NCBI GenBank assembly: GCA_039683095.1
Contig: JBDKSB010000012.1
Location: 590,293-654,292 of the forward strand
Length of the DNA: 64,000 nt
Direction: 5' to 3'
From: Acidobacteriota bacterium
GTDB lineage: Bacteria > Acidobacteriota > Aminicenantia > Aminicenantales > Saccharicenantaceae
The notes below the pieces were generated by a model. The model saw nothing but the letters and a program-made list of their open reading frames with translations. It was not told the origin of the DNA and ran no database searches. Shown in pieces: positions 1-64,000 of this stretch (position 1 is the stretch's first letter; every line of letters begins with the position of its first letter). The translations under genes were made by a program, and so were the position numbers.

Positions 1-755
1 GGACGCTCCTCCGCCACGTCACTTTCCTCGACGTTCTCGACATCCTGCTCATCGGCTTCATGATCTATTACGTCCTCCTGCTCATCCGCGACACCAAGGC
101 CTACCAGGCCGCGGCCGGGCTGGCCCTGATCGGCGCCATCTACCTCCTGACCATGTGGGGCCATCTCGGAGTCTCCAACCGCATCATCCGGTCCTTCGTC
201 AACTACCTTATCATCGGCATCATCGTCCTCTTCCAGGCCGAGATCCGCCGCTTCCTGACGGAGATCGGCTCGCGGACCTTCCGCAAGCCCCTGGCCCTGC
301 GCTCGTTCCAGGAGAAGATCGAGGACCTCTTCCAGGCCATCGACTTCCTGTCCCAGAAGAGGATCGGGGCCCTGATCGCCATCGAGAAGGAGATCTCGCT
401 GTCGACCTACGCCGACCGCGGCGCGGAGGTCGACGCCGTCCTGTCCAAGAACCTGCTGGTCTCGATCTTCTTCCCCCACTCGCCCCTCCACGACGGGGCG
501 GCCATCGTCAAGGGCGACCGGATCGTCGCGGCCGCCTGCCTCCTGCCGCTGCCGGCCGCCCACCGGCTGAGGAGCCCGTTCCAGACCCGGACCCGGCACC
601 TGGCCGCGATCGGACTGTCCGGCGAGACCGACGCCGCGGTCATCGTCATCTCCGAGGAGACGGGGACCGTCTCCCTGGCCATCAAGGGCCAGCTCGAGCG
701 GTTCGACGACAACGACGCCATGCAGAAGCGCCTGCTCGGTTATCTGAGGAACTGA
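1..755 (+). CDS. cdaA: Diadenylate cyclase CdaA (5' end outside window)
   Basis: Makes cyclic di-AMP from two ATP at the inner face of the cytoplasmic membrane. The frame is open from base 3, and codons before the first internal ATG (base 60) encode a typical CdaA membrane segment (VLDILLIGFMIYYVLLLIR), so the true start lies upstream. Hydrophobic helices are followed by the DisA_N domain. The DGA motif is intact (bases 492-500) and SEETG is present. The usual RHR motif reads RHL (bases 594-602). The stop overlaps the next start (TGATG), giving a cdaA-cdaR-glmM operon as in Firmicutes. Family assignment is secure; full activity is uncertain because of the RHL change. Confidence 0.95.
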   Translation, partial: TLLRHVTFLDVLDILLIGFMIYYVLLLIRDTKAYQAAAGLALIGAIYLLTMWGHLGVSNRIIRSFVNYLIIGIIVLFQAEIRRFLTEIGSRTFRKPLALRSFQEKIEDLFQAIDFLSQKRIGALIAIEKEISLSTYADRGAEVDAVLSKNLLVSIFFPHSPLHDGAAIVKGDRIVAAACLLPLPAAHRLRSPFQTRTRHLAAIGLSGETDAAVIVISEETGTVSLAIKGQLERFDDNDAMQKRLLGYLRN

Positions 756-1462
756 TGCGACATCAGATGGCCCGCTCGTTCTTCCGGGATTGGCCGCTGA
801 AGCTCGTCTCGCTCGTCCTGGCCCTCGTCGTCTGGCTATTCCTCGTCCCGTACGAGAAGGTCTCCTCGGAGAAGTCCCTGACCATCCCGCTCGAGACCCG
901 CAACGTCCCCGCGGGCCTGGAGATCGTCGCCCGGCCGCCGGCCACGGTCGACATCACGCTCCGGGCCCCCAATCGCCTGCTCGACGAGATCGGGCCCTCG
1001 GCCCTCGTGGCCCGGCTCGACCTCGACCGGGCCACCGTGCTGCAGCAGGAGTACCCGCTGAAGGCCTCGATGGTCGCCGTGCCGCCGGGCGCGGACGTGG
1101 TCAAGGTCTCGCCCTCCAAGGTGACGATCAAGCTCGAGCGCACGGCCGAAGCGACGCTCGAGGTCCGGGCCACCATCCGCGGCAAGACCGCTCCCGGCTT
1201 CCACGTCGTCGGGCTCGAGGTCGATCCCTCGGGCGTCGCCGTCCAGGGGCCGGAGAGCCGGATCAAGACCGCCGGGGCGGCGGCGACGGCGCCCGTCGAC
1301 ATCTCGGGCCTGTCCGAGTCCACGGTCTTCGACGCCGACATCATCCTGCCCCGGCCCGAGCTCCGGTTCGCGGACGCCCAGACGGACGCCCGGGTCACGG
1401 TCCGCATCGAGCCCGACAAGCCGGCCGCCCGGCCGGGGGCCAGGACAAAGAAGGGACCCTGA
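755..1462 (+). CDS. cdaR: YbbR-domain CdaA regulator (CdaR)
   Basis: Membrane-anchored extracytoplasmic protein of 235 residues that in other bacteria binds and modulates CdaA. One N-terminal membrane helix (about residues 13-31, WPLKLVSLVLALVVWLFLV) is followed by beta-rich YbbR repeats, with phrases such as VPAGLEIVARPPATVDITLRAPN. The ATG at 755 overlaps the cdaA stop and has GAGGA four bases upstream; an in-frame ATG at 767 is an alternative. The C-terminus ends in a short basic tail. The next gene, glmM, follows after four bases. Confidence 0.88.
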   Translation: MRHQMARSFFRDWPLKLVSLVLALVVWLFLVPYEKVSSEKSLTIPLETRNVPAGLEIVARPPATVDITLRAPNRLLDEIGPSALVARLDLDRATVLQQEYPLKASMVAVPPGADVVKVSPSKVTIKLERTAEATLEVRATIRGKTAPGFHVVGLEVDPSGVAVQGPESRIKTAGAAATAPVDISGLSESTVFDADIILPRPELRFADAQTDARVTVRIEPDKPAARPGARTKKGP

Positions 1463-1466
1463 TCCC

Positions 1467-2816
1467 GTGAAAAAGAAGCTCTTCGGGACTGACGGGGTCA
1501 GGGGGATCGCGGGGCGCTTCCCGCTCGACCCGCCGACCATCGCGCGGCTGGGGCAGGCCCTGGTGGAACTGCTCGATGCCAAGGGGCTCGGCGCGGGCAT
1601 CCTCATCGGCCGGGACACCCGGGAATCGGGCCCGTGGATGGAGCGGGCCCTGGCCCGGGGCGTCCGCGCCGCCGGCGGCGAGGCCGTTTCGGCGGGCGTC
1701 ATCCCGACCTCGGCCGTCTCCTACCTGACGAAAACGCACGGCTTCGCGGCCGGCGCGGTCATCTCGGCTTCGCACAATCCCTTCGCGGACAACGGCATCA
1801 AGGTCTTCTCTCCCCTCGGGGTCAAGATCCCGGACGAGTGGGAGCTCGAGATCGAAACGGCCGTCCTCGAAGGCCGCGGCCGGCTCACCGGGCACGAAGC
1901 GGACGTCGATGTGAACGGCAAGCTGGCCGGCGATTACGCCGCCTACCTGGCCGGGCGCGTCCGGCCGGGAGCCGCGGCCGCGGCGGGCCTGAAGGTCGTC
2001 GTCGATTGCGCCAACGGGGCCTCCTTCGTCCTGGCGCCGCGGATCCTCCGGGGCTTGGGCTTCGAGGTCGAGGCCATCAACGCCGCGCCGGACGGCCGGA
2101 ACATCAACGCCGGCTGCGGCTCGCTCCATCCCGAGGCCCTGGCGGCCCGGGTCCGGGAGGAGGGCGCGGCCCTGGGCATCGCCTTCGACGGGGACGCGGA
2201 CCGGGCCGTCTGGGTTGACGGGACCGGCCGCCTGCTCAACGGCGATCACACGCTCTTCGTCCAGGCCCTGCACATGAAGGACGCGGGGCGGCTGCGGACG
2301 AGCGACGTCGTGGCCACGACGATGAGCAACATGGGCCTCGAGCGGGCCCTCGAGGCCCGCGGCCTCGGCCTGGTGCGGACCAAGGTCGGCGACAAGTACG
2401 TCCACGAGGAGATGGTCGCCCGCGGCGCGAACCTCGGCGGGGAGCAGTCCGGCCATACGATCTTCCTCGATGACCTGCCCACGGGGGACGGGATCCTGAC
2501 CTCGCTGCGCATGCTCGAGGTCCTGGCCGGGCGCGGCGGACCGATGGCCGCGCTCGTCGAGGGCCTGGAGGAGTACCCGCAGACGCTGGTCAACGTCAGG
2601 GTCCGGCGGAAGCCCGACTTCGCGGAGCTGCCGGAGGTCCTGGCCGCGGTCGAGGTCGTCCGCCGGCACGTCGGCCGCGACGGCCGCATCGACCTGCGCT
2701 ACTCGGGGACCGAGCCGCTGGCCCGGATCATGGTCGAGGCCCGCGACCGGGCCACGGTCGAGTCCTGCGCCACGCTGGTCGCCGAGGCGGTCCGCAAGCA
2801 CATCGGGGAGGAATGA
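1467..2816 (+). CDS. glmM: Phosphoglucosamine mutase
   Basis: Interconverts glucosamine-6-phosphate and glucosamine-1-phosphate for UDP-GlcNAc synthesis in the cytoplasm. It has 449 residues, normal for the family, and starts at GTG. Visible signatures are KLFGTDGVRG at the N-terminus, the phosphoserine loop ISASHNP with catalytic Ser102, the magnesium loop DGDADR near residue 241, GGEQSGH, and the C-terminal phosphate-binding RYSGTEPL. In Gram-positives GlmM binds CdaA and lowers its activity, so co-transcription with cdaA-cdaR links wall precursor synthesis to c-di-AMP. Confidence 0.97.
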   Translation: MKKKLFGTDGVRGIAGRFPLDPPTIARLGQALVELLDAKGLGAGILIGRDTRESGPWMERALARGVRAAGGEAVSAGVIPTSAVSYLTKTHGFAAGAVISASHNPFADNGIKVFSPLGVKIPDEWELEIETAVLEGRGRLTGHEADVDVNGKLAGDYAAYLAGRVRPGAAAAAGLKVVVDCANGASFVLAPRILRGLGFEVEAINAAPDGRNINAGCGSLHPEALAARVREEGAALGIAFDGDADRAVWVDGTGRLLNGDHTLFVQALHMKDAGRLRTSDVVATTMSNMGLERALEARGLGLVRTKVGDKYVHEEMVARGANLGGEQSGHTIFLDDLPTGDGILTSLRMLEVLAGRGGPMAALVEGLEEYPQTLVNVRVRRKPDFAELPEVLAAVEVVRRHVGRDGRIDLRYSGTEPLARIMVEARDRATVESCATLVAEAVRKHIGEE

Positions 2817-2817
2817 C

Positions 2818-3528
2818 ATGAGACTCGCAGTCAACATCGACCACTTCGCGACGCTGCGGGAGGCCCGCCGGGCCGCCGAGCCCGAGCCGGCGCTGGCCGC
2901 ACTGCTGGCCGAGCAGGCCGGGGCCCACGGCATCGTCTGCCACATCCGTCATGACCGGCGGCACATCAAGGAGCGGGACCTGCGGGTGCTCCGCGAGGTC
3001 GTCAAGACCAGGCTCAACGTCGAGATGGCCGCGACGGAAGAGATGAAAGCCGTCGCCCTCGACGTCCGGCCCGACGTCGTCTCGCTCGTGCCGGAGCGGC
3101 CGGAGGAGCTGACGACCGAGGGCGGCCTGAAGGTCGTCGCCAACCGGAAGGCCCTCGGGCCCCACGTCGAGGCGCTGCGGAAGGCGGGCATCCGGACGAG
3201 CATCTTCATCGACACGTCGCTCGACGAGATCAAGGCGGCCCGGGAGATCGGCGCCGACCTCGTCGAGATCAATACCGGCAAGTACGCCGACCTGAAGGAA
3301 GGGCCGGAACGGGACCGGGCGCTCGCGGCCGTCCGGGAGGCAGCGGCCTACGGACAAGGGATCGGCCTCGAGGTCCACGGCGGGCACGGCCTCGACTACC
3401 GGAACGTCGGGCCCATCGTCGCCCTGCCCGAGATCGCCGAGCTCAGCATCGGCTTCGCTATCGTGGCCCGGGCGGCCGTGGTCGGCATCGAGCGGGCCGT
3501 GCTCGATATGCTGGCGTTGTTGGGATAA
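2818..3528 (+). CDS. pdxJ: Pyridoxine 5'-phosphate synthase
   Basis: Condenses 1-deoxyxylulose 5-phosphate with 3-amino-2-oxopropyl phosphate in DXP-dependent vitamin B6 synthesis. At 236 residues it is close to the usual 240. NIDHFATLREAR opens the barrel. His45 (in CHIRHDRRH), Glu72 (in NVEMA) and the late His (GGHGLDYRNV), known as active-site residues in E. coli PdxJ, are all matched. Two usual residues differ: HLREDRRH reads HIRHDRRH, and IGHAI near the C-terminus reads IGFAI. It starts two bases after the glmM stop, so it is the last gene of that operon. Confidence 0.95.
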   Translation: MRLAVNIDHFATLREARRAAEPEPALAALLAEQAGAHGIVCHIRHDRRHIKERDLRVLREVVKTRLNVEMAATEEMKAVALDVRPDVVSLVPERPEELTTEGGLKVVANRKALGPHVEALRKAGIRTSIFIDTSLDEIKAAREIGADLVEINTGKYADLKEGPERDRALAAVREAAAYGQGIGLEVHGGHGLDYRNVGPIVALPEIAELSIGFAIVARAAVVGIERAVLDMLALLG

Positions 3529-3529
3529 A

Positions 3530-3680
3530 TCGGGGACACGATACCATGTCCCTCATTTAGTGAGAAGCGCCGATAGCGCCGGACGAAAGGGGGACATGGA
3601 ATCATGTCCCCCTTTCGATTGGGCACGATGTGACGTGCCTCAGGGCTGTAAGGAAAGAGGGACATGGCATCGTGTCGCCG
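3530..3680. repeat. Cluster of REP-like palindromes
   Basis: Three related hairpins lie in the pdxJ-hydrolase gap. They are at 3532-3552 (GGGGACACG then ATAC then CATGTCCC), 3584-3617 (a perfect 15-bp inverted repeat around GAAT, core GGGGGACATG) and about 3657-3679 (GAGGGACATG then GCAT then CGTGTCGCC). A fourth small hairpin, GGCACG/CGTGCC, sits at 3622-3639. Shared GGGACA(T/C)G arms and tetraloop-size spacers suggest copies of one mobile palindrome family, such as REPs spread by RAYT-type Y1 transposases. No transposase lies nearby. The 3' hairpins could also end pdxJ transcription. Confidence 0.75.
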
Positions 3681-3703
3681 ATTTTCTTGTTTTGGGGGAT
3701 GAC

Positions 3704-4930
3704 ATGGACATCCGCATCAACATCGAACGCCTTAAGCGCGACCTCGAGGAGCTCGGCCGCATCGGCCGGGACGACCGCGGCGGGATCACCCGGCCGTCGT
3801 TCAGCGCGGCCGACCTCGAGGCCCGGGCCTGGCTTCGGAAAAAGATCGAGGAGGCCGGCCTCGGCTATCGCCAGGACGGCGCCGGCAACCAGTTCGGCCG
3901 CCTCGAATGCGGCGGGAAGACCGTCATGGCCGGCTCGCACATCGACACGGTGCCGAGCGGCGGCATGTTCGACGGCGCGGCCGGCGTGCTGGCGGCCCTC
4001 GAGGCGGCCCGGCGCATCATCGAGGAGAAGGCCGCGCTGGCCAGATCGCTCGAGGTGGCGTCCTTCACCGACGAGGAAGGCAACCTGGTCGGGGATTTCC
4101 TGGGCAGCCGGGCCTTCATGGGCCTCCTCGACGAGAACGAGGTCCGGGGCGGCCGGACGTCCTTCGGCCTGCCCTTTGCCGAGGTCCTGAAGAAGGCCGG
4201 CTTCACGGCCGAGGGCATCCTCGGCGCCCATCGGGACAGGCCGGAGCTCGAGGCCTACCTCGAGCTGCACATCGAGCAGGGGCCCGTCCTCGAGGACGAA
4301 GGGGTGCCGATCGGGATCGTCGAGCGGATCGCCGGCAAGCACTACCGGCGATGCGCCTACGTCGGCGAATCGGGCCACGCCGGGACGACGCCGCTCGAGC
4401 TGCGTCACGACGCCTTCCTCGGGCTGGCCGATCTCGCCCTCCGGGCGACCCAGCTGGTGGCCACGCGATATTACGGCAGCGTGCTGACGGTCGGCCGGGC
4501 GGTCCTTCATCCCGGCCTGTTCAGCGTCATCCCCGGCCGGGCCGACTTCACGCTCGAATTCCGCAGCGCCTCGCCCGAGACCCTGGCCGCGATCGAACGG
4601 GACGTTTTCGCCCTGGCCGAGGACATCGCCGCGACCCGTGGGCTGACCTTCCTCTCCAAGATCGTCGACCGGACGGCCCCCGTCGCGGTCGCCCCCCGGA
4701 TCGCCGCCGCGATCGAGGCGGAGTGCCGGTCGCTCGGCTACCCGTCGATGCGGGTAACGAGCGGCGCCGGCCACGACGCCCAGATCATCGCTTCCGGATG
4801 CGACGCCGGGATGATCTTCATCCCCTCGCCCGACGGCGCCAGCCACACGCCGGAGGAGCGGGTCGACTGGGGCGACCTGGAGAAGGGCGCCAACCTGCTC
4901 CTGGCGGCGATCCTGCGGCTCGCGCGGTGA
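3704..4930 (+). CDS. M20-family Zn amidohydrolase (allantoate amidohydrolase / N-carbamoyl-amino-acid hydrolase type)
   Basis: Cytoplasmic dimetal hydrolase of 408 residues that cleaves C-N bonds of ureido or carbamoyl compounds. Metal ligands are visible in order: GSHIDTVPSGGMFDGAAG (His and Asp), FTDEEGN (Glu pair), LELHIEQGP (His) and SGAGHDAQ (His). GESGHAGTTP marks the dimerisation domain. I chose the ATG at 3704, with GGGGGA four bases before it and where homology begins; upstream in-frame codons run through the palindromes. The substrate cannot be read from sequence: allantoate, N-carbamoyl-amino acids and beta-ureidopropionate are all possible. Confidence 0.9.
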   Translation: MDIRINIERLKRDLEELGRIGRDDRGGITRPSFSAADLEARAWLRKKIEEAGLGYRQDGAGNQFGRLECGGKTVMAGSHIDTVPSGGMFDGAAGVLAALEAARRIIEEKAALARSLEVASFTDEEGNLVGDFLGSRAFMGLLDENEVRGGRTSFGLPFAEVLKKAGFTAEGILGAHRDRPELEAYLELHIEQGPVLEDEGVPIGIVERIAGKHYRRCAYVGESGHAGTTPLELRHDAFLGLADLALRATQLVATRYYGSVLTVGRAVLHPGLFSVIPGRADFTLEFRSASPETLAAIERDVFALAEDIAATRGLTFLSKIVDRTAPVAVAPRIAAAIEAECRSLGYPSMRVTSGAGHDAQIIASGCDAGMIFIPSPDGASHTPEERVDWGDLEKGANLLLAAILRLAR

Positions 4931-4940
4931 TCAGAAGCGG

Positions 4941-5180
4941 ATGATCCCGGCCTTCTCGAGGGCCCGGCCCAAGCGGACCATCGTCTTCGCCCTCTGGGAC
5001 GGCGAGGAAGAGGGCCTGTGGAGGTCCGCCTATTACGGCCGGAAGCCCGTCTTCCCGATGGAGAAGACCATCGCCAACATCAACCTCGACATGGTCGGCA
5101 ACGGCGACGTCGGCGACATGGCCTCGCTCGGGGCGGATTTCCTGTGGCTCCTCCGCCAGCTCAAGCCGGCCGCGTTCTAG
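4941..5180 (+). pseudogene. Fragment of an M28 aminopeptidase
   Basis: This 79-codon stretch keeps a middle piece of the M28 fold: RPKRTIVFALWDGEEEGLWRSAYY (the catalytic and metal Glu pair), then IANINLDMVGNGD (metal Asp). The N-terminal part with the first His and Asp ligands and the C-terminal His are absent. It stops right after the piece, four bases into the convergent cytochrome gene. It cannot be a working peptidase and is best read as the scar of a deleted gene. Intact M28 genes occur at 18021 and 20554. Confidence 0.75.
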
Positions 5181-6358
5181 CGGATGCCGTCGCCGTAGAT
5201 GACGATCGTCCGGTCTCCGATGAGCGGCCAGCCGTTCTTCCAGTCGTACTCCTCGGTGCCCGCGGGCATGGGGTTGACCCTGATGACGCAGGCGCCGCGG
5301 ACGCAGGCGCCCGCGTTGTGGTCCATCATGGGCCCGAAATCCCAGCCGTCGCCGTAAGTCTTGTCCTTCTGCGACCGGTCGGGCCGGCCCGGCTGCCGCT
5401 GGGGCCTGATCAGCCGGTACGGGCCTTCGCCCGCGAGCCGGCCGCTGCCCTTCTCGTAGGTCGAGGGATCGAGGGGCCGGCCGTTCCGCTCGAAGGCCAG
5501 CATCAGCCAGGGCTGGCCGTGGATCTTCCGCCCGTCCCGGACCCCGTCCGGCAGCTCCGGAGGATACTTGACGAAGGCCGCCCCTGCGCCTTGGAGCGAG
5601 CCCGGGCCGGCGCAGAAGCGGCCGCGAGGGAAGGGCTCCCGGATGTCCTCGAGGCTGTAATCGACGCTGTAGCCGTCCGGGGCGAAGACGGTGATGCCGG
5701 TGACGCCGGTCAGGAAGACCTTGGCGGCCGAGAGCAGGTCGATGATCCGGACGCCCGTGAAGGTCACGTAATCGTCGGTGGGCTCCTTGGTCGTGTTCAT
5801 CAGCAGGAACTCGCTGTGCCGGGGGAGCTTGTGGATCTCGTCCCAGCCGAAAACGATCGTCCCGGCCTGGGGCAGGCCGGGCCGGCTGGCGGCGTCGCCG
5901 GGAAGGCGCAGGTCGGCGATCTCGGCGCCGTTGGGCGAGCCGTCGCCGTCGGAGTCCTGGCCGGCGATGGCCGCGAACGCGCCCGGGTTACGGCCCGCCT
6001 TCTCGTAGGCCGCCCCGTACGCGTTGAGGGTGTCGGCTGCCGTCCCGGGGACGCCGGTCCGGTACCGCGGATTCGGGTAGACGAGGAGATGGCAGTAGCT
6101 GCAGGGGCTGTACTCCCGCTCCGTGTCGGTCCCCTTGATGCCGCCCCTGTGACAGGTCTGGCAATCGTCCAGGCGCGTCCCGGCCGCCGCGGGATACCGC
6201 GTGATGAAGCCCTGCATGTCGGCGTCTTTCTCGTGGCCGGCGTAGGCCCGCGATCTCACGGCCTCCTGGCCGCCGCCGGCGCCGAGGAGCCAGACGGCCG
6301 ATCCCGCGACCGCCGCCGTCAATACCATGATCCCGATCGATCTGGCGCTGATGCTCAT
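5177..6358 (-). CDS. Exported diheme cytochrome with sulfite-oxidase-like C-terminal domain
   Basis: Predicted periplasmic redox protein of 393 residues. An N-terminal hydrophobic segment (8-26) precedes two c-type heme sites, CQTCH (66-70) and CSYCH (86-90). A calcium-binding-like loop follows (DSDGDGSPNGAE). From about residue 190, phrases such as VTFTGVRIIDLLSAA, ITVFAPDGYSVDYSLEDI, LMLAFERNGRPL and GEGPYRLIRP resemble the sulfite-oxidase / molybdopterin-binding fold. I cannot identify a cofactor-ligating cysteine, so this domain may be non-enzymatic. GGAGG precedes the chosen ATG at 6358. The Moco/tungsten operon 2 kb away makes a link plausible but unproven. Confidence 0.7.
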   Translation of the reverse strand: MSISARSIGIMVLTAAVAGSAVWLLGAGGGQEAVRSRAYAGHEKDADMQGFITRYPAAAGTRLDDCQTCHRGGIKGTDTEREYSPCSYCHLLVYPNPRYRTGVPGTAADTLNAYGAAYEKAGRNPGAFAAIAGQDSDGDGSPNGAEIADLRLPGDAASRPGLPQAGTIVFGWDEIHKLPRHSEFLLMNTTKEPTDDYVTFTGVRIIDLLSAAKVFLTGVTGITVFAPDGYSVDYSLEDIREPFPRGRFCAGPGSLQGAGAAFVKYPPELPDGVRDGRKIHGQPWLMLAFERNGRPLDPSTYEKGSGRLAGEGPYRLIRPQRQPGRPDRSQKDKTYGDGWDFGPMMDHNAGACVRGACVIRVNPMPAGTEEYDWKNGWPLIGDRTIVIYGDGIR

Positions 6359-6488
6359 GTGTCCTCCGGAAAGGGCAATCTTAGCCGAACCGGCCGCCGC
6401 GGGCAATAGCGGGAGGAGATCGGGCCGGCCTGGCCGCGCCGGCCATATCCGGCAACGGCGCCGTTGTGGTAAAATATTGTGAGGGAGC

Positions 6489-7343
6489 ATGAAATCCCCC
6501 ATGAGCCAGAGATCCCGAGCCGTTCCCGTCCGGTTCGCGCTTCTCTTCGGCCTGGCGGCCATCGCGGCCGCCGCCGGGGCAGGCGCCGTCCCGGCCGTCT
6601 CGAGCTCGCGGGCCGCGGCGCCTCTGTCCCTGGACGGCAGGATGGACGAATGGACGGCGGCCGACCGTTTCGTCGACGCCAAGTCCGGAATCGAGGCGGC
6701 TTTCCAGAACGACGGCCGCGATCTCTACATCCTGCTGGTCGCCCGGACCCCCGAGGCCATGAGGGCCATCGAGGCCACGGGCTTGACCATCCTCGGCCGC
6801 CCGGCCGGCGGCCGGAAGCCGGCCAGGGGGGTCCGCCTCCAGACCCGGCAGATCACGCCCGACGGCCTCATCTTCTGGCGCGAGAGCCAGGGCGCGGTCA
6901 TGACCGAGGCCGAGAAGGCCGAGCTGCGCAGGACCCCCCGGCACCCCGTCCATGTGGCCTTCGCCGTCGAGGCCAAGGGCAGCTCGTACGGGCCGCTTCG
7001 CCGCCAGCCGGGGACAAATCCCCCGGATTTCGCCTCGTCCGGGGACGGCGCGATCTACGAGTACCGCGTGCCCCTGGCCTCGCCCGCTCTCGTGCCCGGG
7101 GCCATCGACGGCAAGCCCGGCGCGGCGGTCCGCGTGACGCTCGAGTGGGGCGGCCGGATCGAAACCAACCTGTCCACCCGGTCCAGCCGGGAATCCCCCG
7201 ATTCCAGAAGCGGCTACATGTCCGGCACCGGGCGCACGTGGGGCCAGGAGTTCCTGGATTCCTTCGACTCGATGTCCCGCCCCTCCGAGACGACGAAGAA
7301 GTACAAGCTCGACATCGACGTTCGGCTGGCGGACGCCCGGTAG
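6489..7343 (+). CDS. Secreted CBM9-like / DOMON-like domain protein
   Basis: 284 residues with an Ala-rich signal peptide (about 1-40), then LSLDGRMDEWTAADRF, the usual opening of CBM9-type sandwiches found in surface proteins and heme-binding cytochromes. The remainder is beta-rich with no catalytic motif I recognise. It is divergent from the diheme cytochrome with 130 bases between them and abuts the downstream dus gene (TAG then ATG). An alternative start is the ATG at 6501, which has a better-spaced GAGGGAG. The true ligand is unknown. Confidence 0.6.
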   Translation: MKSPMSQRSRAVPVRFALLFGLAAIAAAAGAGAVPAVSSSRAAAPLSLDGRMDEWTAADRFVDAKSGIEAAFQNDGRDLYILLVARTPEAMRAIEATGLTILGRPAGGRKPARGVRLQTRQITPDGLIFWRESQGAVMTEAEKAELRRTPRHPVHVAFAVEAKGSSYGPLRRQPGTNPPDFASSGDGAIYEYRVPLASPALVPGAIDGKPGAAVRVTLEWGGRIETNLSTRSSRESPDSRSGYMSGTGRTWGQEFLDSFDSMSRPSETTKKYKLDIDVRLADAR

Positions 7344-8324
7344 ATGCCCCTCCGGATCGGAGCGGTCCCTGTCGATTTCGAGGTCGGCCTCGGCGCCTTG
7401 GCCGGCTACAGCGACCTGCCCTACCGGCTGATCTGCCGCTCCCTCGGCGCGCCCTACTGCCTGACCGAGGCCATGCTCGATCGGCAAGTCCTGCTCGAAG
7501 GCAAGATGCGCAAGCGCCTGGTCCGGCTCGACCCGGCCGACCACCCCGTCGCCGGCCAGATCATGGGCGTCGAGCCGGAGACCATGGCCGAGGCCGCCGC
7601 CGCCCTCGACCGGATGGGCTTCGACATCGTCGATCTCAACTTCGCCTGCCCCGTCCGCAAGGTCGTGGCCCACAAGCGCGGCGGGGCGCTCATGAATGAT
7701 CCCGGCCGGGCCCTGGCGACGGTCCGGGCCGTCATTGCGGCGGTGCCGGGCCGCCCCGTGACGCTCAAGCTGCGCAGCTCGTTCCGCAGCGCCGACGCCT
7801 CCCGCGAGGCCTTCTGGACGATCGCCCGCGGCGCTTTCGAGGCGGGCGCGGCGGCCATCGCCGTCCACGCCCGGAGCGTCGAGCAGAAATACACCGGCCG
7901 CGCCGACTGGGGCTTCCTGGCCGAGGTCAAGCGCGCCTTCCCGGACCGGATCGTCCTCGGCTCGGGCGACGTGACCTCCCCGGCGGAGGCCCTTCGCCTG
8001 ATCGCCGAGACGGGCATCGACGGCGTCCTGGCCGCCCGCGGGGCCATAGGCAACCCCTGGTTCTTCGCCCAGGCCCGAGATCTGGCCGCCGGACGGGAGG
8101 CCCGGCGCCCGGCCCTCGCCGAGCAGCGCGAGGTGATCTACCGGCACTACCGGCTCGCCTGCGAGGCCTACGACCCGCAGCGCGGCCTCAAGATCCTGCG
8201 CCACTTCAGCCTCCAGTACGCCAAGATGCACCCCCGCCGGACCGAGCTCCGCAACGCCCTGGTCCCGGCGCGGACCGAGGCCCACTGGCGGGCCGTCATC
8301 GACGCGTTCTACCGCGGCGGCTGA
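7344..8324 (+). CDS. dus: tRNA-dihydrouridine synthase
   Basis: FMN enzyme of 326 residues that reduces specific uridines in tRNA. A TIM barrel begins with a variant LGALAGYSDLPYR (usually APMAGVTD). The catalytic loop DLNFACPVRKVVAHKRGGALM contains the conserved Cys. KLRSSF, IAVHARSVEQKYTGRADW (the HGRT region) and GVLAARGAIGNPWFF (FMN phosphate site) follow. It starts directly after the stop of the preceding gene, so the two are probably co-transcribed. The subtype is closest to DusB by motif, but I cannot assign a target position. Confidence 0.88.
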   Translation: MPLRIGAVPVDFEVGLGALAGYSDLPYRLICRSLGAPYCLTEAMLDRQVLLEGKMRKRLVRLDPADHPVAGQIMGVEPETMAEAAAALDRMGFDIVDLNFACPVRKVVAHKRGGALMNDPGRALATVRAVIAAVPGRPVTLKLRSSFRSADASREAFWTIARGAFEAGAAAIAVHARSVEQKYTGRADWGFLAEVKRAFPDRIVLGSGDVTSPAEALRLIAETGIDGVLAARGAIGNPWFFAQARDLAAGREARRPALAEQREVIYRHYRLACEAYDPQRGLKILRHFSLQYAKMHPRRTELRNALVPARTEAHWRAVIDAFYRGG

Positions 8325-8340
8325 TCGCCCCCCTGGCTTC

Positions 8341-8369
8341 TTTACAGCCCGCCCCGGTTGTGCTATCAC
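8341..8369 (+). promoter_or_regulatory. Promoter for the tup-moa operon
   Basis: TTTACA (8341-8346) is separated by 17 bases from TATCAC (8364-8369), matching the sigma-70 type -35 (5 of 6) and -10 (4 of 6). The predicted start near 8376 would put the whole candidate riboswitch in the 5' leader. Confidence 0.55.
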
Positions 8370-8370
8370 A

Positions 8371-8478
8371 TCGGTGCTCCGAGCCGAAGGCGCTACAGCC
8401 GGTCAGGCCAGGCCCTTCGGCCGACAGGGAGGGGCGGGAAACGGCCTCTCCTTCCGCCCGCGAAAAGGAGACAACGTG
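8371..8478 (+). promoter_or_regulatory. Candidate molybdenum/tungsten cofactor riboswitch
   Basis: The tupA leader folds into nested helices. CTCC (8377-8380) pairs with GGAG (8467-8470), which is the tupA Shine-Dalgarno. GCCGAAGG (8383-8390) pairs perfectly with CCTTCGGC (8414-8421). Inside lies GCC/GGC (8398-8400 with 8406-8408). GGGAGG (8427-8432) pairs with CCTCTC (8445-8450) around a GGGAAAC-containing loop. CUCCGAGCC, CCGGUCA and GGGAAACG-CCUC resemble the Moco RNA motif as I remember it, and the genes downstream (tungstate uptake, Moco synthesis) are its typical targets. Basal pairing over the ribosome site implies translational control. Whether this is the Moco or the Tuco form cannot be settled by eye. 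Confidence 0.62.
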
Positions 8479-9390
8479 CGCCGCTCGCTCAAGTTCCACC
8501 GCCTGTCCGGGTGCGTCCTGGCCTGCGTCGCCGGGGGATGGCTGCTCGCCGCCGCCGCGGCCGCCGGCCCCGGGATCGCGCCTCTCGCCGAGACGAACGG
8601 CCCCCCTCGGGATCAGCCCCGTCAGCCCGCGCGGGCTTTGATGCTGGCCACGACGACGAGCGTCGACGCCACCGGGCTTCTCGACGTCCTGGCCGACGCC
8701 TTCAAGCGGGATTCGGGCATAGCGCTCAGATGGATCGCCGTGGGCACGGGCGCGGCCCTCAAGCAGGCCCGCGACGGCAACGCCGACGTCGTCATCGTCC
8801 ACGCCCGCAAGCTCGAGGATGAATTCCTCCGCGACGGCTTCGGGGTCAACCGCCGGGTCTTCGCCCGGAACTACTTCATGCTCGTCGGCCCGCCCGGCGA
8901 CCCGGCCGGCGTCGCCGGCGCCCCCTCCGTCGCCGAGGCCCTCGGCCGCATCCGGGCGAAGGGCGCCGCCTTCGTCAGCCGCGGCGACAAGTCCGGGACG
9001 CACGCCCGGGAGCTCGAGCTCTGGGCCCTGGCCGGCGGCCAGCCCGGCGCGGGCTATCTCGAGACGGGCCAGGGCATGGCCGAGACCCTCCGCGTCGCCG
9101 CCGAGCGGCGGGCCTACACCCTGACCGACAGCGCGACCTTCTACGCCTCGAAGGGCCTCGAAGGGCTCCGCCTCGTCTTCGGGGACGCCCCCGAGCTCGA
9201 GAACATCTACGCCGTGATCGCCGTCGATCCGGTCCGCGTCCCGGCGGCCCGTTACGGCGAAGCCATGGCCTTCATCGCCTTCCTGACCTCGCCCCGCGGC
9301 CAGAAGATCATCGGCGAGTTCCGGGGCCGGGCCGGCCGCCCGCTGTTCGAGCCGCTGGCCGGCGTCGCCGGGGTGGACCTGGTCAAATGA
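8476..9390 (+). CDS. tupA: Tungstate/molybdate ABC transporter substrate-binding protein
   Basis: Exported binding protein of 304 residues. Translation starts at GTG with AAAAGGAG five bases upstream, the site covered by the leader helix. A signal peptide (about 1-35) precedes LATTTSVDATGLLDVLADAFKRDSG, the TupA-type signature in which the TTTS segment lines the oxyanion site. VGTGAALKQARDGNADVVIVHA and FVSRGDKSGTHARELELW are further family landmarks. TupA proteins usually prefer tungstate over molybdate. The last codons overlap tupB (ATGA). Confidence 0.9.
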   Translation: MRRSLKFHRLSGCVLACVAGGWLLAAAAAAGPGIAPLAETNGPPRDQPRQPARALMLATTTSVDATGLLDVLADAFKRDSGIALRWIAVGTGAALKQARDGNADVVIVHARKLEDEFLRDGFGVNRRVFARNYFMLVGPPGDPAGVAGAPSVAEALGRIRAKGAAFVSRGDKSGTHARELELWALAGGQPGAGYLETGQGMAETLRVAAERRAYTLTDSATFYASKGLEGLRLVFGDAPELENIYAVIAVDPVRVPAARYGEAMAFIAFLTSPRGQKIIGEFRGRAGRPLFEPLAGVAGVDLVK

Positions 9391-10040
9391 TCGTCCGCGA
9401 GCTGGCCCTGGCGATCTGGATCTCGCTCAAGACGAGCGGGCTGGCCGCCCTGATAGCCAGCGCCCTCGCCGTGCCGTTCGCGCTCTTCCTGGCCGGCCGC
9501 GATTTCCGCGGCAAGAAGCTCGTCCTCGTCGTCAACCAGACCTGGATGGCCGCCCCCACGGTCGTCATCGGCCTGCTCTTCTATTCGCTGCTCAGCCGCA
9601 GCGGGCCCCTGGGCGGGCTCGGCCTTCTCTACACGCAAACGGCCATGACCGTCGGCCAGATCTTCCTCGTCCTGCCGCTCGTCACCGGATTCTCGTACAC
9701 CGCCCTGCGGCAGGTCGATCGCCGGGCCCGCCAGACCGCGCTGACCCTCGGCGCCAGCGGCCGCCAGGCCGGCTGGATCGTCCTCCGCGAGGCCCGCTTC
9801 CCGCTTCTCGTGGCCGTCCTGGCCGGCTTCGCCCGGGCCGTCTCCGAGGTCGGCATCGCCATGATGCTGGGCGGCAACATCCGCGGCGCCACCCGCAACA
9901 TCACGACCTCGATCGCCCTCGAGACGGCCAAGGGCGAGTTCCGCAACGGCGTCATCCTCGGCGCCCTGCTCCTGGTCATCACCCTGGGCATCAACGTCCT
10001 CGTCCAGGCGGGCCTGCGCGGGCGCGACGGGGAGTCCTGA
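9387..10040 (+). CDS. tupB: Tungstate ABC transporter permease
   Basis: Inner-membrane permease of 217 residues with about five or six membrane helices. The cytoplasmic coupling (EAA) loop ALTLGASGRQAGWIVLREARFPLL is clear, followed by ARAVSEVGIAMMLGGNIRG, as in TupB proteins. The start overlaps the tupA stop by four bases and the stop is one base before tupC, so expression should be coupled. Confidence 0.92.
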   Translation: MIVRELALAIWISLKTSGLAALIASALAVPFALFLAGRDFRGKKLVLVVNQTWMAAPTVVIGLLFYSLLSRSGPLGGLGLLYTQTAMTVGQIFLVLPLVTGFSYTALRQVDRRARQTALTLGASGRQAGWIVLREARFPLLVAVLAGFARAVSEVGIAMMLGGNIRGATRNITTSIALETAKGEFRNGVILGALLLVITLGINVLVQAGLRGRDGES

Positions 10041-10041
10041 G

Positions 10042-11105
<1,064 letters not shown>

Positions 11106-11109
<4 letters not shown>

Positions 11110-12335
11110 TCGAATACGCCGATGCCCGCGCCCTGGTCATCGCCGCGGCCAGATCCCTGCCGGCGGAGGCCGTCCCTCTGGCCGCGGCCCTGGGCCGCAC
11201 CCTGGCCCGGGACATCAGGGCCCCCGAGCCCGTGCCGCCGTTCACCAAGGCGGCCATGGACGGCTACGCCGTCCGGGCCGAGGACACGCGCCCGGCCGCG
11301 GGCGGGCCCGAGGCCGGGGCCCGGGGCGCCGTCTCGCTCGACGTCCTCGAGGACCTGCCGGCCGGCCGGACCTCCCGCAGGATCGTCGGCCCCGGCCAGG
11401 CCGTGCGCATCATGACCGGCGCGCCCCTGCCCCGCGGCGCCGACGCCGTCGTCATGGTCGAGGATACCGAGGCCTCCGGCCTCACGGTCCAGGTGCGGCG
11501 CGGGGTCAAGCCCGGCGACAACGTCGGCCTGGCCGGCGAGGACCTGGGGAAAGGCGATCTCGTGCTGGCCCGGGGGACGCTCATCGGCCCGGCCGAGATC
11601 GGCCTGCTGGCCGCGGCCGGCCGGGCCCGCGTGCCGGTCGTCCGGCAGCCCCGGCTGGCGGTCATCGCCACGGGCGACGAGATCGTCGAGCCCGGCGAGC
11701 GCAAGCGCGCGGGCCAGATACGAAACTCCAACGGCCCGGCCCTGACGGCCATGGCCCGGCAGGCCGGCGCCGACGCGGCCTACCTCGGCATCGCCCGCGA
11801 CCGCAACGCCTCGCTCGCGGCCCGGCTGGCCCGGACCAGGGGCGCCGACGTCGTCGTCCTGTCGGGCGGCGTCTCGGTCGGCGACTACGACCTGGTCAAG
11901 GCCGAGCTCGAGGCCTCCGGCGTCAAGCCCGTCTTCTGGAAGGTCCGAATCAAGCCGGGCAAGCCCGTTTTCTTCGGCGTCCGGGGCCGGCAGCTGGTCT
12001 TCGGCCTGCCCGGCAACCCGACCAGCTCCCTGGTGACGTTCCTGCTCTTCGTCCGGCCGGCCCTCGACCGCCTCCTCGGCCGCGCCGCGGCGGGGCCGGA
12101 GAGGGCGACGGCCGTCCTCGACGCGGCCATCGCGGCCAAGCCCGGCCGGATGCAGTTCCTGCGGGGCCGGCTGGCCGGCCGGGGCCCGGTCCTCAAGGTC
12201 ACGCCCTACGAGGACCAGCGCAGCGGCGTGCTGCGGTCCATGGTCCACGGCCGCGTCCTAATCGTCGTCCCGGCCGACGCGGCCCGGCTCGAGGCCGGCA
12301 GCGAGGTCGAGATCCTCTACACGGACGGACGGTAG
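11106..12335 (+). CDS. moeA: Molybdopterin molybdenumtransferase
   Basis: Inserts molybdate (or tungstate) into adenylylated molybdopterin. It has 409 residues, normal length. Landmarks are PFTKAAMDGYAVRAEDT near residue 40, GAPLPRGADAVVMVEDTE, VIATGDEIVEPG, VVLSGGVSVGDYD and GLPGNPTSSLVTF, together covering the four MoeA domains. It overlaps tupC by four bases, so uptake and insertion of the metal are directly coupled. Only one MoeA is visible, so metal choice is not revealed by paralogy here. Confidence 0.96.
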
Positions 12336-12337
12336 CC

Positions 12338-12811
12338 ATGGCCCAGCTCAGCCACCTAGACCGCAAGGGCCGGGCCCGGATGGTGGATATCGGGGAGAAG
12401 CCCGTCACCCGGCGCGAGGCGGAGGCCTCGGCCTTCGTCAAGCTCGGCCCGGAGACGCTCCGGCTGGTGCGGGCCAACGGCCTGGCCAAGGGCGACGTCC
12501 TCAGCACGGCCCGGCTGGCCGGCATCCAGGCGGCCAAGCGGACCGCCGAGCTGATCCCCCTGACCCATCCCCTGCCGCTCGACAACGTCGCCGTCGAGCT
12601 GGACCTCGAGAAGACCGGCCTGCGCGTCCGTTGCCGCGTCTCGCTCGAGGCCAAAACGGGCGCCGAGATGGAGGCCCTGACCGGCGCCGCCGTCGCCGCC
12701 CTGACGGTTTACGACATGGTCAAGGCCGTCGAGCGCGGGGCCGAGATCGTCCGGCTGCGACTCGACTCCAAGAGCGGCGGCAAGACCGGGGTCTACCGGA
12801 GACGGACATGA
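12338..12811 (+). CDS. moaC: Cyclic pyranopterin monophosphate synthase
   Basis: Second enzyme of Moco synthesis, converting 3',8-cyclo-GTP to cPMP. 157 residues. MVDIGEKPVTRREA opens the fold. AGIQAAKRTAELIPLTHPLPL holds the catalytic Lys and His, and TVYDMVKAV the Asp and Lys. The usual LCHP is LTHP here; that Cys is not a known catalytic residue. It sits two bases after moeA and its stop overlaps the MOSC gene by four bases. Its normal partner moaA lies two genes downstream. Confidence 0.95.
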   Translation: MAQLSHLDRKGRARMVDIGEKPVTRREAEASAFVKLGPETLRLVRANGLAKGDVLSTARLAGIQAAKRTAELIPLTHPLPLDNVAVELDLEKTGLRVRCRVSLEAKTGAEMEALTGAAVAALTVYDMVKAVERGAEIVRLRLDSKSGGKTGVYRRRT

Positions 12812-13287
12812 GCCCGGCCGCCGGCGGGGCGGGGACGTCGGGCACGATCGTCGCCGTCAACACGAGCCCGAAGAAGGGGCAGATGAAGCGTCCGGTCGCG
12901 TCCGTGGAGATCACGGCCGGGCGCGGCATCGAGGGCGACGCCCACCGGGATTTCGGGCGACGCCAGGTCTCGCTCCTGGCCATCGAGGACATCGAGGCCC
13001 AGAAGGCGCTGGCCGGAGCCGGGGCGGCCGGGATCGAGATCGGTCCGGGCGCCTTCGCCGAGAACCTGACGACGCGCGGCCTCGACCTCGCGTCGCTCCG
13101 CGTCGGCGACGAGCTCGTCGTCGCCGGCACGGTCCGGCTGAGAGTCAGCCAGATCGGCAAGGATTGCCACGCCAGGTGCGCCGTATATCGACTGGTCGGC
13201 GACTGCATCATGCCGGCCCGCGGCATCTTCTGCGAGGTCCTGAGCGGCGGCGCCGTCCGGGCGGGAGACGCGATTGAGCGGGCCTAA
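12808..13287 (+). CDS. MOSC-domain protein
   Basis: 159 residues forming a stand-alone MOSC domain, as in proteins thought to handle sulfur for the molybdenum cofactor. KRPVASVEITAGRGIEGDAH opens the domain. QIGKDCHARCAVYRLVGDCIMPARGIFCEVLSGG is typical of MOSC proteins encoded beside mogA, and its conserved cysteines could carry persulfide. It starts by ATGA overlap with moaC and overlaps the moaA start by 14 bases. Its substrate enzyme is unknown. Confidence 0.88.
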   Translation: MSPAAGGAGTSGTIVAVNTSPKKGQMKRPVASVEITAGRGIEGDAHRDFGRRQVSLLAIEDIEAQKALAGAGAAGIEIGPGAFAENLTTRGLDLASLRVGDELVVAGTVRLRVSQIGKDCHARCAVYRLVGDCIMPARGIFCEVLSGGAVRAGDAIERA

Positions 13288-14254
13288 GGTCCTGCGCATC
13301 TCGGTCACGGACCGCTGCGACCTGCGCTGCGTCTACTGCATGCCGGAGGCAGGCGTGCCGCTCGTCCCCATGGGCGACATGCTGAGCTACGAAGAGATCG
13401 CGGTCATCGCCCGGGCGGCCATGGCGGCGGGAGTGCGGCGCTTCCGGCTGACCGGGGGCGAGCCGCTGGCCCGGCGCGGCCTCGCGGCGCTGGTCCGGCT
13501 GCTGGCCGGGCTCGGGCCCGACGACCTGGCGCTGACGACCAACGGCCTGCGCCTGGCCGAGCACGCCGGCGAGCTCCGGGAGGCCGGGCTGCGGCGGGTC
13601 ACGGTCAGCCTGGACACGCTCCGGCCGGACCGGTTCGAAGCCATCACCCGGCGGACAGGGCTCGACCGCATCCTGGCCGGGATCGAGGCGGCCCGCGCGG
13701 CCGGCCTGGCCCCGGTCAAGGTCAACACGGTCGTCATCCGCGGCGTCAACGACGACGAGATCCCCGATTTCGTCCGGTTCGCGGACCGGCAGGGCCTGGA
13801 GCTCCGCTTCATCGAGCTCATGCCGACGAGCGGCCTGACCTCCGACTGCAAGGAGCTGGGCGCCTGGCGGCCGGCCCTCTTCGTCAAGGGCGAGGAGGTC
13901 CGGGCCCGGATCGAAGAGGCTTTCGGGCCGCTCGAAAAGCTCCCGGGCGGGGGCGGCGTGGCGCAAGTCTGTCGGCTCGACCGGCCCGGCGTCCGGGCCC
14001 GGCTCGGCTTCATCACCCCCATCTCCGAGCCTTTCTGCCGCGGCTGCGAGAGGCTGCGGCTCGGCCCGGACGGCCGGTTGAGGATCTGCCTGTTCGACCG
14101 CGGCGGCCTCGACCTGCGGCAAGCCCTGCGCCGGGACAAGGCCGGGCCGGCGGAGCTGGAGGCCCTGTTCCGGGCGGCGTTCGAGGCCAAGACGACTTGG
14201 GAGCGCGGCGCGATCGAGAGCCTGTCGAGCGACATGTTCAGGATCGGAGGCTGA
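13274..14254 (+). CDS. moaA: GTP 3',8-cyclase (radical SAM)
   Basis: First step of Moco synthesis. 326 residues. The radical-SAM cluster is CDLRCVYC (CxxxCxxC). The second iron-sulfur cluster lies in FCRGCERLRLGPDGRLRICLF. The protein ends in GG, the C-terminal dipeptide required for MoaA activity. RFRLTGGEPLARR is the SAM-binding GGE motif. The start is TTG at 13274 with GGGAG six bases upstream, inside the end of the MOSC gene; no ATG fits before the cluster. Confidence 0.95.
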   Translation: MSGPKVLRISVTDRCDLRCVYCMPEAGVPLVPMGDMLSYEEIAVIARAAMAAGVRRFRLTGGEPLARRGLAALVRLLAGLGPDDLALTTNGLRLAEHAGELREAGLRRVTVSLDTLRPDRFEAITRRTGLDRILAGIEAARAAGLAPVKVNTVVIRGVNDDEIPDFVRFADRQGLELRFIELMPTSGLTSDCKELGAWRPALFVKGEEVRARIEEAFGPLEKLPGGGGVAQVCRLDRPGVRARLGFITPISEPFCRGCERLRLGPDGRLRICLFDRGGLDLRQALRRDKAGPAELEALFRAAFEAKTTWERGAIESLSSDMFRIGG

Positions 14255-14256
14255 CG

Positions 14257-14751
14257 ATGAAGGTCGGCATTCTCACCGTGAGCGACAAGGGCGCGCGGGG
14301 CGAGCGCGAGGACAAGAGCGGCCCGGCCATCCGCGAGATGATCGAGGCCGCGGGCGGCCAGGTCGTCCGGACGAAGATCGTGGCCGACGAGCCCGACGAC
14401 ATCCGGGCGGCGCTCGTCGCCTGGTCGGACGAGGGCCTGGACCTCGTTTTGACGACCGGCGGCACGGGCTTCAGCCCGCGCGACCGGACGCCCGAGGCCA
14501 CCAGGGCCGTCATCGAGCGCGAAACCCCGGGCCTGCCGGAAGCCATGCGCCGGGCCGGGGCGGAGAAGACGCCGGCGGCCATGCTCAGCCGGGCGGCGGC
14601 CGGCATCCGCGGCTCGACGCTCATCGTCAACCTGCCGGGGAGCGAGAAGGCCGTGCGGGAAAGCCTGGCCGCGATCCTGCCGGCCCTGCCCCACGGGATC
14701 GACGTCCTCAAGGGCGCGGTCTCGGAGTGCGGGTCAACGCGCCGTCACTGA
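14257..14751 (+). CDS. mogA: Molybdopterin adenylyltransferase (MogA/MoaB family)
   Basis: Activates molybdopterin with AMP before metal insertion by MoeA. 164 residues. MKVGILTVSDKGARGEREDKSGP starts the fold. LVLTTGGTGFSPRDRTPEATRAVI contains the conserved nucleotide-binding residues, and LPGSEKAVRESL the C-terminal motif. GGAGG lies six bases before the ATG. It is the last gene of the operon. MoaD, MoaE, MoeB and MobA equivalents are not in this window. Confidence 0.93.
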   Translation: MKVGILTVSDKGARGEREDKSGPAIREMIEAAGGQVVRTKIVADEPDDIRAALVAWSDEGLDLVLTTGGTGFSPRDRTPEATRAVIERETPGLPEAMRRAGAEKTPAAMLSRAAAGIRGSTLIVNLPGSEKAVRESLAAILPALPHGIDVLKGAVSECGSTRRH

Positions 14752-14803
14752 GCCGCTGAAGGCTGGCGGATATCCCGCCGCTGGCGGGGGGGCGCGGAGG
14801 CCG

Positions 14804-15226
14804 TCAGTCGCCGGCCAGGTCGGGCTTGAAGCCGCGGCCCTTCTTCTTCTCGGCGACGCGGCGCTTGTCGGCCAGCATCTTCTCCTTGGCCCGCTTGGAG
14901 CGCTTCCTCTTCTGGCGGCGGATCCTGGCGATCCGCTGCTCCTCTTCGCTCTCTTTCCCGAGGATAGCCGACTCGATCTTGTCGGCCAGGATGCGGCGGG
15001 CCAGGAACCGGTTGAGGGCCTGGGAGCGCTCCTGCTGGCACTTGACCTCGGTGCCGGTCGGCAGGTGCTTGAGATAGACGCAGGTCGCGACCTTGTTGAC
15101 GTTCTGGCCGCCGTGGCCACCCGAGCGGATGAACTTTTCGACCAGGTCGTCCTCGCGGATGCCGAGCCGGGCCATCCGCTCCGCCAGGGCCTGCTCTTTT
15201 TCGGGTCCGACGCCGAATGTGGCCAT
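14804..15226 (-). CDS. RF-1-domain ribosome-rescue factor (MTRFR/C12orf65-like)
   Basis: 140 residues. It carries the peptidyl-tRNA hydrolysis loop in SGGHGGQNVNKVAT (GGQ), with no codon-recognition domain. CVYLKHLPTGTEVKCQQERSQALNRFLARRILADKIE closely follows the pattern of mitochondrial MTRFR (C12orf65). The C-terminal 50 residues are extremely basic (RRQKRKRSKRAKEKM), as expected for binding the ribosomal tunnel or large subunit. It probably releases stalled peptides. It is convergent with mogA; a small hairpin CCCGCC/GGCGGG (14774-14788) lies between them. Confidence 0.85.
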   Translation of the reverse strand: MATFGVGPEKEQALAERMARLGIREDDLVEKFIRSGGHGGQNVNKVATCVYLKHLPTGTEVKCQQERSQALNRFLARRILADKIESAILGKESEEEQRIARIRRQKRKRSKRAKEKMLADKRRVAEKKKGRGFKPDLAGD

Positions 15227-15279
15227 GCCCCTATGCTAACCCAAATCGGGGACCGGCGGGAAGCGGAGTCTTCGGAGCG

Positions 15280-15308
15280 TTGCGTTCCCGCTTTTCTTGG
15301 AATAAACT
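15280..15308 (+). promoter_or_regulatory. Promoter for the M14 peptidase gene
   Basis: TTGCGT (15280-15285), a 17-base spacer and TAAACT (15303-15308) lie 34 bases before the chosen ATG. The -35 match is weak and the -10 fair. Confidence 0.4.
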
Positions 15309-15341
15309 CGGCCCCCGGTCGTCCAAACCATGGAGGTTCCT

Positions 15342-17126
15342 ATGAAGAAGACCGCCCGGATCCTTGGCTCTCTAGCCCTTTTCGCCCTCGCCGCCTCGCT
15401 CGTCCCGCCAGCCGCGTCCGCCCAGACGCCTCCGGCCAAGCCGCAGACCCCTAGCGGAGCCCAGGGCCAGGGCCCGCAGGGCGAGCCTTTTCCGCTGCCG
15501 CCGGTCCCCCCGGTTCCGCCGCCGCCCGCGCCGCCGGCTTCCGGCCCGGTGACGACGGCCGAAGCCTCCGCTTACGCCGCGACCTCGACCTACGCCGAGG
15601 TCATGGCCTTCATCCGCGGCCTCCAGGAGCTTTCCCCCCTCGTCCGGGTCGAGACGATCGCCGCGTCGACCGAAGGGCGGGACATCCCGCTCCTGGTCAT
15701 CGGCAAGCCGGTCCCCCGCGACCCGCTGGCCCTGCGCTATGACAAGCGGATCGTCGTCTATATCCAGGCCAACATCCACGCCGGCGAGGTCGAGGGCAAG
15801 GAATCGGCCCTGATGCTCGTCCGCGACATCCTCCTCGATCCCAAGCTGCCCTACCTCGACCGGATCGTCCTGCTCGTCGCGCCGATCTTCAACGCCGACG
15901 GCAACGACAAGATGGACCCCCGCAACCGCTACGGCCAGGTCGGCCCGGAGAAGGGCTCGGGCGTCCGCCACAACGGCCAGAACCTCGATCTCAACCGCGA
16001 CGCCATGAAGCTCGAGAGCCCGGAGATGCGGGGCCTCGTCCGCAACGTCCTGCTGCGCTGGGACCCGGCCCTTCTCGTCGACTGCCACACGACCGACGGC
16101 TCCTTCCACCAGGAGCCGGTCACCTACTCCTGGCCGCTCTGCCCGAACGGCGACGCCGCGGTACTGAAGTACGCCCGCGACAGGATGCTGCCGGCCGTCG
16201 ACGCCGCGCTCGAGAAGAAATACGGCACCCTCGCGGTCCCCTACGGCGACCCCATGGACTTCCGGGACATGGGCAAGGGCTGGCGGACCTTCGGCCCCGA
16301 GCCCCGCTACATGACCAATTACATCGGCCTGCGCGGCCGCCTCTCCGTCCTGATCGAGAACTACAATTACGCCGACTTCAGGACCCGGGTCGCCGGAAAC
16401 TACCACATGCTCCAGGCCCTGCTCGACTACTGCGGCGCCAACGCCGCCGAGATCCAGAAGCTCGTGGCCGACGCCGACGCCCGGACGATCCAGGCCGGCC
16501 TGGCCCCGGCCGAGGCCGGCGCGTTCGGGCTCGACATCGAGGTCCGGCCCCTGCCCGGCACGATCTCGATCCTCGGCTACGAGATGGAAGCCCCGGCCGC
16601 GCCCGCCGAAGGATCACCCGCCGGACCCTTCCCGCGCCTGCGGCCGACCGACAGGTCCAAGACCTACACCATGCCTTATTACGCCGACTTCGAGCCCAAG
16701 CGCTCCGTTCGGCTGCCCTTCGCCTACCTGATAACGGCCGGGGGTACGGAGGTCCTCGGCAAGCTGCGCCAGCACGGCGTCGCCGTCGAGCGTCTGACCG
16801 AGCCGGCGGCCCTCGAGGCCGAGGCCTTCCGCATCAAGGAGGTCAAGGGAGCGGAGCGCCTCTACCAGGGCCACCGGACCGACTCGGTCAAGGGAGACTA
16901 TGCCGTCGAGAAGCGGGACTTCCCCAAGGGCACGCTGCTCGTCCGGACGGCCCAGCCGCTCGGCCGGCTGGCCGCCTGCCTCCTCGAGCCGGAGAGCGAC
17001 GACGGACTGCTCCTCTGGAACTTCTTCGACCGTGACATCGTCGCCCAGTGGGGCCGCAGCCCGCAGACCTACCCCGTGTACAAGCTTTGCGCGCCGGTGA
17101 ACCTGCCGTCAGAAGGGATCGATTAG
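15342..17126 (+). CDS. Exported M14 zinc carboxypeptidase
   Basis: 594 residues. A signal peptide (to about AQT, residue 28) is followed by a proline-rich linker (PLPPVPPVPPPPAPPA). The M14 fold has zinc ligands in NIHAGEVEGKE (His and Glu) and VDCHTTDG (His), with NGQNLDLNRDAMKLE supplying substrate-binding residues. Translation starts at ATG 15342 with GGAGG five bases upstream; the ATG at 15330 overlaps that site and is unlikely. The C-terminal third (after about 420) is a beta-rich domain without recognised motifs. It probably trims peptides outside the cytoplasm. Confidence 0.9.
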   Translation: MKKTARILGSLALFALAASLVPPAASAQTPPAKPQTPSGAQGQGPQGEPFPLPPVPPVPPPPAPPASGPVTTAEASAYAATSTYAEVMAFIRGLQELSPLVRVETIAASTEGRDIPLLVIGKPVPRDPLALRYDKRIVVYIQANIHAGEVEGKESALMLVRDILLDPKLPYLDRIVLLVAPIFNADGNDKMDPRNRYGQVGPEKGSGVRHNGQNLDLNRDAMKLESPEMRGLVRNVLLRWDPALLVDCHTTDGSFHQEPVTYSWPLCPNGDAAVLKYARDRMLPAVDAALEKKYGTLAVPYGDPMDFRDMGKGWRTFGPEPRYMTNYIGLRGRLSVLIENYNYADFRTRVAGNYHMLQALLDYCGANAAEIQKLVADADARTIQAGLAPAEAGAFGLDIEVRPLPGTISILGYEMEAPAAPAEGSPAGPFPRLRPTDRSKTYTMPYYADFEPKRSVRLPFAYLITAGGTEVLGKLRQHGVAVERLTEPAALEAEAFRIKEVKGAERLYQGHRTDSVKGDYAVEKRDFPKGTLLVRTAQPLGRLAACLLEPESDDGLLLWNFFDRDIVAQWGRSPQTYPVYKLCAPVNLPSEGID

Positions 17127-17146
17127 TACGCGCTCCGGAAAGAGCC

Positions 17147-17965
17147 TTACTTCTTTTTCTTCTTCGCCGAGACGAGGTACTTGCCGCAGTTCTCGCAGAC
17201 GTAGATGTCGTTGGACTCTTCCATGGCCGAGTACATCTGCGTCGAGATGTTGATGTTGCAGCTCTGGCAAACCCCGTCGAGGGCGTCGGCCACGGCGAAC
17301 CCGTAGCGCTCCATCAGCCGGTCGAAGCGGGACAGGACGTCCTTGTCGAACTCCTCCCGGATCATGGCCGCCTGCTTCTGGAGCTCCTTCTGCTGCTCCT
17401 TGGTCGCCTTCTTCCTCTTGAGCTCGATCTCCTGGAGCTTCTTGAGCAGGCGGGCCCGGCTGACGATCTTCTCCTCGTGGATGAAGCGGAACTCGATCCC
17501 CGACAGGATGTCGTAGAGCTCGGCCTTGTCCCTGGCCGTCATGATCCGGCTGCGGTTCTCCGGCCGGATGAGGAAGCGGGCCAGGCCGGCGAAAAGGTGG
17601 TTGAACAGCCCGGGCAGGGTCGGGTTCCAGACGACGAGGATGATCAGGTGGACCTTCTGGCCGTCGTGGGCGTCGAAGTCGATGCCCTTATCCGACCGGC
17701 CGACCGCGACCGCGATCTGGCCCTCGGAGTCCACGCGGGCGTGCGGCAGGGCGACGCCGTAGCCGATGGCCGTGGAGACGAGGTTCTCGCGGTCGATGAT
17801 GCGGGTCAAAACGAGCTTCTTGTTGTCGATGAGCTTCTGCCTGGCCAGCACGTCGAGAAGCTCTTCGATGGCCTCGACCTTGTCCTTGCTTTTCAGGTCG
17901 AAAACGACCTGGTTGGGTTTGAGATAATCGGAGAAGCGGGAAATGTGCAAAGCGGGTTTATCCAT
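17147..17965 (-). CDS. PTS EIIA (PtsN-type) domain fused to a C4 zinc ribbon
   Basis: 272 residues with two modules. Residues 10-155 are a PTS EIIA domain of the nitrogen/fructose type with the phospho-accepting His75 in GVALPHARVD. Residues about 165-225 are a charged coiled coil (LLKKLQEIELKRKKATKEQQKELQKQ). Residues 233-260 form a C4 zinc ribbon (Cys233, 236, 257, 260). The protein ends in a lysine run. A phosphorylation-responsive domain is thus tied to a likely RNA-, DNA- or protein-binding ribbon. No sugar EIIB or EIIC lies nearby, which suggests a regulatory role. Confidence 0.85.
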   Translation of the reverse strand: MDKPALHISRFSDYLKPNQVVFDLKSKDKVEAIEELLDVLARQKLIDNKKLVLTRIIDRENLVSTAIGYGVALPHARVDSEGQIAVAVGRSDKGIDFDAHDGQKVHLIILVVWNPTLPGLFNHLFAGLARFLIRPENRSRIMTARDKAELYDILSGIEFRFIHEEKIVSRARLLKKLQEIELKRKKATKEQQKELQKQAAMIREEFDKDVLSRFDRLMERYGFAVADALDGVCQSCNINISTQMYSAMEESNDIYVCENCGKYLVSAKKKKK

Positions 17966-18020
17966 GCTCTTAGAAGTCTAGCACAGCCGGCCGAAAAAGC
18001 CAATGGCCCGGGGGGGGCCG

Positions 18021-19655
18021 TCACTTGGCGTCAGCGCGCTTGAACGGGCTCAGCGGCGAGAACTGCGGCAGCGCCTCGCGGTCCTGGAGCAGGTCGACGA
18101 TCCCCTGGGCCCAGCCGACGATCTGGAGCGCCCCCCGGAGGTCCCAGTCGGGCTGGACCTCGTCGGTCACCTTGTGGTACCTGGTCGCCCGGTAGTCCCC
18201 GAACTTCCTCTGGACCAGGCCCTTGTCCGGGCCCTTGGCCACGATCCCCTGGCTGAGCCAGACGCCGGGGATGCCGGCCCGGACGAAGCTGAGCTGGTCG
18301 GAGCGATAGAAAAAGCCGAGCTCCCGGTTCCGTTCGGAGGTGTAGCGGAGGCCCAGCTTCTCCGCGGCCTCGCGGCAGACGCCGTCGAGGTCGGACTGGT
18401 CGGCCCCGACGGCGAAGACGTCCTCGGTCTCGCCCCAGACGTTGACCATCTCGAGGTTGATGTCCGCGACGGCGCTCTTCCGGTCGAACGGCAGGTTGCG
18501 GGCGAAGAAGTCCGAGCCGAGGAGCAGCTGCTCCTCGGCCGTAACGGCGACGAAGCACAGATCGTCCTTGAGCTTCTCCGGCCGCTGGGCGTAGTAGCCG
18601 GCCAGGGCCAGCAGCGCGGCCGAGGCCGAGCAGTTGTCGACCGCCCCGTTGAAGATCTGGTCGCCCGCCAGGGTCTTGTCCCGGCCGAAATGATCGTAGT
18701 GGGCCGACAGGACGATGGTCCGCTTCGTCGCGGCCGGGGCCTTGGCCCGGACGATCCCGGCCACGTTGACGCCCTCGACCGTGCGAAAGGCCTGGCGCTG
18801 CCGGACCTTGGCCGTCAGCCCCAGGGGCACGGGCGCGAAGTCCGGCGTCTCGGCCTTCTCCCGGAGGGCCTTGCGGTCGAGCTTGGCCGCGGCCAGGACG
18901 CGGTCCGCCGTCTCGCCGGCGATCCAGCCCTCGAACAGGAGGCGCGGCCGGCGGTCCGGCAGGAAGAAGTTCTCGCTGCCCCACGAGGCCCGCAGCACGT
19001 CCCAGCCGTAGGCCGCGCCCTTGGCGTCGTGGATGATAAGGACGCCGGCGGCGCCGAGCTCGTCGGCCTTCTCGAATTTATAAGGCCAGCGGCCGTAATA
19101 GGTCATGGCCTCGCCGTCGAAGACGCCGCCGGGCCGATTGCCCGGCTCGTTGACCTCGACGAGCAGGATCTTGCCCGCGAGGTCCATCCCCTTGATGTCG
19201 TCCCAATTCCGCTCGGGGGCCTGGACGAGATAGCCGCCGTAGACGAGCTCCCCCGCGGCCTCGGGCGGGGCGTCCTCGCGCTCGGTCAGGACGACGAACT
19301 CGTCCCGGAGGGCGGGCGCCAGGGTCACGGCCGGGCCGGTGATCTCGAGGGAGGCCTGCGGGTCGGGCGTCGTGCCGACGAGCGGGAACGATTGCCGGTA
19401 GCTCCCGGCGAACGGTGGCTCCAGCCCCATGGCCCGGAAATAGTCCTCGTGGTAGCGGGCCGCGAGCTCGATGCCGCGCGTGCCCACGGCCCGGCCCTCG
19501 AGCTGGTCGGCCGAGAGGTCGCGGATATGAGCGGCCAGCTCGTCGATCGTGACCGGCTCCTGCCGGTTCCGGGCCCCCTGGCAGGACCAGAGCGACGCGA
19601 CAAGGATCGCCGCCGCCCCGGCCAGAACGATCTTCCGGATCGTCTCGTTGTTCAT
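18021..19655 (-). CDS. M28 aminopeptidase lipoprotein with PA domain
   Basis: 544 residues. The lipobox LWSC (Cys25) predicts a lipid anchor. A protease-associated domain (about 150-260) precedes the M28 catalytic domain: SAHYDHFG (His and Asp), GAVDNCSASAAL (bridging Asp), VTAEEQLLLGS (Glu pair), DINLEMVNVWG (here Glu replaces the usual Asp of NLDM) and ATRYHKVTDE (His). GGAGG lies just upstream of the ATG at 19655. Divergent from the DUF6305 gene. Confidence 0.9.
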   Translation of the reverse strand: MNNETIRKIVLAGAAAILVASLWSCQGARNRQEPVTIDELAAHIRDLSADQLEGRAVGTRGIELAARYHEDYFRAMGLEPPFAGSYRQSFPLVGTTPDPQASLEITGPAVTLAPALRDEFVVLTEREDAPPEAAGELVYGGYLVQAPERNWDDIKGMDLAGKILLVEVNEPGNRPGGVFDGEAMTYYGRWPYKFEKADELGAAGVLIIHDAKGAAYGWDVLRASWGSENFFLPDRRPRLLFEGWIAGETADRVLAAAKLDRKALREKAETPDFAPVPLGLTAKVRQRQAFRTVEGVNVAGIVRAKAPAATKRTIVLSAHYDHFGRDKTLAGDQIFNGAVDNCSASAALLALAGYYAQRPEKLKDDLCFVAVTAEEQLLLGSDFFARNLPFDRKSAVADINLEMVNVWGETEDVFAVGADQSDLDGVCREAAEKLGLRYTSERNRELGFFYRSDQLSFVRAGIPGVWLSQGIVAKGPDKGLVQRKFGDYRATRYHKVTDEVQPDWDLRGALQIVGWAQGIVDLLQDREALPQFSPLSPFKRADAK

Positions 19656-19719
19656 GCGTCCTCCAGCGCCGGACCTGGCCATCAGGACTGGACTATAGCA
19701 CAAAACGAGGCGGCGCGGG

Positions 19720-19748
19720 TTGACCGGTGGGGCGCTTTGGCCTAACAT
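19720..19748 (+). promoter_or_regulatory. Promoter for the DUF6305 gene
   Basis: TTGACC (19720-19725), exactly 17 bases, then TAACAT (19743-19748). ATG follows 41 bases later with AAAGGAG upstream. One of the best sigma-70-like matches in the window. Confidence 0.6.
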
Positions 19749-19788
19749 GACCTCTCGCGGCCGCCGTGGCCGAAGAAAGGAGCCCGAC

Positions 19789-20388
19789 ATGCCGAAACTC
19801 CATGGATCCGCCGCGGCCCTCGCCGCCGCCGCTCTCGTCTCCGCCCTGCTGCCCCTCGCGCTGGCCGCCCAGACGACGGAGGCCAGGGCCGAGCTGCCCG
19901 TCCTCGTCACGTCCTGCGGCCAGAGCAACGGGCCGACGACGATCAAGATCGTCCTGCAGCGGCTGAAGCTGGCCTATGACATCGAGCCCCTGGCCACGCC
20001 CGAGACGCTCAAGGCCAAGCCCTACAAGACGCTCATCGTCACCATGGGCGCCAGCCTCAAGGGCATGGGCGCGGCCGGCATCCAGATCGAGGACGAGCTG
20101 GCCCGGACAGCCGCCCTGATCGCCGAGGCCCGCAAGCAGGGCGTCAAGATCATCGGCGCCCACATCGAGGGCATGAAGCGGCGCTCGCAGGGCGCGGCGG
20201 CCGGAGACACGACCGACGAGCAGTCGATCGACGCCGTGGCCCCGAACTCGAACATCCTCCTCGTCTACAAGGAAGGGAACTCCGACGGCCGCTTCACGGT
20301 CATCTCGCAGGCCAAAAAGATCCCGCTCGTCGAGTTCGAAAAGACGATCGACCTGATCCCGACGCTCGAGAAGCTGTTCGCCAAGTAG
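19789..20388 (+). CDS. Exported DUF6305-family protein
   Basis: 199 residues. A cleavable signal peptide (to about ALAAQ, 27) precedes LPVLVTSCGQSNGPTTIKIVLQRL, the typical DUF6305 opening. GASLKGMGAAGIQIEDELARTAALIAEARKQGVKIIGAHIEGMKRR and SNILLVYKEGNSDGRFT are further conserved stretches. The fold looks alpha/beta (Rossmann-like), which is odd for an exported protein. Function is unknown; related proteins often sit near transporters, and here the neighbours are peptidases. Confidence 0.75.
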   Translation: MPKLHGSAAALAAAALVSALLPLALAAQTTEARAELPVLVTSCGQSNGPTTIKIVLQRLKLAYDIEPLATPETLKAKPYKTLIVTMGASLKGMGAAGIQIEDELARTAALIAEARKQGVKIIGAHIEGMKRRSQGAAAGDTTDEQSIDAVAPNSNILLVYKEGNSDGRFTVISQAKKIPLVEFEKTIDLIPTLEKLFAK

Positions 20389-20553
20389 CTCGAAGGACCG
20401 GCGGGACGGCCCCGGCGGCGTTATTTCTTGGTTCTTCTCCCATTTCCGGGAAACCTCTCGAGACGGCCAGGGATGTACGGCAGGGAGGGGAGCTAGAGGC
20501 GATACCCTGAGCCAAGCCGGAGGGCGTCTCGCCCAAAGAGCATAAGTCGGCCG

Positions 20554-22641
20554 CTACTTTTTCCTGATCGTCACCAGCCCGAGCTTCTCCTGGATCCCGA
20601 CCCATTTCTCGACCTCGAGGAGGTCGAGGGGCTCGAATTCGGCCGATGCGGCGTCGCGGATGTCGAGGATCGACCGTTCGCCGTCGATGAAGTTCCTGAG
20701 CTCCCGCTCGGCCCTCATGATGGACAGGGGCGGCTGGTAGTTGAGCTTGCGCATCTCGTCCCGCAGGCCCATCGTCGCCTCCGCCCTCTCGGCGCGGACG
20801 GGAACGAGTCCGGCCAGCCGCGTCTCGTCCCCGGTCGGGGCCGCCTTCACGGCCTTGACCCCGAGCGCCCGGCAGCGGGACGCGTAGAGGTCATCGATGT
20901 CCTTGAGGCCGGCGGCCCGGACCGCGTCGAGCCGGGCCAGCCGGCCGCCGAGCACGGCCTCCGTCCCGGCGTCGGCCCGGATGAAATAGCGGACCGACGC
21001 CAGGGCCTTCTTTTCCCGCGCCGCGCCCTGGTTGACCAGAACGCGAGCCTCCCTGGCCGCTTCGTGGACCGACTTCGCGCCGGCCGCCAGGAGCAGGCGC
21101 TCGGCCCGGGCCCGGTCCTCCCCCAGCCGGCCGCCCTGCCGGGCCGAGATCTCGGCCATGATCCGCGACGCCTCGGCCGGGCCGGCGTTGGCCAGGAACT
21201 CGGCCGCGGCGGCCGAGATCGCGACCACCCGCTTGAGCTGGGTCGCGTCGGACTTGTCCGGCGTATCGCCGCTGGTGTGGTACCACTGGTCCGGCCAGAC
21301 GATCATCAGCACGGCGGGGATGCGGATGCCGCCGTCGACGAAGACGTCGTGGTCGCTGCCGCCCGAATAGCGCTCGACGAGGAAATAGAACGGGTCCCGA
21401 GAGCCGGTCGGGGCCAGCACGCCGCCCGTCGTCCAGTTGGCCTCCTGGGCGTCCCGCTGGGAATCGCCCATCCACTCGATATAGGAAGCCATGACGTCGT
21501 TGAGGTAGGTCGGCAGGGACCAGGGCGTCTGATTGAGGCGGAAGTAGCTCTGGTTCCTGACCAGGCCCTCGCCGACCATGTCCAGGTTGATGTCGGCGAA
21601 GATCCGCTTGCGGATGTCGGGATTCAGCCGCAGGTAGGCCGCTGTCCCGGAGATCTCCGGGACGAAGAGGAAGCGCACGGACCGCTTGAGCGGCGGGATC
21701 CGGCCCTCGCTCACCAGCTTCTTCAGGACGCGCGCCGTCTCCAGGATGGCCGCCGCGCCGGAGGCGTTGTCGTTGGCCCCCTGCTTGGCCCAGCCCTCGT
21801 ATAGATGGGCCGTGAAGACGAGCTCCTCGTCCGGGCGCTCCGCGCCCTTGATCAGGCCGACCGTCAGCTGGTCCTTGTAGCCCTCGACGAGCTGGGTCCT
21901 GGCCACGGCCCGGAGGACGACGCGTTCGCCCCGCTCGAGGCTGTCCCGGAGCTCCTGGCCCTGCCGCTCGGAGATCATGAAGCCGAACGCGGCCCGGTCC
22001 TTTTCGGCCGGCCGCAGGCCGCTCCAGCCGACCTCGTCCCGGTCGAACTCCGGGTGGCTCGAGGACCAGCCGACGAGCCCGGCGGCGCCGTGCTTCAGGA
22101 CCCCGATCCGGCGGGCCATTTCGGGAGAGCCGTTGACCAGCAGGATCTTGCCTTCGACGTCCTTGTCCTTGTAGCACTCCTCGCGGTTGCCCGGCCCGAC
22201 ATAGACGAGCTCGGCCGTCGTGTCCGTCGACTCGCTCCCGGAACAGAGGCAGGCGGGGACCGCGTCGAGGTCGGTGATCTTGCGCCGCTCGGGTTCGACC
22301 ATCCAGAGCTCGGCCGATTCGGCGTCCCAGGTTGTCCGGCCCCGCACCGGCAGGTCGACCGTGAAGGCCTCGTCGAGGCCGTACTCCCGCAGCTTCGCGA
22401 GGACGAAGGCGGATTCGAAGTAGCCGGTCCGGTATTCCTCGGCCTTGCGGTTCCGGACGAACCCGGCGAGCGAGATCTCGCTCTGGAGCGCTAGCTCGCC
22501 GGACGCCTCGTTGACGACGGCTTGAAGGACCTGCGGCGCGCTCGGGGCGGGCCGGGGCGGGGTGTCCTGGGCGGAGACGGCTCCGAGAAGGACGAGGCCG
22601 GCGGCCATGGCCATGACGGCGGCGGACGGGATGCGTTTCAT
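20554..22641 (-). CDS. Exported M28-type peptidase with PA domain and helical C-terminus
   Basis: 695 residues. A signal peptide (to AQD, about 25) and a PA domain around 175-270 precede an M28-like catalytic domain: AHLYEGWAKQGANDNASGAAA (His, bridging Asp), FVPEISGTAAYL (Glu), DINLDMVG (Asp) and WYHTSGDTPD (His). The usual paired Glu is reduced to PEIS, so catalysis may differ from classic M28. The C-terminal 180 residues are mainly helical with a winged-helix-like end (ILDIRDAASAEFEPLDLLEVEKWVGIQEKLGLV). The ATG at 22641 has GGAGG upstream. Convergent with the DUF6305 gene. Confidence 0.82.
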   Translation of the reverse strand: MKRIPSAAVMAMAAGLVLLGAVSAQDTPPRPAPSAPQVLQAVVNEASGELALQSEISLAGFVRNRKAEEYRTGYFESAFVLAKLREYGLDEAFTVDLPVRGRTTWDAESAELWMVEPERRKITDLDAVPACLCSGSESTDTTAELVYVGPGNREECYKDKDVEGKILLVNGSPEMARRIGVLKHGAAGLVGWSSSHPEFDRDEVGWSGLRPAEKDRAAFGFMISERQGQELRDSLERGERVVLRAVARTQLVEGYKDQLTVGLIKGAERPDEELVFTAHLYEGWAKQGANDNASGAAAILETARVLKKLVSEGRIPPLKRSVRFLFVPEISGTAAYLRLNPDIRKRIFADINLDMVGEGLVRNQSYFRLNQTPWSLPTYLNDVMASYIEWMGDSQRDAQEANWTTGGVLAPTGSRDPFYFLVERYSGGSDHDVFVDGGIRIPAVLMIVWPDQWYHTSGDTPDKSDATQLKRVVAISAAAAEFLANAGPAEASRIMAEISARQGGRLGEDRARAERLLLAAGAKSVHEAAREARVLVNQGAAREKKALASVRYFIRADAGTEAVLGGRLARLDAVRAAGLKDIDDLYASRCRALGVKAVKAAPTGDETRLAGLVPVRAERAEATMGLRDEMRKLNYQPPLSIMRAERELRNFIDGERSILDIRDAASAEFEPLDLLEVEKWVGIQEKLGLVTIRKK

Positions 22642-22781
22642 GCTGACCTCCTGGACCGGGATGGACGGACATTCTACCGGACGCGGCGCGAAAAGCAAAG
22701 GTTGCGCCTTCCCGGCGAAAAAACGGCGCGCCGATCCCCGGGCCCGGCCCCCAAAAAGGATTCCCCGGCGGGGCGCGACTG

Positions 22782-22790
22782 TGATACAAT
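22782..22790 (+). promoter_or_regulatory. Extended -10 promoter for the 22.8-26 kb operon
   Basis: TGATACAAT is a TGn extended -10 with TACAAT at 22785-22790, 45 bases before the ATG at 22836. No clear -35 is seen. Confidence 0.45.
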
Positions 22791-22835
22791 CCGCGCGGGA
22801 CGGGGAGGAAGACGGGGCCGAAGGAGGTCCGGTCC

Positions 22836-23408
22836 ATGGTCGCAACGGAAACCGCTAAGACGGTCGTCCTTATCCTGTTCGGCCTGTCCATCCTGTGGAT
22901 CGTCGTCATCATCGTCCGGAACGACATGCAGACGATCATCCGGGCCCTCATCGTCGCCGCCCTGCTCGGGCTGGCGCTCTACTACGTCGGTCACACCAAG
23001 CTCGAGAAGCTGTCCTTCCAGGCCGTCAAGGAGGAGCTGTTCCCGGTCCGGGCCCGGGACTACTCCTTTGACCGGCGGGAAGGCTACGTCGACGGCCGGC
23101 CGACCACGACCTTTGTCTTTCAGGATCCCGGGCCGCCGCTCTCCCTGGTCATGATGAGCGGCGGCAAGCACATGGCCATCAAGGACATCCGGCCGGTCAA
23201 CGTCGTCCTCGAGTATCTCGGCCTGCCGCCCGTCGCCGCCGGCGTCCCCGAGCTCGCCGCCGCGACCGGCCACTCCATGGACGCCGACAAGTTCCGCTGG
23301 GACGATTACGAGGGGGGCGTGCTGCTGCTCGAGCGCGGCATCTGCCGGGACTTGGGCTCGGCCCAGACCTTCACCTGCATCGCCCGGATCACGGTCACCG
23401 CCCGATGA
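22836..23408 (+). CDS. Membrane protein of unknown function
   Basis: 190 residues. Two adjacent membrane helices (about 8-27 and 33-52) precede a soluble domain with RPTTTFVFQDPGPPLSLVMMSGGKHMAIKDIRPVNVVLEYLGLP. Two Cys near the end (GICRDL and FTCIA) could pair if the domain faces outside. I do not recognise the family. It is the first gene of a four-gene overlapping operon with a permease, a tiny membrane protein and an AstE-like hydrolase. Confidence 0.7.
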   Translation: MVATETAKTVVLILFGLSILWIVVIIVRNDMQTIIRALIVAALLGLALYYVGHTKLEKLSFQAVKEELFPVRARDYSFDRREGYVDGRPTTTFVFQDPGPPLSLVMMSGGKHMAIKDIRPVNVVLEYLGLPPVAAGVPELAAATGHSMDADKFRWDDYEGGVLLLERGICRDLGSAQTFTCIARITVTAR

Positions 23409-24697
23409 GCGCCACGACATCCGCGGCCCTGATCCTGGCCGTCATGGTCGCGGCCTTTGTCGCCGCCAAGCTGTTCAAGGTCTCGACCGAGCTGGCCCTT
23501 TTCGCCGCCGCCCTGGCCGGGGCGCTGGCCGGGGGCAACGGCGTGCCGGCCCGGGCCCTGGTGGAGGGGGCCTTCACCTACTTCGACATCGTCCTCATCT
23601 TCGTCACGGCCACGCTGTTCATGAACCTGCTCAAGGACTCGGGCGCGGCCGTGTTCGTCGTCCGGGCCATCCTGCGGCGCTTCCACCGGCACAAGGCCAT
23701 GCTCTTCGTCCTGCTGGCCTTGCTCCTGCTCGTGCCCGGGGCCCTGACCGGGGCGGGCAGCGTCACCGTCCTGATCATGGGCGGCATGGCGGCCACCGTC
23801 CTCGGCACCATGGACATCCCCAGGCCCAAGGTGGCGGCCATCATCTTCATCATCGCCGGGCTGAGCGCGGCCGCGCCGCCGGTCAACCTCTGGGCCATGC
23901 TGGCGGCGGCCGGGGTCAACATGCCCTACGTCGGCTTCTTCCTGCCGCTGCTCGTGCCCTGCGTCCTGCTGGCCCTGCTGACCATCTTCATCCTCGGGGC
24001 CAAGTCCAAGCCCGTCGACCTGGCCAAGGCGCTGGCCGAGCTGCCCGAGGCCCCGCCCCGCATGAACTGGGTCCGGGTCGGGACGCCGTTCCTGGTCTTC
24101 TTCGCCCTCGTCCTCGCCGGCCGCGTCTTCCCCTTCAGCCTGCCCGTCCTCGGCCTGCCGCTGATGTTCGCGGCGGCGGCCCTGGCGGCGCTCCTGCTCT
24201 CCCCGGTCCGGATCGACGTCCTCAGGACCTCGCGGGAGACCGTTCACCAACTCCTGCCGCTCATCGGGACGCTGACCTGCGCCGGGATCCTGGTCGAGAT
24301 CATGGCCCTGACCGGGGTCCGCGGCCTCATCGCCATCACCGCGGTCACGCTGCCGGTGGCCGTGGTCATCGGCACGCTGGCCCTGACGCTGCCGGTCTCC
24401 GAGGCCGTGCTGATGTGGGGGGCGGCCCCCGTTCTCGGCGTGCCGCTGGTCCTGCTCTTCAACACCATCGGCCTCAACCCGGTCGTCGCCCTGGCCGGGA
24501 TGACCGTCATCTGGCCGCTCGGCGACGCCATCCCCCCGACGGCCATCATCGGCCGGCTGACGACTACGACCGTCGGCATGAAGGAGCCCTATGGCCGGTT
24601 CCTGAGATACTGCATCGTGCCGGGGATCCTCATCGCCGTCGTCGGGACGCTCATGGTGGTCTTCAGCAAGAAATTGGCCTTCCTGACGGTGTTCTGA
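23405..24697 (+). CDS. DctM-like / TRAP-type large permease
   Basis: 430 residues with roughly 11-12 membrane helices and no signal peptide. Features that recall the DctM/ion-transporter superfamily are the twin half-repeats with re-entrant-like GALTGAGSVTVLIMGGMAATV and GLSAAAPPVNLWAMLAAAGVNMPY in the first half, and PLGDAIPPTAIIGRL in the second. No TRAP small subunit or periplasmic receptor is adjacent, so it may be a secondary carrier of the wider ion-transporter superfamily. It starts by ATGA overlap with the gene before it. Substrate is unknown; an amino-acid or acyl-amino-acid product of the downstream hydrolase is a guess. Confidence 0.78.
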   Translation: MSATTSAALILAVMVAAFVAAKLFKVSTELALFAAALAGALAGGNGVPARALVEGAFTYFDIVLIFVTATLFMNLLKDSGAAVFVVRAILRRFHRHKAMLFVLLALLLLVPGALTGAGSVTVLIMGGMAATVLGTMDIPRPKVAAIIFIIAGLSAAAPPVNLWAMLAAAGVNMPYVGFFLPLLVPCVLLALLTIFILGAKSKPVDLAKALAELPEAPPRMNWVRVGTPFLVFFALVLAGRVFPFSLPVLGLPLMFAAAALAALLLSPVRIDVLRTSRETVHQLLPLIGTLTCAGILVEIMALTGVRGLIAITAVTLPVAVVIGTLALTLPVSEAVLMWGAAPVLGVPLVLLFNTIGLNPVVALAGMTVIWPLGDAIPPTAIIGRLTTTTVGMKEPYGRFLRYCIVPGILIAVVGTLMVVFSKKLAFLTVF

Positions 24698-24698
24698 C

Positions 24699-24860
24699 AT
24701 GAACATGAATACGATCGTGACCGTTCTTTATTATGTCCTGACCGCCTATGTCGCCCTCCTCCTCGTCTGGAACTTCCTCAAGAGGAAGAACTGGCAGGAG
24801 GAGCTCCTCTATATGATCGTCCTCATACCCTTCGTCCTGCGTCTCCTGAGGCTCAAATGA
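24699..24860 (+). CDS. Small 53-residue membrane protein
   Basis: The reading frame between the permease and hydrolase genes encodes MNMNTIVTVLYYVLTAYVA and onward to LRLLRLK. One hydrophobic helix (about 7-26) is followed by KRKNWQEE and a second hydrophobic stretch (37-50). It starts one base after the permease stop and overlaps the hydrolase by ATGA, so only this frame fills the gap and translation is coupled on both sides. It may be a small accessory subunit of the permease, analogous in position to small subunits of other carriers. Confidence 0.75.
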   Translation: MNMNTIVTVLYYVLTAYVALLLVWNFLKRKNWQEELLYMIVLIPFVLRLLRLK

Positions 24861-26008
24861 TCCGCAAGCTCGTATCCGTCGCCGTCGGGACAGCCCTGGC
24901 GTTCTTCGCCGGGCTGAGCTTCTACCGGAGCCGGCACCTGCGCGAGCCTGTCGTGCCCGGCCCGGCCCTGGCCCGGGTGGCCAGGCTGGGGGACTATTTC
25001 CCGCCGATCAAGGGCACGGTCAACGACGCCAACGTTTACGTCCTCGAGGGGAAGGAGCCCGGCGGCACGGTCCTGCTCCTCGGCGGCACCCACCCGGAGG
25101 AGCCGGCCGGGCGCCTGGCCGCCTGGATCTTCACGGAGAACGCCGCCCTCGAGCGCGGGCGGCTCCTGGTCATCCTGTCGGCCAACCGGAGCGCCACGAC
25201 GGGGACCCGCGTCGGCGGCGCCTACCCGCCCGACTTCACCATCCCGACCGCGTGGGGCGGCCAGAAGTTCCGCATGGGCGACCGCTGGTCGAACCCGCTC
25301 GACCAGTGGCCCGACCCGGAAGTCTACCTGCACTACCCGTCTCGCCAGCAGCTGGCCTACGTCGACATCCGCAACCTCAACCGGAGCTTCCCCGGCCGGC
25401 CGAACGGCACCCTGACCGAGCAAACCTGCTACGCCATCTGCGAGCTCATCCGGCGGGAGAAGGTCGACATCGAGATCGACTTCCACGAGGCCGAGCTCCA
25501 GTATCCCGTCATCAGCACGATCGTGGCCCACGAGAAGGGGGCGGAGCTGGCCGCCGCCGCGGCGATGTTCATCAGCAGCCTGGAGGGATTCGCCATCGGT
25601 GTCGAGAACTCGCCCAAGGCCCTGCGGGGCCTCTCGCACCGCGAGATCGGCGACGCGACCGGCGCCATCTCGCTCCTGCTCGAGGCGCCGGAGCCGTTCC
25701 TCGACGCGACGCGGGGCCGGACGGACCGCCGGCTCCTGCTCACCGGCCAGGATCAGTTCGTCGTCCGGGCAGGCCGGCGCGGCCTGCTGTTCGAGAAGAT
25801 CGACGAAAAGGGCTGGCCCATCGACGTCCGGGTCGGACGTCACACCTCGACCGTCCTGCAGTTGCTCGAGATCTGGTCGGGCGACCATCCGGACCGGGCC
25901 GTCGCCCTTACGGGCGTGCCCCGCTACGGCGAGGTCATCGAGAAGGGCACGGGCGTCTTCCTCAAGGACCCCAGGCCGGTCGATCCCTCCCGGCTCTTCT
26001 ACGAGTAG
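24857..26008 (+). CDS. Succinylglutamate desuccinylase / aspartoacylase-like M14-family hydrolase
   Basis: 383 residues with an N-terminal membrane anchor (about 5-22). Zinc motif GGTHPEEPAG (His and Glu), then DIRNLNRSFPG and IDFHEAELQYP (third ligand and general base region) follow the AstE/aspartoacylase pattern. These enzymes deacylate N-acyl amino acids or trim peptides. The anchor suggests action at the membrane, probably outside the cytoplasm, close to the permease encoded upstream. Last gene of the operon; convergent with the coiled-coil lipoprotein gene 21 bases away. Confidence 0.85.
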   Translation: MIRKLVSVAVGTALAFFAGLSFYRSRHLREPVVPGPALARVARLGDYFPPIKGTVNDANVYVLEGKEPGGTVLLLGGTHPEEPAGRLAAWIFTENAALERGRLLVILSANRSATTGTRVGGAYPPDFTIPTAWGGQKFRMGDRWSNPLDQWPDPEVYLHYPSRQQLAYVDIRNLNRSFPGRPNGTLTEQTCYAICELIRREKVDIEIDFHEAELQYPVISTIVAHEKGAELAAAAAMFISSLEGFAIGVENSPKALRGLSHREIGDATGAISLLLEAPEPFLDATRGRTDRRLLLTGQDQFVVRAGRRGLLFEKIDEKGWPIDVRVGRHTSTVLQLLEIWSGDHPDRAVALTGVPRYGEVIEKGTGVFLKDPRPVDPSRLFYE

Positions 26009-26029
26009 CCGGCGGAACGGCGGGATCCG

Positions 26030-26686
26030 TCAGGCCGCCGTCTTTTTGCCCCGGGCGAATCCGACGATGGCCAGGATGACGGCCAGGGCCAGCAGGACCC
26101 CCAGGATCAGCGTGGTCGATTTCTTGGCGGAGACCGTCTTGTCCAGGGTGGCCTGCAGGGCGGTCTTGTCGGCGTTCAGGGCGGCCATGGCCTTGGACTG
26201 CTCATCGGCCGCCGCCTTGAGCGAGGCCACGCTCTGCTGCAGCGACGCGATCTCGCCGTCCTTGGCGGCGATGGCCGCTTCCATCTCGGCCGCTTTCTTC
26301 TTCAGCCCGGCGATGGCGCCGTTGAGGCCGCGGACCTTCTTGGTCAGGGACGCTTCGGTCTCTTTCCCGGCGGCCACGGCCTTGTCCAGCTCGGCCTTCT
26401 GGGTCTCCAGGGCCGCGACCTGCTCCTTGAGGGAAGCCGCGCCCGCGGCCAGCTGCCTGTTCTGATCCTGGGCGCCGGCCAGGGCCGCCTGGACGTCGTT
26501 CAGGCTCTTGTCCAGGGCGCTGTTCTTCTGCTGCAGATCGTTGATCGTGCCGCTGGCCTGGGCCAGCTTCTGGGCGTCCTGCTGCTCGAGCGTCCGGTAG
26601 CGCTTCTTGGTCACGCATCCGACGGACGTCGCCAGGAAGACGGCGGCCACGATCAGGGTCAGGACAGCCAGGGTTTTCTTGGACAT
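26030..26686 (-). CDS. Coiled-coil lipoprotein with C-terminal membrane helix
   Basis: 218 residues. Signal peptide with lipobox TSVGC (Cys24), then about 150 residues of uninterrupted heptads rich in Ala, Gln, Lys and Leu (LQQKNSALDKSLNDVQAALAGAQDQN). After KKSTT comes a hydrophobic segment (about 190-210, LILGVLLALAVILAIVGF) and a basic tail. A lipid anchor at one end and a membrane helix at the other could let it span between the two membranes or bend back. It resembles Lpp-type or SH3-less spacer proteins only in composition. Confidence 0.75.
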   Translation of the reverse strand: MSKKTLAVLTLIVAAVFLATSVGCVTKKRYRTLEQQDAQKLAQASGTINDLQQKNSALDKSLNDVQAALAGAQDQNRQLAAGAASLKEQVAALETQKAELDKAVAAGKETEASLTKKVRGLNGAIAGLKKKAAEMEAAIAAKDGEIASLQQSVASLKAAADEQSKAMAALNADKTALQATLDKTVSAKKSTTLILGVLLALAVILAIVGFARGKKTAA

Positions 26687-26720
26687 GACTCCTCCCTCGG
26701 TGAATACTTGCGGTTGGGCA

Positions 26721-26750
26721 TATCTTCGGCCCGGACCGGCCGTTTGTCAA
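26721..26750 (-). promoter_or_regulatory. Promoter for the coiled-coil lipoprotein gene
   Basis: Reading the minus strand, a perfect TTGACA lies at 26750-26745. The -10 is weak: AAGATA or AGATAT around 26726-26719 with 18-19 base spacing. It begins right after the terminator of the pgs operon. Confidence 0.45.
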
Positions 26751-26753
26751 CTG

Positions 26754-26779
26754 AAAAAACGGCGAAGTTTCCCTTCGCG
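26754..26779 (-). terminator. Terminator of the pgs operon
   Basis: On the minus strand GCGAAG and CTTCGC (26778-26773 with 26767-26762) form a 6-bp stem with a 5-base loop. Two bases and then six T (26759-26754) follow. It starts five bases after the pgsW stop. Confidence 0.6.
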
Positions 26780-26783
26780 CCCG

Positions 26784-27872
26784 TCAAAGGAGCGGTTGGC
26801 GACGACCCCGGATGGCCAGTAATGTGGCCATTGCCAGCAGATAGGCGGCCGCGAGAAGCGTCCGGGCCCGGGAGCCCGCGGGCCGGGAAGCCGGTCCTTC
26901 GCCCGGCCCGGGCAGGGGCCGGGGGTCCCAGGGCAGGCCGTAGCGCTCGCACAGGCCCCTGACGTTCAGCAGATGGATGACGGGCACCCCCGCGGCGGCC
27001 ATGGCCTGGAGAACGCCGCGGCGGCCCGGCGGCGGGATCGGCACGCGTCCGGCCAGGCCGGGCGCGACCTTCAGCACCTCCGCGTCCGTGCCCATGTTGG
27101 CCCAGCTGCCGCCGATGTTGACGAAGGCCTTGATCGGACGCCCGGCCGCGGCCTCCCGGTAGAGGGCCAGGCGCCGGGCGACGTTGCGCTCGAGGTCGGG
27201 CTCCTCGAGGAACGGCGCGCCGGCGGCCCGGATGCGCGCGGCGAGCAGGGCCCGGCCCTCCGGGCTCAGGTCGCGCCCGACGTCCTCCTCGCCGCCGACG
27301 GCCCGGGCGATCGGCCGGACGTCGAGGACGCCCTTGTCGCGAAGGCAATCCTCCATGTCCAGCCAGGAGAAACCGGGGATGTTGCCGCCCCACTCGGAGG
27401 CGCCGAGCGAGGAGATGACCAGCGGCTCGACTCCCATGGCCCGGGCCGCCGCGAGCGTGGCCACGATGAGGGCCGGAAAGGAGCTCGAGGCCCCGACGGC
27501 GACGGCGTCGCCGCGCCGGACCCCGGCCTCGTGAAGGAGCGAGACGACGAGGCCGGCGAACGCGGGATTGGTGGTCGTCCTCTTCGCCTCGAGGCGGCCG
27601 GCCGAGGTCGTGATGACGGACCTTTCCTCGCCGATGAACCCGGTCCCGTTGGGGTCGGCGGACGGATCGAGGGCCGGCCCGCGGCGGGCCCGGCAATCCC
27701 GCAGCGCGACGGAGGTCCGGGCCATCAGCCGCGAAGCCTCGAGCGCCTCGGCCCGGACGGCCGGCGGCGGCGTCGGGGACGGAAGGAACCGGACCGCCAT
27801 CAGGTAGGCCAGGCTGAGGGCCGCCGCGCCGTAGATCAGCGCCGGCCGCGGCGTCACCCGATCGCGTTTCAC
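26784..27872 (-). CDS. pgsW: Poly-gamma-glutamate system protein PgsW
   Basis: 362 residues. N-terminal membrane helix (about 9-28), a large soluble domain, and a second hydrophobic helix near the C-terminus (LLAAAYLLAMATLLAI) before a basic tail. GDAVAVGASSSFPALIVATLAAARAMG and VISSLGASEWGGNIPGFSWLDME are typical of PgsW. The start is GTG at 27872, overlapping the pgsC stop by four bases. Its biochemical role is not established; it co-occurs with pgsB and pgsC. Confidence 0.82.
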   Translation of the reverse strand: MKRDRVTPRPALIYGAAALSLAYLMAVRFLPSPTPPPAVRAEALEASRLMARTSVALRDCRARRGPALDPSADPNGTGFIGEERSVITTSAGRLEAKRTTTNPAFAGLVVSLLHEAGVRRGDAVAVGASSSFPALIVATLAAARAMGVEPLVISSLGASEWGGNIPGFSWLDMEDCLRDKGVLDVRPIARAVGGEEDVGRDLSPEGRALLAARIRAAGAPFLEEPDLERNVARRLALYREAAAGRPIKAFVNIGGSWANMGTDAEVLKVAPGLAGRVPIPPPGRRGVLQAMAAAGVPVIHLLNVRGLCERYGLPWDPRPLPGPGEGPASRPAGSRARTLLAAAYLLAMATLLAIRGRRQPLL

Positions 27873-28303
27873 AGCAGCGCCGCCAGAGCGGTCACGGCAT
27901 AGGTCAGGGTCGAGACCGCGGCCAGCGAAGCCAGGGTCGGCAGGGGCTTCTGTCTGGCCAGGCTCGAGGCCAGGATGCCGGGGACGATCAAGCCGATGGC
28001 CCGCAGCCCGGCCGGGGCGCTGAAGAGCGACGGCAGGACGAGACTCCAGGCCTGGGCCAGGACCGCGCCGGCCAGCACGGTCAGGACGAAGCGCCGTCGT
28101 CCGTATAGGATGAGAAGGCGGGCCAGGAGCCGGTAGACGGCCCAGGTCAGGAGGGCCAGGCCGAGAGTCACGGCGATCCGGAGCGGCTGGCCGAGGTAGA
28201 GGGCGCAATAGCCCGGCACGATGAGGCCGCCGGGCGAAACATCGGTCAGCTCGGCCCAGAGGACGGCCAGGAGGAGTCCGATGAGCAGGGTCTCAACCGG
28301 CAT
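27869..28303 (-). CDS. pgsC: Poly-gamma-glutamate synthesis/export membrane protein PgsC/CapC
   Basis: 144 residues, almost entirely hydrophobic, with four or five membrane helices. VSPGGLIVPGYCALYLGQPLR and GLRAIGLIVPGILASSLARQ are the duplicated PG(Y/I) segments characteristic of CapC/PgsC. The start lies 11 bases inside the end of pgsB, so translation is coupled. With PgsB it should form the membrane ligase/export complex. Confidence 0.9.
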   Translation of the reverse strand: MPVETLLIGLLLAVLWAELTDVSPGGLIVPGYCALYLGQPLRIAVTLGLALLTWAVYRLLARLLILYGRRRFVLTVLAGAVLAQAWSLVLPSLFSAPAGLRAIGLIVPGILASSLARQKPLPTLASLAAVSTLTYAVTALAALL

Positions 28304-29495
28304 CGGCGGTCCCCTTTCGCTCCCAGAAGCGGACCAAGTCCTCCCCGGGGCCGACGAAGTTCCCGAGCCCGACGACCACGGGATCGCCCGGCGCCAGGGC
28401 CATCACCCGGTCCATGATCTCGGCCGGCGTGCGGCCGCCGACCGGCGTGAAGGCCGGGCCATCCGCGCCGGAAGCGCGGCCGAACCCCCGCCGGGCCGGC
28501 CGCGCGGCGGACCCGACCAGGGCCACCGCCGCGAAGCCGAGGAAGAAGCCCTCCCGCGCCGCCCGGATCCATTGGAGCGTCCGGTCGCCGCGGTCCTCGC
28601 GCAGGCTCAGGAGGCCGATGAGGGGCCGTCCGGCGAACGACAGACTCGCCTCGACCGCGCGGAGCGATTCGGCCGACGAGGCCGGCTCGTTGGCGGCGAA
28701 AAGGTTGACGCACACGGCCGGGCGCGGCGGCGCGCCGAAGTCGCCGCGCCAGAGGCGCAGGCTGCCCGGGTCGGGCGCGGCCGCGGACATCCCCGCCTCG
28801 CCCGCGCGGCGGTCGATCCCGAGGGACTCCAGGACCGCCAGGGCCAGCCGCCGGTTGGGTTCGAACTCGCCGAGCGGCAGCCGGGCCTCCGCCCCGTCCC
28901 GGTCCGCGTCCCGGACGACGGCGCGGAGCGTCGCTCCGCGCCGGGCCGCGGCCGCGGCGAAGGCCGGGTCGGTCTCTTCCTCCGGGATGAAGACCTCGGC
29001 CCGGCCGGCGACGGCCGAGGCCAGCGTCCGGGCGACGGCGGCCCTGTCCCGTCCCATCGCGTCCAGGTGGTCGAGCCGGACGTTGGTCACCGCCAGCGTT
29101 CCCGGCCGCAGGATGGACCGGGACTCCGCGGCCAGGCACTCGCCGCCGATGCTCATCATCTCGGCGACCAGGGCATCCGCCCCGATCGAGGCCGCCAGGG
29201 CCACGAGGCGGACCTGCTCGCGGATCGAGGCCGGCCCCGCCCGCCGGATCTCCCGTTCCGTACCGTCCGGGAAGATGAGAACTGGCTTGGAGCCCGTGGT
29301 CTTGGCCAGGACCCGGGCGCCGGAGGCCCGCAGGCCGGCCGCGACGAGGCGGGTCACGCCGGATTTGCCCCGCGTCCCGGTGACCGCGATCCGGCGCGGC
29401 ACCCGCCGGAGCGCCCGGCCGAGCCGCACACGTTCGGCGCCGAGGTAGAGAAGGAAGGCTCCCAGGCAGGCGGTCAGGACGAGAAGCTCGCGCAG
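28293..29495 (-). CDS. pgsB: Poly-gamma-glutamate synthase PgsB/CapB (Mur-ligase-like)
   Basis: ATP-dependent amide ligase that polymerises glutamate through the side chain. The P-loop GTRGKSGVTRL and the EMMSIGGECLAAES and TNVRLDHLDAMG segments identify PgsB. The first ATG/GTG-type start is GTG at 29429, but that would remove the N-terminal membrane helix expected for the family. Upstream codons encode RELLVLTACLGAFLLYLGAERV in frame, and a CTG at 29495 has GAGGAG (29510-29505) nine bases before it. I therefore place the start at CTG, giving 400 residues; this start is inferred. No pgsA/capA gene is nearby. Confidence 0.85.
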   Translation of the reverse strand: MRELLVLTACLGAFLLYLGAERVRLGRALRRVPRRIAVTGTRGKSGVTRLVAAGLRASGARVLAKTTGSKPVLIFPDGTEREIRRAGPASIREQVRLVALAASIGADALVAEMMSIGGECLAAESRSILRPGTLAVTNVRLDHLDAMGRDRAAVARTLASAVAGRAEVFIPEEETDPAFAAAAARRGATLRAVVRDADRDGAEARLPLGEFEPNRRLALAVLESLGIDRRAGEAGMSAAAPDPGSLRLWRGDFGAPPRPAVCVNLFAANEPASSAESLRAVEASLSFAGRPLIGLLSLREDRGDRTLQWIRAAREGFFLGFAAVALVGSAARPARRGFGRASGADGPAFTPVGGRTPAEIMDRVMALAPGDPVVVGLGNFVGPGEDLVRFWERKGTADAG

Positions 29496-29526
29496 GGCCG
29501 GTCTCTCCTCTCGTCCGCCGCCGGCG

Positions 29527-30177
29527 CTACTTCTTCCGGTCCAGCCCGTCCAGGGCCTGTTTGTAGGCCGCCTCGTCGACGGCGCCGAAGGTCACCGTCT
29601 TGTTGAAGCTCTCGAGCTCGCCCAGGTAGCGGTTGCCCGTGGTCTGGGTGATCCTCCACTGGCTGGGCTGGACGAAGGCGAAGGTGTATTTGATGAAGTA
29701 CTGGTCATAGGGATAGATCCAGACCTCGGCCCGGTTGGCCGCGACGTCCTCCGAGCTGCGGCTGATGCCGTCGCTCGTCTGCCCGGGCAGCAAGGCCGTA
29801 TTGAAGCTGACGTTCTGATCGTAGTCGACGGAGGCCGGCGCCCCGTTGAGGAGGTAGACCCGGCCCCGGTCGGTGTTCCACGGCTGGCTCCGGTTCTCCT
29901 GCTTGAAGTTCTTCATGACGAAGTCCATGCGGCCCAGGAACTTGCCCCGGGCCTCGGCCGTGCGGTGGGCCCAGAAGATCTCCTGGAAGGCCTTGCGGCC
30001 TTCCTCGGACAGGTCCCGATAGAGCTTGCGCTCGAAGTCCTGCATGATCACGTAGTGCTGGGTGTACCAGGCGTCCTTCTTGGGGATGGCGGCGGAGGCC
30101 CGGGCCCCGGCCGCGGCCAGGGCCAGCGCGCTCGTCGCGAGAATCAGAAGCCGGATCCGAGCACGATCGTTCGTCAT
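29527..30177 (-). CDS. GWxTD-domain exported protein
   Basis: 216 residues. Signal peptide (to ASA, about 29), then FQEIFWAHRTAEARGKFLGRMDFVMKNF, WNTDRGRVYLLNGAPASV and AEVWIYPYD, which follow the GWxTD-domain pattern common in Bacteroidetes and Acidobacteria-like phyla. Function of the domain is unknown. It is the first gene ahead of pgsB, 31 bases apart, so it may be an envelope accessory of the polymer system or a co-expressed bystander. Confidence 0.78.
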   Translation of the reverse strand: MTNDRARIRLLILATSALALAAAGARASAAIPKKDAWYTQHYVIMQDFERKLYRDLSEEGRKAFQEIFWAHRTAEARGKFLGRMDFVMKNFKQENRSQPWNTDRGRVYLLNGAPASVDYDQNVSFNTALLPGQTSDGISRSSEDVAANRAEVWIYPYDQYFIKYTFAFVQPSQWRITQTTGNRYLGELESFNKTVTFGAVDEAAYKQALDGLDRKK

Positions 30178-30350
30178 GGCCGATCCTCCGGGAAGACGGA
30201 TTTTACGGTGCCAGTATAGATCGCCCGGCCGGGCCCGTCAACCCAAGATCCGCTCGGCGGCCGCGGCGGCGGCCCAAGGTCCCGCCCCGGCCTCCGGGCG
30301 GGCCCGCCGGCGGTCCTGCGGCCCGAAGGCCTCGGCTCGAAATCAGGATT

Positions 30351-30368
30351 AATCCATTTTAATGGATT
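30351..30368. promoter_or_regulatory. Palindromic operator or enhancer-binding site
   Basis: AATCCATT-TT-AATGGATT is a perfect 8-bp inverted repeat about 100 bases upstream of the sigma-54-type promoter, the usual distance for a bacterial enhancer-binding protein. It has no downstream gene end to terminate, so a terminator is unlikely. Confidence 0.5.
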
Positions 30369-30448
30369 TGTTCAAAAAACCGTATCGGCGAAGGACCAGC
30401 CGTCTCCGCATCCGGCTGATATCAGGCCCGATACGAATGACCGGACCT

Positions 30449-30464
30449 TGGCATGAACCTTGCT
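30449..30464 (+). promoter_or_regulatory. Sigma-54 (RpoN) type promoter
   Basis: TGGCAT-GAACC-TTGCT matches the -24/-12 consensus (TGGCAC-N5-TTGCA) with exact GG-to-GC spacing. Transcription should start near 30475, leaving a leader of about 200 bases before the TonB receptor start at 30675. Confidence 0.7.
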
Positions 30465-30483
30465 AAAGAGAGACCTAACGAAC

Positions 30484-30660
30484 ATGACGAATTTAAGCGT
30501 TCTTTCAAGCGAGGAGGTGATAACCGGAGCAGGCTCAGGCATGAGGCTTAAGGAAGGGGCAAGAACCCCGCGTTCTTGTTCCGGGACGCTCGCGGCCGCG
30601 GCCGGGCAACCGGCGGGCGCGCTGCGGGCGGCCTTTGGGACTGAGGTTTTCGACATCTAG
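30484..30660 (+). CDS. Possible 58-residue leader ORF
   Basis: An ATG frame inside the sigma-54 leader reads MTNLSVLSSEEVITGAGSGM and continues to FGTEVFDI, ending just before the receptor ribosome site. The beginning loosely recalls double-glycine leader peptides (LSxxExxIxG), but the spacing is imperfect and no export or modification gene is nearby. The ribosome site is weak (GAGAGA, 11 bases away). It could be a regulatory leader peptide, or simply an open frame in untranslated RNA. Confidence 0.25.
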   Translation: MTNLSVLSSEEVITGAGSGMRLKEGARTPRSCSGTLAAAAGQPAGALRAAFGTEVFDI

Positions 30661-30674
30661 GAGGATTTTCTTTT

Positions 30675-33600
30675 ATGACTAAAAAGCTGATTGTTGCGGT
30701 CCTCGCCATCTTCATGGCCGGCACCGCCTTTGCCCAGCTCGTCCCGACCTCCAAAATGGAAGGCAAGGTCCTGGACGCGACGGGCGCTCCGCTTCCCGGC
30801 GTTTCGGTCGAAGCGACGAGCCCCCGGCTGGTCGGCAAGGCGACGGCGGTCACGGACGGCGACGGCACCTATCGTCTGTTCTCTCTGCCTTCGGGCATCT
30901 ATGAGGTGACCTTCACCCTTCAGGGTTTCAAGACCCTGATCCGGAAGGACATCGTCGTTCAGCTGTCCCAGACCCTGACGCTGAACGTCACGCTCGAGCA
31001 GGCCGCTCTCGAAGAGCAGGTCACGGTCATCGGGCAGAGCCCGTTGATCGACGTCAAGAGCACGGTCAAGGGCCAGACCATGACCAAGGAAGTGTTCATG
31101 AGCCTGCCCCGCACCCGGAACTTCGACGGCCTGATCAGCACCGTCCCCGGCGTCCAGTATGACAACCGCACGGGCGGCCTCTCGGTCGACGGCGCCACCG
31201 GCACCGAGAATATGTGGTACATGGACGGCGCGGACATCACCCAGGTCCACACCGGCGTCAGCGCCCAGGGCGCGGTCATGGAGCTCGTCGACGAGGTCAA
31301 GGTCACAGCTTCGGGCTACAACGCCGAGTTCGGCGGCTCGATGGGCGGCGTCGTCAACGTCATCACCCGCTCCGGCGGCAACGCCTACCACGGTGATGTC
31401 AGCTTCTATTACAACGACAACACCCAGATGATGCAGGGCAAGTCCCGCGACTACTTCCGCTGGAACCCGAACGACAGCAACGTCGCCGAGTACGTCAACG
31501 ACGACGACCTGTATTGGCAGGGCGGACGCGGCCGCGACGACTACAAGCGCTACGAGGCCGTTTTCACCCTCGGCGGCTACATCCTCAAGGACAAGCTCTG
31601 GTTCTTCTCCTCGTTCAACCCGGTCTATTCCCGGACCTGGGGCCAGCGCTTCTTCAACAGCGACGACGACCCCAACATCACCGGCAACCAGGCTCCCTGG
31701 AACTGGTACTTCAACAAGAACAAGGCCTTTAACGGCCAGATCAAGTTGACCGCCGCCCCCATGAGGGGTCTCCGCGTGTCGGCCAGCTTCGTCAACAACT
31801 GGTCCAACTACCGCGGCTCCATCCCCAGCATCCTGGGATCGAGCACCAAGAACTACGCCTGGGGCAACCAGGGGTATGATTATCCCAACTGGTCCGCCGC
31901 TTTCCTGGCCGACTACAGCGCCAGCAACAATTTCCTGGTCAGCCTCCGCGGCGGCTACCACCTCCAGAACACCAACCACCAGCAGATCGCCAACCGGTTC
32001 ACGACCTATTACTTCGAAGAGCCGAACACGATGTTCGCGAGCGACCCGTTCTACGTCTCCAACCCGGGCCTGGTCCACATCGCCGGCGCCGTCAACTACG
32101 GCGGCTCCCGCTCGGTCCAGGACCGCTACAAGCTCGAGAAGCTCTCCGGCAACCTCGACCTGTCCTACTTCGTCAGCCTGGCCGGCGAGCACGCCTGGAA
32201 GGCCGGCTTCCAGGTCATCCGCGACATGGAAGACGTCCTCAACGGGCCCGTCAGCCCGATGGTCAACCTCGTGTGGGACCAGCCCTGCACGCAGCTCGAA
32301 CCCTACGGCGTCCCCTCGACGCAAGGCGATTACGGCTACTATAACATCCGCGGCAGCTGGCGGCTGCCCTACGGCTACGCCTGGGACATCGCCCGGAACA
32401 CCTACGCCATGTACCTCCAGGATTCCTGGACGATCAACGGCAAGCTGACCATCAACGCCGGCCTCCGGACCGAGAGCGAGTACATCCCGACGTTCAACCC
32501 GAACGTTCCGGACCAGTACAAGAAACCCATCAAGTTCGGATTCGCCGACAAGCTGGCTCCCCGCTTCGGCGTCGTCTACGACGTCTTCGGCGATTCCTCC
32601 CTGAAGGTCTTCGGCAGCTTTGGCATCTACTATGACGTCATGAAGCTGTACATGGCCGAAGGTTCCTTCGGCGGCTTCAAGTGGCAGACCGACTACTATA
32701 CGCTTGACAATCCCGACTACCGGCTGATCGCGGCCAACGGCCTGGTCAGCAACACCACCGGTTCGGGCGAAACCGGCGACGCGGCCCTCAGCCAGGCCGC
32801 CGGCGGCACCTACCTGGGCACCATCGACTGGCGCATCCCCTCGTTCGACACGCTCCAGCCCGACATGAAGCCCGTCGCCCAGCGCGAGATCTCCCTCGGC
32901 GCCGAGAAGAAGATCACTGAAGACCTCTCGTTCTCGGCCCGCGGCGTCTGGAAGCACCTGATCCGGACGATCGAAGACATCGGCATCATCACCCCCGACG
33001 GCGAGATGTACTATCAGGGCAACCCCGGCAGCGACTGGATCGTCAACCTCTTCGAGACCCTCCAGAACGAGCCGTCCGGCCTCGACTACTGGCCGCAGGT
33101 GAAGGCCAAGCGCGAGTACTACGGCCTGAACCTGAACCTCGAGAAGCGCTTCAGCCACAATTGGCAGGGTTCCATCAACTACACCCTGAGCTTGACCAAG
33201 GGCAACTACGGCGGCCTGTCCTCCACCGACGAGTTCGGCCGCAACTCCCCGAACGTCGAGCGCTCGTTCGACATGTGGTTCATGCAGTATGAGATCGACG
33301 GCACGGCCATCAACGGCCGCCTGCCCCAGGACCGGACCCACTACATCAAGGCCTACGGCTCCTACACCTTCCCGATGGGCCTGACCCTCGGCTTCGCCGC
33401 CTACGGCCGCAGCGGGAACCCGATCTCCACGCGGGTCGCCTTCAACAACGCCTACATCTACCCCAACGGGTACGGTGACCTCGGCAACCTCCCGTTCACC
33501 GCGTGGGCCGACGTGTTCGCCGAGTGGGCCCTCAAGGTCGCCGGCCGTTACACGCTCGCTTTCAACGTCCAGATCAGCAACGTCACCAACACCAAGACCT

Positions 33601-33860
33601 GGCAGCAGGCTAGGTACCAGCCCAACCGGAACAACATGTCCATCCCGGACGAGCTCATCCTCAACGGCGAGGTCATCAACCCGGACACCACGGCCGTGGA
33701 TTCCCTGGGCCGGACCTATTACTGGGTCGACCGGATGCAGTATTATCGCCCTGACATTTCCTTCATCGGCTCCGAGACGGCTCAGAGCCTCTCCGGCAAG
33801 GGCTACGACACCGCGTTCGGCACCTGGTCCGCCCGCGTCGGCGCCCGGTTCACGTTCTAA
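30675..33860 (+). CDS. TonB-dependent receptor with carboxypeptidase-regulatory-like N-domain
   Basis: 1061 residues. Signal peptide (to FAQ, 21). Residues 27-110 form a CarboxypepD_reg-like beta sandwich (KMEGKVLDATGAPLPGVSVEATSP). The plug domain (about 120-235) contains LPRTRNFDGLISTVPGVQ and ASGYNAEFGGSMGGVVNVITRSGGN. A 22-strand-type barrel follows and ends in ARVGARFTF, the C-terminal aromatic outer-membrane signal. This Oar/SusC-like architecture imports oligomers or binds large ligands. Expression probably depends on sigma-54. The ligand is unknown and no SusD-like partner follows. Confidence 0.93.
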   Translation: MTKKLIVAVLAIFMAGTAFAQLVPTSKMEGKVLDATGAPLPGVSVEATSPRLVGKATAVTDGDGTYRLFSLPSGIYEVTFTLQGFKTLIRKDIVVQLSQTLTLNVTLEQAALEEQVTVIGQSPLIDVKSTVKGQTMTKEVFMSLPRTRNFDGLISTVPGVQYDNRTGGLSVDGATGTENMWYMDGADITQVHTGVSAQGAVMELVDEVKVTASGYNAEFGGSMGGVVNVITRSGGNAYHGDVSFYYNDNTQMMQGKSRDYFRWNPNDSNVAEYVNDDDLYWQGGRGRDDYKRYEAVFTLGGYILKDKLWFFSSFNPVYSRTWGQRFFNSDDDPNITGNQAPWNWYFNKNKAFNGQIKLTAAPMRGLRVSASFVNNWSNYRGSIPSILGSSTKNYAWGNQGYDYPNWSAAFLADYSASNNFLVSLRGGYHLQNTNHQQIANRFTTYYFEEPNTMFASDPFYVSNPGLVHIAGAVNYGGSRSVQDRYKLEKLSGNLDLSYFVSLAGEHAWKAGFQVIRDMEDVLNGPVSPMVNLVWDQPCTQLEPYGVPSTQGDYGYYNIRGSWRLPYGYAWDIARNTYAMYLQDSWTINGKLTINAGLRTESEYIPTFNPNVPDQYKKPIKFGFADKLAPRFGVVYDVFGDSSLKVFGSFGIYYDVMKLYMAEGSFGGFKWQTDYYTLDNPDYRLIAANGLVSNTTGSGETGDAALSQAAGGTYLGTIDWRIPSFDTLQPDMKPVAQREISLGAEKKITEDLSFSARGVWKHLIRTIEDIGIITPDGEMYYQGNPGSDWIVNLFETLQNEPSGLDYWPQVKAKREYYGLNLNLEKRFSHNWQGSINYTLSLTKGNYGGLSSTDEFGRNSPNVERSFDMWFMQYEIDGTAINGRLPQDRTHYIKAYGSYTFPMGLTLGFAAYGRSGNPISTRVAFNNAYIYPNGYGDLGNLPFTAWADVFAEWALKVAGRYTLAFNVQISNVTNTKTWQQARYQPNRNNMSIPDELILNGEVINPDTTAVDSLGRTYYWVDRMQYYRPDISFIGSETAQSLSGKGYDTAFGTWSARVGARFTF

Positions 33861-33870
33861 GCAGTTCGCC

Positions 33871-33919
33871 GCAGAAGCAGCAGTAGAAGCAGAAGCAGAA
33901 ACAGCACAAGCAGAAGCAC
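33871..33919 (+). repeat. CAGAAG-type short tandem repeat tract
   Basis: Degenerate hexamer repeats (GCAGAA, GCAGCA, GTAGAA, GCAGAA, GCAGAA, ACAGCA) follow the TonB receptor stop. It looks like slippage-prone sequence in the 3' untranslated region. Confidence 0.6.
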
Positions 33920-33920
33920 G

Positions 33921-33956
33921 AAGGCCCGCCCCCGACCGGGGGCGGGCCTTTTTTTT
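33921..33956 (+). terminator. Strong intrinsic terminator of the TonB receptor gene
   Basis: Perfect 13-bp stem AAGGCCCGCCCCC / GGGGGCGGGCCTT (33921-33933 with 33938-33950), loop GACC, followed by an 8-T run (33949-33956). Confidence 0.93.
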
Positions 33957-34106
33957 GGTTCATCTCCCGGTCGCGTGATTCCCTCTTGCGGCGGCGTTGG
34001 GCGTACGGCAGGGGCCGGAGTCCTCGAAGCGACCATCAGGCCCTTTGGTCTCAGGCCGGTATGGAATAATCCGTTTTCTCGTAAGCGCTTTTCCGGCAAG
34101 GGAACA

Positions 34107-34137
34107 CCGGAATAAGGCATATTCCGGGCCCTTTTTT
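34107..34137 (+). terminator. Second hairpin with T-run
   Basis: CCGGAATA (34107-34114) pairs with TATTCCGG (34120-34127) across a 5-base loop; four bases later comes TTTTTT (34132-34137). It may be a backup terminator or a relic of an inserted palindrome. Confidence 0.5.
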
Positions 34138-34181
34138 GGACTAACATTATTAGTATCTGTATGTTGCGTTAGCCAAGGCAA

Positions 34182-34217
34182 TAAAAAAGCCCCGATTCGC
34201 GGCCGCGAACCGGGGCT
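34182..34217 (-). terminator. Intrinsic terminator of the TPR gene
   Basis: On the minus strand AGCCCCGGTTCGC-GGCC-GCGAATCGGGGCT forms a 13-bp stem with one G-T pair (34217-34188), followed by a T-run (TTTTTTAT, from 34188 down). Confidence 0.9.
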
Positions 34218-34244
34218 CGGGGGATCCTGCTTCTCGGGGGGATA

Positions 34245-35210
34245 CTACTTCTTGATGGCGTCGAGGATGGCCTTGGCCTGGGCCGTCCGCTCGGTTTCGG
34301 GTTCGAGCTTCATGAACTTGTCCAGGTTCTCGGCGGCCTTGGCGCTGTCACCCTTGTTCAGGTAGGCGTAGGCCACGCGGAGGTACGGGTCGGGCCACTC
34401 GGGCTTGATCTGGCTGGCCATCTCGAAATATTTTATGGCGTCGTCGATCTGCGAGTTGGAGAAGCAGATCTCGGCGACGTTGTAGGGCAGGTTCTCGTCC
34501 TGGGGCGCCATCTCGATGGACTTCTTGAAGTATTCCTGGGCCTGGGTCATGTCGTTCTGCTTCAGGTAGCAGAGGCCGATCGCCGCCAGCCCCTTGGCCC
34601 CCATGGCCTTGCCCATGGCCGTATCGGTGCCGGACTGCTGGATGAGCTTGTTGTAGCTCTCGATGGCCTTGTCGAACTCGCCCTTCTCGCGGTAGCAGTC
34701 CCCGATGTTCAGGAGGACCTGATAGGCGCCGGGGTTCTTGCCCAGGAATTCCTCGTACATCATGAGCGCCGTATCGTACTTGCCGTCCTTGAAGAAGTTG
34801 TTGCCCTCCTCGAGGGTCTTGAAGGTGGCTTCGTCCTGGACGATGCCCGTCCCTTCGGCCTTCTTCTGCAGCTGGATGGTGTACTTGGGGTTCTTGTTGA
34901 GCTGGGAAGTGTAGAGCCGCTGGGTGACGGGCAGATAGCCTTCGGCGATGACGGTGACGTCCCAGTTGCCGGTCCCGACGCCCATGAACGTGAACTCGCC
35001 CTTCTTGTCGGTCTTCGTCTCGAAGGAGCTGCCGCCGGACTGGGTGTAGACGGCCGTCACCTTGGCCCCGGGGACAGGCTTGCCCGCCGGATCCAGGACG
35101 GTGCCGTTCATCCGGCCCGTGCCCCGGCCGGCCTGGGCCAGGGCGAGTCCGGAAACGAGCAGAATGATCGCGGCGCCGGCCGCAAGCTTGGTTGAGAGCC
35201 GATGATCCAT
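34245..35210 (-). CDS. Exported TPR protein with carboxypeptidase-regulatory-like domain
   Basis: 321 residues. Signal peptide (to LAQ, about 26), then a CarboxypepD_reg-like sandwich (GRMNGTVLDPAGKPVPGAKVTAVYTQ) to about residue 115, then five or so TPR units (FKTLEEGNNFFKDGKYDTALMMYEEFLGKNPG and following) to the end. The beta domain is the same type as at the N-terminus of the adjacent TonB receptor, so the two may share a partner. Probably a periplasmic or surface scaffold. Confidence 0.82.
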   Translation of the reverse strand: MDHRLSTKLAAGAAIILLVSGLALAQAGRGTGRMNGTVLDPAGKPVPGAKVTAVYTQSGGSSFETKTDKKGEFTFMGVGTGNWDVTVIAEGYLPVTQRLYTSQLNKNPKYTIQLQKKAEGTGIVQDEATFKTLEEGNNFFKDGKYDTALMMYEEFLGKNPGAYQVLLNIGDCYREKGEFDKAIESYNKLIQQSGTDTAMGKAMGAKGLAAIGLCYLKQNDMTQAQEYFKKSIEMAPQDENLPYNVAEICFSNSQIDDAIKYFEMASQIKPEWPDPYLRVAYAYLNKGDSAKAAENLDKFMKLEPETERTAQAKAILDAIKK

Positions 35211-35334
35211 CGATGCCTCCTGTGGTGGGCCGCCGGACGCCGTCGCTCGGCTTCGCCAGGCTCCGGAACAGGCCCGAAATTACGTGGGTCGTCTCTATTA
35301 TGGGGGTTCGCCCGGCCTTTTTCAAGGCCGCGGC

Positions 35335-37536
35335 TCAGAGCCGCCAAAGGTAGGAGGCCTTGAAGAACAGGCCCCTCTTCATCTCCAGGAAGCGTCCCGC
35401 CTCCCGGTATTCGCCGTCGACCCAGGCCGTCTTCTCGTAGAGCGACCCGTAGCCGAGCTGGACGACCGTGCCGGGGATGTAGGTGAAGGAGGCCAGCAGG
35501 TCCGTCAGCATCTGCCGGCGGAAGGAGTTGTATTCGACGACGCCGCGGAAGAAAAGGTGCCGGTTCATCTGATAGGTCAGCCGCCCCCGCCAGATGGCGT
35601 AATCGTATTCCCGCTGGCCGGTCGAACGCCGGGTAAAATCGGCGAAAGTCAGGCCGGCCGTCAGGTCGAACTGCTCCGACGGCTTGAAGACCAGGCTGGC
35701 CGTGACCCGGCTGCCGTCGCCCTGGTAAGGGTCGGCGACGTAGCGGACCAGGCCGCCCCGCCAGAAGAGCGCCCGAAGGGAGAACGACTTCGTGACCTGG
35801 CTCGAGACCTGGACCTGCCCGCCGCCCGTCCCGAACCGCCGCCCGATAAAGACCTCGGTCGCGTACCGGCCGAGGAGCAGGACGGACGTGTTGCCGGGCA
35901 GGAGCACGGTCAGGCCAAGCGAGTAATCGGTCTCGTAGAGCCCGCTCGGCAGGTCCCGGACCGCGGCCGCCGAGAGCGTGGGTACGAGCTTGCGGAAGAA
36001 GCGGCTCTTGGGATAAAGCCGGGGCGAGACGGAGCCCAGGAGACCAGCCACGCCGGGACGGGTCAGATAGCCGGCCGCGGTCTCGAAGTCCATTGATATG
36101 TCGTAAAATGAGAGAGTTACGCCGAGGTCCCGGGTGTCGTAGAGATAGGCGAGGCCGAAGGCCGAGCCCGCCGCGGCACCTCCCTCCGCGCCGCCGCCGG
36201 CCGCGGGCCGGGTCCACGAGCCGAAGCCGTGGAAGCCGACCTGGCTCGCTTTCGTCAGACGGACCTGGCCGTCGAAGCCGGCCACCTGGTTCGAGCCTCC
36301 GCCGTGCTCGCGGCCAGTGCAGAAGGCGCCCAGGAAGCCGTCGCTGGCGATGGTCCGCTTGTAGCGGAGGATGCCGAACCAGGCGTACTTGTCGCCGGCC
36401 GCCTCAGCGGGGGCGCCGCCCGGCGGCGACTCGTCCAGGGCGAAGATGGAGGCCACGGTGTCCATGCGCCCGACCTTGCCCGTGAGCTTGAAGCCGAGCC
36501 GGGGATCGACGATCGTCCGGGTGTGGACGACGGCTTCGAGCGGGTCGCCGTCCGCGGCCCCGGCCATCTGGAACATCTCGGCGCCTTCGAGGAAGAAGGG
36601 CTGCTTCTCCGGGAAGTAGAGTTCGGACCGGAGGTTGACGTCGACCTGGCCGGCGTCGGCCTCGATCTGGCTGAAATCCGGGTTCCAGGTCCCGTCGAGG
36701 ACGAGCCGCGGCGTGACCCCCAGCTTGGCCGTCAGGTGGGCGCCGTGAACGCCCCGGCCGCCGGCCAGGACCCCCTCGCCGCGCTCCGCCGTGTCGCGGT
36801 AGGTGTAGGCCGGCAGGACCTCGAGCAGGGTGTAGGACTTGATGTCCTCGAGCTCGAGCGGCATCATCTGGGTCAGGAAGAAGTAGCCCCGGGCCGGGTC
36901 GAGGGCCGGATAGGAGGAATGCTCGGAGCGCCGCGAGACCCGGCGTTCGAAGAAGATGGACATCTCCACCCGCTTCGTCCCGGCGTAGCGGATGCTCTTG
37001 AAGGGCACGGCCATCTCGACGCTGTAGCCGTCGGCGTCCAGCCGTCCCGCGCTCGACCAGACGAAGTCGGCGCTGAAATCCTCGTTGCCGCTGGCGTAGC
37101 GGCTGTCGGTCTGGATGCCGAGCGGATTGACGTAGAACGCGTAGAGCGACTGGCGGTCGTTGAAGCTGTCGAGGTTGATGCAGATGAAGTCGTCGGAACG
37201 GATGGTGTCCCGGTCGGCCAGGGCGGCCTTGATCCTGTCCGGCTCCCGGTCGTAGCACTTGAAGGCGAAGTAGAGGTTCTCGGCGTCGTAGGCCATGAAG
37301 GCGACCGTCCGCTCGCTGGCCTCCCGCCCGAAGTCGGGGATGAAGGTCTTGGCCAGGACGACCGACGGGGCCTCCGACCAGAGGGGCTCGTCGAGACGCC
37401 CGTCGATCGCCGGCGGCGTCGCCGCCCTCGCCGGCCGGAAGAAGGCCCCTTCCCCGCCCGACGCGAACGCGGCCGGGCCGAAGGCGAGCGCGACGGCAAG
37501 GGCGAAGGCGGGCCTGATCGTTCGCCGCGTTCTCAT
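35335..37536 (-). CDS. DUF5916 outer-membrane barrel with CBM9-like N-domain
   Basis: 733 residues. Signal peptide, then a CBM9-type domain beginning PPAIDGRLDEPLWSEAP (about 40-55) with DRDTIRSDDFICINLDSFNDRQSLYAFYVNPLGIQTD typical of DUF5916. The C-terminal 450 residues are an amphipathic barrel (NPDFSQIEADAGQVDVN, YFPEKQPFFLEGAEMF) ending in FKASYLWRL. Some relatives lie in glycan-use loci, so surface binding or import is likely. A second copy occurs at 49409. Confidence 0.85.
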   Translation of the reverse strand: MRTRRTIRPAFALAVALAFGPAAFASGGEGAFFRPARAATPPAIDGRLDEPLWSEAPSVVLAKTFIPDFGREASERTVAFMAYDAENLYFAFKCYDREPDRIKAALADRDTIRSDDFICINLDSFNDRQSLYAFYVNPLGIQTDSRYASGNEDFSADFVWSSAGRLDADGYSVEMAVPFKSIRYAGTKRVEMSIFFERRVSRRSEHSSYPALDPARGYFFLTQMMPLELEDIKSYTLLEVLPAYTYRDTAERGEGVLAGGRGVHGAHLTAKLGVTPRLVLDGTWNPDFSQIEADAGQVDVNLRSELYFPEKQPFFLEGAEMFQMAGAADGDPLEAVVHTRTIVDPRLGFKLTGKVGRMDTVASIFALDESPPGGAPAEAAGDKYAWFGILRYKRTIASDGFLGAFCTGREHGGGSNQVAGFDGQVRLTKASQVGFHGFGSWTRPAAGGGAEGGAAAGSAFGLAYLYDTRDLGVTLSFYDISMDFETAAGYLTRPGVAGLLGSVSPRLYPKSRFFRKLVPTLSAAAVRDLPSGLYETDYSLGLTVLLPGNTSVLLLGRYATEVFIGRRFGTGGGQVQVSSQVTKSFSLRALFWRGGLVRYVADPYQGDGSRVTASLVFKPSEQFDLTAGLTFADFTRRSTGQREYDYAIWRGRLTYQMNRHLFFRGVVEYNSFRRQMLTDLLASFTYIPGTVVQLGYGSLYEKTAWVDGEYREAGRFLEMKRGLFFKASYLWRL

Positions 37537-37625
37537 CGAGGTTTTTCTACTCTAGGGGATTTCCGGAGCACCGTCAACAAGCCCGGCCGGGGCCGGCCCC
37601 GATTTCCGGCCTCCGGGGATTCTGC

Positions 37626-37631
37626 TATAAT
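37626..37631 (+). promoter_or_regulatory. -10 element of a near-leaderless transcript
   Basis: TATAAT lies only nine bases before the ATG at 37641, and no good -35 or Shine-Dalgarno is seen. Transcription would start at or next to the start codon. Confidence 0.45.
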
Positions 37632-37640
37632 TAGGTAATT

Positions 37641-40085
37641 ATGAAACGAGCGTGCGCGGCGGCCCTCCTCGCGGCGCTCGTCCTCGTCTCCGCCTGTTCC
37701 TCCGGCAAGGCTCCGGCCGACGCGGCGGGGCTGAACCTCCTGGTCATCACCCTGGATACGACCCGCGCCGACGCGGTCGGCCTGTACGGGAACCGGCACG
37801 GAGTCACGCCCCGGATCGACGAGCTGGGCCGGGCCGGGATCGTCTTCGAGAACTGCTATACCCCGGTGCCCCTGACCCTGCCGGCCCATTGCTCGCTTTT
37901 CACCGGCCGCTATCCCGTCGGCCACCAGGTCAGGAACAACGGCACCTATGCGCTCCCGGCCTCGGAAAAGACCCTGGCCGCCGTCTTCAAGGAGCGGGGT
38001 TACGACACGGCCGCCTTCGTCGCCTCGTTCACCGTCAGCGGCAAGTTCGGCCTGGCCCGGGGCTTCGACACCTACGATGAAGATCTCGAGACCGGCCAGC
38101 CGATCGTCAACTATGCGGCCGAGATCCCGGCCGACCGGGTTTACGCCAAGTTCGCCCGCTGGCTCGACGGCCGGTCCGGGCGCAGGTTCTTCGGCTGGGT
38201 CCATTTCTACGACGCCCATTCGCCCTATGTCCCCCATCCGGACGGCCCGGCCGGCGACGGCTCCGCCTGGAGCCTCTACGAAGGGGAGGTCCGCTACGTC
38301 GACGCCCACGTCGGCAAGATCGTCCAGGCCCTGAAGGACAAGGGGCTCTACGAGAACACGGTTCTCGTCATCGTCGGCGACCACGGCGAGGCGTTCGGCG
38401 AGCACAAGGAGCACGGCCACGGCATCTTCTGTTACGAGGAGAGCCTGCGCGTGCCCCTGATCCTCCACAATCCGCGGCTCTTCCGAACGCCCAAAGCCGT
38501 GGCCGGGCGCGTCAGCCTGGTCGACGTCATGCCCGGGCTGCTCGAGCTCTTCCGGGCGCCGGCCCCGGCCGCCATCCAGGGCCGGAGCTTCTGGCCGCTG
38601 GTCGGGGGCCGGGAGAGCGAACGGCGCGAGATCTACTTCGAGAGCATGTACGGGAGCGAGGAGTTCCACTGGGCGCCCCTGACGGGGCTCCTGGACGGCC
38701 CCCTTAAATACATCTCCCTGCCCGAGCCCGAGCTCTACGACGTCGATTCCGACCGGCCCGAGAAGGAAAACCTGATCGGCGGCCGCCGCGACGCGGCCGT
38801 GGCCATCGACCGGAAGCTGGCGGCCTTCGTCCAGAGCATGGCCGCGGCCGCCGGCCCCAGCCGGCGCCAGCTCAGCGCGGCCGACGTCAAGGCCCTGACC
38901 TCGCTCGGCTACGTCTCGAGCTTCGGTCCCAAGGCCGGGGCCGCGACCGACCCGAAGAGCGGCATAGACCTCTACGCCGACGTCATGGGCCTCAAGGACC
39001 TCGTCGCCAAGGGGGATTACCCGGCGGCCGACAAGCGGCTGGCGGACCTCGAGGCCCGCCATCCGGGCGTGGAGCTCGCGGACCTCGACGAGGCCCGCTA
39101 CCGGCTGCTCAAGGCCAGGGGCCGGACCGACGAGGCCCTGGCCGTCCTGCGCCGGGCCATCGACCGGTTCCCGGAGCGGGAGTCCTTCAAGGTCTTCCTG
39201 GGCGTGGACCTGATCGAGAGCGGACGGATCGCCGAGGCCGGCGACTACGGCCGGCGTTTCGCGGCCGAGAACCCCGACGTCGCCGCGGCCCACGTTCTGC
39301 TCGGCGACGCCCAGGACCTGCTCGGCCAGCCCGACGCGGCCCTGTCGAGCTACGAGCGGGCGGCCGCCCTCGAACCCCAGAATCCGGCCCTGCGCTCCAA
39401 GATCGCCGCGATCTGGATCAAGAAGGGCGATCTGGCCAAGGCCCAGGGGATCCTCGAAGGGCTCGAATCCCGGCCGGACGTCGTGATCTCGACGGACTTC
39501 CAGGAGGCCATGTCGGGCCTCGGCCACTCGCTCCTGGCCGCGGGACGGACGGACGAGGGGCTCGGCGTCTTCCGCAAGGCGACCGCCCTGAGCCCGCGGA
39601 GCCCGGCGGTCTGGCTCAACCTCGGCGGCGCTTATTTCGCCCTCGGGGATTATCCGGCTGCCCTGGAGAACTTCGAGAAGTCCGTGGGCCTCGACCCGGG
39701 CTTCGCCCTCGGCTGGAGCAACATCGGCCAGGTCCATCTGATGAACCTGGTGGCCGGGAACGCCGCGGGTTCGGCCGACACGGCCCTGGCCGATTTCGAC
39801 AAGGCCATCGCCCTCGCGCCCGAACTGGCCGTGGCCTGGAACGGCCGCGCCTCCGTCCGCCTGAGCCAGGGCCGGGCGGCTAACGCCGTCCGCGATTACG
39901 AGCGGGCCATCAAGCTCGATCCCGGCCTGCTCGACGCCTATATCAACATCAGCATCGCTTTGAGGGAACAGGGGCGAAATGCCGAGGCCCGGCGCTACCT
40001 GGAGAGCTGCAAGGAACGGCTCGGGCCGCGGCTGGCCGCCTCCGACCGTGACGAGATCGACCGGCTCATCGCCGAGCTTCGGTGA
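37641..40085 (+). CDS. Sulfatase-superfamily lipoprotein with TPR domain
   Basis: 814 residues. Lipobox VSAC (Cys19). The alkaline-phosphatase/sulfatase fold spans about 30-400: metal ligands in VITLDTTRAD (Asp40) and VIVGDHGEAFGEHKEHGHG. At the nucleophile site the sequence is TLPAHCSLFTGRYP; the formylglycine Cys or Ser of CxPSR is Thr79 here, so it is not a classic arylsulfatase and may be a phosphatase, phosphodiesterase or phosphotransferase. Residues 440-814 are TPR repeats. Cell-surface or periplasmic location is expected. Confidence 0.85.
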   Translation: MKRACAAALLAALVLVSACSSGKAPADAAGLNLLVITLDTTRADAVGLYGNRHGVTPRIDELGRAGIVFENCYTPVPLTLPAHCSLFTGRYPVGHQVRNNGTYALPASEKTLAAVFKERGYDTAAFVASFTVSGKFGLARGFDTYDEDLETGQPIVNYAAEIPADRVYAKFARWLDGRSGRRFFGWVHFYDAHSPYVPHPDGPAGDGSAWSLYEGEVRYVDAHVGKIVQALKDKGLYENTVLVIVGDHGEAFGEHKEHGHGIFCYEESLRVPLILHNPRLFRTPKAVAGRVSLVDVMPGLLELFRAPAPAAIQGRSFWPLVGGRESERREIYFESMYGSEEFHWAPLTGLLDGPLKYISLPEPELYDVDSDRPEKENLIGGRRDAAVAIDRKLAAFVQSMAAAAGPSRRQLSAADVKALTSLGYVSSFGPKAGAATDPKSGIDLYADVMGLKDLVAKGDYPAADKRLADLEARHPGVELADLDEARYRLLKARGRTDEALAVLRRAIDRFPERESFKVFLGVDLIESGRIAEAGDYGRRFAAENPDVAAAHVLLGDAQDLLGQPDAALSSYERAAALEPQNPALRSKIAAIWIKKGDLAKAQGILEGLESRPDVVISTDFQEAMSGLGHSLLAAGRTDEGLGVFRKATALSPRSPAVWLNLGGAYFALGDYPAALENFEKSVGLDPGFALGWSNIGQVHLMNLVAGNAAGSADTALADFDKAIALAPELAVAWNGRASVRLSQGRAANAVRDYERAIKLDPGLLDAYINISIALREQGRNAEARRYLESCKERLGPRLAASDRDEIDRLIAELR

Positions 40086-40093
40086 GGTCCGAC

Positions 40094-40960
40094 ATGAGAC
40101 AACGATCCGGGGCCATCCTGGCCTGCCTGGCCGTCATCTTCGTGGCCGCCGCGGCCTGCGCCCGCCGCCAGGCCGAGGCGCCGGCCTCCGCCGCGGCCGG
40201 GGCCGGGGCCGAAAGCCTGCGGCTCAAGGAAACGACGGTCCGCAACGTCACCGCCCACGCGATCGGCTACCGGATCTACCCGTCCGGGCGTCCCGAGGCC
40301 GCGGAATCGCGGGAGATCGCTCCCGGCGCCGTCGACCGGTTCCCGGCGGCCGGCGCCCTGGAGATCGAGTTCAACACCGGCAAGAAGGACGCCACCTACG
40401 CGCTCGATCCCGGCAGCCCGTATTCCTTCCGCTACGACGAGGGCGAGACTATCGATCTCTTCCTCGGCTCCCACGGCCGCACCGACGCCGCCGACCTGGC
40501 TCCCTGGGTCCCGACACCCCAGCCGATCGTCGACCGCATGCTCGAGCTGGCCGGGGTGACGGACAAGGACGTCCTGTACGACATAGGCTGCGGCGACGGC
40601 CGCATCGTCATCACGGCCGCGCGCCGCTACGGGACCCGGGGCGTCGGGATCGACATCGACCCGGCCCAGATCGAGGCCTCGGACCGGAACGCGGCGGCCG
40701 CGGGCGTCGAGCGCCAGGTCCGGTTCGTCGGCATGGACGCCACGAAGGCCGACTTCTCAGAGGCGACGGTGGTCAGCCTCTATCTCCTGCCCGAATCGAA
40801 CGCCCTGATGCGGCCCCTGCTCGAGGCCCAGCTCCGGCCCGGGAGCCGGGTCGTCTGCCACAACTACACCATCCCCGGCTGGGAATCGAAGCAGGTCAAG
40901 TCCGAGACGATGGACGACGAGAACGGGGAGAAGCACCTCATCTATCTCTACGTCCGCTGA
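40094..40960 (+). CDS. Lipoprotein carrying a SAM-dependent methyltransferase domain
   Basis: 288 residues. The N-terminus MRQRSGAILACLAVIFVAAAACARR is a lipoprotein signal (lipobox AAAC). A small beta domain (about 45-120) precedes a class I methyltransferase: VPTPQPIVDRMLELAGV, DVLYDIGCGDGRIV (SAM loop), GVGIDIDP, VVSLYLLPESN. Export of a SAM enzyme is unexpected because SAM is cytoplasmic. The ATG at 40094 has GAGG six bases upstream; a GTG at 40082 overlaps the sulfatase gene. Co-transcription with the sulfatase-like gene is likely. Confidence 0.8.
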   Translation: MRQRSGAILACLAVIFVAAAACARRQAEAPASAAAGAGAESLRLKETTVRNVTAHAIGYRIYPSGRPEAAESREIAPGAVDRFPAAGALEIEFNTGKKDATYALDPGSPYSFRYDEGETIDLFLGSHGRTDAADLAPWVPTPQPIVDRMLELAGVTDKDVLYDIGCGDGRIVITAARRYGTRGVGIDIDPAQIEASDRNAAAAGVERQVRFVGMDATKADFSEATVVSLYLLPESNALMRPLLEAQLRPGSRVVCHNYTIPGWESKQVKSETMDDENGEKHLIYLYVR

Positions 40961-40999
40961 ATCCCGTCTTCCCGCGCCGCCGCGAAAAAACCGGACAGG

Positions 41000-41617
41000 C
41001 TAAAAGGCGATGCCGATGCTCGCCGACCAGACGCCGTTCTTGAAATCGGGCGCGGTTTCGCCCTCGACCGTCGAGACGACCTTCTGCAGGCCCAGGCTGT
41101 AGCGGACGTCGAGCGCCAGGCTCCGGCCGAATTCCAGGCCGGCGCCGAAGATGGCGCCGTAGTCGTTGTTCTTAAGGAGCTTCTCGGTCATGGGGACGCC
41201 GTTCTGTTCCCACTTTTCGCGGAGCTTGAAGCCGACGGACGGGCCGGCGAAGACGAAGGGCTGGATGCCCGGCATCGGGATCCTGAGCTTCAGCAGGAGG
41301 GGCACCTCGACGTAGTCGGCGTAGAGCTTGTCGGTGTAGGAATCATCCAGGGCCGTGTAGGAGGCGCCCTTCATGGTGTAGAGGACCTCCCATTGGACCG
41401 CCACGACCCGGCCGAAGTCGAGGGCCAGGAAGAGGCCGCCCTGGAAGCCGACCTTGTTCTTCAGGGCGGCCAGGGGATCCTGGGCGTCGGCGCCGGTGGG
41501 CTTGGCCATGTTGGCGCCGGCCTTGAGGCCGAACCGGACGCCGGCCTCGGCGGGCCGCGGCAGGGCCAGGAAGCCGGCGAAAGCCCCGATCGCGAGAACC
41601 GATAAGAATTTTTTCAT
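41000..41617 (-). CDS. Small outer-membrane beta-barrel protein
   Basis: 205 residues. Signal peptide (to AEA, about 25), then FGLKAGANMAKPTG and alternating hydrophobic strands (GFQGGLFLALDFG, YVEVPLLLKLRI, QPFVFAGPSVGFKL, YGAIFGAGLEFG) ending in WSASIGIAF. This is the 8-strand PorT/OmpW-like porin-family pattern. GAGGAGG precedes the ATG at 41617. Function unknown. Confidence 0.8.
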   Translation of the reverse strand: MKKFLSVLAIGAFAGFLALPRPAEAGVRFGLKAGANMAKPTGADAQDPLAALKNKVGFQGGLFLALDFGRVVAVQWEVLYTMKGASYTALDDSYTDKLYADYVEVPLLLKLRIPMPGIQPFVFAGPSVGFKLREKWEQNGVPMTEKLLKNNDYGAIFGAGLEFGRSLALDVRYSLGLQKVVSTVEGETAPDFKNGVWSASIGIAF

Positions 41618-41786
41618 CGTTCCTCCTCGAGCGGACTGGATCCGGACGCGGTCCCCGCGTCCTCCTCCATTGTGACGGCCGGGAGGCCCGTTGGCCATCC
41701 CCGGAAGAGAGGAATCGACGGGACCCCCGGCTCCCCCCGCCGGCGATGATGGGACGGCCGCCCCCTCATCGCCCGGCCGGGGACCC

Positions 41787-42815
41787 TCAGAGGCCGATCA
41801 GCTTGAACTGGGCCTTGTCCTTGAGCCCCTGGACGTAGTCCTTGACCACGGCCGGCCCCTTGTCCTTCTTGAGCCGGGCCTCGATCTCGGCCCGGGCCTC
41901 TTCGAAGGACCGGGTCTCCTTCTTGCGGTCGACGACCTTGAGGATGTGGTAGCCGTACTCGGTCTCGATGACCCCGCTGAGCTGGCCCACGGGAACGGAA
42001 AACGCGGCGTCCTCGAAAGGCTTGACCATCTGGCCGCGGGGGAAGTTCTCGTAAAGGCCGCCGTTGTCCTTGGAGCCGGGGTCCTCGGAACAGGTCTTGG
42101 CCAGCTCGGCGAAATCCGCCCCGGCCTTGGCCTTGGCCAGCAGGTCCTCGATCTTGGCCTTGGCCGCGGCCTTCTCCTGGTCGGTCTTGCCCTGGGTCAT
42201 CAGGAGGATGTGCCGGACCGAGGCGGTCTTGTCGCCGGCCGTTTCCCCGGCGTAGGCCTTCTGCAGTTCCTCCGCGGTCACGGCGGCGCCCTTCTCGGCC
42301 ACCCCGCCGAGGAACTTGTTGATCAGCAGGGAGTCCTGGACGCTGGCCTTGACCTGGTCGATCGAAACCTCGGCCTTCTTCAGGGCCTCGAGGAAGGCCT
42401 GCTCGCCGCCGGCCTGCGCGTATTGGGATTGCAGGACCTGCTGGAGCTCGTCGGGCGTGACGATCGTCTTGGCCGCGGCCGCCGCGGCCACGATGAGCCT
42501 GCGCTCGGCCATGGACTCGGCGTTCTGGTCGAAGATCTGCTTCAGCTGTCCGGCGTCGAAGCTCTTGAGCTGGTCGGACCGCGTTCCCATCAGGTCACGG
42601 GCCGACTGGACGACCTCGGCGGCCGTTATCTTGAACTTCCTGGTCTCGACGAGGACGGTCGTCTTGTCGGGGGCCAGGGCCGGGCTGATCTTGGCCAGCT
42701 CCAGGGCCAGCGCGTAAGCGGGCGTGCCCTGCTTGAGGGCGAACGTCCCGGCCTTCGGGCCGCAGGCGGACAGGGCCAGCGCCGAGACCAGGATAAGGGT
42801 CAACGCATTCTTCAT
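41787..42815 (-). CDS. Parvulin-type peptidyl-prolyl isomerase lipoprotein
   Basis: 342 residues. Lipobox ALSAC (Cys18). A SurA-like N-terminal chaperone helix region (about 45-190) precedes the parvulin domain: ASVRHILLMTQGKTDQEKAAAKAKIEDLLAKAKAGADFAELAKTCSEDPGSKDNGGLYENFPRGQMVKPFEDAAFSVPVGQ, then TEYGYHILKV. It likely helps fold outer-membrane or secreted proteins (PrsA/SurA role). AAGGAG precedes ATG 42815. Confidence 0.92.
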   Translation of the reverse strand: MKNALTLILVSALALSACGPKAGTFALKQGTPAYALALELAKISPALAPDKTTVLVETRKFKITAAEVVQSARDLMGTRSDQLKSFDAGQLKQIFDQNAESMAERRLIVAAAAAAKTIVTPDELQQVLQSQYAQAGGEQAFLEALKKAEVSIDQVKASVQDSLLINKFLGGVAEKGAAVTAEELQKAYAGETAGDKTASVRHILLMTQGKTDQEKAAAKAKIEDLLAKAKAGADFAELAKTCSEDPGSKDNGGLYENFPRGQMVKPFEDAAFSVPVGQLSGVIETEYGYHILKVVDRKKETRSFEEARAEIEARLKKDKGPAVVKDYVQGLKDKAQFKLIGL

Positions 42816-42906
42816 GATAAGACTCTCCTTGCGGGCGCGGGGGACATCCAACTAGTTAACCATAAATGTCCGGCCGGCGCAAACGGGGGCGGCGCGGCGG
42901 GAGCGC

Positions 42907-44160
42907 TCACTCCGGGACGATGCGATGGATCTTCTTCTTGCCGGCCTTGAGCAGCAGGCCTCCGTCGGGGCTGAGATCGGCCAGGGTGATCAGCCGCTCG
43001 ACTGATTCGAGGCGCTCGTCGTTGACGTAGAGGCCGCCCTGCTCGATCATCCGCTTGGCTTCCTTGCGCGAGGGGGTCAGGCCGACCTCGGTGAAGAGCC
43101 CGGCCGGGGCGATGCCGGCCTCCAGGCGCGAGCGGGGGACGGCCGTGGTCGGCAGGGAATTGAGGCCGCCCTCGGCCGCGGCGGGCCCGCCGCCCGCACC
43201 GAACGCGGCGGCCGCCGCCTGCCGGGCCTTCTCGGCCTCGAGCTCGCCGTGGGTGATCTTGGTCGCCTCGAAGGCCAGCGCGCGCTTGGCCTCGTTGATG
43301 CCGCTGTCCTTGAGCGACTCGAGCCGCCGGATCTCGTCGAGCGGCAGCAGCGTGAATAGGCGCAGGAAGCGCCCGACGTCGCGGTCGTCGCAGTTGACCC
43401 AGTACTGGTAGAAGTCGTAGGGGCTGAAGAGCCCGCCGTCCAGCCAGACGGCGCCCTGGGCGGTCTTGCCCATCTTGGCGCCCGTGGCCGTGGTCAGGAG
43501 CGGGAAGGTCAGGGCCTGGGCCGTCCCGCCGTCGACGCGGCGGATGAGGTCGACCCCGGCCAGGATGTTCCCCCACTGGTCGTCGCCGCCCATCTGCAGC
43601 GTGCAGCCGAACTTCCGGTAGAGGGTCAGGTAGTCGTAAGCCTGCAGGATCTGGTAATTGAACTCGATGAAGGACAGCCCCCTCTCCAGGCGGAGCTTGT
43701 AGGCCTCGGCGGCCAGCATCCGGTTGACGCTGAAGTGCCGGCCGATGTCCCGGAGGAAGGGGATGTACTGGAGCGGCATCAGCCAGTCCGCGTTGTCCAC
43801 GGCGATGGCGTTCTGGCCGTCGAAATGGAGATAGCGGGCCAGCTGGAGGTGGATGGCCTGGCCCTGGGCCCGGATCGTCCCTTCCTCGAGCATCGGGCGC
43901 ATCTCGGTCTTGCCGCTGGGATCGCCGACCATGGTCGTCCCGCTGCCGACGACGGCGACGACCCGATGGCCGGCCCGCCGGAGGTGGACCATGGCCATGA
44001 TCGGGACGAGGCTGCCGGCATGGAGGCTGGTCGCGGTGCTGTCGAACCCGACGTAGAACGTGACCCTCTCCGTGCCGAGCATCCTGCGCACGGCCTCCTC
44101 GTCGGAGACCTGAGCCACGAAGCCGCGCTCCTTGATCTCGTCGTAGACGTTTCCGCTCAT
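42907..44160 (-). CDS. tyrS: Tyrosyl-tRNA synthetase
   Basis: Charges tRNA-Tyr. 417 residues. Class I features: TFYVGFDSTATSLHAGSLVPI (HIGH motif reads HAGS), VVGSGTTMVGDPSGK, LQMGGDDQWGNILAGVDLIRR (tyrosine site) and GAKMGKT (KMSKS). An S4 RNA-binding domain occupies the last 65 residues (SRKEAKRMIEQGGLYVNDE). The second His of HIGH, often Asn in TyrZ-type enzymes, is Ser here. ATG 44160 is where homology begins. Confidence 0.95.
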   Translation of the reverse strand: MSGNVYDEIKERGFVAQVSDEEAVRRMLGTERVTFYVGFDSTATSLHAGSLVPIMAMVHLRRAGHRVVAVVGSGTTMVGDPSGKTEMRPMLEEGTIRAQGQAIHLQLARYLHFDGQNAIAVDNADWLMPLQYIPFLRDIGRHFSVNRMLAAEAYKLRLERGLSFIEFNYQILQAYDYLTLYRKFGCTLQMGGDDQWGNILAGVDLIRRVDGGTAQALTFPLLTTATGAKMGKTAQGAVWLDGGLFSPYDFYQYWVNCDDRDVGRFLRLFTLLPLDEIRRLESLKDSGINEAKRALAFEATKITHGELEAEKARQAAAAAFGAGGGPAAAEGGLNSLPTTAVPRSRLEAGIAPAGLFTEVGLTPSRKEAKRMIEQGGLYVNDERLESVERLITLADLSPDGGLLLKAGKKKIHRIVPE

Positions 44161-44250
44161 GGTCCTTCCTCGCCGGCAGTTATACCATGGGAGAGGGAGC
44201 TTGTCCAAGCCCGGCCCTGCCTGGAGGGCCGGCGGCGGCCTGGGCCCGGC

Positions 44251-44655
44251 CTACTTCTTCAGAGCCAGCTCGATGGCCCCGGAATCCCCGCCGGGATCGG
44301 ACCAGGCGCCCTTCATCGTCCCGCCGTCGACCGTCAGCTCGATCTTGATGAGCGTCGGGCCCGAGCCGGTGTCCAGGTCGAGCTCGAAGGAGAGCTTGTT
44401 TTCCTTGAGGACGATCTGCCGCAGCTCCGTCTCCGGAACGATGCCGCTGGCGTCGCTTATCTTGCCGGCGTAGCCGGCCCCGGACTCGGCCAGGACCACG
44501 GTGATCTCGATCTGTTCGCCACCGCCGCCGACGACGGCGGCGCCGATCCAGGTCCCGGCGATCGCGGGTTTCGCCGGGACCTGGGCCCGGGCGGCGCCCG
44601 CCGGGAAGGACAGGGCGGTCAAGACGACGATCGGGACCAGCAGGGATCTCTTCAT
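44251..44655 (-). CDS. Small exported beta-barrel-like protein of unknown function
   Basis: 134 residues. Signal peptide (to ARAQ, about 25), then IAGTWIGAAVVGGGGEQIEITVVLAESGAGYAGKISDASGIV and further alternating strands to GAIELALKK. The GTW opening and the strand pattern recall calycin/lipocalin-like small barrels. No partner is obvious; tyrS lies 90 bases downstream on the same strand. Confidence 0.65.
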   Translation of the reverse strand: MKRSLLVPIVVLTALSFPAGAARAQVPAKPAIAGTWIGAAVVGGGGEQIEITVVLAESGAGYAGKISDASGIVPETELRQIVLKENKLSFELDLDTGSGPTLIKIELTVDGGTMKGAWSDPGGDSGAIELALKK

Positions 44656-44968
44656 GATCGGGCTCCTTTCTCGCTCCAGCTCGGGACCAATGTACCCGAA
44701 GCCGGCCTCCGGTGTCTATAACCATACTGACGCAGGGATCCGTACCCGGGTTCCTTTCCGGGGGGCGCGCGTCTCCCGCCCCGCCCGGGGTGAGTCTCCC
44801 TCCCCTCCCGCGACGGCCCCCCCGCCCGGAAAATCACCCGCTTCTTCCCCAGGATGAGCGATACCCCCGGACGCCCCCCGGCCGATATGATAGGCCCGGC
44901 GCGTGAGAGACCTGTCCGCGCGGGGGCGAAACCAGCGCGGCCGGAGACCGCCGCGCCCGGATACGAAC
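44656..44968 (+). other. Divergent promoter region
   Basis: About 310 GC-rich bases between divergent genes. A -10-like TATGAT sits at 44886-44891, which would give a leader of about 70 bases before the chosen ATG of the response regulator. No tRNA, ORF or repeat is convincing. Confidence 0.5.
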
Positions 44969-45610
44969 ATGGAACGGCCGGTCGCCCAGCTGAAGATCGA
45001 AGACGCCCTCCGCCGCGTCGAGCGCCACCGGACCATGCTGGCCGAGCTCATGGCCGTTCAATCCCAGACGCTCCGCGAGCTCCGGGAGCTCGTCGCTAAG
45101 ACCGGCGCGACGCTGCCGGAGGATACGGCGCTCCCGGAAAGCGAAGCCCAGCTCCGCCAGGCCTCGCTCCTGCTCGCCCGGTCCGCGGCCCCGGGCCGGG
45201 ACGGGCCGGCAGAGGCCCGCAAGGTCCTGATCATCGACGACGACCCGACGACCCGGAACCTGATCGCCCATTTCCTGCAGAAGGAGGATTTCGTCGTCAT
45301 CAAGGCCGCCGACGGCGGCGACGGCCTGGCCCGGGCCAGGTCCGGCCGGCCCGACCTGCTGGTCGTCGACGCCGCCGCGCCCGGCCTGACCGGCTTCGAG
45401 CTCCTGGCCCGGCTGAAGCAGGATCCCGAGACCCGCCGCCTTCCGGTCCTGATCCTCTCGTCGCTCGACGACGAGGAGGCCATCGTCCGGAGCCTCGACG
45501 CAGGGGCCGATTACATCATCAAGCCCTTCTCGCCCCGGATCCTGGTAGCCAAGATCAAGATGATCCTGAAGGAGGCCGGCGACCATGCTGTCGACCGCCG
45601 TTCTCTATAG
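44969..45610 (+). CDS. Response regulator with N-terminal coiled coil and lone receiver domain
   Basis: 213 residues from ATG 44969. Residues 5-75 are a charged helix (IEDALRRVERHRTMLAELMAVQ); 85-205 form a receiver domain with acidic pocket IIDDD (90-92), phospho-acceptor Asp134 (LLVVDAAAPGLTG), Ser164 and Lys185 (YIIKPFSP). There is no DNA-binding or GGDEF output domain, so it probably acts by protein contact. A GTG at 44903 could extend the N-terminus by 22 residues; neither start has a strong ribosome site. It overlaps the HEAT gene by 26 bases, so it likely controls this operon's machine. Confidence 0.85.
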   Translation: MERPVAQLKIEDALRRVERHRTMLAELMAVQSQTLRELRELVAKTGATLPEDTALPESEAQLRQASLLLARSAAPGRDGPAEARKVLIIDDDPTTRNLIAHFLQKEDFVVIKAADGGDGLARARSGRPDLLVVDAAAPGLTGFELLARLKQDPETRRLPVLILSSLDDEEAIVRSLDAGADYIIKPFSPRILVAKIKMILKEAGDHAVDRRSL

Positions 45611-46643
45611 CTTCGCCTTCCTCCTCGCCGTTTCGGGGTCGCTCTTCTTCTTCATCCTCGTCCGGCGCCTTTTCGTCCAGCGCCGCGAACGGAAGGACGG
45701 GGCGGCCTACGAGGCCATGGAGAAGGACCTGCTCGAGGTCCTGACCTCCGCCGCCGGTCACGGGGCCGCGGCCCGGGCCTTCGCCCGGGAATACCGGGCC
45801 CGGCCGCGGATCCTCAAGCGGCTGCTCGTGGCTTACCGCGAGGCCCTCAGCGGCCGGGCGCTCGAGCCGCTCCGGACGATCTTCGAGCGGACCATCCGCG
45901 ACCGCTGCCTGCGCGAGCTCCGATCGCCCCGGCTGGCGACGCGTCTCCAGAACGTCCGGCTCTTCGTCGACTTCTCGACGCCGGAGGAGGCCGTCCATCT
46001 GGTCAAGCTCCTGCACGACAAGCCCGTCGTCCGCCTGGCCGCGCTCAACGCCCTGACCGGCATCGCCTCGCCGGACACCCTGGCCATCATCTTCGACCTG
46101 TTCGAGAAGGACCCCCGGCCGAACTTCTACGCTTATTCGAACATCTTCAACAACCTCGGCCAGAGGATCGAGCCGTACCTCCGGGCCTCCCTGCGGAAGC
46201 CGCTGCCGGCCGGGAAGCTGGCCCTGCTCGTCGAGATGGCCGGGAGGCTGGTCTTCCGCGGCCTCTACCGGGACGTCGTCCCCTTCGCCGGGCACGCCGA
46301 CAAGGAGCTCAGGATCCGGACGGCCCGGACCCTGGGGCGCCTGCTCGTCCCGGCCTCGGCCCCGACGCTCTGCGCGCTGGCGGCCGATCCGGCCTGGGAG
46401 GTCCAGGCCCAGGCCTTCCGCAGCCTGGGCAACCTCCAGGACTGGAAGACCCTGCCCATGGTCGCCAGGGGCCTCTATTCGCCGAGCTGGCACGTCCGCT
46501 TCAACGCCGGCTACGCCCTGGCGGCCTTCGGCCTCGTCGGCGTCCTCGAGCTCCAGAACATCTCTCGCCAACGGAAGGACCGCTTCGCCGCCGACATGGC
46601 CGCCATGGTCCTCGACACCGTCATCCTGGCGGGAGGCGCCTGA
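45585..46643 (+). CDS. Membrane-anchored HEAT-repeat protein
   Basis: 352 residues. One N-terminal membrane helix (about 5-28) with a following basic QRRERK, then helical repeats: RLATRLQNVRLFVDF, DKPVVRLAALNALTGIASPDTL, DKELRIRTARTLGRLLVPASAPTLCALAADPAWEVQAQAFRSLGNLQ and SPSWHVRFNAGYALAAFG. HEAT scaffolds bind partners; the position between a receiver and a glycosyltransferase suggests it relays the signal to the synthase at the inner membrane. The stop overlaps the GT2 start (TGATG). Confidence 0.8.
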   Translation: MLSTAVLYSFAFLLAVSGSLFFFILVRRLFVQRRERKDGAAYEAMEKDLLEVLTSAAGHGAAARAFAREYRARPRILKRLLVAYREALSGRALEPLRTIFERTIRDRCLRELRSPRLATRLQNVRLFVDFSTPEEAVHLVKLLHDKPVVRLAALNALTGIASPDTLAIIFDLFEKDPRPNFYAYSNIFNNLGQRIEPYLRASLRKPLPAGKLALLVEMAGRLVFRGLYRDVVPFAGHADKELRIRTARTLGRLLVPASAPTLCALAADPAWEVQAQAFRSLGNLQDWKTLPMVARGLYSPSWHVRFNAGYALAAFGLVGVLELQNISRQRKDRFAADMAAMVLDTVILAGGA

Positions 46644-48067
46644 TGACCGGGCTGCTGCGGCTGTTCGACGCCGGGGCAGAGCGCCTCATCCTGGCCTATT
46701 TCCTGCTCATCAACACCTTCTATTTCCTGTTCAACCTGCTCTCGCTCGCCGGCATCCTCCGCTACCGCCGCATGATCACGTTCGTCCGCTTCGGCGAGAT
46801 CTTCCGCATGCCGATCGTCAAGCCCGTCTCGGTCATCGTTCCCGCCTTCAACGAAGGCCCCGGCATCGTCGACAGCGTCCGCTCGCTCCTGTCCCTCCGC
46901 TATCCCGTCTTCGAGGTCATCGTCGTCAACGACGGGTCGACCGACGAGACCCTGGCCCGGCTGACCGAGGCCTTCGACCTGCGGCCGTCGCGGACCGTCT
47001 TCCGCAGGACCCTCCGGACTCTCCCCGTCCGGGAGATCTACAGGTCCGCGGTCCAACCCAGGCTGGTCGTCGTCGACAAGGTCAACGGCAAGAAGGCCGA
47101 CGCCATGAACGCCGGGCTGAACATCTCGCGCTATCCCCTGTTCTGCGCCGTGGACGGCGACTCGGTCCTGGAAAAGGACGCCCTGCTCAAGGTCGTCCGG
47201 CCCTTCCTCGAAGACCCGGAGCGGACGATCGGCGCCGGCGGCATCATCCGGCTGAGCAACGGCTGCGACGTCCGCGAGGGCCAGGTCGTCCGCGTCGGCA
47301 TCCCCCGCAACTGGATCGCCCGCTTCCAGATCCTGGAATACCTCCGGGCCTTCCTCGGCGGCCGGCTGGGCATGAGCATGATGCGGAGCACGCTGATCGT
47401 CTCCGGCGCCTTCGGCATCTTCCGCAAGGACATCGCCATGGCCTGCGGCGGCTATCGCGCGGCCTCCATCACCGAGGACATGGACCTGGTCATCCGCATG
47501 CAGAAGCACATGCACGACCAGAAGAAGCCCTACCGCCTGCCCTTCATCCCCGACCCCATCTGCTGGACGGAGGCGCCGGACAAGCTGCGGGTCCTGGCCC
47601 GGCAGAGGAGCCGCTGGCACCGGGGCCTCATCCAGACCCTGGTCCATCATCGGGGCATGATCTTCAACCCGCGCTACGGCGTGGCCGGGATGTTCGCCAT
47701 GCCCTTCTACGCGATCTTCGAGATGGCCGGGCCGTTCATCGAGGTCCTCGGCTACGCCGTGTTCCTCGGCCACGTCTTTCTCGGCCAGGTCAACTATCCT
47801 TTTGCCATCATGTTCTTCTTCGTGGCCGTCTTCTACGGGACGTTCGTCTCCCTCGTCGCCATCCTCCTCGAGGAGCTTTCCTCGTACCGCTATCCCAGGC
47901 CCTTCGCCATCCTCATCCTGGCCGCGTCGGGGATCCTCGAGAACCTTTTTTACCGGCAGTATCTGTCCGTCGTCAGGGCCTGGAGCGTCATCGACTATAT
48001 CCAGGGCAAGAACGAGTGGGGCGCGATGGAGAAGAAAGGATTCGCCAAGGCAGGGCAGACGCCATGA
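46643..48067 (+). CDS. Processive family-2 glycosyltransferase
   Basis: 474 residues. An N-terminal membrane region (15-45) precedes the GT2 domain: SVIVPAFNEGP, EVIVVNDGSTDE, NGKKADAMNAGL, CAVDGDSVL (DxD), SITEDMDLV (TED) and RQRSRWHRGL (QxxRW). Four or five C-terminal membrane helices follow (about 345-450). This is the architecture of PgaC/hyaluronan/cellulose-type synthases that polymerise and extrude a polysaccharide. There is no PilZ domain, so it is not an obvious direct c-di-GMP sensor. The sugar cannot be predicted. Confidence 0.9.
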   Translation: MTGLLRLFDAGAERLILAYFLLINTFYFLFNLLSLAGILRYRRMITFVRFGEIFRMPIVKPVSVIVPAFNEGPGIVDSVRSLLSLRYPVFEVIVVNDGSTDETLARLTEAFDLRPSRTVFRRTLRTLPVREIYRSAVQPRLVVVDKVNGKKADAMNAGLNISRYPLFCAVDGDSVLEKDALLKVVRPFLEDPERTIGAGGIIRLSNGCDVREGQVVRVGIPRNWIARFQILEYLRAFLGGRLGMSMMRSTLIVSGAFGIFRKDIAMACGGYRAASITEDMDLVIRMQKHMHDQKKPYRLPFIPDPICWTEAPDKLRVLARQRSRWHRGLIQTLVHHRGMIFNPRYGVAGMFAMPFYAIFEMAGPFIEVLGYAVFLGHVFLGQVNYPFAIMFFFVAVFYGTFVSLVAILLEELSSYRYPRPFAILILAASGILENLFYRQYLSVVRAWSVIDYIQGKNEWGAMEKKGFAKAGQTP

Positions 48068-49395
48068 AAAAATCGAAACCTTCCCGCTTCCCGGCGGCCG
48101 TCGTCGGCGCCGTCCTGCTCCTCGCGGCCGTCCCGGCGGGCCTGGCCCAGGGCCGCGACGAGGTCCGCGGCGCGCTCGTCTCTGGGGCCTACGGCAAGGC
48201 CATCGATCTCGCCCTCGACGCCCTTCGCGCCGATCCCTCCGACGCCGAGGTACGTTTCCTTCTCGCCCGGGCCTATGCCTACGCGGGCCGAAGGGACGAG
48301 GCGGAGGCCTCGCTCGACCGGCTCCTGGCCGAGCACCCGGCCGACGCGGACCTGCTCGTCTTCAAGGCCCGGCTCCTCTCCTGGCGCCGGGACCTCGACG
48401 GGGCCGAACGGACGTTCCGGAGGGCCCTGGAGCTGCAGCCGCGCTCGGCCGACGCCCTGGCCGGGCTGGCCGACCTGGCCGCTTGGCGGGGGGACCGCGA
48501 CGGGGCGCTCGTCTACGCGCGCCGGGCGCTCGAACTCGACGCCGACCACGCTCAGGCCCTGTTCCGCACCGGCTCGGTCCTCCTCTGGCAGGGCGATTAC
48601 GGCCGGGCCCGGGGCTACCTCGCCCGGGCGGCCGAGCTCGAGCCCCGGAACGGGGACTTTGCCCGGGCCCTGGCCGCCGCCGCCCCGGTCTTCGCCCGCC
48701 GGGCGGAGGTCTGGCTCGACGGCCGGAACGAGCACTGGAGCGACGGGCGCGGCGACTATACGGACCTCGGCGTCGCCGGCCTTTTCAGCGTCTTCCGCGA
48801 CCGGGCCCGCCTCGTGGTCAAGGCCGGACGCCTCTGGCGGGCGGGCCGGCACGACGACCGGATCGGCCTCGAGGCCTATCCCCAGCTTTGGAAAGGCGCC
48901 TACGGCTATTGCGATCTGAGCTTGGCCCCGAAGGCGGCGATCACGGCCTCGTCCTCGGTCCATCTCGAGATCTACCAGTCCTTCCTGAAGAGGTTCGAAG
49001 CCTCGCTCGGCGCCCGGCGGATGAGCTTCGGCGGCGGCCACGATGGAGTGACCGTTCTGGTCTCCTCGGCGGCGATCTACGCGGGGCCCTGGTATCCGAA
49101 CGTGCGGGTCAGCCGGGCCGGCCTGCCAGGCGGAAGCGAGATCACGTGGACGGCCGGCCTCCGCCGCTACCTCGCCGGCGCCAGCTATCTCTGGGCAGGC
49201 GCGGGCCGCGGCGCCCGGTCGCTCGAGACCGGCCCGGCCGAGGAGATCCTCCTCGCGCCGGCCTGGTTCGCCGAGGCGGGATTCGATCTGTATGTCCTCC
49301 GGGACATCAAGCTCCGGGGCTACCTCTCCTTCCGCAAGGAGGCCGGAGGGCCGTCGAGCACGGCCGCGTCGCTCGTCGTGGGCTACCGCTTCTGA
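48064..49395 (+). CDS. YaiO-type outer-membrane beta-barrel with TPR domain
   Basis: 443 residues. Signal peptide (to LAQ, about 29), six TPR-like units (30-205, AYGKAIDLALDALRADPSDAEVRFLLARAYAYAGR), then a YaiO-like barrel from about 210 (VWLDGRNEHWSDGRGDYTDLGVAG) to the terminal SLVVGYRF. TPR plus barrel mirrors PgaA/BcsC exporters, although the barrel is smaller. It overlaps the GT2 gene by ATGA and completes the synthesis-export set. Confidence 0.85.
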   Translation: MKKSKPSRFPAAVVGAVLLLAAVPAGLAQGRDEVRGALVSGAYGKAIDLALDALRADPSDAEVRFLLARAYAYAGRRDEAEASLDRLLAEHPADADLLVFKARLLSWRRDLDGAERTFRRALELQPRSADALAGLADLAAWRGDRDGALVYARRALELDADHAQALFRTGSVLLWQGDYGRARGYLARAAELEPRNGDFARALAAAAPVFARRAEVWLDGRNEHWSDGRGDYTDLGVAGLFSVFRDRARLVVKAGRLWRAGRHDDRIGLEAYPQLWKGAYGYCDLSLAPKAAITASSSVHLEIYQSFLKRFEASLGARRMSFGGGHDGVTVLVSSAAIYAGPWYPNVRVSRAGLPGGSEITWTAGLRRYLAGASYLWAGAGRGARSLETGPAEEILLAPAWFAEAGFDLYVLRDIKLRGYLSFRKEAGGPSSTAASLVVGYRF

Positions 49396-49408
49396 AGGCT
49401 CCCGCCGC

Positions 49409-51712
49409 TCAGATCTGCCAGGCGTAGCCGATCTTCAGGAAGAACGTCCGGTCGGTCCGGACAAGGCCGACGCGACCGGGCCCGAGCCAGCTGTCGAAGA
49501 CCCCTCCCATGGCGTTGTCCGAATAGCCCAGGAACAGGACCGTCCGCGGATTGAGCTTGTAGGAGAACAGGAACTGGGTGAACAGGCCGCGGCTGCGCGT
49601 ATCGACCGGGTCGGCGGACATCGCCGGGTTCTGCTCGACGTCCTGGTACTGGAGGATGGCCCGCACGAAGGACCGGACGTTGAAGTTCCAGACCATCTTG
49701 GCCTGGCTGAGGTTGGCCGTGTAGATCGTCCGCCCGCCGAGCGAGAGCCGCTCAAAGGCGTGGCTGAGGACCAGGTTGAGATGGCCGAGCAGGCTGAATG
49801 AGCCGTACGGCCCGATCGACAGGACATCGGCCAGGCGCAGGCCGGAGTAATCGATGCCCTGCCCGGCCTCTCCCTGGACGCCGACCTCCGAGCCGCTGAA
49901 GGGGCGGACGCGGAAAGCGGCTGTCGCCGAGGCGGTGTCAAAATACCGGCCCTGGTAGAGCGTCCGCGCGAAGATGCCGTGGACGTTCAGTTGGGTATCG
50001 AGGTCCCCCTGGACGAGGAGGCCCAGGGTCAGGCTGCGGTCGGTCAGGTTCCCGTCGTGATCGTAGACGAACTCGCCAGCCGCGCCGACGCGGATGTAAT
50101 GGTACCAGCTCTTCTCCCGGCCCCAGAACTGGCGAAAGAGCATGGCCTCGGCCTGCCTCGTGTCGACACGGGGGACGAAGCCGGAGTCGGCCCGGAACCC
50201 CGGCGACAGGTCAGCATAAGCCAACTCGGCGATCCAGGACCGCGACGCGTGCTCGAAGGCCAGGCTCAAAGCGTTGCCCCCGAACCGGTCCTGGCGCTGG
50301 CCGTACAAGCCGGCCAGGGCGTCGGGATAATCCGTCTCCGAGTGGAGGAGCTGGAAGGTGATCGAGTTCTTCCGGTCGAGGCGGAAGAAACCGTCCGTCC
50401 CGGCGACATGATTGAAATAGCCGCTTCCCGCCCGGCCCGTGTAGATGACGCCCAGGGTCGAGGACTTGCCGACGTCCTGGCGGACGCGGAAGACGCCGCC
50501 GTAGACGTCCTCGTCGAGCGTGCCCGAGGCCGAGCCCTGGTTGGAGGGGAAGATGAGGTTCGGCGTTTCGTCCTGGGAGGCGAAAAAGCCCATGGCCGTC
50601 CGGCCGGTCTTGCCCGTCAGCTTGGCTCCCCAGAGGGGATCGACCACGGTCCGGGTGAAGACTGCCTGGACGGGCGTCAGGAAGAAGTCGGCGCCCTCGA
50701 GGAAGAAGGTCCTCTTCTCGGGATAGAACAGGGCGAAGCGGCGGTTGATCCGGAGCTGGGCGACGTCGGCTTCGACCTGCGAGAAGTCGGGGTTGGCCGC
50801 GGCGTTGAGGATCAGGTTCGGGGTCACGCCCCACTTGGCCGTCAGGCCGTACTGGTCGTCGATCCGCCCCCGGGCCAGCCGGCCGTCCGGGTACTCGGCC
50901 AGGGGCATGGCGTCGGTCCGGCTGGCCGTGACGGTCGGATCGATCTCGATGTTCCGGCCGGCCGTGACCCCGGCGAAGCCGGTCAGCTTGTTGAATTGGC
51001 AGAGGATGCAGTTGACATCGCGCGAGCGCGGGTGGGAGATCAAGCGGTGCCGGGTGTCCCGCGGCCAGGACCGCTCGGCCTCGAATCCCCAGGTCTGCGG
51101 CCCCCCGGAGCTGCGGAAGCGGAGCTGGCTGAGCGGGATGGCCACCTCGACGGCCCAACCCCAGTCGGTGATCCGGGCCGCCGCGCTCCAGATGGCGTCC
51201 CAGGAGAAGTCCTCGTAGCCCTCCGACTCGCTGAAATTGGCGTCGGCCTGGACGCCCCGGGGATTGACCCGGAACTGGAAGGCCCGGCGCTCGTCGTCGA
51301 AGGAATCGACCATGAAGCTGACGTGGTCGTCCAGGATGAGCGTGTCGGAGTCGTCGCGGTCCATCAGGTGGGCCCGGATCTTCCGCGGCTCGGGATCGAA
51401 GCAGCGGAAGCCGACATAGAGATGGCGGGCGTCGTAGGTCACGAGGCACTCGGTCTTCACCGGCGCGGGAATGTTGTCCCCGGGCTGCCATTCGAAGGGC
51501 AGGGGGATCGCCGGGGCCGCCGACCAGGACGCCTCGTCGAGGACGCCGTCGATCCTGATCGGGTCGGAGGCCTGGGCGATATCGAAACGGGCCGGGGTGA
51601 CGCGCGCCGGCCCGGCCGCCGTCCTCGACTCGAGGGCGGGGGCGGACAAGAGGGCGCCAAGGGCGACGGTCACGGCGGGGACGATGAGGCGCGGACGGCG
51701 GTTTCGGTTCAT
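49409..51712 (-). CDS. DUF5916 outer-membrane barrel (second copy)
   Basis: 767 residues. Signal peptide, then IRIDGVLDEASWSAAPAIPLPFEWQPGDN (CBM9-like) and ILDDHVSFMVDSFDDERRAFQFRVNPRGVQADA. The barrel region has NPDFSQVEADVAQLRINRRFALFYPEKRTFFLEGADFF and ends in FFLKIGYAWQI. The architecture matches the copy at 35335 but the sequences are clearly divergent, so they are old paralogs. An internal CILCQF pair is unusual. Convergent with the YaiO gene 13 bases away. Confidence 0.86.
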   Translation of the reverse strand: MNRNRRPRLIVPAVTVALGALLSAPALESRTAAGPARVTPARFDIAQASDPIRIDGVLDEASWSAAPAIPLPFEWQPGDNIPAPVKTECLVTYDARHLYVGFRCFDPEPRKIRAHLMDRDDSDTLILDDHVSFMVDSFDDERRAFQFRVNPRGVQADANFSESEGYEDFSWDAIWSAAARITDWGWAVEVAIPLSQLRFRSSGGPQTWGFEAERSWPRDTRHRLISHPRSRDVNCILCQFNKLTGFAGVTAGRNIEIDPTVTASRTDAMPLAEYPDGRLARGRIDDQYGLTAKWGVTPNLILNAAANPDFSQVEADVAQLRINRRFALFYPEKRTFFLEGADFFLTPVQAVFTRTVVDPLWGAKLTGKTGRTAMGFFASQDETPNLIFPSNQGSASGTLDEDVYGGVFRVRQDVGKSSTLGVIYTGRAGSGYFNHVAGTDGFFRLDRKNSITFQLLHSETDYPDALAGLYGQRQDRFGGNALSLAFEHASRSWIAELAYADLSPGFRADSGFVPRVDTRQAEAMLFRQFWGREKSWYHYIRVGAAGEFVYDHDGNLTDRSLTLGLLVQGDLDTQLNVHGIFARTLYQGRYFDTASATAAFRVRPFSGSEVGVQGEAGQGIDYSGLRLADVLSIGPYGSFSLLGHLNLVLSHAFERLSLGGRTIYTANLSQAKMVWNFNVRSFVRAILQYQDVEQNPAMSADPVDTRSRGLFTQFLFSYKLNPRTVLFLGYSDNAMGGVFDSWLGPGRVGLVRTDRTFFLKIGYAWQI

Positions 51713-51936
51713 CTGCGCTCCTTGCGGAAAAGGGACCTCATTCAGGAATACTGCGGCCAGGCGAAAAAGGTTGATGGTCCCGGCGCCTCCCCGGGAATTT
51801 CTCCGCCGCCTTGATGAGGCCTATAATATTCCGAAAGGGACTTCCAGGAAAGGACGGGCTAAACGATAACGCGAACCCGGACGAAATCTCGGGTGGAGAG
51901 GAGCGAGGGATAGGACCCTTCGCCGAAGGCAGAAGC

Positions 51937-53514
51937 ATGATGCGCATCGGGACAGCCGGCCTCGTCTCCTGCGCCCTCGTCCTGGCCGCCGCCTGCGCCG
52001 CGCCCGCTCGACGGGCCGCTGTCGGACAGGCGCCGCAGCCCGTCGACTTGGCGGCCAGGCTCGCCGCCGCCGACAGGCTCTACGCCGCCGGCCGCTATGA
52101 GGCCCTGGCCGAGGCCCGCGCGATCTGCGTCGAGGCCCTGGCCTCGTCCGCCCCGCGCGCGGGGGTCGCCGAACGGTATGTCCGGACCTCCATCGCTTTG
52201 GGCCTGCGCAAGAAGGACCTGGGCGTCCTCGACGCGGATCCCGTCCCCGAATTCGGGACCCTGATCGCGGCGGAGCCGGGACTGGCCCGCTACGCGCCGT
52301 GGCTCGAGCTCCTGGCCGGCCTCCCCTGCAAGATCAAGGGCAACTCGGGGATCGATCGGATCGGCGGCCGGTCGCTCGACGCCCAGCTCGATTGGATCCG
52401 CGAGCGCGTGCCGGGGATCGACCGGGAACTCGAAAGCGCGTCCCCGGCCGACGACCTGGCCGCCGCGCTGCGCCTGGCCCTGCGCCGCGAGTTCGGCTTC
52501 GGGTTCGCCGACAAGCTCGACGCCGCGGCCGTCCGGAGCCTCCATCCGGGGTCGCGGCTCCTGGCCTTCGAGGCCGCCGTCGGCGCGAAGGCCCGGACCG
52601 TTGAGCTCGAGGCCCTGCTCGCCCTCGACCCAGCGTTCACGGAGATCCATTATTACCTGGGCGAGGACGCCCTGGCGGCGGGCAGCCTCCTCGCGGCCGA
52701 GGAGCATTACCGCGCCGTCCTCGAGGCGATCCCCGATTCGCCGTCCGTCCTCATCTCCCTGGCCAAGGTCTCCTTCCAGATGGAAGAGTTCGAGACCTGC
52801 CTCGAATGGAACGACAAGGCCCTGGCCCTGCTTCCGGCCTACCGGGACGCGCTCCTGGGCAAGGGCTTGGCGCTCGGCTGCCTCGGCCGCTCTGAAGAAG
52901 CGCTGGCGGCCCTCGGCCGCCTCCTGGAACTCGGCACGTACGAGATGGGCGAAGGGAACTTCTGGACGGCCTGGAACCTGCGCCAGCTGGACCGGCTCGA
53001 GGAGGCGCACAGGTCGATCGAAGCGGCCAGGGTTTTCCTGGTCGGCGTGGCCGGCGTCGAGACCCTGTCCGGGATCGTCGCCTACGAGCAGGGGCGGCTG
53101 AACGACGCCGAGAGGGACCTGCGCCGTGCCCTGGACCTCGATCCGTCCGAGAACGACGCGGCCTATCACCTGGGACGCCTTTATGCCGACCGCAGGCAAT
53201 GGCTCGACTCGGGCGTCTATTTCGCCGGGGCCGCGATGATCCTCGAGGACAGGGAAAAGGGCCTGGAGGCCAGGATCGCAGAGATCGCCGCCTCCGGGAT
53301 GTCCGCGGAGCGGAAGGCGCGCCTGACAGCCAGGAAACAGGCCCAGATCGCCGCGGTCCGGGCGACCAAGGCGACCTGCCAGTACAACGGCGCGGCCGGA
53401 TACCACAATGCCGGCTCGTTCGACCGGGCCCTCGACCTGGCCCGTCAGGCCGCCGCCCACCCCGCTTTCGCGGACAAAGCCTCGGCGCTCATCAAGCTCA
53501 TCCAGGACCGCTGA
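51937..53514 (+). CDS. TPR lipoprotein
   Basis: 525 residues from ATG 51937 (an adjacent ATG at 51940 is equivalent); GAAGG lies upstream. Lipobox LAAAC predicts a lipid anchor. The N-terminal 250 residues are helical without a known motif. From about 260, TPR units run to the end (FTEIHYYLGEDALAAGSLLAAEEHYRAVLEAIPDSPS, GLALGCLGRSEEALAALGRLLELG). No enzyme motif is seen. Probably an envelope scaffold. Confidence 0.78.
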   Translation: MMRIGTAGLVSCALVLAAACAAPARRAAVGQAPQPVDLAARLAAADRLYAAGRYEALAEARAICVEALASSAPRAGVAERYVRTSIALGLRKKDLGVLDADPVPEFGTLIAAEPGLARYAPWLELLAGLPCKIKGNSGIDRIGGRSLDAQLDWIRERVPGIDRELESASPADDLAAALRLALRREFGFGFADKLDAAAVRSLHPGSRLLAFEAAVGAKARTVELEALLALDPAFTEIHYYLGEDALAAGSLLAAEEHYRAVLEAIPDSPSVLISLAKVSFQMEEFETCLEWNDKALALLPAYRDALLGKGLALGCLGRSEEALAALGRLLELGTYEMGEGNFWTAWNLRQLDRLEEAHRSIEAARVFLVGVAGVETLSGIVAYEQGRLNDAERDLRRALDLDPSENDAAYHLGRLYADRRQWLDSGVYFAGAAMILEDREKGLEARIAEIAASGMSAERKARLTARKQAQIAAVRATKATCQYNGAAGYHNAGSFDRALDLARQAAAHPAFADKASALIKLIQDR

Positions 53515-53547
53515 ACAAGGGCCGCGCCGGCCGGACCCAAAATGGTG

Positions 53548-53553
53548 TATAAT
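53548..53553 (+). promoter_or_regulatory. -10 element for the acyl-CoA synthetase gene
   Basis: Perfect TATAAT, 21 bases before the ATG. No clear -35 lies 16-18 bases upstream. Confidence 0.45.
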
Positions 53554-53574
53554 GGCCTCTTTTAGGACCCGCTA

Positions 53575-55368
53575 ATGCCCGATCATGCCGTCACGACGAT
53601 CAGCCGCCTTTTCCTGCGGTCCTGCCGGGCTTTCCGGAAGCCCGACCGGATGCTGGTCAAAAAGGGCGAGATCTGGACGCGGATCTCCACCGGGGAGATC
53701 GAGGCGGCGGTCCGGCGACTGTCGCTCGGCCTCCGCGAACTCGGCCTGCAGCCCGGCGACCGCGTCGCCATCCTCTCCGAGAACCGCCCGGAGTGGGTCC
53801 TGGCCGATTTCGCGGTCCTCTGCGCCGGCGGGGTCACCGTCCCGATCTACACCTCGCTCCTCCCCGACCAGGTGCGCTTTATCATCGCCGATTCCGGGGC
53901 GAAGATCGCCGTCTGCTCGGACCTCGAGATGTGGCGCAAGGTCGCGGCCGTCCGGGACGCCCTGCCGGCCCTCGAACGGATCGTCATCATGGACGGCGAT
54001 CCCCCGGCCGGAACGCAGGCCCTCTCGGACGTCGAGGAGATGGGCCTGCGGGTCGAGCCCGGCGGCGGACAGGAACGCTTCGAGGCGGCGATCGAGGCCG
54101 TCCGGCCCGGGGACCTGGCCTCCATAATCTACACCTCCGGGACGACCGGCCTGCCCAAGGGCGTCATGCTCAGCCACGCCAATTTCGTCGCCAACGTCGA
54201 CTCGCTGACCGAGGTCATCGATTTCCGCGAAACGGACACGGCCCTGTCCTTCCTGCCCCTGTCGCACGTCTTCGAGCGGACGGCGACCTTCCTCTTCTTC
54301 CACGTCGGGACGAGCGTCGCCTACGCCGAGAGCGTCGAGGCCGTGGCCGCGAACATGGCCGAGGTCCGGCCGACGGTCATGATCAGCGTGCCCAGGCTCT
54401 TTGAAAAGATCTACGCCCGGGTCATGGACCAGGTCATGGCCGGCTCCCGGCTCAAGCGGGCGATCTTCCTCTGGGCCCTGGCCACCGGCAAGAAGCACGC
54501 CGCCCGCATGATCGCCGGCCAGCCCATCCCCGTCCACCTGTTCTTGAAGCGGGCCATCGCCAACCGGCTCGTCTTCTCCAAGATCACGGCCAGGACCGGC
54601 GGCCGCATCCGCTACATGATCTGCGGCGGGGCGGCCCTGTCGCAGGATATCACCGCTTTCTTCCTGGCCCTGGGCCTCCTGGTCTTTCCCGGCTACGGGC
54701 TGACCGAGACCTCGCCCGTGCTCACGGGCAACACGCCGGGCCGGATCCGCCTGGGGACCGCGGGCAAGGCCATCCCGAGGGTCGAGCTGCGCATCGCCGA
54801 GGACGGCGAGATCCTGGCCCGCGGCCCGAACGTCATGATGGGCTACTACAAGAACGAGGCCGACACCCGGGAGGCCCTGAAGGACGGCTGGCTCCACACC
54901 GGCGACATCGGCCGTCTCGACGAGGACGGCTACCTCATCATCACCGACCGCAAGAAGGACATCATCGTCACCTCGGGCGGCAAGAACATCGCCCCGCAGC
55001 CGATCGAGAGCCTCATCCTGGGCAGCCCGTTCATCGCCAACGCCGTCGTCGTCGGCAGCAGCCGCAAATTCATATCGGCCCTGGTCGTGCCGAATTTCGA
55101 GAAGCTCGAGGCCTGGGCCAAGAGGTGCGGCATCGCCGTCGCGGATCGGGCCAAGCTCTCCCGACTGCCGGCGGTCGCCGCGTTCCTGCTCGGCGAGATC
55201 AACCGGCTGACCCCGGGCCTCGCCTCCTACGAGCGGGTCAAGAAGATCGCCGTCCTCGACCGCGATTTCGAGCTCGATCTCGGCGAGGTGACGCCGACCC
55301 TGAAGGTCCGGCGCAACTTCGTCGAGCGGAAGTACGCCGACATCATCGACTCGCTCTACCAGGCTTGA
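53575..55368 (+). CDS. Long-chain acyl-CoA synthetase (AMP-forming)
   Basis: 597 residues of the FadD/FAA1 type. AMP-binding loop IIYTSGTTGLPKGVMLSH, FLPLSHVFERT, RYMICGGAALSQDI, GYGLTETSPV, and the hinge GWLHTGDIGRLDEDGYLIITDRKKDIIVTSGGKNIAPQPIE are all present. It activates fatty acids with ATP and CoA for lipid synthesis or beta-oxidation, probably as a peripheral membrane enzyme. No other fatty-acid gene is adjacent. Confidence 0.95.
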   Translation: MPDHAVTTISRLFLRSCRAFRKPDRMLVKKGEIWTRISTGEIEAAVRRLSLGLRELGLQPGDRVAILSENRPEWVLADFAVLCAGGVTVPIYTSLLPDQVRFIIADSGAKIAVCSDLEMWRKVAAVRDALPALERIVIMDGDPPAGTQALSDVEEMGLRVEPGGGQERFEAAIEAVRPGDLASIIYTSGTTGLPKGVMLSHANFVANVDSLTEVIDFRETDTALSFLPLSHVFERTATFLFFHVGTSVAYAESVEAVAANMAEVRPTVMISVPRLFEKIYARVMDQVMAGSRLKRAIFLWALATGKKHAARMIAGQPIPVHLFLKRAIANRLVFSKITARTGGRIRYMICGGAALSQDITAFFLALGLLVFPGYGLTETSPVLTGNTPGRIRLGTAGKAIPRVELRIAEDGEILARGPNVMMGYYKNEADTREALKDGWLHTGDIGRLDEDGYLIITDRKKDIIVTSGGKNIAPQPIESLILGSPFIANAVVVGSSRKFISALVVPNFEKLEAWAKRCGIAVADRAKLSRLPAVAAFLLGEINRLTPGLASYERVKKIAVLDRDFELDLGEVTPTLKVRRNFVERKYADIIDSLYQA

Positions 55369-55418
55369 AGCCGGTCCGCAAGACCATGAACCGCGCGACC
55401 TCATCCAGGAGGATATCC

Positions 55419-58136
55419 ATGAACCGTGTTCGCATCGGCTGCGCCCTGGCGATCCTGCTGACGGCCGCGCTCGCGGCGACGGCGCCGGCCCAGGACAGGA
55501 CGGCCCCCGGAGCCCTGGCCGGCTTCGTCAGATCGACCGGCCCGTCCGGGGCGTCCCCGGCCGCGCCGGTCGAATACCGGGACCGGTTCAGCGGCTACAC
55601 GAACTATTGGCAGACGATCGCCTGGCGCTGGGAACAATACGGCAACCTCTTCCTCATCGGGCAGCCGGACGTGGCCCAGGCCATCGCTCAGAACAAGGCC
55701 GATATCGCCGAGGAGTTGGGCCTCCCCGGTCTCGTCCTCGACGAAGGCTTCCTCGACGGCTGGCTCGCTTCCGAAGCGACGGAGCTCGCGGACCCGGACC
55801 TGAAGGCCCTCGCCGGCGCCCTCGGGCAAGGCGACGTCCTCGTCTGGGCCAAGCCGGGGACCGAGTTGAGCGCGTTCCTCCTCGACCGGGCCGGGCATCC
55901 GGAGGGAACGCGCGGCGGCCCGGCCGGGCACCAGGCCTGGGCCAGGGGATACCGCGAGGTCTCCGCCTTCGCGCTCTCGGACGGCAAAAGGCGCATCTTC
56001 GCCGTCGTCACGGACTGCGCCGATCGCCGCCGCCGCTTCAGGGACCTGCTCGCGGGCGTCCGCGAGGTCCTCGGCCGCTACGATCTCCATCGCGGCTGGT
56101 TCGGGACGGGGACCCTCCTTCACAGCGTCACCTGCCATCCCGGCCATCCGCTCGAGGTCATCGGCAGGGGTCTGGCCCAGGGCAACGACTGGTTCACGTT
56201 CAGCGGCTACATGGATTACCTGATGCGGGAGCAGCTGCCGGGCTGGCTCGGGAAGGTCGGGCTGGATATCCCCGTCGACGTCGGCACGGGCGCCTCCACC
56301 CACAGCCTCGGGACGATCGCCTACGGGCTGCGGAGCTATGACGGGCTCAAGATCCAGGACGTGCCGAACGAGGAGACGTGGCTCCGTTTCGTCAAGGACC
56401 GGGGCGGCTATGTCTTCCGGCCCGTCTACGCCCCCGATTGCGACAAGTATAAGTACGACGGCCAGATCGCCGTCGACGGCAACAAGAAGCAGATCGACGC
56501 CGAGGATGTCCCGTTCGTCCTCCAAACGGGGCTGGTCAAGGACGAGGCGCCGGCCTGCATGGTCCTTTTCTCGGAAAAAGGCCGGGCCTGGGACCAGGAG
56601 GGGATGTGGCAGGCCATCCTCGGCCGGCGGGCCGTCGGCGTCCTGCCGCTCGGGCGGATGATGGGCCCGGCCGCGTTCCGCGGCGCCCTTCAGATGCTTC
56701 TCCTAGACCGCGTCCGTCTCGAGAACCTCTTCGCCGACAGGGTCCGCATCGAGGCCTCGATCGCGGATTACGACCTGAACGTCAGCGTCGCCGATCTCGG
56801 CGGCGCGCCGCTCCAGGCGACGATCGAGGTCCGGCCCGCGCCGGAGCTGGCGGTCGACGCCCGCTCGAAGGAGATCGCGCTTGCCGCGGGAAGCGGGAAG
56901 GCGGTCTCGTTCCGGCTGTCTCCCTCGGCGGCGGCCATGGGCAAGGCCAATCCCGTCCTGGTCGAGGTTCGTTGGAAGGGCGGGGCGAAGCGGACCATGG
57001 CGGTCCTCGACCTGCCGCCGGCCGTTTCGGTCCACAAGCTCCTTTACGGCCAGGCGCCGGAGGTCGTCTACCCGGTCTCCGTTCACAACTTCCTGGGCCT
57101 GAAGAGCTACCCCGTCGAGGTCAAGGTCTATGCCAAGGACCGGCCGGTGAAGCCGGTCCTGACGAGATCCCTGACGGGGACGGCGCCGGCGGGGGGACAC
57201 CAGGCCCTCGAATTCCGCCTGCCTCTGAAGCCGGGCGGCTATACGGTCAGGGCCGCGGCCCTCGGAGTCACGGGCGAAACCCAGCTCGGTGTCGGCGCGG
57301 CCGCGGGCCGGGTGACAGTGACGCCCGTTGACGTCAACGGCGACGGGATCATGGAATACCGGCTGGAGAACGACAAGGTCCGCGCGACGCTTCTGGCCGT
57401 CGGGGCCCGGGTCATCGAATACATCGTCAAGGAGAAGAACGACAACGTCTTCTTCAAGCTCTGGCCCGAGAAGGAATACTCGGACCGGCGGCCCTTCCGC
57501 GAGCGCGGCTTCTATCCCTACGGCGGGTTCGAGGACTTCCTTGGCCAGGCCTCGATCGAGACGCATAAGGTCTACGACGCCGAGATCATCAAGGCCGGCG
57601 GGACGTCGGCGTCGGTCCGGATGACCGCCGACTACTACGGCAACAGGCTGGAGAAGATCTTCACCCTCGACGGCGGCTCGCCGCTCCTCGAGGTCCGCTT
57701 CGCCCTCGACTTCCACAACCCCGAGCTGAACATGCTCGGGCCCCAGCCCATCCTGTCCCTGGGCGAGAAGCACTGGACCGAGGACGTCTTCGTCGTGCCG
57801 GCCAGGTCGGGCCTCAGGGAGGTCCGGATGCGGCCCGAGGAGTACTTCGGCGAGGCCTTCTTCCTCAAGGAGGGCTGGAACGCCGGCCGCGACACGGCCG
57901 AGGACGTCTCGTTCGTGGGCGCCTATCCGGTGAGCGAGCCCGAGTTCCTGCACATGTGGATGAACCATCCGTCCAACGGCGAGTCAGCGCACTATTACGC
58001 CGAGTTCCAGCCCTGGGTGCCGATCTTCCAGAAGACGGTCCGCTACTTCTCCTATTACATGTGGGCCGCGGCCGGCCCGTGGGAGAAGGGCTTGGAGGAG
58101 CTGCGCCGGCGGAATCTCGTCACCACGGCGAAGTGA
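55419..58136 (+). CDS. Large exported protein with mutarotase-like C-terminal region
   Basis: 905 residues, start ATG 55419 with AGGAGG six bases upstream (an in-frame ATG at 55386 is less likely). Signal peptide (to APAQ, about 25). The N-terminal half looks alpha/beta with THSLGTIAYGLRSYDGLKI. The middle is beta-sandwich (about 445-620). From about 625, VNGDGIMEYRLENDKVRATLLAVGARVIEYIVKEKNDNVFFKLWP resembles galactose-mutarotase-like folds of carbohydrate-active enzymes. I cannot assign a glycoside hydrolase family. The convergent GH20-like lipoprotein supports a glycan role. Confidence 0.7.
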   Translation: MNRVRIGCALAILLTAALAATAPAQDRTAPGALAGFVRSTGPSGASPAAPVEYRDRFSGYTNYWQTIAWRWEQYGNLFLIGQPDVAQAIAQNKADIAEELGLPGLVLDEGFLDGWLASEATELADPDLKALAGALGQGDVLVWAKPGTELSAFLLDRAGHPEGTRGGPAGHQAWARGYREVSAFALSDGKRRIFAVVTDCADRRRRFRDLLAGVREVLGRYDLHRGWFGTGTLLHSVTCHPGHPLEVIGRGLAQGNDWFTFSGYMDYLMREQLPGWLGKVGLDIPVDVGTGASTHSLGTIAYGLRSYDGLKIQDVPNEETWLRFVKDRGGYVFRPVYAPDCDKYKYDGQIAVDGNKKQIDAEDVPFVLQTGLVKDEAPACMVLFSEKGRAWDQEGMWQAILGRRAVGVLPLGRMMGPAAFRGALQMLLLDRVRLENLFADRVRIEASIADYDLNVSVADLGGAPLQATIEVRPAPELAVDARSKEIALAAGSGKAVSFRLSPSAAAMGKANPVLVEVRWKGGAKRTMAVLDLPPAVSVHKLLYGQAPEVVYPVSVHNFLGLKSYPVEVKVYAKDRPVKPVLTRSLTGTAPAGGHQALEFRLPLKPGGYTVRAAALGVTGETQLGVGAAAGRVTVTPVDVNGDGIMEYRLENDKVRATLLAVGARVIEYIVKEKNDNVFFKLWPEKEYSDRRPFRERGFYPYGGFEDFLGQASIETHKVYDAEIIKAGGTSASVRMTADYYGNRLEKIFTLDGGSPLLEVRFALDFHNPELNMLGPQPILSLGEKHWTEDVFVVPARSGLREVRMRPEEYFGEAFFLKEGWNAGRDTAEDVSFVGAYPVSEPEFLHMWMNHPSNGESAHYYAEFQPWVPIFQKTVRYFSYYMWAAAGPWEKGLEELRRRNLVTTAK

Positions 58137-58146
58137 ACCGGACCCG

Positions 58147-58164
58147 GCGGCGCCGGGGCGCCGC
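58147..58164. terminator. GC-rich hairpin between convergent genes
   Basis: GCGGCGCC-GG-GGCGCCGC is a perfect 8-bp inverted repeat just before the end of the GH20-like gene and after the large exported protein gene. It lacks a T-run, so at best it is a weak or factor-assisted terminator. Confidence 0.35.
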
Positions 58165-59265
58165 TCAGCGTCCGGACGAGGCCTTCCGGATCTTCTTCGA
58201 GGCGGCCTTGAGCTGGCGCAGCTTGGCGTAGCGGCCCTGGCCGACAGGGCGCCAGACCGTGCAGACGTGGCCGAGGACCTTGTCCGAGGGCACGGCCAGG
58301 GACTCGTCGATGAGCCGGCCGAGGGCCCTGATGTCCCGGAAGCTCGTCGGCAGCACCCGGAAGCCCTTGTCGACGAAGATCCTGACCGAGGGGAAGGCCG
58401 AGCGCGGAGTCTTCTGGAGGGGATATCTCGGCTCGTAGTGCCAATCGCAGAGGATGATGTCCTTGGGGATCATGTCGACGGCCTTGTCCGTGCCGTTCAT
58501 GGACGCTTCCCACAGGCCGTAGCCGGTGGCCTGGCCGTCGAGCAGGCGGTCGGCCCACATCATCATCTCCTTGCCCCGCTTGCGGACGATGTGGTCGTAG
58601 GCGTCGTTGACCGCCCTGGCGAAGATCTCGGCCGTGGGCTTGCCGCCGCAGCGCGGGCAGTCGGCGTCGGCGATGATGAAGACCTCGTCCATGCCGACGT
58701 GGAGGGCGTCGGCCTCGAAGGCGTCGATCAGCTCGTCGTAGAGGTCGTTGACGATCGGCAGTACGCCGGGATGGAGCGGGCACCAGCTCCGGCAGTAGAA
58801 CTCGGTGCCCCAGGGGTCGGTGCCCTTGTTGCCCGGGTACTTGTTGGGCGTCTCGTCGAGCTGGGGGTATCTGACCAGGAGCGGGAAGGTCTTTTCGGCC
58901 CAGGACTGATGGCCCAGGCTCTGGAACTCCGGCACGAGCCTGATGCCGCGGGCCCGGCAGGCGGCCAGGAGGGCCTTGATCGTCTCCTTGCGGATGGCGT
59001 TCTCCTGCCGCAGCTCCGGGTGGGAAGCGTAGGCGTACCAGTAATCGACTTCGCAGATGAGGAGGTTGACGCCGCGCCTGGCCAGCCCCGGGACTTCGCC
59101 GGCCAGGGCCCGGGCGTCCGCGTCGGTCTCGCAAATGGCGTGCATGCCCAGGACGAGCGGGCGCTTCGGCGCGGGGACTACGGCAGCCGGCTTGGGGGCG
59201 CAGAAGGCGAACAGGCCGGCCAGAGCCGCGAGGGCCGGGATGGATCGGAGGACGCATCGGTTCAT
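58165..59265 (-). CDS. GH20-like lipoprotein (beta-hexosaminidase superfamily)
   Basis: 366 residues. Lipobox FAFC (Cys22). A TIM-barrel core has GVNLLICEVDYW, ARGIRLVPEFQSLGHQSW and the GH20 catalytic pair in ALHVGMDEV (Asp193-Glu194), which would stabilise the acetamido oxazoline intermediate and act as acid. CPRCGG (203-208) just after the catalytic pair is an unusual Cys motif. GAGGAGG precedes ATG 59265. Likely cleaves N-acetylhexosaminides outside the cytoplasm; the N-terminal GH20b domain is absent. Confidence 0.82.
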   Translation of the reverse strand: MNRCVLRSIPALAALAGLFAFCAPKPAAVVPAPKRPLVLGMHAICETDADARALAGEVPGLARRGVNLLICEVDYWYAYASHPELRQENAIRKETIKALLAACRARGIRLVPEFQSLGHQSWAEKTFPLLVRYPQLDETPNKYPGNKGTDPWGTEFYCRSWCPLHPGVLPIVNDLYDELIDAFEADALHVGMDEVFIIADADCPRCGGKPTAEIFARAVNDAYDHIVRKRGKEMMMWADRLLDGQATGYGLWEASMNGTDKAVDMIPKDIILCDWHYEPRYPLQKTPRSAFPSVRIFVDKGFRVLPTSFRDIRALGRLIDESLAVPSDKVLGHVCTVWRPVGQGRYAKLRQLKAASKKIRKASSGR

Positions 59266-59507
59266 GGCGGAACCTCCTCGACGGATTCTCCGGACATGCA
59301 CGAGGATAGCCCACTCGGACCGCCTTGGCAACCCGGGCCGTCGGGGCCGCGTCCTGCGGGGGCGCGTCCCTGGCCCGGTCGTTTTTCAGCTTCCTTTCGG
59401 TCTTCCTTCGGTTCCTCGAGTAATTGTAGAGCACCTGAGACTCCTGCGGTCCCGCCGGGCGTCTTATGTAGCGATGAGAGTCCCAATCCATATGGAGGAG
59501 GTCAGGG

Positions 59508-59900
59508 ATGCCCAATAAGCAAGAGCCTATCCTGCCGAGGTTGCCGTTCCCGACGCGGACGACGGGCCAAGGGGGGAAGCCGGTCGAGGAGTACGTCATT
59601 CCCGAGGAAGAGAAAGCCTGGGTCCTCGATGGCCTCTATCCGTTCGAACCGGTTCCGGGCCTCGAGGAACTGATGTTCGACCTTCACGAAGAGAAAGAAT
59701 TTCGTGTCGGAGATTTCCGTGTGGTCCGCGGAGAGGTCATGGATCTTCTCGTGAGCCCCTACTACCTCGAAAGCGGGGGGACCGTCCTCGATTGGATGCC
59801 CGCCGGGTTCAGGCCGGGAGAGACTTTAACACGTCAGGTCAGGGGGGAATCGTACTCCATCGTCACAGTTTCCCTCGGGCCGCGCCAGAAGTGCCATTGA
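59508..59900 (+). CDS. Hypothetical protein of 130 residues
   Basis: Preceded by GGAGG about nine bases before ATG. No signal peptide or membrane helix. Contains PVEEYVIPEEEKAWVLDGLYPFEPVPGLEELMFDLHEEKEFRVGDFRVV and ends GPRQKCH. I do not recognise the family. Its codon use is less GC-biased than neighbours and it stands alone between GH20-like and ATL genes, so recent acquisition is possible. Confidence 0.6.
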   Translation: MPNKQEPILPRLPFPTRTTGQGGKPVEEYVIPEEEKAWVLDGLYPFEPVPGLEELMFDLHEEKEFRVGDFRVVRGEVMDLLVSPYYLESGGTVLDWMPAGFRPGETLTRQVRGESYSIVTVSLGPRQKCH

Positions 59901-59914
59901 CTTGGGGGACTCCC

Positions 59915-60301
59915 TTAACGGCCCTTCGTCAGTTCGCGCAAGAACTTCCGGGCGGCGCGGGAGCGGGCGGCGGCGCCTGAGGACGGCTCCCATTGGAAGC
60001 GCTTCAGGTCGATCCGGCCGTTTCGCCCGACCTCGACGCCCTCACCGGCCAGGAGCTTCTTCTGCTCCCGGAAACCCGGTCCACGCGGCAGGGAGATCGC
60101 GCCCCGGCCGCCGATGACCCGGTGCCAGGGCAGCCCGGCCGCGGCCGAGGAGGAATGTAGGATCCAGGCCACGCCCCGGGCCGCCCCTTCCCTGCCCGCC
60201 AGCGCCGCGACCTGGCAGTAGCTCGCGACCCGGCCCCTGGGGATGGCGCGGATGACCGCCTTGACCTCGCGGGTGAACGGGGTTTCGGGGCGCCTGTCCA
60301 T
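59915..60301 (-). CDS. Alkyltransferase-like protein (ATL)
   Basis: 128 residues with the MGMT DNA-binding fold. The active-site motif PCHRV is PWHRV here (Trp59), the hallmark of ATL proteins, which bind O6-alkylguanine and flag it for nucleotide-excision repair instead of removing the alkyl group. AIPRGRVASYCQVAALAG is the recognition-helix region with the Tyr and Arg finger. The C-terminal extension of about 30 residues is basic. Confidence 0.9.
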   Translation of the reverse strand: MDRRPETPFTREVKAVIRAIPRGRVASYCQVAALAGREGAARGVAWILHSSSAAAGLPWHRVIGGRGAISLPRGPGFREQKKLLAGEGVEVGRNGRIDLKRFQWEPSSGAAARSRAARKFLRELTKGR

Positions 60302-60334
60302 GGCCGACGGCGGCTATCTTAGGACGGACTCGGA

Positions 60335-60372
60335 TAAAAAGAAAGGGGCCGGGGAGTCTGGCACCCGGCCCC
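60335..60372 (-). terminator. Intrinsic terminator of the DUF4097 gene
   Basis: On the minus strand GGGGCCGGG (60372-60364) pairs with CCCGGCCCC (60353-60345), a perfect 9-bp stem with 10-base loop, followed by TTTCTTTTTAT. Confidence 0.8.
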
Positions 60373-60402
60373 CTGAGGATAGGAGCGCGCCAGCGCGCGA
60401 GA

Positions 60403-61215
60403 TCATCGGGTCAGGCTGATGGAGCCGTTGGTCGTGCGCAGGGAGATCTCGGGCCCGCCCTGGCCGATCCGCCCCTCGATGCGGCGCTTCGACTGGCGGA
60501 GGCTCTGGAGCGTGATGGGGAAATCGACCGTGACATGACCGTTCGTCGTGCCGGCCCGGAGGTCGGCGTTGAGCGCCTCCGGCGCGGCGACGGCCATGGT
60601 GATGCTGCCGTTGGTCGTCTCCGCCGAGAGGCCGCCCTTGACGGCGATGCCCTCGAGCCTGATCTGGCCGTTGGTCGTCTCCGCCCGGAGACGGCCCTCG
60701 AACCGGGAGACATGGATCGAGCCGTTGGTCGTGCCGGCCTCGAGCTCGCCCGCCCCGTCCTCGACCGTGATCGAGCCGTTCGTCGTCCCGACCTTGGCCC
60801 GGGCGAAGCGCCCGCGGACCTCGACCCCGCCGTTGACCGTCCCGACCCCGTCGAGCTCGACGCCTTCGGGGACCATGACGGTGAAATCGACGGAGACGCT
60901 GGCCCGCCGGGGGAACTTGGGCCAGACGGCCTCGACCGAGACCCGGCCGGCGCCCTCCTCGACCCGGATCTCGACCTTGTCCAGGTCCTCCCGGCGGCCG
61001 CGGGCGGTCTTGACGGCCTTGATCTCGACCTGGCTTTGCTTCCAGGTGGCGACAGCCACCCCGCCGTTGACGTTCTCGAGCGAGAAACGCTCTCCCGCCT
61101 TCAGGGGCAGGGTCTTGGAGAACTCCTCCGTGTACCTTTCCCCGGCGACGATGCAGGAAACGCACAGGAGCAGGACGGTGACGCAAAGGACGATGAGGAC
61201 CTTGATCTTGGACAC
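60403..61215 (-). CDS. DUF4097 beta-helix lipoprotein
   Basis: 270 residues. Start is GTG at 61215 with AGGAGG five bases upstream. Lipobox LCVSC (Cys16). After SLENVNGGVAVATWKQSQVEIK come repeated beta-helix rungs with the core TTNGSI/TTNGQI/TTNGHV, about eight copies spaced roughly 20 residues apart and continuing to the last residues (LRTTNGSISLTR). Such DUF4097/GIN proteins are surface or periplasmic and often lie by anti-sigma factors; no such partner is present here. Confidence 0.82.
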   Translation of the reverse strand: MSKIKVLIVLCVTVLLLCVSCIVAGERYTEEFSKTLPLKAGERFSLENVNGGVAVATWKQSQVEIKAVKTARGRREDLDKVEIRVEEGAGRVSVEAVWPKFPRRASVSVDFTVMVPEGVELDGVGTVNGGVEVRGRFARAKVGTTNGSITVEDGAGELEAGTTNGSIHVSRFEGRLRAETTNGQIRLEGIAVKGGLSAETTNGSITMAVAAPEALNADLRAGTTNGHVTVDFPITLQSLRQSKRRIEGRIGQGGPEISLRTTNGSISLTR

Positions 61216-61275
61216 GGCAACCTCCTGGAGAACGACGATCAAAAGGAAAGACGAAGGAGGGGCCGGAAAGGTTCC

Positions 61276-62259
61276 CTAGAGGAGGCCCATGAGCTTCTTG
61301 GCCCCGGCCAGGGTCTCCCGGGCCACGGCCCGGGCCTTGCGCTCCCCGTCGCTCAGGGCGTCCCGGACGAGGTCCGGGTGAAGGGCCAGATCGCGCCGCC
61401 GCTCGCGGATCGGGTCGAGGACCTTCATCAGGTTGCGGTGGAAGATCTTCTTGCAGTCGATGCAGCCGATCGTCGCGGTCCGGCAGCCCTGGGCGATCTC
61501 GGCCAGCCCGGCCTCGGGCGTCACGAGCTTGTGGTAGCTGTAGATGTTGCAGCGGCCGGGCTCGCCCGGATCGCTGCGGCGCTTGCGGGCCTCGTCGGTC
61601 TTGGCCGGCCGCAGCTTCTCCCAGACGGCCTCCGGCTCTTCGCCGATGCCGATGAAGTTGTCCATGGACTTGCTCATCTTGGAGGCGCCGTCCAGGCCCA
61701 TGACCCGGGCGCCGCGGCCGATGAGGGGCGCCGGCTCGGGAAAACAGGCCCCGAAGCGGCCGTTGAAGCGGCGGGCCACCTCGCGGGTGAGTTCGAGATG
61801 CTGGACTTGATCCTCGCCGACGGGCACGGCGTCGGCTCTGTAGAGGAGGATGTCGGCGGCCATCAGGATGGGGTAGCAGAGCAGTCCGGCCTTGACGTTC
61901 TCCCCTTCCCGCGCGGACTTTTCCTTGAACTGGGTCATCCGGTAAAGCTCGCCCAGGGGCGTGACGCAGGTCAGGAGCCAGCAGAGCTCGGTATGTTCGG
62001 GAACGTGGCTCTGGATGAAGATCGTGCACCTGGCCGGGTCGAGGCCGGCGGCCATGTTGTCCAGGACGGCGTCCCAGATCCGCTGCGGCAGCCGCCCGGG
62101 GTCATAGTCGACCGTGATGGCGTGGAGGTCGACGATGGTGAAGAAGCAATCATAATCCTGCATCAGCCGGACCCAGTTCTCGACGGCACCGAAATAGTTG
62201 CCGATATGGATGGTGCCGCTCGGCTGGATGCCGCTCAGGACGCGTTTGCGTGGGCTCAT
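61276..62259 (-). CDS. trpS: Tryptophanyl-tRNA synthetase
   Basis: Charges tRNA-Trp. 327 residues, normal length. VLSGIQPSGTIHIGNYFGAVENW (HIGN form of HIGH), LLTCVTPLGELYRMTQFKEKS (tryptophan site), PVGEDQVQHLELTREVARRFN and GASKMSKSMDN (KMSKS) are diagnostic. CNIYSYHKL and GCIDCKK supply extra Cys near the C-terminal helices. The DUF4097 gene begins 60 bases downstream on the same strand. Confidence 0.97.
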   Translation of the reverse strand: MSPRKRVLSGIQPSGTIHIGNYFGAVENWVRLMQDYDCFFTIVDLHAITVDYDPGRLPQRIWDAVLDNMAAGLDPARCTIFIQSHVPEHTELCWLLTCVTPLGELYRMTQFKEKSAREGENVKAGLLCYPILMAADILLYRADAVPVGEDQVQHLELTREVARRFNGRFGACFPEPAPLIGRGARVMGLDGASKMSKSMDNFIGIGEEPEAVWEKLRPAKTDEARKRRSDPGEPGRCNIYSYHKLVTPEAGLAEIAQGCRTATIGCIDCKKIFHRNLMKVLDPIRERRRDLALHPDLVRDALSDGERKARAVARETLAGAKKLMGLL

Positions 62260-62319
62260 GACCGGACCTCGTTTCAGGCGTATTCTAGCGGTCTGGCCCC
62301 GAAAAATCCAACCTAAGAT

Positions 62320-62371
62320 GGGGTCAAACCTGCGTTTTGCTCGTTTTTGAGCAAAAAGCGGGTTTGACCCC
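62320..62371. repeat. REP-like 23-bp inverted repeat
   Basis: The left arm (62320-62342, beginning GGGGTCAAACCTGC) pairs with the right arm (62349-62371, ending GGGTTTGACCCC) over 23 positions with one wobble and one mismatch around GTTTTT. It lies between trpS and the Xaa-Pro peptidase gene. The GGGGTCAAACC end is AT-richer than its surroundings and looks like a mobile palindrome. Confidence 0.85.
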
Positions 62372-62408
62372 GTCTGAGGCTCGACTCCATAAGACCGGCT
62401 GCCCGGTC

Positions 62409-63758
62409 CTAGCGGCCGCGGCCGGCCAGGAGCTTCTCGACCTCGTCGATCTCCTTGGGCACGCCCGCCGTCAGGACCTCGCAGCCGGTCCCGGTGATGA
62501 GGACGGTGTCCTCGATGCGGATGCCGAAGCCCTTCTCCGGATAATAGAGGGCGGGTTCGATGGCGAAGACCATGCCCTCCTTGAGGACGCCTCCGAACGG
62601 CACGTCGTGGACCGCCAGCCCGACGCCGTGGCCGAAGCCGCCGAGCTGGCCGCGGAGATCGAGGCCCTTGGCCTTCATCACGGCGGCGACGTGGTCGCGG
62701 ACGTCCTGGGGCGTCGCGCCCGGCCTGTAGGCCTCGAGGCACGCCTTTTCGACCTCGAGGACGGTCCGGTAGGCTTCCCGCTGGTCGGGGCTGAAGCGGC
62801 CCGAGGCCGGCCAGGTCCGGGTGATGTCCATGGCCAGGTGGTCAAGGTCGGCCCCGAAGTCCATCAGCACGACGTCCCCCTCCGCGACCCGGCGGTCGTT
62901 CTTCTCGTAATGTAAGATGCAGGAGTTGGGGCCGGAGCCGACGATCGGGGCGTAGGCGGCGCCCTTGGCCCCGCCCTTGAGGACGACGGCCATGGCCGCG
63001 GCCTCGACCTCGTATTCGAGGACGCCCGGGCGCGTCGCCAGCATGGCCTGCCGGACGGCCGCGGCCGACAGGGCGCCGTTGCGCCGCATGATGACGATCT
63101 CCTCGGGCGTCTTGATCGCCCGCAGGGCGTCAATGGCCGGCGCGACGTCCCGGAGTTCCATCTGCGGGTAGCGCCGGCGGAGCTTCTCGATCCGGTCCTG
63201 GTCGATCGAGAGCTGATCGTTGTAGTGGCTCCGGGCCCGGCGGCCGTCCATCAGGGCCGTCTCGGAACGGGCGTCGTCGAGGGTGTCCCGGGGCGAGAGC
63301 CGGACGTAGAGCTTGCCGGCCCCCCGGCCGGCGAGGCGGGCCAGGAACTCGTCCAGGTCGCCGACGGCCAGGACGTCGACGAATCCCGCCTTGGTCCTGG
63401 CGGCCGCGTCCTCGAGCAGGCCGGGCCCGTCGTACTGGATCTCGCGGGCCGAGCGCTGGGGCAGGAAGAGATAGGCCCCCGGCCGCCCGAACGGGACCAT
63501 GACCACGATGCCGCCGAGGTCCTCGTTCCCGGTGAAATAGAAAAAGTCGTTGTCCTGGCGGAAATGCGTCCCCGGCGGAACGGAGGCGTCGCCGAAGAGG
63601 ATGATCGCCCCGTCCTTGACCTGGTCCATGAGGGCGGCCCGGCGGCGGACGAACTCCCCGGGGGTGTAGCCGGTCCTCTGGGCCCGGAGCGCGGGGACGG
63701 CGAGCCCGGCCAGGACGGCCAGGGCGGCGAGGGTTCGGGATCGGGCGGATCTCAGCAT
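62409..63758 (-). CDS. Exported Xaa-Pro aminopeptidase (M24B)
   Basis: 449 residues. Signal peptide (to LRAQ, about 27), N-terminal creatinase-like domain (GAIILFGDASVPPGTHFRQDNDFFYFTGNED), then the pita-bread M24 domain. Metal ligands are visible in VVLMDFGAD (Asp), AMDITRTWP (Asp), GFGHGVGLAVHD (His), FAIEPALY (Glu) and IRIEDTVLIT (Glu). It removes residues before proline, complementing the other exported peptidases in this window. Confidence 0.92.
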   Translation of the reverse strand: MLRSARSRTLAALAVLAGLAVPALRAQRTGYTPGEFVRRRAALMDQVKDGAIILFGDASVPPGTHFRQDNDFFYFTGNEDLGGIVVMVPFGRPGAYLFLPQRSAREIQYDGPGLLEDAAARTKAGFVDVLAVGDLDEFLARLAGRGAGKLYVRLSPRDTLDDARSETALMDGRRARSHYNDQLSIDQDRIEKLRRRYPQMELRDVAPAIDALRAIKTPEEIVIMRRNGALSAAAVRQAMLATRPGVLEYEVEAAAMAVVLKGGAKGAAYAPIVGSGPNSCILHYEKNDRRVAEGDVVLMDFGADLDHLAMDITRTWPASGRFSPDQREAYRTVLEVEKACLEAYRPGATPQDVRDHVAAVMKAKGLDLRGQLGGFGHGVGLAVHDVPFGGVLKEGMVFAIEPALYYPEKGFGIRIEDTVLITGTGCEVLTAGVPKEIDEVEKLLAGRGR

Positions 63759-63799
63759 GGTTGTCTCCTTCGCCTCCGGCGGATCGCGACGGGGCCGCC

Positions 63800-64000
63800 T
63801 CAGGCCTTGCCGAGCACCATGGCCAGCAGGGCCATGCGGACGTAGAGCCCGTATTCCATCTGCCGGAAGTAGGCGGCCCGGGGATCGTCGTCGAAGTCGG
63901 GGTTGATCTCCGTGACGCGCGGCAGTGGGTGCATGACGATCATCTTGCTCTTGGCCGCGGCCATGACGCTCTTGTTGAGGACGTAGGCGTCCTTGACGGA
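63800..64000 (-). CDS. pyrB: Aspartate carbamoyltransferase, C-terminal end
   Basis: The last 66 codons of a gene that continues beyond the window. The sequence [29 protein letters not shown] followed by [36 protein letters not shown] matches the end of PyrB; HPLPR binds carbamoyl phosphate/aspartate and the YFRQ[10 protein letters not shown] helix is characteristic. Catalyses the first committed step of pyrimidine synthesis. Its stop lies 42 bases upstream of the peptidase gene on the same strand. Confidence 0.93.

Follow-up and report, generated by a model that had tools for sequence, protein, structure and literature searches.

What might be made by a gene cluster that sets a signalling receiver, a membrane-bound repeat protein, a glycosyltransferase and an outer-membrane barrel end to end, and how might its activity be controlled? 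The cluster lies at positions 44969–49395 on the + strand of the window, that is, the whole 64,000-nucleotide stretch analysed here (GCA_039683095.1, contig JBDKSB010000012.1, 590,293–654,292 of the forward strand). The host is an uncultured Aminicenantes bacterium; we take the Aminicenantes to fall within Acidobacteriota, following GTDB. The first gene (44969–45610, +, with its ATG at 44969) encodes a 213-residue receiver protein (Response_reg, 84 bits in Pfam), and the second (45585–46643, +) a membrane-anchored HEAT-repeat protein of 352 residues with one N-terminal transmembrane segment (HEAT_2, 95.3 bits). They are followed by a 474-residue processive-type GT2 synthase (46643–48067, +; Glyco_tranf_2_3, 69.3 bits) and a 443-residue protein combining TPR repeats with a YaiO-type outer-membrane β-barrel (48064–49395, +; OMP_YaiO_dom, 75.4 bits). 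The receiver and HEAT genes overlap by 26 nt. The start of the GT2 gene lies within the HEAT stop (TGATG, 1 nt overlap), and that of the YaiO gene within the GT2 stop (ATGA, 4 nt overlap). These overlaps suggest translational coupling. The sulfatase-TPR gene upstream and the DUF5916 gene downstream were both considered as further members of the operon and rejected, as neither is kept with it outside the genus.

The GT2 has every feature expected of a processive polysaccharide synthase (D, DxD, TED and QxxRW motifs plus C-terminal transmembrane helices): DGSTD at 97, DGD at 171–173, TED at 277–279 (ED 278) and QRSRW at 321–325, with an N-terminal transmembrane helix and C-terminal segments at 378–409. 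The catalytic residues are invariant in 14 of the 14 rows of alignment A1. The family profile matches BcsA structures over the TED-QxxRW region. The substrate is hinted at by one haloarchaeal locus, where the operon continues with a sugar nucleotidyltransferase gene and then glmS, as might be expected if an amino sugar were polymerised.

The HEAT protein begins with its transmembrane segment (about residues 6–24), which runs into a long helix and then an α-solenoid. Its AlphaFold2 model is a confident solenoid (mean pLDDT 96.5, pTM 0.88), and comparison with the PDB returned generic HEAT/armadillo repeat matches only. All 66 relatives have an N-terminal hydrophobic segment. Because the residues after this segment are the more positive side in 60 of 66, we predict that the solenoid lies in the cytoplasm.

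The YaiO protein comprises a signal helix, a TPR solenoid to about residue 206 and approximately 14 strands from 214 to 442 (model pLDDT 91, pTM 0.73). It passes the family cut-offs (75.4 against 32 bits for TIGR04390; 51.9 against 23.9 bits for PF19413) and is the only YaiO-domain match in the genome. In Foldseek, E. coli BcsC was the one top-ranking match that combined TPR repeats with a barrel. The top VIA-align rows were TPR proteins and FadL/OmpG/CymA-type barrels, which we take to be 14-stranded; these rows are not specific to export, and we set them aside as evidence for it. The PgaA and BcsC barrels have 16 strands; a smaller pore is possible in the modelled YaiO protein.

The receiver protein consists of an N-terminal extension of about 85 residues followed by the REC domain, and a Pfam scan found no output domain. 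All residues of a phospho-accepting receiver are present: the acidic D91, the phospho-acceptor D134, S164/S165 and K185. Among about 66 aligned REC domains neighbouring related loci, D91 is found in 62, D134 in 62 (replaced by E in 4) and K185 in 65. The initial annotation had described four overlapping genes, for a response regulator lacking a DNA-binding output, a HEAT protein in the membrane, a GT2 of processive type and a TPR-barrel protein, and that description is confirmed. Its further statement, that the parts follow the logic of Pga/Bcs-type synthesis and export, is supported.

We then ask whether the four genes belong together. The GT2 is present in 18 of 60 relatives at E ≤ 1e-30, and nearly all relatives' loci with an orthologous GT2 and enough length have the order REC, HEAT, GT2, YaiO; three of the loci (L021, L022 and L024) are more divergent, at about 42% identity. 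Around the locus in genomes outside the genus, matches are limited to these four genes of the window and a single weak ligase match (L265). As Aminicenantes relatives with different other neighbours share this gene order, the operon is not a local chance arrangement.

Scanning GTDB with the GT2 alignment gave at least 80 GT2 loci from many phyla, picked by similarity. Among the matches listed, 79 loci are informative, and in 78 of them the gene adjoining the GT2 encodes a HEAT protein. The exception is a Nitrospira locus (L089); one locus cut by a contig end (L076) is not counted among the 79. Since these loci had been selected by similarity, phyla were also sampled separately, and there HEAT stands beside the GT2 in 63 of 63 loci with usable sequence. 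In the window's phylum the HEAT neighbour is kept in graded matches down to E of about 2e-54, and it adjoins none of the five next-best GT2s (L161–L165), which served as controls. In a FastTree tree the HEAT-linked GT2s group together with one control (L164) inside, at a weak support of 0.29. We define the HEAT-linked group by a HEAT gene directly beside the GT2 on the same strand, and the window locus belongs to it. The gap between the two genes has a median of 2 nt (247 loci with both genes on the same strand, some repeating the same genome), and two Bacillota genomes encode HEAT and GT2 as a single chain. These fusions are the best evidence for physical coupling of HEAT and GT2. The short gap, the fusions and the genome's sole YaiO match at this site make the four-gene set more than chance.

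The set is widespread, with locus counts that include close relatives. Of 297 genomes sampled from the window's phylum, 65 carry it at E under 1e-50; the phylum samples gave 65 of 247 for Bacteroidota, 23 of 249 for Bacillota and 13 of 299 for Pseudomonadota. Haloarchaeal plasmids also carry it, and a scan of Viral_contigs with alignment A1 found no relatives. Among the loci read, Firmicutes, Actinobacteria and haloarchaea keep REC-HEAT-GT2 without YaiO. YaiO is found in diderm lineages only, in several gene positions, which fits an outer-membrane exporter; in many Proteobacteria it sits between REC and HEAT. The initial annotation had proposed a survey across phyla and had made its reading depend on the genes being conserved together in relatives. 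The survey finds them conserved together. Its four-gene unit stands for the Aminicenantes, where the order is mostly kept, but the conserved core is REC-HEAT-GT2, with YaiO confined to the diderm versions.

From these data we consider it likely, at a probability of roughly two in three, that the operon encodes a synthase-dependent exopolysaccharide secretion machine under two-component control. In such a machine, a histidine kinase would phosphorylate Asp134 of the receiver, which would then dock on the HEAT solenoid, on the cytoplasmic side of the inner membrane and next to the GT2. Docking would switch or assemble the GT2, whose motifs are present and whose activity we infer from homology and gene linkage, along with secretion, the identity of the polymer and contact between the parts. 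The enzyme would polymerise a nucleotide sugar, perhaps an N-acetylhexosamine, and the chain would pass through its own membrane channel. In diderms, to judge from its fold and gene linkage, the YaiO protein would guide the chain across the periplasm by its TPR region and export it through the barrel.

This reading is favoured by the complete synthase motifs, the BcsA-structure matches, BcsC among the Foldseek rows and the absence of YaiO from the monoderm and haloarchaeal loci read. It is also favoured by the four-gene order in relatives, the HEAT adjacency and HEAT-GT2 fusions, the haloarchaeal operon that continues to glmS, the REC linkage, the conserved phospho-acceptor and Lys, and kinases in the flanks. 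Of 64 long loci, 38 have a histidine kinase in their flanks; in Haloarcula it is directly downstream of the GT2, and in one Bacteroidota locus a hybrid histidine kinase with Hpt is directly upstream of a stand-alone REC. Against the preferred reading we count that domain scans of the window operon found no cognate kinase, deacetylase, hydrolase or PilZ protein (nor is a histidine kinase adjacent to it among the genes examined), that YaiO separates REC from HEAT in many Proteobacteria, and that the barrel looks 14-stranded against 16 in PgaA/BcsC. We also count against it that about 14% of loci have no neighbouring REC and that a search across the loci found no REC-HEAT fusion.

These last two points bear on a different reading of the same machine, which we regard as unlikely though not negligible. 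Here HEAT would be a structural partner for the stability or location of the GT2, and the receiver would act elsewhere, through another kinase, a diguanylate cyclase or a phosphorelay, being merely co-transcribed. HEAT adjacency is indeed almost universal, whereas 64 of 74 loci have a REC ORF adjoining the block (for ORFs at a distance the figure is 12 of 153). In addition, a GGDEF-like motif occurs in 14 of 65 neighbouring receivers, nearly all from Bacilli, where the receiver slot is an Hpt-GGDEF-REC protein that could work via c-di-GMP. However, the REC linkage holds from Aminicenantes to haloarchaea, and about 27 of the 65 neighbouring receivers are stand-alone, leaving no room for another output domain. 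The suggestion of the initial annotation that HEAT and a lone receiver replace c-di-GMP control is right only in part: the receiver is sometimes accompanied, as Bacilli carry Hpt-GGDEF-REC and kinases flank many of the loci, so c-di-GMP is not simply replaced. In one Bacillota genome the receiver slot upstream of a HEAT-GT2 fusion encodes an ODP metallo-β-lactamase-fold, GGDEF and REC protein (L247:9003-11024).

Could the operon instead be of the PNAG (Pga/Ica) or cellulose (Bcs) type, its regulators having diverged? We consider this very improbable. PgaABCD/Ica supplies the nearest named GT2 family and a TPR-barrel exporter, and PgaC_IcaA is the GT2's best NCBIfam match. However, the score is 122.3 bits against a cut-off of 422 for the PgaC/IcaA equivalog TIGR03937, and scans of the operon's four genes and of neighbouring genes found no PgaB-type deacetylase or PgaD. 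E. coli PgaC reaches 97 bits with the family profile, less than any HEAT-linked GT2 that was scored. BcsA has the same synthase motifs and BcsC is among the top structural matches of the YaiO model, but the window set lacks PilZ and BcsB and scores 46.2 bits against 699 for BcsA (TIGR03030). E. coli NfrB-NfrA, an N4 glycan receptor system, is also encoded by overlapping genes, for a processive GT2 bearing DxD/TED/QxxRW and an outer-membrane exporter of the TPR-plus-barrel type; a C-terminal MshEN domain of NfrB binds c-di-GMP (PMC8669469). Unlike Nfr, the window GT2 has no MshEN match and is preceded by the HEAT protein and receiver; the NfrA model PRK09782 gives 23 bits against 1223, and NfrB scores only 13.8 bits with the HEAT-linked family profile. 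On profile scores and missing domains we reject membership in Pga, Bcs or Nfr. In E. coli yaiO-yaiP, a YaiO barrel accompanies the GT2 YaiP, which scores 49 bits against the family profile. A putative deacetylase is encoded close by, but no HEAT or receiver is annotated. Listeria PssA-E, an exopolysaccharide system established genetically, likewise joins a PgaC-like GT2 to a signalling protein, but has a BcsB-type partner and a GGDEF-type c-di-GMP receptor, with no mention of HEAT (PMC4125290). In the open-access papers searched, we found none pairing HEAT, GT2 and YaiO or receiver in this way, although the set may have a name elsewhere.

The weakest alternative, that the GT2 loads a lipid carrier with a sugar, or else glycosylates proteins or lipids, while YaiO has another outer-membrane role, draws on the family profile also matching dolichol-phosphate and undecaprenyl-phosphate sugar transferases of the GT2 superfamily, but only at the N-terminal motif, and we discount it almost entirely given the complete DxD, TED and QxxRW motifs, the C-terminal transmembrane helices and the profile's reach across the TED-QxxRW region of BcsA.

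For the secretion machine under two-component control, we tentatively extend the proposal, with somewhat less than even confidence, to a separate and ancient class of polysaccharide synthase in bacteria and haloarchaea. REC-HEAT-GT2 would be its core, a phospho-receiver would gate the enzyme via HEAT instead of c-di-GMP acting on the synthase, and YaiO, sulfatase-type and hydrolase-like modules would be lineage add-ons. For most of the known synthase-dependent exopolysaccharide machines of Gram-negative bacteria, the switch is c-di-GMP. If the proposal is true, the HEAT scaffold and phosphorylatable receiver would give biofilm polysaccharides a second route of control, one open to direct test, and culturable carriers (Stutzerimonas, Mesorhizobium and Haloarcula) make the set accessible.

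Several loci carry further domains or neighbours. In several Bacteroidota genomes the GT2 is fused to a sulfatase-family domain (L240:5953-9390 and L245:5959-9771), and four other loci (L241–L244) have long GT2 ORFs of 1134–1162 residues. In Emticicia an LTA-synthase-like gene adjoins YaiO; this gene and the sulfatase fusions could serve polymer decoration. The window's own sulfatase-TPR gene lies 5 kb upstream of the operon (37641–40085) and is not kept near it in the relatives checked; similar proteins lie inside or adjoin the operon in some Bacteroidota (L043, L254).

Two protein clusters recur beside the set. Cluster C1 (L039:7359-10592 and 24 other loci), a protein of 364–1103 residues next to HEAT-GT2 in Firmicutes and some other lineages, matched neither Pfam nor NCBIfam families among the copies scanned; visual inspection suggests a glycosidase-type barrel that ends in a CBM9-like region. 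Cluster C2 (L048:7834-8739, L100:1167-2744 and 8 other loci) recurs near the operon, and the copies scanned gave no match to Pfam. The L048 copy matches a PDB entry named putative GH97 at E 2.6e-12, so this protein may be a glycoside hydrolase. Finally, on a Planococcus plasmid (L144:1-13344), HEAT-GT2 is preceded by genes for polyphosphate polymerase, DUF4956 and CotH proteins and followed by the defence gene qatC.
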